From a virus, in IMG/VR virus record IMGVR_UViG_3300042914_000701, positions 1 to 25,374 of that record: a stretch of 25,374 nt of DNA; one strand, written 5' to 3'. Made by a program: the position numbers and the translations under genes. The notes beneath the pieces were generated by a model. It was not told the DNA's origin. It saw only the letters and a list, made by a program, of their open reading frames with translations, and made no database searches. Shown here one piece after another: positions 1 to 25,374 of this stretch. Numbering within the stretch: the first letter of the stretch is position 1; every line of letters starts with the position of its first letter.

Positions 1-227
1 TCAAATCGTTCTTTGTATTGCAGCCATTGGGGGAAGAACTCCATGTTTGGTGTGCTTGGACGTTAGAAAATGATTATCAGATGGTGCAAAAAGGTTTACA
101 ATTCATCAAAAATATGGCAAGGGAAAGTGGTAACAAATACCTAACTTTCACAAGTCATAGGCCGGGCTGGGAACGTAGAGCCAAAGCCTACGGATTCAAG
201 CCTCGGAAATGGATAAGCGAGGTGTGA
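1..227 (+). CDS. GNAT-like acyltransferase, C-terminal part (partial)
   Basis: The reading frame is open to the window edge, with its first full codon at position 3 (KSFFVLQPLGEEL...), so this is the 3' end of a longer gene. A TTG at 18 is an unlikely start. The remaining ~75 residues end with a pattern, FTSHRPGWERRAKAYGF, that I associate with small phage GNAT-fold proteins located before the internal virion genes, the position of gp13 in T7-like phages. The next gene starts one base after the stop. The family call is inferred from this motif and the gene position; the acetyl-CoA binding half lies outside the window. Confidence 0.55.
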   Translation, partial: KSFFVLQPLGEELHVWCAWTLENDYQMVQKGLQFIKNMARESGNKYLTFTSHRPGWERRAKAYGFKPRKWISEV

Positions 228-228
228 T

Positions 229-933
229 ATGGGCGGTGGTGGCGGTACTCAAGAAACTAAGACGGAAATTAGCCCGGAGTTTAAGCCGTACATTACCTAT
301 TCGTTAGGTGAGGCTCAGAGGCTGTATCAGGGTATGCCAGCGGCTCCTGAGACCTTGGCAGTTGCTCCGTCAGCGGCTACATCTCAAGCCCTACAAATGG
401 CTCAACAACGGGCTGTAGGCGGTTCTCCATTACTTCGTGCTGCTCAGGAAGAACAACTCGCTACGGTTCAAGGTAGAGGCGTTAATCCATTCCTAGGTGG
501 TGCTTTAGAACAGGCTAACCGTCTAGCGGGTGAGCGTTATACCCAGAACATTCAAGACCTACAGTCTCAGGCTTCATCGGCTGGTCGTTATGGCTCGGCT
601 GCAATGGGTCAACAAGCTGGTCGCGCACAAGACATCTTTGCTCGTGCATTAGCGGAACAGGGTGGTCAACTAGCGTACTCCTCGGCTGAGGCTGAAAGGG
701 CTAGACAGATTGCGGCTTCTCAGGCTGCTCCACAGATGTCTTCGGCTGATTATGCTGATCTCCAACGTCTCTTACAAGTTGGTCAGGCTAGAGAAGGCTA
801 CGAACAACAGGGTATTCAAGGTCGATTGGCTGCACAAGATATTCCGATGCAAAGATTGCAACGTGCTGCTAACGTCTTCTATGGTGCGCCGCTGGAGACT
901 AAGACCACTTCTACTCCTCAGGGAGGTAAATAA
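229..933 (+). CDS. Putative internal virion/structural protein (Ala/Gln-rich)
   Basis: This 234-aa protein begins with a glycine run (MGGGGG) and is rich in Ala, Gln and Arg, with a long predicted helical stretch around residues 90-160 (QANRLAGERYTQNIQ, SAGRYGSAAMGQQAGRAQD). Proteins of this type occur in podovirus-like phages between tail genes and the larger ejected proteins, which suggests an internal virion or DNA-ejection role. No enzymatic motif is visible. Its stop overlaps the next start (TAATG at 931-935), so the two are probably translated together. Function is inferred from position and composition only. Confidence 0.6.
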   Translation: MGGGGGTQETKTEISPEFKPYITYSLGEAQRLYQGMPAAPETLAVAPSAATSQALQMAQQRAVGGSPLLRAAQEEQLATVQGRGVNPFLGGALEQANRLAGERYTQNIQDLQSQASSAGRYGSAAMGQQAGRAQDIFARALAEQGGQLAYSSAEAERARQIAASQAAPQMSSADYADLQRLLQVGQAREGYEQQGIQGRLAAQDIPMQRLQRAANVFYGAPLETKTTSTPQGGK

Positions 934-1484
934 TGGGTGATCCGATCACGATGGCTATGATTGGTGCTGGCGTTGGTGCTGTTACCAATCCTAGAAAGCC
1001 TCTACAGGGTGCGTTATTGGGTGGTGCATTAGGTGGCTTTGGTGGTGCAGCGATGGGTGGATTTAAGGCTGCTGGTAGTGCTGGAACTGCTGGTCTGGCT
1101 GGTGGTGGTGGCTCAGGAATGTTTACGGCTGGGACTCAGTTGGCTAACCCTATGGGTGCTGGTGGTACTTATTTCGCAGCAGGAACGCCTGCAGCAGCAG
1201 GATCACTACAAGCAGGTGGAAATGCCGTAATGAATGTCGGTCAGACTGCAATAGGCACTAGTCCTACATTTATGGAGCAAATGAGGGGTGGACTTCAGGG
1301 TATTGGTCAGTTTAACCGTGAAAACCCGATGGTTGGTCAGTTAGGAACTAATGCCCTTCAGAATATTGCACAACCTCAGCCTATGGCAGCAGCACCTACT
1401 CCGGGATTACTAAGAGGTAATCCATCACAGGAACAGCCTACTCAGTACGCTATGGGTATGCCACAAATTAACCTGTTAGGGTGA
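933..1484 (+). CDS. Glycine-rich putative internal virion protein
   Basis: This 183-aa protein has a Gly/Ala-rich N-terminal half (residues ~8-60) containing small-residue zippers such as GALLGGALGGFGGAAMGG, followed by a Pro/Gln-rich tail. The zipper pattern suits membrane insertion or tight helix packing, as expected for a small protein ejected with phage DNA, but that is inference. The start overlaps the stop of the preceding gene, and the next gene begins three bases after this stop. No catalytic motif is seen. Confidence 0.6.
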   Translation: MGDPITMAMIGAGVGAVTNPRKPLQGALLGGALGGFGGAAMGGFKAAGSAGTAGLAGGGGSGMFTAGTQLANPMGAGGTYFAAGTPAAAGSLQAGGNAVMNVGQTAIGTSPTFMEQMRGGLQGIGQFNRENPMVGQLGTNALQNIAQPQPMAAAPTPGLLRGNPSQEQPTQYAMGMPQINLLG

Positions 1485-1487
1485 CGT

Positions 1488-3317
1488 ATGGCTATTGAAG
1501 ACATCTTACCGCCGATATTTACTGGTACACCAGCTATGTATCAGGGGTTGCTTAACCCACAGGATCAGGCTGCGCTACAAAAACGAGCTAACTTAGGTGG
1601 ATTGCTAAGTGCTGCTAGTGTATTGGCTCAGGGCATGAGTCCACAGGGCTATCGTCGGTCTCCTCTACAGAACGTCTTAACGGCTCTAGGTGCTGGATTT
1701 CAGGGTGCTGGTCAGACATTTGAATCTGGAATTAACCAGATGTCTAACGTAATGAAGTTGCAGCAGTCCCAAAGACAACTAAAGGGATTGCAAGAATTAG
1801 CTGAAGCTAATCCTGACTTGGCTTATCTAGCTTCTGTAAGTCCAGAGGAATTTGTTAAGCAGGTATCGGCTCGTCGACGTATGCAGTTGTACGGACTAGG
1901 TGGAACTCCTAGCCAAGCTGCTCCTGCTCCGGCTCCTGTGTCCGCACCTGCTCCTGCTACTGCTCCTGAAGTTGCCCCGGTTCCTGCACCTATCGCTGAG
2001 GTTCCTGCTGGTCTCATTTCTCCTGAGAGTGGTGGTGGTGGGTTTGTTGGTGGCGGTTATGGAAGCGTTGGCATGGGAACACCATCTGCTGTATCTGTAC
2101 CTGCGCCTGTTGCTCCTGCTCCTGCTCCTGCTGCTCCTGCACCAGTAACTACTACAACTAATGTTCCGCAACAAGCTCCGTATTTTGCTGGTGTAAGTCC
2201 TGAGAATAAAGCTGAGGCTGCAAGGCTAAGACGAGTAGCTGTTATTGCTTTACAGAATAACGATGCAGGGGCTGCAAATTTTGCTAAAGAAGAAGCAGAC
2301 AGACTTGATCCTAAAGAACAGGTTTTCTTTAGGGATGGCAAGGCTTTCTCTACGACAAGAGGTCTAATCGCAGACGTAAGTGGTAAGCGTGTTCTAACAA
2401 CGAATGAGGCTAGAGATTACGGCCTTGATCCAAGGTTAGGAAGATGGAAAATAGAAGACAATATTCCTGCTTTGATTCCTAATACTGGAGTCTCGCCGGA
2501 AGATCAGAAGGCGCAACTAATTGCTGGTTTACCATCACAGCTAGCAAATCTTCACCCTACATTGCAACAACAAGCAAGTGCTTTGATTTCAAGAGCAGGT
2601 GCTATGGATAAGTCTCAGATTGTTAGTGAGACAGAGCAACTGTTAAGTCAGCAGTCAAAGATTCTTGGTGAGTTGAATCCACAACTACGGGCAGCAGCTA
2701 AGGATAAAGCTATCCAAGTTGTATTGCCAAACCAGTTTAGCAAGGAAACAAAGAAAAATCTTGAGCAAGAGATTCTTGTAACGTCTGATGCAGTAGTCAG
2801 ATTAAACGACATTTCAAGATCGTTTAGACCAGAATATCAGACAATCCAGCGTCAATTTGGACAAACATGGAATACGCTAAAGGATAAATTTGGTGCGTTA
2901 AATCCTAAGGATCAAGCATCATTAACTGAGTTTACTCGTTACCGTCAGAACTCATTACAAAACCTTAATCTCACAATTAAGGCTATTACTGGTGCTGCTA
3001 TGTCTGACGCAGAAGCTGGTCGTATTATGGCTTCGTTACCAAATGCAGGGACTAACGCATGGGATGGTGATAGCCCTACACAATTCAAAGCAAAGCTAGA
3101 TAACACGATTCAGCAAACAAAATATGCCCTTGCAAGAAAGCAATATGCGCTTAAGAATGGCAGAAATTGGGAAACAATCCCATTGGATTCAATCCCTGAC
3201 ATAGTTCGACAGCGCGGCAAAGAAATTGCCAAACAGTACAATCTTGATGAATCAAAAGCAGCGGATTTGAATACGATTGATAGACAGCTAGCGGCTGAAT
3301 TTGGAATTCTATTTTAG
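1488..3317 (+). CDS. Large putative internal virion protein with Pro/Ala linkers
   Basis: This 609-aa protein has three visible parts: an N-terminal helical section (~1-140), a low-complexity linker (~145-230) of PAPA repeats around a glycine-rich island, and a helical C-terminal section (~240-609) whose DNA is more AT-rich. The layout, size and position between the glycine-rich protein and the 676-aa protein fit an ejection or internal virion protein. I see no lytic transglycosylase motif. The two repeat blocks are listed separately. The exact role in the virion is not determined. Confidence 0.6.
   Translation: MAIEDILPPIFTGTPAMYQGLLNPQDQAALQKRANLGGLLSAASVLAQGMSPQGYRRSPLQNVLTALGAGFQGAGQTFESGINQMSNVMKLQQSQRQLKGLQELAEANPDLAYLASVSPEEFVKQVSARRRMQLYGLGGTPSQAAPAPAPVSAPAPATAPEVAPVPAPIAEVPAGLISPESGGGGFVGGGYGSVGMGTPSAVSVPAPVAPAPAPAAPAPVTTTTNVPQQAPYFAGVSPENKAEAARLRRVAVIALQNNDAGAANFAKEEADRLDPKEQVFFRDGKAFSTTRGLIADVSGKRVLTTNEARDYGLDPRLGRWKIEDNIPALIPNTGVSPEDQKAQLIAGLPSQLANLHPTLQQQASALISRAGAMDKSQIVSETEQLLSQQSKILGELNPQLRAAAKDKAIQVVLPNQFSKETKKNLEQEILVTSDAVVRLNDISRSFRPEYQTIQRQFGQTWNTLKDKFGALNPKDQASLTEFTRYRQNSLQNLNLTIKAITGAAMSDAEAGRIMASLPNAGTNAWDGDSPTQFKAKLDNTIQQTKYALARKQYALKNGRNWETIPLDSIPDIVRQRGKEIAKQYNLDESKAADLNTIDRQLAAEFGILF
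1918..2150 (+). repeat. GCTCCTGC-type low-complexity repeats encoding Pro-Ala linkers
   Basis: Two blocks of degenerate gctcct/cctgct units (about 1918-1995 and 2095-2150) encode alternating Pro and Ala residues and flank a GGT-rich stretch encoding Gly repeats. The repeats lie in frame within the 609-aa gene. Because the unit is three or six bases, slippage would change linker length without breaking the frame. Confidence 0.8.
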
Positions 3318-3325
3318 GTGGGATC

Positions 3326-5356
3326 ATGGCAGAAGTTGATTACGCAAAGAGATTGTTTGCTAGTGAGCCACAAGGTGCGCCTGTTGGGCAACAGGTTGAC
3401 TATGCGGCAAGATTGTTTTCTGGCGTAAAACCTTCTATTGGTACTGCTCCGAGTTTAGAAAAGCCTCCTGTTGCCATATCAGAGCCATCTAGGGGTGCGA
3501 GTATGGCTACTGCCTTCATGGGTGGTATCCCTACGGACAAGCAAGCTGCGGTTAATTACTTTGCATCACAGCGTGGTATATCTCCTAGTAGATACCAAAT
3601 CATCGATGGTGACATTGCGTATCAGGCTGATGATGGTAAGTTCTACAAAGAGGTCTCTGGCTTAGGTGCTACTGCGGCGTACTATGCTCCTGACGTAATG
3701 GAGATGGCTCCTGACGTTGGTGCTGGTGTTGCTTTGGCTCCATTGTCTATAGGTGGCCCGTTAGGTACTGCGACTGCTGTTGGTGGTGTTAGTGCGGTGG
3801 CTGCTGGAACGAACTATCTGCGGCAGAAGATTGCAGGAAAGATTGCAGGTCAAGAGCTTGATCCGTTCCAAGTTGGTCTGTCTGGTCTATTGTCTGGTAC
3901 TGCTGAGTTGGCTCCTGTTGTTCGTAAGGGATTCCAAGAACGTAGACTGGCAAGGGATATTGCTCAGGTTGATCCTCAGTTAGTGGCATCACTTAGGGCT
4001 AAATCAGGTCAATACGGCATCCCATTAACTCCGGGTGAGTTGACTAACCTATCGTCGCTACTAGGACAGCAGAAGGTTATTGGTAATGTTCCTGAGTCTT
4101 CTGTACAGATGCAGAAGTTCTATAAGGAAAGAGAAGCCAAGGTACAGAGTGCAGTAGATGACTATTTGGCAAGCATCTCTCAGGTTGAGGATGCTGCTAT
4201 TGCTGGTAATCGTGGTGTAGCTGCATTAGAGGTTCAAAGACAGAATTTGCTCAAGGCTAGAGAGGAAGCTGTTGATCCTATATACAAGGCTGCATTTGCG
4301 TCCTCTGTGCCTGTTAATACGGCTCCAGTATTGAACCAGATTGACAATATGCTCAAGACACAGCCGCCTACTGGTCGTGCTGCTGGTTATCTACGCAAGA
4401 TTAAGGACTTGCTGCAAAAGCCGGGGATTGATGCTGAAGGTAATCAGTTAAAAGAGTTGGTTCCTGAAGATCGTTTACCTAACTTGCAGAACTCAAAGTT
4501 TGAGATTGATGCAATGTTCAAGGAAGATGCTTTTAGCTCTTTGGATAAGACAGTTCAGGGAAAACTAACGGCAATCAAAGAAAATTTGCTACAGCAGATG
4601 GGCAAGGATAACCCTGACTACATTGCTGCGAACAGGGAGTTTGAGAGACTATCTCAGCCGCTTAACGAGTTCAATGAGCGTATTACAGGCGTTTCATTGA
4701 TGCAGATGTCTCCTGATAATCTCAAGAACTTTTCTAACCGTATATTTGCTAATCCTAGTCCGGGGACTATCCGTTACGCTAAGAAGCAGATCATTGCTGG
4801 TGGTGGTGAGGAGGCATGGAACGCTGTTACAAGGTCTTTCCTTGAGGAGCAATGGACGCTTGCTAAGAAGCCAGCAAAGACTCAGCAAGGGGCCAAACTA
4901 GACACAGGTAACACTTGGCAGAATATTATTATCGGTGATCCTAAGCAGATGAAGGCTATGCAAGCCGCATTGTCACCGGAGCAGTTCAAGGCATTGCGTG
5001 ATTTGTCTGAGGTATTGGAGGCTGCTGGACGGGCTAAGAAGCTAGGTTCAGATACGGCATTTAACCAGTTGGTGACCGAGGAAATGTTCAAGAATCCTCC
5101 GATTACTAGCATTACGACTGGTGCGGCTAGGATTATCGGTGGTATCAAGCTAGATCAACCTGCTAAAGCCCTTGCTGACTGGGCTATCCGTAAAGATGCT
5201 GCTGTCAATGCCGAAGAAATTGCTAAGATCATAACGAGTCCAGATGGTATTAACAGACTCAAGGAATTACGAAAAATGTCTCCTACTTCCGCTAAGAGAT
5301 GGGCTGGTACTGCTCAGTTGTTAGCTGATTATGGAATGTTAGAGTCAAGGGAATAA
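3326..5356 (+). CDS. Putative DNA-ejection/internal virion protein (676 aa)
   Basis: This long protein carries a duplicated N-terminal motif (DYAKRLF at 5-11 and DYAARLF at 25-31), a segment ISPSRYQIIDGDIAYQ near 85-100, and a hydrophobic Gly/Ala-rich stretch at ~130-161 that could cross or insert into a membrane. The remaining ~500 residues look helical and charged. Size, position and the hydrophobic segment match DNA-transfer proteins of podovirus-like phages. No peptidoglycan hydrolase motif was found. It follows the 609-aa gene by eight bases, with GTGGGAT upstream of the ATG as a weak ribosome site. Confidence 0.6.
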   Translation: MAEVDYAKRLFASEPQGAPVGQQVDYAARLFSGVKPSIGTAPSLEKPPVAISEPSRGASMATAFMGGIPTDKQAAVNYFASQRGISPSRYQIIDGDIAYQADDGKFYKEVSGLGATAAYYAPDVMEMAPDVGAGVALAPLSIGGPLGTATAVGGVSAVAAGTNYLRQKIAGKIAGQELDPFQVGLSGLLSGTAELAPVVRKGFQERRLARDIAQVDPQLVASLRAKSGQYGIPLTPGELTNLSSLLGQQKVIGNVPESSVQMQKFYKEREAKVQSAVDDYLASISQVEDAAIAGNRGVAALEVQRQNLLKAREEAVDPIYKAAFASSVPVNTAPVLNQIDNMLKTQPPTGRAAGYLRKIKDLLQKPGIDAEGNQLKELVPEDRLPNLQNSKFEIDAMFKEDAFSSLDKTVQGKLTAIKENLLQQMGKDNPDYIAANREFERLSQPLNEFNERITGVSLMQMSPDNLKNFSNRIFANPSPGTIRYAKKQIIAGGGEEAWNAVTRSFLEEQWTLAKKPAKTQQGAKLDTGNTWQNIIIGDPKQMKAMQAALSPEQFKALRDLSEVLEAAGRAKKLGSDTAFNQLVTEEMFKNPPITSITTGAARIIGGIKLDQPAKALADWAIRKDAAVNAEEIAKIITSPDGINRLKELRKMSPTSAKRWAGTAQLLADYGMLESRE

Positions 5357-5358
5357 TC

Positions 5359-6102
5359 ATGCCAAAGAACAAAGTTAGCGAATACAGCGCAACAGCGTCT
5401 AATAATACCGACATCGGCGGCATTAACATTGCTGAAGGATGTGCGCCATCTGGTATCAATAACGCTATCCGAGAGCTAATGGCTCAACTGAAGGATATGC
5501 AAGCTGGTACTGATGGGGATAACTTTACCGTAGGTGGTAATTTAACTGTTACTGGTACTGCTACTGGGGCTACTCCTAGCGTTTCTGACGATAGCACTAA
5601 GTTTGCTACGACTGCGTTTGTTCGAGACATTATCCCTAGTGGCGTTATCGTCATGTGGTCTGGAACTATTGCCACTATTCCTAGTGGATGGTTCTTATGC
5701 GATGGTAATAACAGCACTCCAGATTTGCGTAGCCGCTTTATTATTGGTGCTAATGCTGACGATGCAGGTGTTGCTAAGACTAACGTAACTGGTTCAGCGA
5801 CTCAAACTGGTGGTTCTAAAGACGCGATTGTTGTTAGCCATGCCCATACTGCGACTGTTACTGATCCGGGTCACGCACATCAGATCATGTCATCGGCAAA
5901 CATTTCTATAAACCCGGCATACAATACGTTTACAAAATCAGCGACGCAGTCTACTAGTCTTGGGGTTACATCTGGAACTCAGAATAACGGCACATCTTCT
6001 GAAACTACCGGCATTTCCGTATCTAACAGCACAGAAGGTTCATCCGGCACTAACGCTAACCTTGTCCCGTACTTTGCACTCGCGTTTATTATGAAGTCTT
6101 AA
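5359..6102 (+). CDS. Tail fibre / collar-domain protein
   Basis: The N-terminal ~40 residues (YSATASNNTDIGGINIAEG, then INNAIRELMAQLKD) resemble a conserved phage fibre-attachment segment. Residues ~91-132 (VIVMWSGTIATIPSGWFLCDG...TPDLRSRFIIGA) match the phage tail collar domain. The rest is a Thr/Ser/Gly-rich beta region with a histidine-rich HAHTATVTDPGHAH stretch and an NLVPYFALAFIMK ending, typical of short tail fibres. It probably contacts the host surface. The gene is compact at 247 aa and has no visible chaperone or enzyme domain. Confidence 0.8.
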   Translation: MPKNKVSEYSATASNNTDIGGINIAEGCAPSGINNAIRELMAQLKDMQAGTDGDNFTVGGNLTVTGTATGATPSVSDDSTKFATTAFVRDIIPSGVIVMWSGTIATIPSGWFLCDGNNSTPDLRSRFIIGANADDAGVAKTNVTGSATQTGGSKDAIVVSHAHTATVTDPGHAHQIMSSANISINPAYNTFTKSATQSTSLGVTSGTQNNGTSSETTGISVSNSTEGSSGTNANLVPYFALAFIMKS

Positions 6103-6103
6103 C

Positions 6104-6382
6104 ATGGAAAACTTATTCTCTCAAATCGTCGTAGGTATTGGTGGTCTAGGTGCAGGAGCTTGGGCTATGTATCAGAAGATTCAAGCCGATAACCGGAACA
6201 ATAAGTCTGCTGAGATAACTGATGCTGCATGGCAACAGGTTATTACTACCTTGCGAGAAGAAGTCGAGCGTATGTCTGTTCGTCTAGCGGCTGTTGAAGA
6301 ACAGAACCGTAAATGCGAGGAGCATAACGAGGAACTCCGTAAAGAGTTAAGCGATATAAAGATGCGTCTCCATGTAGAGTGA
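6104..6382 (+). CDS. Small membrane-anchored coiled-coil protein
   Basis: This 92-aa protein has an N-terminal hydrophobic segment (~6-24, VVGIGGLGAGAWAMY) followed by a charged heptad-like region (~45-90, REEVERMSVRLAAVEEQNRK). The topology resembles small phage membrane proteins near lysis genes, including some holin-adjacent proteins, but nothing identifies a specific function. Its TGA overlaps the GTG start of the next gene. Confidence 0.55.
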   Translation: MENLFSQIVVGIGGLGAGAWAMYQKIQADNRNNKSAEITDAAWQQVITTLREEVERMSVRLAAVEEQNRKCEEHNEELRKELSDIKMRLHVE

Positions 6383-7080
6383 TTGACCCGATAACCATTG
6401 CTGCGGCTTATAAAGCCTGTACGACAGCAATCGATCTCGCTAAAAAAGGCGTAGACCTTTACAAGCAGATAAAAAATACAAGCGGGGACATCAGCGACGT
6501 ACTGAAAGACCTGAAAGAACAGTATCACAAGATAGTCGATCCTAGCCCTGAGCAGAAGAAGCAATATAACGAAGAAGTTAAGCGAGTTCAGGAAGTAGCC
6601 AAGGCTGTACCAGATGACGTGCTTAATGATATTTGGTCGAATCTAGGTACATTTATCGACCAGTACGAGGCTCTGGTAAAGATTTATGTTCAGAGTGAAG
6701 CAGCGTCTAAAGAAGTCTATAAAGGTGACTTATCGCTAGGTCGCAGAGCATTAGAGAGGATCAGGCTGGAATCCAAACTTAACGAAATGCTATCTCAAGT
6801 ACGCGAACAGATGGTATTTGGGACACCTCAAGAGCTTGGCTCAGTTTGGAGCCGTTTTGAGAAGGCATGGGCTGACATCCAGAACGAGCAAGCAGATGCT
6901 CTGGCGATAGAGACTAGAAAGATTCAAGCGGCTCGATGGCAACGAAGGCAACAGATAAATCGGGTAAAAAGTCAGCTGGCATGGATTGGGGCAGTCGTTC
7001 TTACAATTCTATGGGCAATAATGCTAATGGTTCTGATAGTAAGAAGCGAGACGATGAAAACATCCCTTGGACATTATTGA
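6379..7080 (+). CDS. Conserved-looking phage protein with C-terminal membrane helix
   Basis: The 233-aa protein starts at GTG, overlapping the previous stop (GTGA). The first ~190 residues are helical and charged; the C-terminus holds one strong transmembrane segment (AWIGAVVLTILWAIMLMVLIV). The last 145 bases also encode the N-terminus of the next gene in another frame. No known domain is recognised. Position between tail fibre and endolysin suggests a late protein, perhaps membrane-associated during assembly or lysis. Confidence 0.6.
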   Translation: MIDPITIAAAYKACTTAIDLAKKGVDLYKQIKNTSGDISDVLKDLKEQYHKIVDPSPEQKKQYNEEVKRVQEVAKAVPDDVLNDIWSNLGTFIDQYEALVKIYVQSEAASKEVYKGDLSLGRRALERIRLESKLNEMLSQVREQMVFGTPQELGSVWSRFEKAWADIQNEQADALAIETRKIQAARWQRRQQINRVKSQLAWIGAVVLTILWAIMLMVLIVRSETMKTSLGHY

Positions 7081-7241
7081 TTACTGTCATGGCGGTGTTA
7101 TTAACCTTCTTTATCGTAATGCCTATCATCGGATTTATGCTCTGGGATATGCACATAGCGACTCAGGCTGCTGTACATGAAGTCAGAAGGATGAAAGAGT
7201 TACGGCGAGACATACTGATAGAGAGGATGTATCGTGATTGA
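6936..7241 (+). CDS. Small membrane protein overlapping the upstream gene
   Basis: This 101-aa protein has a hydrophilic N-terminus (~1-44, rich in Ser, Lys, Asn, Asp), one transmembrane helix (~46-68, WTLLITVMAVLLTFFIVMPI) and a basic C-terminus. Its first 145 bases lie inside the preceding gene in another frame. Later ATG codons at 6981 and 7011 would shorten the overlap; none has a strong Shine-Dalgarno sequence, so the start is uncertain. The C-terminus overlaps the GTG start of the endolysin by eight bases. Function unknown. Confidence 0.55.
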   Translation: MATKATDKSGKKSAGMDWGSRSYNSMGNNANGSDSKKRDDENIPWTLLITVMAVLLTFFIVMPIIGFMLWDMHIATQAAVHEVRRMKELRRDILIERMYRD

Positions 7242-7872
7242 TCGCAAGGCATTTAAGAAGTTTATCCCTAACTCAAAGTACTCGGATCAATGGTACGACG
7301 CGCTATTCAGTTCTCAGACTGAGCTAGGTGGGAAGTCTCTCCTAGAAGAATACGAGATTACGACTCCTAACCGTATAGCGTCATTCCTAGCCCAATGCCA
7401 CCATGAATCAGGTGGATTCGTCTGGCTAACGGAGAACCTGAACTACTCTGCTGCTGGTCTCCTTAAAGTCTTTCCTAAGTATTTTGCTACAGACTCACAG
7501 GCCAAGGCTTACGCTAAACAGCCGGATAAGATCGCTAACTACGTCTATGCGAATCGTATGGGTAATGGGGACGAGGCTAGCCAAGAGGGGAGCGTCTACA
7601 AGGGCAGAGGATTAATCCAACTGACCGGCAAGGATAACTATTTTTGGTTCGCTGCTAGCCTAGAGATGACTCCAGAACAGGCCTCAGAGTACACCCAGAC
7701 GTTTGAAGGTGCTGCTCAGAGTGCTTGCTGGTTCTGGGAGACTAACAAGCTAAATCGGTTTGCAGACGCTGGTGATCTCAGAGGCATGACTAAGGTCATT
7801 AACGGTGGTTACAAGGGTATGGAAGATAGAGAGGCTCAGTATGCGCGCGCTTTGGCTGTTGTTCATTCTTAG
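7234..7872 (+). CDS. Endolysin, glycoside hydrolase family 19 (chitinase-like)
   Basis: The 212-aa protein carries the GH19 signature: HHESGGF with a probable catalytic acid Glu58, a second acidic residue Glu67 in TENLNYSA, then GRGLIQLTG at ~124-132 and INGG at ~189. GH19 enzymes in phages cleave peptidoglycan glycan strands late in infection. There is no signal peptide, so a holin is needed for release, and a holin-like gene lies just downstream. The GTG start has a GAGAGG site eight bases upstream. Length matches single-domain phage GH19 lysins. Confidence 0.9.
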   Translation: MIDRKAFKKFIPNSKYSDQWYDALFSSQTELGGKSLLEEYEITTPNRIASFLAQCHHESGGFVWLTENLNYSAAGLLKVFPKYFATDSQAKAYAKQPDKIANYVYANRMGNGDEASQEGSVYKGRGLIQLTGKDNYFWFAASLEMTPEQASEYTQTFEGAAQSACWFWETNKLNRFADAGDLRGMTKVINGGYKGMEDREAQYARALAVVHS

Positions 7873-8023
7873 TCTAGTAGGTTGTGAGGATAGATTCCGT
7901 TATCCCTGTCAAGATAACAAGAACTGGAATAAACCTGAGTGTCAGCGTCCTACCTGTGCTGTAACTGGGACTTGTCCTGACCAGCTAGTACCTGCTGCCG
8001 ACTTTAAGCCGGAGGAAAAATGA
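7841..8023 (+). CDS. Small cysteine-containing lipoprotein
   Basis: The ATG at 7841 is chosen because GAGAGG lies six bases upstream and the product then begins with a lipoprotein signal, MRALWLLFILSLVGC, with lipobox LVGC. The mature ~46 residues contain four more cysteines (YPCQ, PECQ, PTCA, GTCP) and many prolines. The gene begins inside the endolysin's 3' end and its stop overlaps the next ATG (ATGA). It is probably exported to an envelope membrane. It could be an accessory lysis or superinfection factor; it is not the main Rz1, which lies further downstream. Confidence 0.7.
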   Translation: MRALWLLFILSLVGCEDRFRYPCQDNKNWNKPECQRPTCAVTGTCPDQLVPAADFKPEEK

Positions 8024-8451
8024 AGTGGAATTCTGACCAAATTGATAGCATCATTAAGCTGATTATTGGCACGACGTTCTGCTTAGTCATTTTGATGATG
8101 TCTGGTGTCGCTACATACTCTATTGTTTTCGTCGTGCAGCCGATGACAGGGATCGCACCGGTTGATAAAGCACTATTTGCACTACTTAGCGACATCTCAA
8201 AATACTGCCTCGGAGCATTGGCTACATTACTTGCTCTGCGTGGTAAAGACGGTGTTGCTAAGTTGATCGATCCACCACCCGGAGTATCTAAGGCGAGTGA
8301 TTGGACTGATCCACCTAAGTCACCACCACCATCACCTGTACAACAACCTGTACGCATGGAGCCGACGATAGCTCCTATTAGTTCTGCACCAACGGCAGGT
8401 TATAACGGTAAAGCAGCCCCTGAACAACCACCTCACCCGGAGATAACATGA
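8020..8451 (+). CDS. Putative holin, two transmembrane segments
   Basis: This 143-aa protein has hydrophobic segments at ~14-38 (LIIGTTFCLVILMMSGVATYS) and ~48-72 (ALFALLSDISKYCLGALATLLAL), followed by a proline-rich soluble tail. Two helices, a location directly after the endolysin and spanin genes downstream fit a holin, but holins share no motif, so the call is contextual. The tail of ~70 residues is long for a class II holin. The start ATG overlaps the lipoprotein stop, with GGAGG just upstream (AGCCGGAGGAAAA). Confidence 0.6.
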   Translation: MKWNSDQIDSIIKLIIGTTFCLVILMMSGVATYSIVFVVQPMTGIAPVDKALFALLSDISKYCLGALATLLALRGKDGVAKLIDPPPGVSKASDWTDPPKSPPPSPVQQPVRMEPTIAPISSAPTAGYNGKAAPEQPPHPEIT

Positions 8452-8630
8452 TTGCAATACGCATGGTTGGAACTGTGTTTCTTAGTCTATTTCTTGTGTT
8501 TAACATTCACGCAGGAGAGACTAAAAAAGTCTGCAATGCCCAAAAAGACAAGAAGGGTAAGGAAGTTCAGGTCTGTCGTGAGGTCAAGGTACACAAGAAA
8601 CTTGATGGCACGAAAGTACCGCCGAAATGA
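8448..8630 (+). CDS. Small secreted basic protein
   Basis: This 60-aa product has a clear N-terminal signal sequence (MIAIRMVGTVFLSLFLVFN, cleavage likely after IHA) and a ~38-residue mature part rich in lysine with two cysteines (VCNAQ and VCREV). It is tightly coupled to both neighbours by ATGA overlaps. The product is probably periplasmic. Nothing identifies its function; its place in the lysis cassette suggests a late envelope role. Confidence 0.6.
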   Translation: MIAIRMVGTVFLSLFLVFNIHAGETKKVCNAQKDKKGKEVQVCREVKVHKKLDGTKVPPK

Positions 8631-9088
8631 ATCCGTATCTTATCCTCGGCGTTGTATTCGCAGTCGGTGTAGCCGGAGCAGGTGGCCTATACAAGGGTCA
8701 CAAGCTAGGTAAGGCTGAGGTTCAGCAACAATGGGATAAGGAGAAAGCCGAGCAATATGCTGCTTATGCTAAGGCTCAAGAAGAAGCCCGTAAGAAGGAG
8801 CAAGAGCTACAGGCTACTGCGGATCAACTAAGGAGGGAGAAAGATGAAGAAATCAGGGATATTGCTGCTAAGTCTGCTGCCCTTGCTAGTAAGTTGCGCG
8901 ACAGGAAAGACCGCCCCACCCAAACAGGTTCCGTGTCCAGTACCGCCAGCGTTGGATCAAGCGGCTGTAGCGGAAAAGAGCTTTACCGAGAGGATGGGGA
9001 ATTTCTTATCCGGATCGCTAGAGAAGCCGACGAACTCCGTACAGCCCTCAAGCAATGCTACACCCAGTACGAAGCCCTAAGAAAGTGA
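8627..9088 (+). CDS. Rz: Rz-like inner-membrane spanin subunit
   Basis: The 153-aa protein has an N-terminal signal anchor (~3-21, YLILGVVFAVGVAGAGGLY) and a long charged coiled-coil region (~28-90), the normal architecture of an i-spanin. The diagnostic feature is the complete o-spanin gene encoded within it in the +1 frame. In Gram-negative hosts the pair links inner and outer membranes and completes lysis by fusing them. It starts by ATGA overlap with the preceding gene, without its own strong ribosome site. The 3' end overlaps the converging leftward gene by 12 bases. Confidence 0.85.
   Translation: MNPYLILGVVFAVGVAGAGGLYKGHKLGKAEVQQQWDKEKAEQYAAYAKAQEEARKKEQELQATADQLRREKDEEIRDIAAKSAALASKLRDRKDRPTQTGSVSSTASVGSSGCSGKELYREDGEFLIRIAREADELRTALKQCYTQYEALRK
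8844..9080 (+). CDS. Rz1: Rz1-like outer-membrane spanin lipoprotein, nested in Rz
   Basis: This 78-aa gene lies wholly inside Rz in another frame. It has a strong ribosome site, AAGGAGG, ending seven bases before the ATG. The product begins with a lipoprotein signal (MKKSGILLLSLLPLLVSC, lipobox LVSC, lipidated Cys18) and its mature part is proline-rich (KQVPCPVPPAL, then KPTNSVQPSSNATPS), as in classical o-spanins. It should sit in the outer membrane and bind the periplasmic end of Rz. The nested arrangement is well known for spanins, so both calls support each other. Confidence 0.88.
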   Translation: MKKSGILLLSLLPLLVSCATGKTAPPKQVPCPVPPALDQAAVAEKSFTERMGNFLSGSLEKPTNSVQPSSNATPSTKP

Positions 9089-9283
9089 CTCTGAGGCTTG
9101 CGTAGCGATCTCTGAAGCCGTTTTTATCATCTGGTCATAGGTCTGACCACTACCCCTAGCTATTAAGCCTCCTAGAGCCGCTGCGAAGAAGATACGCCAA
9201 TCATCGTTGACTGGTACTCCCGTAACTTGTTCTGCCACAGGTTGCCACTTAGGATCATCAGGATTCTTACGAGGTCTGCCCAT
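9077..9283 (-). CDS. Small protein with AT-hook-like N-terminus
   Basis: The 68-aa product starts MGRPRKNPDDP, where GRPRK resembles a minor-groove AT-hook core, followed by a possibly helical region (WRIFFAAALGGLIARGSG). The ATG has AAGGGAA upstream on the minus strand. It is the last gene of the leftward operon and converges on Rz with a 12-base overlap. DNA binding is suggested only by the short basic motif; function unknown. Confidence 0.5.
   Translation of the reverse strand: MGRPRKNPDDPKWQPVAEQVTGVPVNDDWRIFFAAALGGLIARGSGQTYDQMIKTASEIATQASESLS
9095..9125 (+). terminator. Possible intrinsic terminator after the lysis cassette
   Basis: GGCTT at 9095-9099 can pair with AAGCC at 9115-9119, followed by G and five T residues (9121-9125). 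The stem is only five base pairs with a 15-base loop, so it is weak. Its placement just after the Rz stop, in the convergent overlap with the leftward operon, is what a late terminator would need. It lies inside the coding region of the leftward 68-aa gene. Confidence 0.3.
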
Positions 9284-9476
9284 TACGTTCCCTTAATTGT
9301 TTGATAATTTTATTGATGTGGTTTACTGGACTAGGTTTCCCAGATAGGTTCCTGTAGATACTTGGGGATTTCTTATCAAGGCAAGACTTACATATCCAGC
9401 GGTTAGTGCGTTTACCACGCCTAAATATCCCACCGTCTTCATCTCTCATGGCTTGGCAACTTGTGCAGAATTTCAT
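9267..9476 (-). CDS. Small zinc-finger-like protein
   Basis: This 69-aa protein has paired cysteines C4-x2-C7 and C29-x2-C32 (FCTSC and WICKSC), consistent with a four-cysteine zinc site, and a basic body (RRGKRTNRW) with a helical tail. Start and stop overlap neighbours, the start by ATGA with the membrane-protein gene. It resembles small phage zinc-ribbon proteins but no precise family is recognised. A nucleic-acid-binding or protein-interaction role is possible. Confidence 0.6.
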   Translation of the reverse strand: MKFCTSCQAMRDEDGGIFRRGKRTNRWICKSCLDKKSPSIYRNLSGKPSPVNHINKIIKQLRERNGQTS

Positions 9477-9664
9477 AGTCTACGTTGGCAGGTAAAGGCT
9501 TGGATGTCTACGCGAAATGCCCCTGCAAACTTACAATCAGAGGCTATCCGAGATTCTGTTTGAATCCCACCAACGTACCAGCCGATAACGCATAACAAGA
9601 TGGCAACGATAGATTTAGCCCACCAGTCAAGCACCATATCAACAGCTTTAGATAGATCATTCAT
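9473..9664 (-). CDS. Small single-pass membrane protein
   Basis: The 63-aa product has a transmembrane helix at ~15-34 (WAKSIVAILLCVIGWYVGGI) and a short C-terminal part with two cysteines. It overlaps the MazG-like gene by eight bases and the zinc-finger gene by four, so it is firmly inside the leftward operon. No homologue is recognised. It may act on the host membrane early in infection, but that is only inference. Confidence 0.55.
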   Translation of the reverse strand: MNDLSKAVDMVLDWWAKSIVAILLCVIGWYVGGIQTESRIASDCKFAGAFRVDIQAFTCQRRL

Positions 9665-9962
9665 CTTTAACGAATACCCCTTCTTTGTTTAGATAGCCCT
9701 TGCGATCCTTAATCTGCTCGTAGGCTGACTGGAAGCATTGTTTCAGATCGACATCTTCAATAGCAGCAACCATAGTGAGGCATACAAGAACGTCCCCAAG
9801 TCCATCAATAATTGATTCACGGTCTCGCTTGGTAATCGCATCTGCTAACTCTCCCATCTCAGAAAAAGCCTTCAATAGCTGCGTTTTAGCGTCAGAGTTC
9901 TGAATAATCCCTCTAGCCTCACCCCAACGAACTACTACTAATTCTGTAGCCTCGTAGCTCAT
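9657..9962 (-). CDS. MazG-like nucleotide pyrophosphohydrolase
   Basis: This 101-aa protein matches the all-alpha NTP pyrophosphatase pattern: acidic residues E35 and E38 in SEMGELADAI, then D53 and D57 in DGLGDVLV, the usual ExxE ... DxxxD metal-binding arrangement. Related enzymes hydrolyse NTPs or dNTPs to monophosphates; phage versions are thought to adjust nucleotide pools or alarmone signalling, though the substrate cannot be told from sequence. The length fits a single MazG-like domain. It starts by ATGA overlap with the HTH gene. Confidence 0.8.
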   Translation of the reverse strand: MSYEATELVVVRWGEARGIIQNSDAKTQLLKAFSEMGELADAITKRDRESIIDGLGDVLVCLTMVAAIEDVDLKQCFQSAYEQIKDRKGYLNKEGVFVKDE

Positions 9963-10150
9963 AGGAAACTCTCAATCTCAACGATAGGCATATCGAAAGC
10001 CTTGTGGATGGCAATCTTAGTCTCAGCCGATACGCCATTGTGTCCGTTACGAATCTTGCTAATCGTAGGCATGGATACGCCTATCTTTAGGGCTAGTTGA
10101 CGGTCGTTCTTGATCTTGTGCGTTTCTTTCAAATAGTCCAACAGTTTCAT
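9959..10150 (-). CDS. Small HTH regulator (Cro/CI-like)
   Basis: The start at 10150 is preferred over upstream in-frame starts at 10201 and 10195 because AGGAGAG lies directly upstream of this ATG and the product then begins at the domain edge (MKLLDYLKETHKIK). The 63-aa protein is little more than one helix-turn-helix (~15-35, NDRQLALKIGVSMPTISKIR) and matches Cro/CI-type XRE domains. There is no protease or oligomerisation domain, so a Cro-like or auxiliary regulator is more likely than a full lysogeny repressor. An inverted repeat just upstream could be its operator. Confidence 0.8.
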   Translation of the reverse strand: MKLLDYLKETHKIKNDRQLALKIGVSMPTISKIRNGHNGVSAETKIAIHKAFDMPIVEIESFL

Positions 10151-10353
10151 TTTCTCTCCTGAGTTAGTAAACCGCTTACGGCGGTTAGTCGGCATACTCA
10201 CATAGAAGGGGAGACAAGCGTAAAGGAGCTATGCGTATGCTGCGTAGGTTACGCGCCACCTATCGCTAGGCTTAAGGGTGAGGTACTCGCTTCACCAGTT
10301 CTATCCTTGACGATTTATTAATCGAAAAGCTGGCATCCGCTTTCCCTCGTAGA
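10151..10353. other. Non-coding gap between Cys-rich peptide and HTH gene
   Basis: About 200 bases without a convincing gene. It holds several short inverted repeats and recurrent GCGTA words. A 12-codon plus-strand frame at 10231 and an 11-codon minus-strand frame near 10338 are visible but too short to call. This is the longest gap in the leftward operon, so an internal promoter or operator for the HTH-MazG segment is plausible. Confidence 0.5.
10170..10186. promoter_or_regulatory. Inverted repeat, possible operator of the HTH gene
   Basis: AACCGC-TTACG-GCGGTT is a perfect 6-bp inverted repeat with a 5-base spacer, 20 bases upstream of the HTH start codon. The symmetry and place suit autoregulation by a small dimeric repressor. 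Other short symmetric sequences (GCGTA-GGT-TACGC near 10242-10254 and CGATT-TATT-AATCG near 10310-10323) lie in the same 200-base gap. A binding role is inferred. Confidence 0.35.
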
Positions 10354-10500
10354 TCAATAGCAGCTCGTATTACACGAGGCTCCATAACAGCAAGTTGTAC
10401 AAGTTACACATCGACCAGCATCACAGTATGTGTGATAGGTACAAGTAGCGTAAACGAATGGTGCTGTAACTGCTAACCAAAATGCGACTAGGTATTTCAT
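10354..10500 (-). CDS. Cysteine-rich secreted peptide (48 aa)
   Basis: The ATG at 10500 is preceded by a near-perfect Shine-Dalgarno sequence (AAGGAGGAGTT) that overlaps the stop of the upstream gene. The peptide has a signal sequence (MKYLVAFWLAVTAPFVYA, cleavage likely after YA at 17-18) and a ~30-residue mature part with eight cysteines at 20, 26, 31, 34, 37, 38, 43 and 47, plus several Tyr and Thr. The spacing, including a CC pair, would suit three or four disulfides in the periplasm or a metal-binding knot. It is an early gene between the SSB-like and HTH genes. No family is recognised. Confidence 0.75.
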   Translation of the reverse strand: MKYLVAFWLAVTAPFVYATCTYHTYCDAGRCVTCTTCCYGASCNTSCY

Positions 10501-10509
10501 AACTCCTCC

Positions 10510-10749
10510 TTAGAATGGTGCGTCACTAAGATCATCGTCTTGAAACTCAGTCTTCTTTGCTGGCTTCTTAGTCTCTTTTGGTTTAACCGCTAGAGAAAAG
10601 AACTTACCTGCTTTACCTTCTTTTAACCATCCAGAAAGCCAGTAATCCTTACCATCGATATTAATAGTGCCACTATAGTCTGGATGTCTATCCTCACTCT
10701 TATTTGAGTTACGGCCTAATGTACCCCTGTTAGTGTTGTCGTATTCCAT
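10510..10749 (-). CDS. SSB-like small protein with acidic C-terminal tail
   Basis: The 79-aa protein contains a probable beta-rich segment (~24-55, PDYSGTINIDGKDYWLSGWL and AGKFFSLAVKPK), a lysine-rich linker, and ends in DDDLSDAPF. The acidic tip resembles the DDDIPF-type tail through which bacterial SSB recruits partner proteins. It lies two bases after the ERF annealing protein, a neighbour that often has an SSB partner. The core is shorter than an ordinary OB-fold SSB of ~110 residues, so I call it SSB-like rather than SSB. Confidence 0.55.
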   Translation of the reverse strand: MEYDNTNRGTLGRNSNKSEDRHPDYSGTINIDGKDYWLSGWLKEGKAGKFFSLAVKPKETKKPAKKTEFQDDDLSDAPF

Positions 10750-10751
10750 GA

Positions 10752-11405
10752 TTATCCTTTAGTAAATTTCTTAATTGCACTACGTTGCTTGCTATCCAAT
10801 AGACTCCAGAGTGCAGTCTTCCAATCTGCATCTAGTCCTAAAGAATTGATGTATTCCACAGCGTCTGCTACCTGATCCTTGTGAATCATCAGGATGATGT
10901 CTGCTGCGTAGCTACGAATCTCGTCTTGAGATTCTGAGTCAAGATCGTCGAATACGGACTTAGTAATCGGCTTTGCTGACTTAGGTTCGTCTGAGCCTGT
11001 AGTAGCGTCTAGTGCGTCATGCTCACAGATTGCCAGAGCCATTACCAGCAGATACCGAGTAATGTAGGTAATCGATGCACCTAGATTCTGTACTTCATGG
11101 CATCCCTTGAGTTGAGCAGAAGCCATAGGGCAGGTGAACTTAGTGCAACCACCGTTGACCGTATCAATGACTCGCATAGTCGCTAGTTCGCTGGTGAACT
11201 CTAGCGTATGGCACAGTCCTAGTTCAGCGAATATCGAGTTGACTGTAGGCAGGAAATCGGTCAGTTCAAAGTACCGATAGCCAGCAAACTTATTGTGTCC
11301 TGACTTCTTGAGTTCTACGTTCTGGAGCTTGACTCTGGCTTCCTGTAGCTTTTGGTAGACGAGCCATTGCTGCTGTTCTTCTTGTTCCTGTTGACGGTTA
11401 TCCAT
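10752..11405 (-). CDS. erf: ERF-family single-strand annealing protein
   Basis: This 217-aa protein shows the ERF pattern: KSGHNKFAGYRYFELTDFL at ~34-52, an aromatic-rich segment leading to SIFAELGL, and GASITYITRYLLVMALAI at ~109-126. ERF proteins bind single-stranded DNA and anneal homologous strands, promoting phage recombination and genome circularisation. The C-terminal ~80 residues form an acidic helical tail that may bind SSB or DNA. An SSB-like gene follows directly, forming a compact recombination unit. No exonuclease partner is seen in this operon. Confidence 0.88.
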   Translation of the reverse strand: MDNRQQEQEEQQQWLVYQKLQEARVKLQNVELKKSGHNKFAGYRYFELTDFLPTVNSIFAELGLCHTLEFTSELATMRVIDTVNGGCTKFTCPMASAQLKGCHEVQNLGASITYITRYLLVMALAICEHDALDATTGSDEPKSAKPITKSVFDDLDSESQDEIRSYAADIILMIHKDQVADAVEYINSLGLDADWKTALWSLLDSKQRSAIKKFTKG

Positions 11406-11408
11406 TAT

Positions 11409-11579
11409 TTATCCTTTAGCGAATTTCTTATTGAAGATGATATTGTTAGATTGTGTTTTCTCATTAGTTTGTATCTTTGCAGCCTCCTTTTGCTCTTTGC
11501 GAATACGGTCAAAAGTTTTACGAATGTTTGTTTTGCCAGACGGGACATATTTAAAACTCGGGTCTAGGATTGATGTCAT
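11409..11579 (-). CDS. Small basic phage protein (56 aa)
   Basis: The ATG overlaps the stop of the upstream 36-aa gene (ATGA on the minus strand, 11579-11576), and the stop lies three bases before the ERF start. The product begins MTSILDPSFKYVPSGKT and continues NIRKTFDRIRKEQ, with a basic helical C-terminus. I recall short phage proteins with this SFKYV...T..TF.R.R pattern but know no function. The coupled position argues that it is genuine despite its size. Confidence 0.6.
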   Translation of the reverse strand: MTSILDPSFKYVPSGKTNIRKTFDRIRKEQKEAAKIQTNEKTQSNNIIFNKKFAKG

Positions 11580-11686
11580 AGGCTGTCCAAGAGTAACGAT
11601 AGGAGGAGCAACAGAAAGATGACTTTACCAGAATGGCGGTCAATGAAGTCGGCTAGCTTATCGTCTGCTCTGAATAGTTTGTTCAT
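11576..11686 (-). CDS. Tiny membrane protein (36 aa)
   Basis: The start overlaps the upstream stop by ATGA and has AAAGGGAG upstream. The product is MNKLFRADDKLADFIDRHSG followed by a hydrophobic helix (KVIFLLLLLSLLLDSL), so it should be a single-pass or tail-anchored membrane peptide. Its stop overlaps the next ATG. Both couplings and the ribosome site support expression. Function unknown. Confidence 0.55.
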   Translation of the reverse strand: MNKLFRADDKLADFIDRHSGKVIFLLLLLSLLLDSL

Positions 11687-12000
11687 ACGTCGCTCCCTTT
11701 ATATTCTCGGTCTTTACGTTCTTGGTAGAGGCGATCTTCACGGTCAAAGTAACGATCTTCCTCAGTCTCCTCGTACTCCGGCAACTTCTTTTCCTTAACG
11801 GTACGGTTAATCATCCCGATAATGAACCGTTGCAGATTGTCACGGAGTTGGATAGGATTTTGATGATGTTGCGACCAAACCCATAACATCTGCGAGAATT
11901 CTTCACCAATATCTGCGGCTGTCATGTGGCAAAGTACATCGTCAGGATGTCCGTCCAGTAGCTCGTAAAGTAGGAACTGCTCGAATTCTTGTGCGTTCAT
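11683..12000 (-). CDS. Unknown 105-aa early protein
   Basis: This is the first gene of the leftward operon. The product has a helical N-terminal ~75 residues (FEQFLLYELLDG, then LWVWSQHHQN) and a strongly charged C-terminal tail (EYEETEEDRYFDREDR). An AAGGGAT site precedes the ATG. No family is recognised. First position in an early operon suggests a regulatory or host-takeover role, but nothing in the sequence shows it. Confidence 0.6.
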   Translation of the reverse strand: MNAQEFEQFLLYELLDGHPDDVLCHMTAADIGEEFSQMLWVWSQHHQNPIQLRDNLQRFIIGMINRTVKEKKLPEYEETEEDRYFDREDRLYQERKDREYKGSDV

Positions 12001-12127
12001 ATTTATCCCTTAGTAGTTACCGCCACGAAATAGTGCCACAGATTAACAGGTAAGTGCAAATATATTTCTATAAGTAAACCAAATCCTATAGGAACATTCT
12101 ATTACCAACCATCAACATTCTGCGATA
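12001..12127. promoter_or_regulatory. Divergent early control region
   Basis: Transcription must diverge here: all genes to the left run leftward and all to the right run rightward. The stretch 12055-12105 is AT-rich and includes tatatttctataagtaaacc and the 10-bp palindrome TCCTATAGGA at 12084-12093. I found no pair of hexamers with ideal 17-base spacing on either strand, so exact promoters cannot be assigned. A phage-modified or host polymerase promoter on each strand is inferred from gene orientation. Confidence 0.5.
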
Positions 12128-12286
12128 ATGAAATACGAGAAAACATTGCAAAAACTGAAAGAAACTCAGCCTAAGCTCGATAAGTACCCAGAGCCTAGAA
12201 AGACAACACCTAGAGGACAGCCAGTTGAAAGAAGAACCTTCAAAATCCTTAGCAGCAACGTCAAGCGACAAAACTGGAACGATTAA
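12128..12286 (+). CDS. Small basic protein (52 aa), tentative
   Basis: The frame begins ATG AAA TAC at 12128 and encodes a Lys/Arg/Pro-rich peptide (MKYEKTLQKLKETQ, then RKTTPRGQPVERRTF). There is no convincing ribosome site. Its 3' part overlaps the next, better supported tiny gene by 62 bases. It would be the first product of the rightward early transcript. It could also be leader RNA read by chance. Confidence 0.35.
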   Translation: MKYEKTLQKLKETQPKLDKYPEPRKTTPRGQPVERRTFKILSSNVKRQNWND

Positions 12287-12401
12287 GAAATACCACCACG
12301 GGCTACGTTATTGCGCTGGCTGTAAGAAGTCTAGGTCATCAATCCAATTCGGAGACCTAGAGGTTTGCAAGATTTGTCAGTTAAGAGAGGTTAAGGTATA
12401 G
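12225..12401 (+). CDS. Small four-cysteine zinc-finger protein (58 aa)
   Basis: Translation from TTG at 12225 is favoured by GAGGA seven bases upstream. The product has C30-x2-C33 (RYCAGC) and C48-x2-C51 (VCKIC) with a 14-residue loop containing basic and beta-prone residues, a standard zinc-ribbon or treble-clef-like layout, after a disordered ~25-residue N-terminus. It lies directly before a structured terminator RNA, which raises the possibility of a role in RNA binding or early regulation, but no direct evidence exists. The start codon is unusual. Confidence 0.55.
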   Translation: MKEEPSKSLAATSSDKTGTIKKYHHGLRYCAGCKKSRSSIQFGDLEVCKICQLREVKV

Positions 12402-12414
12402 TTTAAGCAGTAGT

Positions 12415-12521
12415 ACACGCTTGGAGGCGTGTTTTGAGTAAGCCTTAGATGAGACTCTGCTGGTACTCACCAGTCCTCCAACGCCCAACTTTGGGTGAGA
12501 GTCTCACCTAGGGCTTTTTTT
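12415..12521 (+). ncRNA. Structured RNA element before the replication operon
   Basis: The RNA can fold into an upstream hairpin (12415-12420 with 12427-12432, loop TTGGAG), then a long stem (12442-12458 with 12498-12514) enclosing two smaller hairpins (12460-12464 with 12469-12473, and 12482-12488 with 12491-12497). The loop TTGGAG plus the next G is perfectly complementary to CCTCCAA at 12475-12481 in the junction, allowing a loop-junction contact. It ends in T7. Candidates are a regulated leader, an antitermination site or a discrete small RNA. No known family is recognised. Confidence 0.6.
12440..12521 (+). terminator. Intrinsic terminator with branched stem
   Basis: AAGCCTTAGATGAGACTCT pairs with AGAGTCTCACCTAGGGCTT over 19 positions, with one G-U pair and one A-C mismatch, and is followed by a seven-T run (12515-12521). 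Unlike a simple terminator the loop is ~39 bases and contains two hairpins. It would stop rightward early transcription before the replication genes unless antitermination or a refolding step intervenes. On the other strand no T run follows. Confidence 0.7.
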
Positions 12522-12534
12522 ATTGGAAAAAGCT

Positions 12535-12750
12535 ATGTTGAAATTTCGTGCATCAGAAGGATTAGAGGTTTACATCAGCGACGTAGGTTGCTTAGTGTTA
12601 AAGCAAGATAGTTTTGAATTTGGCAAGGAAGTAACTGTAGTTTTGACTCCCGGACAGGCTTATCACGTTAAGCAATTAATTGACGATTTCCACGATGAAA
12701 TGGTCAATGATTGGAACGAGGGGCTGATTCAGGAGCCTCCAAATGCCTAA
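12535..12750 (+). CDS. Unknown 71-aa protein, first gene of the replication operon
   Basis: The ATG at 12535 is chosen over the TTG at 12523, which lies next to the terminator T run. The product looks beta-rich at the start (MLKFRASEGLEVYISDVGC) and helical later (GQAYHVKQLIDDFHDEMV). The ribosome site is weak (GGAAAAAG). It overlaps the helicase-loader gene by eight bases. No family is recognised. Confidence 0.55.
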   Translation: MLKFRASEGLEVYISDVGCLVLKQDSFEFGKEVTVVLTPGQAYHVKQLIDDFHDEMVNDWNEGLIQEPPNA

Positions 12751-13453
12751 ACGTCCATCATTCCAGTTCTATCCCTCCGATTGGCTGAGGGATACGGCAC
12801 TAAGGTCATGCTCAACAGGAGCCAGAGGGCTATGGATAGACATGATCTGTTTTATGCACGAAGGTAATCCTTACGGACATCTTAAGGTTGGGGATAAGGT
12901 TATCCTCCCAGTAAACCTTGCGCGTATGGTTGGGGAAACCTTAGAGGTTGTCGAAGGTTGGCTAAAAGAGTTACATCATGCAGGGGTCTATGACCTTACT
13001 GAAGATGGGACTATATGCAGCCGTAGGATGATTCGGGATGAAAACCTAAGACAAATCAGGGCGTTAGGTGGAAAACTTGGTGGGAATCCAGCCTTAATAA
13101 ACGGTGATAAGGTTAACCTTAAGGTTATCCAAGAGGTTAAGCAAAATCCAACCCCTTCATCTTCATCTTCATCTTCATCTTCATCTTCAAAAGAAGAATA
13201 TAACGATCATTTTTTGAAATTCTGGAATGTCTATCCAAACAAGAAAGCAAAAGAAGCTGGTTGGAAAGCATTTAAGAAATTAAAAGTCGATGAAACATTT
13301 GTTTCTATGTTGATAAATGCTGTGCGTGAACAAGGATTGCTTTCCAAAGATGTTCAATACGTTCCTCATGCGTCAACATGGCTCAATGGCAAACGATGGA
13401 AAGATGAGGTCGTACCTAACGTCAATGCAACTATGGGGAGACGAGTTCTATGA
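12743..13453 (+). CDS. Replication initiator / helicase-loader-like protein
   Basis: The 236-aa protein has two domains joined by a poly-serine linker. The N-terminal ~120 residues (RPSFQFYPSDWLRDTAL, ARGLWIDMICFMHE) look like a winged-helix module found in phage replication proteins. Residues ~133-147 contain 11 consecutive serines. The C-terminal ~80 residues (FLKFWNVYPNKKAKEAGWKAFKKL, ending HASTWLNGKRW) match a conserved region of phage O-like and helicase-loading proteins. It probably recognises the origin and loads the helicase encoded downstream; the origin itself is not located. ATGA overlap with the next gene. Confidence 0.7.
   Translation: MPKRPSFQFYPSDWLRDTALRSCSTGARGLWIDMICFMHEGNPYGHLKVGDKVILPVNLARMVGETLEVVEGWLKELHHAGVYDLTEDGTICSRRMIRDENLRQIRALGGKLGGNPALINGDKVNLKVIQEVKQNPTPSSSSSSSSSSSKEEYNDHFLKFWNVYPNKKAKEAGWKAFKKLKVDETFVSMLINAVREQGLLSKDVQYVPHASTWLNGKRWKDEVVPNVNATMGRRVL
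13155..13190 (+). repeat. CTTCAT hexanucleotide repeat coding for poly-serine
   Basis: Five perfect CTTCAT units followed by CTTCAA run from 13155 to 13190 inside the replication-protein gene and encode alternating TCT/TCA serine codons. Length variation would lengthen or shorten the linker by two residues per unit without a frameshift. Confidence 0.9.
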
Positions 13454-13878
13454 TTGGCGATTTACTAAACAAGCTGGAAAAGGTTAAAGGCTCAAAAGGT
13501 CGTTGGGTAGCTTGTTGTCCTGCTCACGTTGACAGATCACCAAGTCTTGCCATAACGGAAACTGACGATGGTCGAATCCTGCTCAAGTGTTTTGCCGGAT
13601 GTTCCGCTTACGAAATCGTAAAAGCCGTAGGAATGGACTTGACAGACCTGTTTCCTAACGACAACAATCTAAGTTCCCTTAAGGAAAAACATTTTAATAA
13701 AGCAGTACGCAGACCGTTTTACGCATCAGACCTGCTGAAAATAATTCAATTTGAGGCACTTCTAACGTCCGTAGCGGCGTTTGATTTGAGCGAGGGTAGG
13801 CAGGTATCGGAAGTAGACAGAAAACGGCTTAAAACGGCTGTAGCCAGAATCAACGAAGCCGTTAGTTACATTAACTAG
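13450..13878 (+). CDS. CHC2-type primase zinc-finger protein, no catalytic domain
   Basis: The first ~70 residues are a primase zinc-binding domain: CCPAHVDRSPSLAI with C23 and H26, then KCFAGCSAYEIVKAVGM with C47 and C51. Such domains read template DNA in DnaG-like primases. The protein is only 142 aa and has no TOPRIM or other polymerase residues; the second half is a helical region of unknown role. It may cooperate with host primase or with the helicase encoded ~1 kb downstream. The missing catalytic part is not found in the window. Confidence 0.75.
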   Translation: MIGDLLNKLEKVKGSKGRWVACCPAHVDRSPSLAITETDDGRILLKCFAGCSAYEIVKAVGMDLTDLFPNDNNLSSLKEKHFNKAVRRPFYASDLLKIIQFEALLTSVAAFDLSEGRQVSEVDRKRLKTAVARINEAVSYIN

Positions 13879-13887
13879 GGGAAACAT

Positions 13888-14076
13888 ATGAAAACACCAA
13901 AAGAGTTAGATGTTTTACGTCGAGCAGTTTGGTTTGAGGATACGCCTGAGATTGTTGAGGACATGAAAGCTCAGGGGTTTCCGGAGTGGTCTAGGCATTT
14001 GCACAAAATGAACATTTACCACAAGAATCTAATTGCTGAGATTCGTAAACTGCGTCGGGAATTAAAGGGGCAGTAA
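13888..14076 (+). CDS. Small helical protein (62 aa), unknown
   Basis: The product is charged and probably helical (KELDVLRRAVWF, ending IAEIRKLRRELKG). AGGGGAAA precedes the ATG. The stop overlaps the next start (TAATG). No family is recognised; the operon position suggests a replication-associated accessory protein. Confidence 0.55.
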   Translation: MKTPKELDVLRRAVWFEDTPEIVEDMKAQGFPEWSRHLHKMNIYHKNLIAEIRKLRRELKGQ

Positions 14077-14357
14077 TGACGATTGAGCTAGCGAGAGGAG
14101 AGGCTGAGGAACTGCTAAATATTTTACGGATGGTGTACTCGAATCACGAACTAACGAAAGCCATCAGTAATCGGCTAGCTGGAGATGTGCTGATTGAGTT
14201 CCCACCTGAGCCTGTAGAGGAAAAGCCTGTTGCAGAGTGGAAAGAATTGTCTACGGCAGAGATTAAGGCACTCTGGAACGTAACGAAGAAACCTAGTGAA
14301 TTTGCCAGTTTACTGCTGGCTAAAGTGAAGGAGAAGAACTATGAGTGGAGACAATAA
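14076..14357 (+). CDS. Unknown 93-aa protein
   Basis: The protein has a helical N-terminus (ARGEAEELLNILRMVYS), a proline/acidic middle (EFPPEPVEEKPVAEW) and an ending LLLAKVKEKNYEW that resembles the ends of the following genes. The 3' end contains the AAGGAG ribosome site for the next gene. No family is recognised. Confidence 0.55.
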   Translation: MTIELARGEAEELLNILRMVYSNHELTKAISNRLAGDVLIEFPPEPVEEKPVAEWKELSTAEIKALWNVTKKPSEFASLLLAKVKEKNYEWRQ

Positions 14358-14870
14358 TCGGTATCCGGTGGCATGGGGTTTAACAAGTGAAGGCGATCAC
14401 ATCGAGAATGTTTACCTCAAACAACAAAATGTTGAAGAAGCAATGGAATACTTAAATAAAGAATATCCACGAAGGGTTAGGAAAATTGTCCCGCTTTACA
14501 CTTTCCCGCCACAGCGAAAATGGCAGTATCTGACGGAGACGGAGATAGATGAAATCATTGCTCCTAGACCGGGGTTTAGTGAAAACGAGGACGAATGCGC
14601 TGAGTATGATCGTGCTTTGAAAGTTGCGTTGGACATTGAAGCTAAGTTGAAGGAGAAGAACTATGACTGACATGGTGAATCATCCACCGCACTACAACAC
14701 GGGCGGGATTGAGGCGATTGACTACATTGAAGCGAAGCAGTTGGACTTTCATCTTGGGAACGCAGTCAAGTACATCAGCAGAGCCGAACACAAAGGAACG
14801 TATACGCAAGACTTACAAAAAGCGATATGGTATTTGAATCGTGCCATTGAAGCTAAGGAGAAGAATAATG
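14319..14870 (+). repeat. Repeated gene-junction module with ribosome site
   Basis: Near-identical sequences occur at three consecutive gene junctions: 14319-14343, 14641-14665 (two differences in 25 bases) and a shorter version at 14852-14870. Each encodes a lysine-rich C-terminus of one gene (KEKN-type) and simultaneously supplies GGAGAAGAA plus the ATG of the next gene. Confidence 0.75.
14341..14670 (+). CDS. Unknown 109-aa protein
   Basis: The product starts MSGDNNRYPVAWGLTSEGD and includes a segment WQYLTETEIDEIIAPRPGF that resembles repeated phage modules of the form W..LT..EI, also faintly present in the preceding protein (WKELSTAEIKALW). It ends IEAKLKEKNYD. The start has AAGGAG seven bases upstream inside the previous gene. 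Function unknown; the shared segments suggest duplication within this operon. Confidence 0.55.
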   Translation: MSGDNNRYPVAWGLTSEGDHIENVYLKQQNVEEAMEYLNKEYPRRVRKIVPLYTFPPQRKWQYLTETEIDEIIAPRPGFSENEDECAEYDRALKVALDIEAKLKEKNYD

Positions 14871-14878
14871 AGTCTTGA
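14663..14878 (+). CDS. DUF3310 family protein
   Basis: The 71-aa product matches the DUF3310 pattern: MVNHPPHYNTGGIEAIDYIE near the start, then FHLGNAVKYISRAEHKG and DLQKAIWYLNRAIE. The family is common in phages, sometimes labelled nucleotide-kinase-like, and its biochemical role is not settled. The length equals a single domain. It starts at one of the repeated junctions and overlaps the helicase gene by 11 bases. Confidence 0.85.
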   Translation: MTDMVNHPPHYNTGGIEAIDYIEAKQLDFHLGNAVKYISRAEHKGTYTQDLQKAIWYLNRAIEAKEKNNES

Positions 14879-15872
14879 GACAAGAGCGATAGAACTAGAC
14901 GAGGCTAGGAAGGCTCGAATCCTAAAGTCAGAGAGTATTGACGTTGAGAAGTATCTACATTCTAACGACGTAACGATACGGGTTAAGAAGGCTTCTGATT
15001 GGCTAGACTCCATCAAAGAGGCTTACCTATCGGAAACGGTAGAGAAGAAAGTCGTTATGCCTTGGACTAAGACGCATGATTCTTTTGCCTATCGTGAGGG
15101 TGAAGTAACTGTCTACGCAGGTTCTAACGGTGGTGGTAAGTCGCTTATCACGGGTCAGATAGCGTTGAGTCTGGTTAAGCAGGGTCAGTCAGTCTGCATA
15201 GCGTCGTTTGAGATGAAGCCTGAACGGACGTTACAGAGGATGCTTAGACAGTTCTCCGGGGAATCGTTGGATGATCCGTTGACTCACGACAGGGCAGGAT
15301 TTATCACGAAGATGGTTGACCGGATGGACAAGTTTCTATCCGACAAGATGTACCTTTACGACCAGCAGGGGACTACTACGCCGGAGAAGGTGATTGCTAT
15401 GTCGAGATATTGCGCTGTAGAGCTAAAGGTCAAGCACATCGTTATCGACAGCCTGATGAAGTGCGTCAAGAACGAGGATGACTTCAACGGTCAGAAGTCG
15501 TTTATCGACGAGCTAACGGCTTTGGCTAGGGATCACAACGTACACATCCACCTAGTCCACCATATCAGGAAGCAGCAGACGGACGAGACACAGCCGAACA
15601 AGAACGACCTCAAAGGGTCAGGGAGTATCTCGGATCAGGTGGATAACGTCTTTTTGGTTTGGAGAAATAAGAAAAAAGAAAACCAGAAGAACCGGGGTGA
15701 AGTGATAGACGAGACTCAGCCAGATACCTTCCTAATGTGCGAGAAGCAGAGGAACGGGGATGGTACTGAGTGGTACGGACTCTGGTACGACAGCCTAAGT
15801 CAGCAGTTTGTTGAGAGGATAGGGGCGAGAATTGACTTTGATAATAAGGGATCATTTTCGGGGGTAATGTGA
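14868..15872 (+). CDS. DnaB-like replicative helicase (RecA-fold domain)
   Basis: The ATG at 14868 is preferred because AAGGAGAAG lies just upstream; an earlier in-frame start has no such site. The 334-aa product has a Walker A GSNGGGKS at 85-92, probable catalytic Glu115 in IASFEMKPER, Walker B IVIDS at 191-195, and HLVHHIRKQ at ~228-236, matching the C-terminal helicase domain of DnaB and T7 gp4. The GSGSISDQVDNVFLVWRNK segment is also typical. The ~65-residue N-terminus is not a primase. It would unwind DNA as a hexamer at the phage fork. Confidence 0.88.
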   Translation: MSLETRAIELDEARKARILKSESIDVEKYLHSNDVTIRVKKASDWLDSIKEAYLSETVEKKVVMPWTKTHDSFAYREGEVTVYAGSNGGGKSLITGQIALSLVKQGQSVCIASFEMKPERTLQRMLRQFSGESLDDPLTHDRAGFITKMVDRMDKFLSDKMYLYDQQGTTTPEKVIAMSRYCAVELKVKHIVIDSLMKCVKNEDDFNGQKSFIDELTALARDHNVHIHLVHHIRKQQTDETQPNKNDLKGSGSISDQVDNVFLVWRNKKKENQKNRGEVIDETQPDTFLMCEKQRNGDGTEWYGLWYDSLSQQFVERIGARIDFDNKGSFSGVM

Positions 15873-16678
15873 ATGAGTTGGCTCTTTTCGCGGGTGCTGG
15901 TGGAGGAATACTTGGGGGAAAGTTGCTCGGATGGAGAACCGTCTGTGCAGTTGAATGGGAACCCTACCCAGCTAGCGTACTTGTCGCAAGACAAAATGAC
16001 GGACTTCTCCCGGCTTTCCCGATTTGGGATGACGTTCAAACCTTTGACGGAAAACCGTGGCGAGGAATTGTTGACGTTGTATCTGGCGGGTTTCCATGCC
16101 AAGACATCAGTTCAGCCGGAAAAGGCGCAGGAATTGATGGAGAACGATCTGGGATGTGGCGAGAAATGGCGAGGATCATTCACGAAGTACGACCTAGATT
16201 CGCGTTCGTGGAAAACTCACCAATGCTCACTAGTCGGGGACTTGGAACCGTTCTTGGAGACTTGGCCTCGATGGGGTTTGATGCGAAATGGGGAGTGTTG
16301 GGAGCAGCCGACGTTGGAGCAAACCATCAGAGGGACAGAATCTGGATCGTTGCAAAAAATGTGGTCGACTCCAATAGCACAAGATGCAAAACACAGTGGA
16401 TACGCGAAAACAGGACCGGGGAAAGCGAACAAATTGAGTTACGAAGTAATAAAATTTCCGACTCCAACGTGTCACAACAGCAAGGAGGAAGCGTTCCCAT
16501 CGGAGTACAACAGAAAGACTCCTTCGCTAGCGACTCATGCTGGTGGGAAACTGAACCCAACGTGGGTAGAGTGGCTGATGGGGTGGCCTCTAGAGTGGAC
16601 AGACTTAAAGCCATTGGAAACGGACAAGTCCCATTATGTGCAGCAGAAGCATGGAGAATCCTAAGTGGAGGAGCATAG
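15869..16678 (+). CDS. C5-cytosine DNA methyltransferase (Dcm-like)
   Basis: The 269-aa protein contains the ordered motifs of C5 methyltransferases: LFAGAGGGILGG (SAM binding), GGFPCQDIS with catalytic Cys77, VENSP at ~114-118 in place of ENV, QRDRIWIVA at ~154-162, and KAIGNGQVP near 247-255. Between motifs VIII and X lies a short target-recognition region. It likely methylates phage DNA against host restriction; no partner nuclease is evident. It starts at GTG by GTGA overlap with the helicase. The same DNA is open in a second frame along almost all of its length. Confidence 0.88.
   Translation: MNELALFAGAGGGILGGKLLGWRTVCAVEWEPYPASVLVARQNDGLLPAFPIWDDVQTFDGKPWRGIVDVVSGGFPCQDISSAGKGAGIDGERSGMWREMARIIHEVRPRFAFVENSPMLTSRGLGTVLGDLASMGFDAKWGVLGAADVGANHQRDRIWIVAKNVVDSNSTRCKTQWIRENRTGESEQIELRSNKISDSNVSQQQGGSVPIGVQQKDSFASDSCWWETEPNVGRVADGVASRVDRLKAIGNGQVPLCAAEAWRILSGGA
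15873..16664 (+). CDS. Second full-length frame inside the methyltransferase gene
   Basis: An ATG four bases after the methyltransferase GTG opens a +1 frame of 263 codons with no stop. Its product (MSWLFSRVLVEEYL..., Trp-rich TWPRWGLMRNGECWEQP near 129-146) includes MWSTPIAQDA at 163-172 and NPTWVEWLMGWP at 228-239. From memory, TP.A.D and VEWLMG.P motifs occur in the methyltransferase frame of some other phage enzymes, and proteins starting MSWLFS recur among phage predictions. It may be a real overprinted gene, a recoding product, or a shadow; I cannot decide from one sequence. Confidence 0.4.
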   Translation: MSWLFSRVLVEEYLGESCSDGEPSVQLNGNPTQLAYLSQDKMTDFSRLSRFGMTFKPLTENRGEELLTLYLAGFHAKTSVQPEKAQELMENDLGCGEKWRGSFTKYDLDSRSWKTHQCSLVGDLEPFLETWPRWGLMRNGECWEQPTLEQTIRGTESGSLQKMWSTPIAQDAKHSGYAKTGPGKANKLSYEVIKFPTPTCHNSKEEAFPSEYNRKTPSLATHAGGKLNPTWVEWLMGWPLEWTDLKPLETDKSHYVQQKHGES

Positions 16679-16850
16679 GCACAAATGCGAAGTAAGACAG
16701 GTGCTAGCTTGGCGTACAGAAGACAGGGGCAAGGCAATGGACTATTTGGCTAGAGTCAAGGGTGACAGGCGGGAGAAGCTAGAGAAGGATTGCCGAGACC
16801 AATGGGAACGGGGAAACCGTGGCAAATGGGAGGATTGGCGTGGTCTATAA
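16665..16850 (+). CDS. Small basic protein (61 aa), unknown
   Basis: The frame starts at GTG 16665 with GGAGA eight bases upstream and overlaps the methyltransferase end by 14 bases. The product is rich in Arg, Lys, Glu and Trp (KCEVRQVLAWRTEDRGKAM, ending NRGKWEDWRGL). I have an impression of similar short phage proteins next to replication genes, but no function is known to me. It overlaps the nuclease gene that follows. Confidence 0.5.
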   Translation: MEEHRHKCEVRQVLAWRTEDRGKAMDYLARVKGDRREKLEKDCRDQWERGNRGKWEDWRGL

Positions 16851-17118
16851 ACGGGTGGATTCTAATCAAGTGCAAATCGTGAAAGAGCTAAGACGCTTGG
16901 GGATGGAAGTCGAGCATCTGCATAGCGTAGGCAAAGGCTGTCCTGACATTCTGGTGGGATACCGGGGCAAAAACTGTCTGCTAGAGATAAAGAAGGACGA
17001 TAAGGCCAAGCTGACACCGGATCAGGTGCTATGGCATCACAGTTGGAAAGGTCAGGTAGCTGTTGTCACTAACGTAATTGATGCGGTTAAAGCGGTGAAA
17101 GAGGTTTGCCGGGAATAG
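16840..17118 (+). CDS. VRR-NUC-like PD-(D/E)XK nuclease
   Basis: GTG at 16840 is chosen because GGGAGG ends six bases upstream; an in-frame GTG at 16819 lacks this. The ~92-aa protein shows the fold's active-site signature: GKGCPDILVGYRG with the catalytic Asp, then LLEIKK as the E-x-K element, and QVLWHHSWKGQVAVVTN toward the end, matching small VRR-NUC and resolvase-like phage enzymes. These cut branched or structured DNA. It ends the replication block, where a resolvase would be useful. Confidence 0.8.
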   Translation: MVYKRVDSNQVQIVKELRRLGMEVEHLHSVGKGCPDILVGYRGKNCLLEIKKDDKAKLTPDQVLWHHSWKGQVAVVTNVIDAVKAVKEVCRE

Positions 17119-17236
17119 GTTTTATCTATCAAAAATAGCGTTTCTCGATAGAAATTATTTAGTTTACCGATGGAAACCTTTTGTGAGAGTATCTGTCCAT
17201 ACCGCAGCACACAGCGGGATGACTAAGGGGAACGAG
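17119..17236 (+). promoter_or_regulatory. Intergenic region with inverted repeat, possible promoter
   Basis: This 118-base gap separates the replication block from the next gene group. It begins with an AT-rich stretch carrying TCTATC (17125-17130) and its inverse GATAGA (17147-17152), 16 bases apart. No clear promoter hexamers at good spacing were found. A regulatory role is inferred only from the gap and symmetry. Confidence 0.3.
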
Positions 17237-17440
17237 ATGATGATTACAGAGAAAACGATTCGCGGTGACAGCCAATGGGTCAAGATTACTCGTGACAACA
17301 AGAACCGCACATTCACATTTGCTCGTGGTTACGCTGGTCAGTATCAAGCACACGATATTTCTAAACTGCCATTTAAGTGGATTGCAAACTGGACTGAAGC
17401 AATCGACCATGCGAATCACACAATAGCAACATACGCTTAA
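17237..17440 (+). CDS. Unknown 67-aa protein
   Basis: ATG at 17237 is favoured by AAGGGG eight bases upstream; longer in-frame starts at 17183 and 17219 lack one. The product (MMITEKTIRGDSQWVKITRD, then FARGYAGQYQAHDISKLPF) appears beta-rich with an aromatic C-terminal helix. No family is recognised. A hairpin follows its stop. Confidence 0.55.
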   Translation: MMITEKTIRGDSQWVKITRDNKNRTFTFARGYAGQYQAHDISKLPFKWIANWTEAIDHANHTIATYA

Positions 17441-17447
17441 TCAACCA

Positions 17448-17465
17448 GCCGGGGGAAACCCCGGC
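17448..17465 (+). other. RNA hairpin with GAAA tetraloop
   Basis: GCCGGGG and CCCCGGC form a perfect seven-pair G+C stem closed by GAAA, a stable tetraloop. No T run follows, so it is not a standard intrinsic terminator; mRNA end protection or pausing are alternatives. It sits between the 67-aa gene and the next ribosome site. Confidence 0.6.
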
Positions 17466-17481
17466 GTTCTAGGGGAGCAAC

Positions 17482-17670
17482 ATGGAATCAATCAAGATCG
17501 AAGGTGTAGAGCAGCATCAAGGCATTTACGTTGACACCATAGGCGAGAATGTCTGGGTAAACATCATAGTCCGCAACGGTAGTGCCAATCTCTGCATAAC
17601 TCCGGAGAACGCTGAGAAGTTGGTTGAGGCATTGCGAATCGCTATCGTAGAGGCATCCCATGAAGATTGA
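17482..17670 (+). CDS. Unknown 62-aa protein
   Basis: The product appears beta-rich at the start (SIKIEGVEQHQGIYVDTIG, VWVNIIVRNG) and ends in a helix (ENAEKLVEALRIAIVEA). AGGGGAGC precedes the ATG at good spacing. It overlaps the next gene by 11 bases. No family is recognised. Confidence 0.55.
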   Translation: MESIKIEGVEQHQGIYVDTIGENVWVNIIVRNGSANLCITPENAEKLVEALRIAIVEASHED

Positions 17671-17986
17671 TCCATACGAGGCAATCGATTTTATTTTTAA
17701 CAACTCTACGGCTTACGCTGAGGCTAAGGCTGAGGTAACGTACCTTGAGGAGTTTCGTAAGAGCAAGAAGGCGATCTTATTCTCACAGGCTATCGGGAAT
17801 ACGGTAGCTGATCGTGAAAATCAGGCCTATGCTCATCCAGAGTATCAAACTGTATTAGATGGCCTTAGAGATGCTGTAGCGGTTGCTGAGGCATTGAGGT
17901 GGAAACTTATATCCAAGCAAGCCACAATCGACGTATGGCGGTCTCAGGAGGCTTCTAATCGGGCTATGGACAGAAACACTCAATAG
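17660..17986 (+). CDS. Conserved-type phage hypothetical protein (108 aa)
   Basis: The protein is almost all helical (TYLEEFRKSKKAILFSQA, AYAHPEYQTVLDGLRDAVA, LISKQATIDVWRSQEASNR). I recognise the pattern from phage proteins usually found near recombination genes, but their function is unknown to me. It starts within the preceding gene. Nothing suggests enzymatic activity. Confidence 0.55.
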   Translation: MKIDPYEAIDFIFNNSTAYAEAKAEVTYLEEFRKSKKAILFSQAIGNTVADRENQAYAHPEYQTVLDGLRDAVAVAEALRWKLISKQATIDVWRSQEASNRAMDRNTQ

Positions 17987-17995
17987 GGGATAGAC

Positions 17996-18190
17996 ATGGA
18001 ATACACAATACCAGACGATAGTAATTTGGCACAATGTGAGTGGTGCGGTTGGGTAGTAGACTGGGATGAGGTTCCGAGGGCTAGGGACTTATCCGGAGAG
18101 ATCGTTACCTGCTGCGAGGAATGTAACGAGGGTGAGTCGTTTGTAAATTATCCGTCTAAGAGGTTTGCGCTTGCGGAAAAAAGAACGTGA
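17996..18190 (+). CDS. Small zinc-binding-type protein (64 aa)
   Basis: Cysteines C14-x2-C17 (QCEWC) and C40-x2-C43 (CEEC, with an extra C39) could bind one zinc ion. The rest is acidic. AGGGGAT lies upstream of the ATG. The 3' end overlaps the Ref-like nuclease gene, whose ribosome site lies within it. Function unknown. Confidence 0.55.
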   Translation: MEYTIPDDSNLAQCEWCGWVVDWDEVPRARDLSGEIVTCCEECNEGESFVNYPSKRFALAEKRT

Positions 18191-18467
18191 ATTCTTATCC
18201 GAGATTGCTGACATAGGTTGCATATTATGTTACAAACTTGGATACGCAGGGACTCCTGCTGAGATTCATCATATTAGGGGGGTAGGGTTAGGACTGGGAG
18301 TCAGGAATTCTCATTCTAACGCTATCCCCCTTTGTCCTGAGCATCATAGGGGTAATACTGGGTATCACGGTTTGGGTCGTAAGGCATTTGAACGACGGTA
18401 TTCCGTGACTGAATCTGAACTGCAAGACTTAGTTATGGAGTTGCTAAATGAAAAAGACGAAATCTGA
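18171..18467 (+). CDS. Ref-like HNH nuclease (recombination enhancement)
   Basis: The product shows DIGCILCYKLGYAG, AEIHHIRG, and then IPLCPEHHRGNTGYHGLG, matching Ref-type RecA-dependent nucleases described from phage P1, with paired cysteines and histidines for structure and catalysis. It ends RKAFERRYSVTESELQ, also typical. TTG at 18171 is preferred because AAGAGG ends seven bases upstream; TTG at 18165 is too close to it. At 98 aa it covers the core domain only. It may nick DNA at RecA filaments. Confidence 0.75.
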   Translation: MRKKEREFLSEIADIGCILCYKLGYAGTPAEIHHIRGVGLGLGVRNSHSNAIPLCPEHHRGNTGYHGLGRKAFERRYSVTESELQDLVMELLNEKDEI

Positions 18468-18609
18468 AAAGAAGATGAGCAAGGTGTATAACGAATTCAA
18501 GGCCGGGACACTACATAGTGGCAAGGATGGGAAGGTTGTTACCAACAAGAAACAAGCAGTTGCAATTATGCTATCAGAAGGTGGCAAAGCAAAAAAGGCT
18601 AAGAAATGA
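18448..18609 (+). CDS. DUF6496-like small basic protein (53 aa)
   Basis: This short gene starts inside the end of the nuclease gene. The product (KKMSKVYNEFKAGTLHSGKD, then VVTNKKQAVAIMLSEGGKA) matches the DUF6496 pattern EFK.G.LHSG...V..+KQA.AI.LSE. It is strongly basic. Its stop overlaps the next ATG (ATGA). The family occurs in phages and bacteria and has no established function. Confidence 0.75.
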   Translation: MKKTKSEKKMSKVYNEFKAGTLHSGKDGKVVTNKKQAVAIMLSEGGKAKKAKK

Positions 18610-18758
18610 AGCCGGGGCTATACAGTAACATTGCAGCTAAACGGAAACGTATCGCTGAGGGTTCTGGCGAGAAGATGCGTAAGCCGGGAGCCAAAGGCGC
18701 ACCAACAGCAGCAGCCTTCAAAGCAGCCGCTAAAACAGCCAAGCCGAGGAAAAAGTGA
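18606..18758 (+). CDS. Small very basic phage protein (50 aa)
   Basis: The product begins MKPGLYSNIAAKRKRIAEGS and contains GEKMRKPGAKGAPTAAAFK, a pattern I know from many phage genomes as a short hypothetical protein. It has about 14 Lys/Arg residues and few acids, so nucleic acid binding is possible. It overlaps both neighbours by four bases (ATGA, GTGA). No start other than the ATG is plausible. Confidence 0.7.
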   Translation: MKPGLYSNIAAKRKRIAEGSGEKMRKPGAKGAPTAAAFKAAAKTAKPRKK

Positions 18759-19237
18759 ATAATTGTCCTAAAGCCACCTACGACATTCTGTACAACCTGA
18801 AAAAGCGGGATTGGGCATTTAAGAATGTTGGTTATGGCCCTGCAAATCCAGAGGAACCTACAGATTTTTGGGATAAACGGGCTAAGGAGTGGAATACGAC
18901 TCCTGAGAACGCTCAAACGATGCGCTGTGGCAACTGTTCAGCATTTATCCAGACTCCTGAGATGATGGAATGTATCGTCAAGGGAATTCAAGGCGAGGAA
19001 TCGGACGCTGAGACCTATGCTAACGAGGTCGTTGACGAGGCTGATCTGGGCTATTGTGAGCTTTTCGAGTTCAAGTGTGCGGCTGACAGGACTTGTTCGG
19101 CATGGCTAGTAGGTGGCCCGATAACCGAGAAGATGACGGATCGGCAGAAAACGATGCTGAAGATGGCAAAGCGGGAATCTGAGAACGAATACGGAGAAAT
19201 GGAAGATGAAGAAAACTCCGGCATGGACGAGGACTGA
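18755..19237 (+). CDS. Cysteine-rich conserved-type phage protein (160 aa)
   Basis: The gene starts at GTG by GTGA overlap. The product has cysteines at 58 and 61 (RCGNC), 73, 101, 108 and 114, ending in FKCAADRTCSAWLVGGPIT, consistent with a metal or iron-sulfur site; the tail is acidic (EYGEMEDEENSGMDED). I recall similar proteins near terminase genes in other phages without known function. Nothing visible gives a reaction. Confidence 0.6.
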   Translation: MNNCPKATYDILYNLKKRDWAFKNVGYGPANPEEPTDFWDKRAKEWNTTPENAQTMRCGNCSAFIQTPEMMECIVKGIQGEESDAETYANEVVDEADLGYCELFEFKCAADRTCSAWLVGGPITEKMTDRQKTMLKMAKRESENEYGEMEDEENSGMDED

Positions 19238-19508
19238 GGGTAAGAACAAGGCTAGCGGTCTGAATGAAAAGGGTCGAAAGTCTTATGAGGCAGCAAATCC
19301 CGGTTCCGACCTAAAGGCTCCAGTCAAATCAGGGGACAACCCAAGAAGGGCTAGCTTTTTAGCCCGTATGTCAGGTATGCCCGGAGCAGAGTATAAAAAT
19401 GGTGAGCCTACTCGTTTGCTACTATCTTTACGGGCATGGGGAGCTAGTTCTAAGGCTGATGCTAAGGCTAAAGCAGCTGCAATATCCGCAAGAAACAAGA
19501 AGAAATGA
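19206..19508 (+). CDS. DUF6321-like basic protein
   Basis: The 100-aa protein contains AWTRTEGKNKASGLNEKGR, then GDNPRRASFLARMSGMPG and PTRLLLSLRAWGASSKADA, which match my memory of DUF6321. It is rich in Lys, Ala and Ser and strongly basic. It begins inside the preceding gene and overlaps the methyltransferase by four bases. The family's role is unknown; nucleic acid binding is plausible. Confidence 0.7.
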   Translation: MKKTPAWTRTEGKNKASGLNEKGRKSYEAANPGSDLKAPVKSGDNPRRASFLARMSGMPGAEYKNGEPTRLLLSLRAWGASSKADAKAKAAAISARNKKK

Positions 19509-20026
19509 GCCATCAGAGCCAGCTAGACTTTGTTGCTAGCGTGAAAAAACAATTCCCACAGTATTTCTTTGAGTCCAAGGTCTTAGAGGTAGGAAGTCTG
19601 GACATCAACGGTTCCATCCGTCAATTCTTTGTAGGCTGCGATTATGTTGGGGTTGATCTTGGCGAGGGACGAGGGGTTGATGTGGTGGCTAGGGGTGAGG
19701 AACTGGACTACCCTGACAATAGTTTTGACGTTGTTGCTAGCTGCGAGTGCTTTGAGCATAACCCTGAGTGGATAAAGACCTTTAATAATATGGTCAGGAT
19801 GGCTTCTGGGCTGGTTTTCTTTAGCTGTGCTACTACGGGTAGGGCTGAACATGGAACGAGGCGTACAAGCCCGGATGACGCGCCATTTTGCGGGGATTAT
19901 TACCGGAACCTAACGGAGCAGGACTTTAGGGAAAACTGCGATCTGAGTAAGTTTGAAGTATATGAATTTATAACTAGTTATAACCCAGCAGACTTATACT
20001 TTTGGGCGATATGCAAGCAATCGTAA
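19505..20026 (+). CDS. Class I SAM-dependent methyltransferase
   Basis: The 173-aa product has a nucleotide-binding beginning VLEVGSLDINGSIR at ~26-39, the following acidic strand VGVDLGEG at ~48-55, and a FDVVASCECFEHNPEW region at ~74-89, as in Rossmann-fold methyltransferases of the type-11 group. Its acceptor cannot be inferred. The gene is followed directly by a glycosyltransferase, whose start lies inside it. Modification of a glycan, DNA or small molecule is possible. Confidence 0.8.
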   Translation: MSHQSQLDFVASVKKQFPQYFFESKVLEVGSLDINGSIRQFFVGCDYVGVDLGEGRGVDVVARGEELDYPDNSFDVVASCECFEHNPEWIKTFNNMVRMASGLVFFSCATTGRAEHGTRRTSPDDAPFCGDYYRNLTEQDFRENCDLSKFEVYEFITSYNPADLYFWAICKQS

Positions 20027-20718
20027 TCTGTACGGTGAACAATTGCGGCATAACGGTGCTGCTGGAGTCTATTCGTTGCTATGGTGACAAGTTACCCGTG
20101 TACTTATGTAGTAATAATCTTGGACTCTGGGCAAGAGCAAGAGAGATTACAGAAAACCTTATCTACCGACCCAATCCTGCTACCAATTTCGGAGATGCTT
20201 ATAACGCAGCCGTCGATTACGCCTTTGAGCATGGCAAGTTTGACTCATTGATTTTAGCTAACGATGATGTGGTTCTTAATCCAGATACGCTATCGTTAAT
20301 GCGGGAAGATGCGGGGATTCTGGAGTCTCGTGGCGTGAAATACGGATTCTTAGGCGCAAGGTCGGACTATGTATTGCCGGATCAGAACATCAGGTTTCCG
20401 GTAGACGGGGACAGAAGGGCAGGATTGAAGTGGGAAAGTGAGCATCAGATTAAGATTACTCCGGTAATTGCGCCTATCTGGGCAAGTATCAGCCGGGAAG
20501 CGTGGGGAGTAGCTAAGTTCCCGAGTACTAATTGGTATTCAGATAATATAATATGCCATGACTTGAACGTGGCGGGTTATCAGCATTTCGTCAGCAGGGC
20601 TTATGTGCATCATGCAGGAAGCCAGACGGTAGGTGTTGATTTCAAGAAATGTCACGAAGAACCGAGGGCGTGGATATTGAAACATCGTCCCGATATGTAC
20701 GAAGCGATATACGCATGA
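20011..20718 (+). CDS. Family 2-like glycosyltransferase
   Basis: ATG at 20011 begins MQAIVICTVNNCGITVLLES, a GT-A-like first strand. A region FGDAYNAAVDYAFEH leads to LILANDDVVLNPDTL with NDD at 84-86 as the metal- and nucleotide-sugar-binding site. A C-terminal histidine-rich part (YVHHAGSQTVG) is common in GT2 enzymes. At 235 aa it is a single domain without membrane helices. Together with the adjacent methyltransferase it may modify a surface glycan, virion protein or DNA base; the target is unknown. Confidence 0.75.
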   Translation: MQAIVICTVNNCGITVLLESIRCYGDKLPVYLCSNNLGLWARAREITENLIYRPNPATNFGDAYNAAVDYAFEHGKFDSLILANDDVVLNPDTLSLMREDAGILESRGVKYGFLGARSDYVLPDQNIRFPVDGDRRAGLKWESEHQIKITPVIAPIWASISREAWGVAKFPSTNWYSDNIICHDLNVAGYQHFVSRAYVHHAGSQTVGVDFKKCHEEPRAWILKHRPDMYEAIYA

Positions 20719-20739
20719 CATCCAGAGGATAATGCAAAA

Positions 20740-21069
20740 ATGGAAACAGATAAGGTTAAAGAAACTCCTAAAATCGGTGAAGGCCTAGCAGGGCCGGGAA
20801 GACCAGCAGGAGTGCCTAATAAGAGTACTGCCGTAGTGCGTAATGCTATTGCTACTCTGCTAGAGAAGAACGTCCCTTACATGGATAGATGGCTCCAGAG
20901 GGTAGCTGAGGGTGATGAGGTGCTAGGGTTAAAGCCTGATCCAGCCAAGGCACTAGACCTAATGCAGAAGCTATCTGAGTACCATATACCTAAGCTAGCT
21001 AGGACAGAGGTAACGGGTAAGGATGGGGAAGCCCAAGAACACATAGTGAGATGGGGAGGACGGAAATGA
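20740..21069 (+). CDS. terS: Putative small terminase subunit
   Basis: This 109-aa product has a GPGRPAGVPNKSTAVVRNAI segment typical of phage packaging proteins, a helical middle, and LMQKLSEYHIPKLARTEVTG near the end. It lies upstream of the large terminase with one 27-aa gene between. Small subunits recognise phage DNA for packaging and recruit the large subunit. The sequence lacks a decisive domain, so the call is mainly from pattern and position. AGAGGA lies 9 bases before the ATG. Confidence 0.7.
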   Translation: METDKVKETPKIGEGLAGPGRPAGVPNKSTAVVRNAIATLLEKNVPYMDRWLQRVAEGDEVLGLKPDPAKALDLMQKLSEYHIPKLARTEVTGKDGEAQEHIVRWGGRK

Positions 21070-21149
21070 GCTATAAGCCAGTAAATTGCCCACAATGCAG
21101 CGCGTTCCTAGTGAACAACAAGTGCTTGAACTGCGGATACGTTAAGTGA
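21066..21149 (+). CDS. 27-aa zinc-ribbon miniprotein
   Basis: The frame starts by ATGA overlap with the small terminase and ends by GTGA overlap with the large terminase. The product, MSYKPVNCPQCSAFLVNNKC followed by LNCGYVK, has C8-x2-C11 and C20-x2-C23, a minimal zinc-ribbon pair. The exact coupling on both sides supports translation. It may help the terminase complex or simply bind nucleic acid; no function can be assigned. Confidence 0.65.
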   Translation: MSYKPVNCPQCSAFLVNNKCLNCGYVK

Positions 21150-22402
21150 CAGAGATAGTCATTGGCTACGAGCCGAGGGAACTCCAGCTAGAGATACACG
21201 AAGCTATCGACAGCCATCGGTTCACCGTAGTAGTCGCGCACAGAAGATTTGGCAAGACTGTTAGCGCAATCAATCACCTTATTAAAGCCGCGATAGAGTG
21301 CGACAAGCCGAATCCTCGGTTTGCATATATTGCACCTACCTACAGCCAAGCCAAGAGAGTCGCTTGGGATTACCTACTAGAGTACACAAGGCCACTTAAT
21401 GCAACTGCCAACATTGCTGAGTTACGTGTTGATTTTTGGGGGCGTAGGGTTAGTCTTTACGGGTCTGACAATCCTGACAGTCTGCGCGGTCAGTATTTCG
21501 ATGGCGTGGTTATCGACGAGGTGGGCGATCAGAATCCGAGAATTTGGAACGAGATCATCCGACCTGCTCTTTCCGACCGTGGTGGGTGGTGTTCTTTCAT
21601 TGGCACTCCTAAAGGTGCTAACCATTTCGCTGAACTAGCCGATAGAGCCAAGTCCGAGGAAGGCTGGAAGTACCTAGAGTTCAAGGCTAGCAAGACAGGT
21701 GTTCTGCCTGAGTCCGAGCTTAAAGCCGCCTATCGAGAGATGGGGGAGGACAAGTACAACCAAGAGTTCGAGTGTTCCTTTAACGCAGCGGTCGAAGGGT
21801 CTTACTATGGCAAACTTATTAATGACCTTGAAAGGGATAGTCATATTACTGACTTTCCTCGCGATGATCTGTGTCGTAGCTTTGTTGCATGGGATCTTGG
21901 AATGGGTGACTCGACTGCTCTATGGGTTGCTCAACTGGCTGGAAAGGAAGTTAGACTCCTTGATTGCGTCGAAAACCATGGACAGGGACTAGATTGGTAC
22001 GTTCGCTGGCTGAAGGACAATGACTACGCAGGGTTCAGTCAAATCCTGCCCCATGACGTACAAGTTCGGGAGCTAGGCACAGGCAAAAGCCGTAAGGAAG
22101 TGCTAGAGGAAGCGGGACTGTCCATAACGGTTGCGCCTAGATTGTCTGTAGCTGACGGGATTCAGGCTGTCAGGAGACTGTTGCCTCGGTGCTGGTTTCA
22201 TCCAAGGACTAAGTCGGGGCTAGATGCCTTACGGAACTACCGCAGGGAACATGACGAGAGACGGCAGATATTCTATGAGAAGCCCCTCCACGACTGGTCA
22301 TCACATTTTGCGGACGGGTTCAGATACCTAGCGATAGGTCTTGACGAGGGCGATAGTTCATGGCAGACATCGTTGCCAATTTCAACGAAATGGATTGTAT
22401 AA
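21146..22402 (+). CDS. terL: Large terminase subunit
   Basis: The 418-aa protein has an N-terminal ATPase with Walker A-like AHRRFGKT at 31-38, Walker B VVIDEV at 121-126 and GTP at 153-155, then an RNase H-like nuclease with likely metal ligands D250 (VAWDLGMGDS), D304 (LPHD) and D390 (SHFADGFRY). It powers DNA packaging through the portal and cuts concatemers. The GTG start overlaps the zinc-ribbon stop. Length is typical for podovirus-like TerL proteins. Confidence 0.95.
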   Translation: MTEIVIGYEPRELQLEIHEAIDSHRFTVVVAHRRFGKTVSAINHLIKAAIECDKPNPRFAYIAPTYSQAKRVAWDYLLEYTRPLNATANIAELRVDFWGRRVSLYGSDNPDSLRGQYFDGVVIDEVGDQNPRIWNEIIRPALSDRGGWCSFIGTPKGANHFAELADRAKSEEGWKYLEFKASKTGVLPESELKAAYREMGEDKYNQEFECSFNAAVEGSYYGKLINDLERDSHITDFPRDDLCRSFVAWDLGMGDSTALWVAQLAGKEVRLLDCVENHGQGLDWYVRWLKDNDYAGFSQILPHDVQVRELGTGKSRKEVLEEAGLSITVAPRLSVADGIQAVRRLLPRCWFHPRTKSGLDALRNYRREHDERRQIFYEKPLHDWSSHFADGFRYLAIGLDEGDSSWQTSLPISTKWIV

Positions 22403-22403
22403 T
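22398..22403 (+). promoter_or_regulatory. Possible -10 box before the portal gene
   Basis: A perfect TATAAT covers the terminase stop codon. The nearest -35-like TTGCCA (22373-22378) is 19 bases upstream, a poor spacing. It could allow separate transcription of the portal and head genes, but it may be chance. Confidence 0.25.
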
Positions 22404-22427
22404 AAGCAAAACCCATAAGGATTTGCT

Positions 22428-24536
22428 ATGAAGATGGATGAGGGTCAAATCAAGGGAATTATCGAGAATGAGATCGATAACTCCATCGGATACATTGATA
22501 CCGAGACTACGGATCAGCGATCCAAAGCACTAGAGTATTACCTGCGTTATCCGTATGGTAACGAGGTAGAAGGCCGTAGCCAGATTGTTACTGGTGAGGT
22601 AGCCGAGGCTATCGACGGTGCGTTACCCCAACTTATCCGGGTCTTTACGACCACCGAGGATATTGTTTCCTTTGAGCCTCAGACTCCCGAAGATGAGGAG
22701 TCATCCAAACAGGCCACAGACTACTGTAACTGGGTCTTTTACCGTGAGAATGACGGTCTAATCATCCTGCACAACTGGTTCAAAGACGCGCTGATGATGA
22801 AGGTCGGCGTGGTTAAGGCGTACTGGGAAGCCCAAGAGGACGTTAATAAAGAGTCATACAAGAACCTGACCGAAGACGAGCTAGCCCTATTGCTGTCTGA
22901 TCCTGCCATTGAGGTAGTGAGCCAGAAGGTCGAGATGGTTGATGGTGGTGTGGATATGATGGGTATGCCTATCCAGATTCCTTACTACTCGGTCAAGGTC
23001 AAGAAGGTTAAGAAGTATGGCTGCGTCAAGATTGAGAACGTACCGCCAGAAGAATTCCTAATTAGCAAATCGGCAAGAACTATTGAGGATAGCCCGTTTG
23101 TGGCTCATCGTCGCTTGATGACTCGTTCGGAACTCATAGCGATGGGGTTCGATAAGGACATCATTGAGGGATTGCCTAGCTACGACGATCTCCAGTTCAC
23201 GACTGAGCGTATTGCTCGATTCAGTCAGGGTGAGCAGCCGGATGAGAACATCAGCCTCGACCCAACGATGCAGGTTGTTGAGGTCTACGAGTGCTACATC
23301 AAGATCGACGTTAATGGTGACGGTATCGCTGAGTTGCGGAAGATTGTCTATTCTGGCAACGAAATCCTAGATGACGAGGAATGTGATCTAGTACCGTTCC
23401 ATAGCCTTTGTCCGATCCCGATCCCGCATAAATTTTTTGGACAGTCGCTAGCAGACCGGACGATGGACATCCAGCTAATCAAGTCTACGGTTACGAGACA
23501 GATGCTGGATAACCTGTATCTCACGAACAATGCCCGTCTGGGTGTGGTTGATGGTCAGGTCAACTTGGATGATGCTCTTAATGCAACTCCGGGTGGCATT
23601 ATCCGTGTCAAGTCGGCTGGTGCGATTGTTCCTATCGAGGTTCCTGCTGTAACGGCTCAGGCTTTCCCATTGCTTGAGTACATGGATAGCGTACAGGCCA
23701 AGCGTACAGGCGTTAGCGACCAGCAGCAGGGTCTTGATCCTGATGTACTCAATAACGTAAGTGCTACGGCTATTGCAGCCATGATGAAGTCGAACTCTGG
23801 CAAGCTGGAGTTGATTGCTCGAATCTTTGCTGAAACAGGCGTTAAGTCGCTGTTTAAGGGGATTCTGCACCTATTGGGCAAGTATCAGGATCAGGCCAAG
23901 ATTGTCCGTATGCGCGGCAAGTTTGTGACGTTTGATCCTCGCTCATGGACGAATCAGTACGATGTGGCGATTAACGTCGGTCTGGGTTCAGGGGATCGTG
24001 AGCAGAAGTTGGCTATGTTGCAGATGATCCTCGGCAAGCAAGAGCAGATTTTGACTCAGTTCGGGCCATCGAATCCGCTGGTATCTGTGTCTCAGTACCG
24101 CGATACATTGGCTAGACTGATTGAATCGGCTGGTTTCAAGGATGCTAACGCCTTCATTAACGAGATCAGTCCAGAGCAGAACGAGGCATTGTCTCAACCT
24201 CAACCTCCGGCTCCAGATGCTCAGGCTGAAGTCGCACAGATGCTGGCTCAGGTAGAGAGAGAAAAGACCGAGGCTAAAGCTCAGATTGAGGCTGCGAAAC
24301 TAGACTTGCAGAGAGAGCAACTAGAGGCTGAGTTCACCCGTAAGGGTATTGAATTGTCTATGCAGCAGGAGCGTAGTGCTTCTGAGATGCGGATTAAAGA
24401 GGCTGAGTTGGCTGTTAAACAACTACAGGCTATCTTAGCGATGGATATTGCTGACGAGGACAGCCGTAATAAACAGGCTGACATTGTCCTGAAGGCGATT
24501 AAAGAGCTAGGTAATCTGACCGGGAATCAGATGTAA
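22428..24536 (+). CDS. Portal protein, P22-type
   Basis: The 702-aa protein is of the size and pattern of podovirus portals: an N-terminal ALEYYLRYPYGNEVEGRSQI region, central VPPEEFLISKSARTIEDSPF and PHKFFGQSLADRTMDIQ segments, and a C-terminal coiled coil from ~590 to 690 (EREKTEAKAQIEAAKLDLQR). Twelve copies should form the ring at one capsid vertex that passes DNA. AAGGATTT precedes the ATG. The long helical tail is like the barrel of P22 gp1. The next gene overlaps by one base. Confidence 0.92.
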   Translation: MKMDEGQIKGIIENEIDNSIGYIDTETTDQRSKALEYYLRYPYGNEVEGRSQIVTGEVAEAIDGALPQLIRVFTTTEDIVSFEPQTPEDEESSKQATDYCNWVFYRENDGLIILHNWFKDALMMKVGVVKAYWEAQEDVNKESYKNLTEDELALLLSDPAIEVVSQKVEMVDGGVDMMGMPIQIPYYSVKVKKVKKYGCVKIENVPPEEFLISKSARTIEDSPFVAHRRLMTRSELIAMGFDKDIIEGLPSYDDLQFTTERIARFSQGEQPDENISLDPTMQVVEVYECYIKIDVNGDGIAELRKIVYSGNEILDDEECDLVPFHSLCPIPIPHKFFGQSLADRTMDIQLIKSTVTRQMLDNLYLTNNARLGVVDGQVNLDDALNATPGGIIRVKSAGAIVPIEVPAVTAQAFPLLEYMDSVQAKRTGVSDQQQGLDPDVLNNVSATAIAAMMKSNSGKLELIARIFAETGVKSLFKGILHLLGKYQDQAKIVRMRGKFVTFDPRSWTNQYDVAINVGLGSGDREQKLAMLQMILGKQEQILTQFGPSNPLVSVSQYRDTLARLIESAGFKDANAFINEISPEQNEALSQPQPPAPDAQAEVAQMLAQVEREKTEAKAQIEAAKLDLQREQLEAEFTRKGIELSMQQERSASEMRIKEAELAVKQLQAILAMDIADEDSRNKQADIVLKAIKELGNLTGNQM

Positions 24537-25192
24537 TGGCTGGCTTACTGAGCGACATTCTAGGGTTTGTAGACAGGGCTAAACAGTCCACTAGGGCTAA
24601 TGTTGGCTTGCTGATGGACAATCCGCAAGAGTATGCGCGTCAGATTAACGAGTCAGCTAGAGACATTAACCGACAGGATACGTTAGCGGTTCAGGGTAAA
24701 AATGCCATGCTTGCAGGTAGACAGCCGACTCCTGAGCAAATGGCTGCTATGGATGCTATGCGCCAACGTACTGAGAACCTAGCGATGGGGTTTAGTGGTG
24801 TAATACAGGGAGTGCCAAAAGAAAGTATAAAAAATCTTGCAGAAGAATTTGCAAAAAAAATTAACGATGCCGGATTTCTGGCAAAAGTTGAACATTCTGG
24901 AAGCAAATTAGGGCCAAGTAGTTATATAAATGTTTCTGATCCGATGACTGGTCGTTATCTTAAATATCCAATCAGAATATCAGGGCATAGCAAAGGGCCA
25001 TACCAATCACAGTTTGTTTATGATGTAACGAATATCACGGATGATTTGAATCAAACTTTAAATGTTCTAAATGAAATGAGGTCGCAAGGCCCAGCATTAG
25101 CAATAAGACAACAAAAGTATGCAGAAGATTTAATTAGCAAAGGAATAAAGCCAAAACTCGCATATAAACAAGCAAGAGAAGAAATTAAATAA
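24536..25192 (+). CDS. Mosaic head-region protein with AT-rich C-terminal domain
   Basis: The first ~90 residues (LLSDILGFVDRAKQSTRANV, YARQINESARDINRQ, then RTENLAMGFSGVIQ) use DNA like the neighbours and resemble a conserved phage segment following the portal gene. From about 24810 the DNA becomes markedly AT-rich; the encoded ~125 residues (GVPKESIKNLAEEFAKKIND, ending AYKQAREEIK) look like a separate domain. Start and end overlap neighbours cleanly. It may be a packaged protein carrying an exchangeable C-terminus. I recognise no enzyme motif in it. Confidence 0.6.
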   Translation: MAGLLSDILGFVDRAKQSTRANVGLLMDNPQEYARQINESARDINRQDTLAVQGKNAMLAGRQPTPEQMAAMDAMRQRTENLAMGFSGVIQGVPKESIKNLAEEFAKKINDAGFLAKVEHSGSKLGPSSYINVSDPMTGRYLKYPIRISGHSKGPYQSQFVYDVTNITDDLNQTLNVLNEMRSQGPALAIRQQKYAEDLISKGIKPKLAYKQAREEIK

Positions 25193-25374
25193 TGGACAAA
25201 TCGGCATGGGCTGAACACTTACTGAGGGATGAGGGCTTCCAGATGATGATGGAAGAACTCCGGTCAGTAGAGGTCAGTAAGTTTGCTATGAGTGCTGCTA
25301 GCGAGGCTAACGTAAGAGAAGATGCTTACCACCAGCTAAGGGCATTAGAGAAGATTGAAGCCTACCTTGAAGGG
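25192..25374 (+). CDS. Unknown small helical protein (3' truncated)
   Basis: The frame starts by TAATG overlap with the mosaic gene and runs 61 codons to the window edge without a stop. The visible product (MDKSAWAEHLLRDEGFQMMM, then DAYHQLRALEKIEAYLEG) is charged and helical. Small helical proteins of this kind often lie between portal and scaffold genes in podovirus-like phages. Function unknown. Confidence 0.6.
   Translation, partial: MDKSAWAEHLLRDEGFQMMMEELRSVEVSKFAMSAASEANVREDAYHQLRALEKIEAYLEG

Follow-up and report, generated by a model that had tools for sequence, protein, structure and literature searches.

The window analysed here is a 25,374 nt stretch of viral DNA (IMG/VR record IMGVR_UViG_3300042914_000701), in which the interval 12402–12534 forms the gap between a 58-aa zinc-ribbon-like ORF, with its stop codon at 12399–12401, and the start codon of the next gene (Table 1). 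The first gene beyond this gap is a 71-aa ORF, followed by a replication gene; the segment had earlier been assigned to the boundary between the early genes and the replication operon. A sigma70-type promoter-like sequence, overlooked in the first-pass annotation, ends at position 12402, and the 5′ end of the RNA is therefore probably located just before hairpin 1. Positions 12409–12521 represent the window's member of a structured RNA family, located in this freshwater phage ahead of DNA-replication genes. Two other features of the neighbourhood were recorded. A TCTTCA tandem repeat (13160–13190) lies midway along the replication gene, where it codes for a run of serines, and might represent a linker or a repeat of origin type. 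On the minus strand, a leftward operon (9077–12000) encoding an HTH protein, an SSB and an Erf-like annealing protein faces the rightward replication operon.

Table 1. Features at the structured RNA locus of the window
Feature	Coordinates	Strand	Remarks
Sigma70-type promoter, TTGTCA-17-TATAGT	12374..12402	+	promoter-like; –10 box and zinc-ribbon ORF stop codon overlap
Hairpin 1 (H1), ACACGC-TTGGAG-GCGTGT	12415..12432	+	stem 12415–12420 : 12427–12432, loop TTGGAG; stem covaries, 95.7 % of cells paired
PK1 5′ strand, TTGGAGG	12421..12427	+	7 of 7 paired in 100 of 100 copies; two-sided changes at three columns
PK2 5′ strand (X), TGAGTA	12435..12440	+	abuts the terminator stem with zero linker
P2 5′ arm of terminator stem, AGCCTTAGATGAGACTC	12441..12457	+	mismatch at A12449
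P3 hairpin, CTGG-loop-CCAG	12460..12473	+	CACC/GGTG instead in L056 and L074
PK2 3′ strand, TACTCA	12464..12469	+	entire P3 loop; four core pairs, 96.9 % of cells paired
PK1 3′ strand, CCTCCAA	12475..12481	+	joins P3 to P4; covaries with the 5′ strand
P4 hairpin	12482..12497	+	length variable; C-G closing pair invariant
P2 3′ arm, GAGTCTCACCTAGGGCT	12499..12515	+	16 of 17 pairs changed on both sides
T7 run of intrinsic terminator	12515..12521	+	directly 3′ of P2
Candidate alternative hairpin P5 (GCTTTTT : AAAAAGC)	12513..12533	+	overlaps terminator base, U-run and Shine-Dalgarno-like segment
First gene 3′ of the terminator, 71 aa	12535..12750	+	no assigned function; start 13 nt beyond the T run
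Replication initiation/primosomal-type protein	12743..13453	+	PHROGs phrog_9327, phrog_270 and phrog_9474

The segment 12380–12540 had a folding z-score of –4.15 relative to dinucleotide shuffles, and none of 200 shuffles folded as well. Initial inspection had described a hairpin, a 19-position stem enclosing two more hairpins and a T7 run. All of these parts are present, but the stem comprises 17 positions with one A.C mismatch; T12458.A12498, adjoining P2, could make an 18th. The GC-containing stem is followed directly by a U-run, as expected from the sequence of an intrinsic terminator. The full complementarity that had been pointed out between the loop of hairpin 1 with its next G (TTGGAGG) and a CCTCCAA segment, with 47 nt between them, corresponds to a conserved, covarying pseudoknot (PK1) that every copy forms. 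PK2 (TGAGTA:TACTCA), a further pseudoknot that had been missed, pairs the strand between hairpin 1 and P2 with the P3 loop. Branching of the RNA was likewise borne out by folding and by the covarying stems of homologous copies. As judged by comparative analysis, the RNA is an arrangement of two interlocking pseudoknots built on a predicted transcription terminator.

Eighty viral-contig loci were retrieved using the replication protein of the window, and a covariance model (R1), constructed from 33 copies with the pseudoknots left out, detected the element in 36 of these; extra minus-strand matches were weak and arose as mirror images of the stem. At least 120 stretches of viral contigs were collected by a pattern scan, and the structure was present in all 100 of the loci tested with the model. 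A second scan, aimed at divergent members, gave more than 20 further copies, among them a subtype in which P3 and PK1 differ; some of its matches were due to chance and lacked the structure. The family has more than 140 copies in viral contigs, plus one in a Polynucleobacter prophage, with most copies derived from assembled metagenomes. Exactly one copy was present in each of 15 viral records searched whole, most of them 28–55 kb in length. The sole contig seen with two copies was L328 (L328:6137-6248 and L328:9524-9634), where one copy had a strongly altered PK1 (TTGGACT:AGTCCAA).

No match was obtained when the window region was compared by blast with annotated phages; the sole real matches of a consensus-like copy in such a search were the Manatee Spring phage genomes MW202462 and MW202544, which carry the element. 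Cellular copies were located in the chromosome of Polynucleobacter sp. UK-Kesae-W10, flanked by a CI-like repressor and replication genes, in one betaproteobacterial contig and in a third genome from the same order. The core pattern also matched elsewhere in bacterial genomes, mostly by chance. Prophage copies look rare, as no more were found in approximately 900 genomes, drawn from the genus, the order and the class, under stricter filters that can lose weak matches. For the window element, no Rfam 15 family reached its gathering threshold and nothing meaningful appeared at permissive thresholds, while literature searches found no description of the RNA. The element is a widespread RNA family for which neither Rfam nor the literature searched gave a counterpart.

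When 100 copies were aligned with a model lacking the pseudoknots, standard pairs occupied 96.7 % of 3822 cells and 32 of 39 pairs were changed on both sides. Compensatory stem changes among relatives, on which the structure proposed in the first-pass annotation had been made to depend, are therefore strongly present. The structure outscored all 500 shuffles and every slid register on each measure. Cell counts are inflated by related sequences, so weight was placed on how many distinct variants were seen and on the comparison with slid registers. Covariation was seen in all six helices, both pseudoknots among them. PK1 was complete in 100 of 100 copies, with co-variation at three positions, and is formed in the divergent subtype by UUGGUCG/CGACCAA, UUGGCCG/CGGCCAA, UUGGUGG/CCACCAA and UUGGACU/AGUCCAA. 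PK2 pairs 5–7 nt directly 5′ of the terminator stem with the P3 loop, and had a mean run of 5.98 bp among 57 distinct X/loop combinations as compared with 3.95 (maximum 4.26) when partners were swapped. The pattern used to fetch many of the copies fixed part of P3 and part of the 3′ strand of PK1, and so accounts in part for the invariance seen at those bases; it placed no constraint on P2 length or on complementarity within PK1 and PK2.

The terminator stem was exactly 17 positions long, without gaps, in 100 of 100 aligned copies, and 96 of these had a single mismatch located at position 9 (62 copies) or 10 (34 copies) from the U-run. Length is thus fixed although the P2 sequence turns over almost completely. 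Invariant bases are concentrated at the junction of P2, P3, PK1 and P4, in the segments CUUGG, UCUG, CCAAC and GAGA, and U.A and G.U pairs at this junction could close it completely.

A –10-like hexamer was found 9–18 nt 5′ of loop 1 in 106 of 110 distinct copies (shuffles: mean 35, maximum 47), which indicates that the RNA probably starts near the base of hairpin 1. At the other end, the start codon (ATG) is positioned about 8–16 nt 3′ of the U-run in most copies. This gap is too small for a separate promoter, implying that the next gene is transcribed through the terminator; transcription of the operon could also arise from promoters further upstream. The first downstream gene belongs to many unrelated families. 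Nine of ten tested representatives had matches to replication initiators, primosomal proteins or DnaD-like loaders, and the tenth to a ParB-like protein; other copies, like the window, have a small uncharacterised or endonuclease-like ORF first. A leader with a terminator, placed between promoter and gene, has the sequence signals of an attenuator. Position and conservation together point towards control of the replication operon; a control function had been suggested at the outset from the complexity of the terminator.

The usual proximity to replication initiation genes would also be expected of a replication-origin RNA, in which the transcript, or an R-loop formed from it, primes or regulates the start of DNA synthesis while the fold governs processing. 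Leader control explains this position equally well, and replacement of the element by an unrelated RNA, described below, would require two RNAs to share the priming role. We consider an origin RNA very improbable.

Genes upstream of the element vary and include zinc-ribbon, Cro/YdaS-like and other genes, and no general protein partner near the element was found among the upstream genes of the copies. The zinc-finger gene just upstream in the window had been named as a possible source of such a partner. This role was rejected as a general rule, since gene and element occur without each other: many copies lack the gene, and among 37 further zinc-ribbon loci only 11 have the window's element. In the other 26 loci, the same gene and –10 box are followed by another RNA, which is the int-alpA RNA (RF02996) or very close to it. 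One of these (L017) scored 47.6 bits for RF02996, against a gathering threshold of 35.8, while sub-gathering matches, mostly full length, were obtained for L299, L037, L042, L064, L276 and others. The RF02996 covariance model did not match the window element at gathering or among its permissive matches.

Carriers of the two RNAs share upstream DNA that, as far as the –10 box, reaches 99 % identity (97 % over 295 nt for L272 compared with the window), and the replication genes downstream are 77–82 % identical in some pairs carrying different RNAs. In sister phages, int-alpA RNA thus takes the position of the element: it follows the shared –10 box and zinc-ribbon gene and precedes similar replication genes. 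Both are compact structured RNAs, but int-alpA RNA has another sequence and fold, and a U-run terminator was not seen in it. The comparisons establish the structure, conservation and position of the element as well as its exchange with int-alpA RNA; in the space separating promoter from replication genes, either RNA looks able to stand in for the other.

The int-alpA RNA is typed as an sRNA in Rfam, which would favour a rival reading: the window-type element may itself be a discrete, stable phage sRNA that acts in trans by binding a host protein or RNA polymerase, with the replication genes relying on leaky readthrough. A promoter directly 5′ of hairpin 1, a U-run terminator at the 3′ end and a compact fold with an invariant core would all suit an RNA of this kind. 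However, the start codon lies a few nucleotides beyond the U-run, and the element is tied to the starts of replication operons with many different first genes. Moreover, conserved unpaired bases are few and there is accordingly no obvious single-stranded antisense seed free for base pairing. The presence of int-alpA RNA at the same site in sister phages argues for a cis role there. An sRNA acting in trans is an unlikely, though credible, explanation.

On balance, we favour a leader RNA that works in cis, gating the phage replication operon by means of a candidate intrinsic terminator. As the replication genes appear to be transcribed through this terminator, conditional termination would be the simplest reading; constitutive leaky readthrough would also fit. 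We infer termination at the U-run, the regulation of this termination and the nature of its candidate regulators. In the proposed course of events, transcription would begin at the promoter ending at 12402 and hairpin 1 would be made first. P3 would form as the RNA emerges and its loop would capture strand X (PK2), CCTCCAA would capture loop 1 (PK1), P4 would close and the terminator stem would be completed last. The lower 8–9 bp of P2 and the U-run would make up an intrinsic terminator of normal size, split by the conserved mismatch from the upper 7–8 bp, which would be part of a folded domain standing in place of the terminator's loop. Closure of the lower half before RNA polymerase leaves the U-run would release an RNA of ~110 nt; otherwise the replication genes would be expressed. 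The pseudoknotted domain may bias this choice, either by its own folding or through binding of a protein, a ligand or RNA polymerase at the invariant junction.

In a rigid-helix model, which is coarse and assumes A-form parameters, PK2 and a fully closed stem strained each other, less so as the lower pairs opened. The model required some five lower pairs to open when the junction pairs were formed, and almost none when the junction was open. This hints that PK2 could oppose termination, and one might guess that stabilised pseudoknots favour readthrough. Strict mutual exclusion of PK2 and the closed stem was considered and dropped, as the geometry gives only strain and the full stem is nearly compatible with PK2 when the junction is open. 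A further layer of control is possible in the shape of P5, a hairpin in which sequence just ahead of the ATG would pair with the base of the terminator and the U-run. The mean energy of this hairpin was –5.2 kcal/mol as compared with –1.9 for shuffled downstream segments, and –5.4 as compared with –3.7 kcal/mol when segments were swapped between phages, although this does not hold for every copy. The inverted repeat around the T run (12513–12533) has similar hairpins in many relatives despite differing sequence.

Among known systems, terminator riboswitches and protein-controlled attenuators share with the element the series of promoter, compact domain with an invariant junction, terminator and gene. 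In riboswitches the aptamer lies ahead of the terminator, whereas the aptamer-like domain of the element is inside and around the terminator hairpin, and no upstream antiterminator strand was found in the element. In phage lambda, nutR-tR1 places a terminator between cro and the replication genes; the element has a comparable position, after a cro-like site, but its structure is unrelated. The HDV ribozyme is a nested double pseudoknot with the strand order P1, P2, P3, P4, and HDV-like ribozymes have a catalytic C between P4 and P2 and a cleavage site 5′ of P1. The order PK1, P2, P3, P4 in the element is that of HDV P1–P4. Unlike in these ribozymes, P4 and P2 of the element are linked by a single invariant A and a candidate for the catalytic C is lacking; the PK1 5′ strand lies within a hairpin loop and the P3 loop pairs upstream of P2.

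The HK022 put sites consist of two stem-loops, ~70 nt in all, that suppress separate terminators (PMC9378689). A put-like RNA would act on its own RNA polymerase such that the enzyme ignores the terminator of the element and later ones. The element resembles putL and putR in being a structured RNA that opens an early phage transcript or lies close to its beginning and, like putL, lies just downstream of a promoter (PMC9378689); its pseudoknots can form ahead of completion of the terminator stem, and the lack of a general protein partner among neighbouring genes is in keeping with such action. In contrast to put, which has no built-in terminator, the element has an integral one, with a stem of fixed length within the fold, and two long-range pseudoknots. 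Its single copy per viral record (two in L328) also differs from an arrangement of one per early operon. We judge a put-like activity improbable.

The leader reading can be extended, tentatively and with the odds somewhat against it, to a new class of phage switch. Its terminator loop would be a ligand- or protein-binding double pseudoknot that decides on transcription of the operon before the terminator closes, and the switch would be functionally interchangeable with int-alpA RNA. If this is true, the int-alpA family, an orphan RNA now tied to the same genomic place, would acquire its first role. The location of the element marks the commitment of many environmental phages to DNA replication, suggesting that such phages use a structured RNA to control replication genes, alone or with an additional factor. 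The PK1 and PK2 pairings make compensatory mutation with a terminator readout a clear test.

Several minor observations concern other leaders at such sites. The int-alpA RNA was seen as a leader with the same promoter and replication genes in L272–L309 (for example L299:985-1050), L017:2469-2537, L037, L042 and L064, and its second hairpin loop is often complementary to sequence near the start of the next gene (CGTTAC:GTAACG in L299). One phage contig has int-alpA-like elements on opposite strands (L021:2908, plus; L021:4693, minus), and L097 has both an int-alpA-like element (L097:8204) and the window's RNA. In L011 and L048, a third, unrelated leader lies ~250–320 nt upstream of the replication gene. 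A hairpin loop in each is complementary to the loop of the following U-run terminator hairpin (GTAACAG : CTGTTAC in L011; GTACGAG : CTCGTAC in L048), a possible kissing-loop interaction in which both sides differ between the two examples. Another structured leader with a U-run (CCCTTCCTACTGCCG ... GGAGGGGCTTTTTTT), which fits none of these classes, was found upstream of the replication gene in L080.
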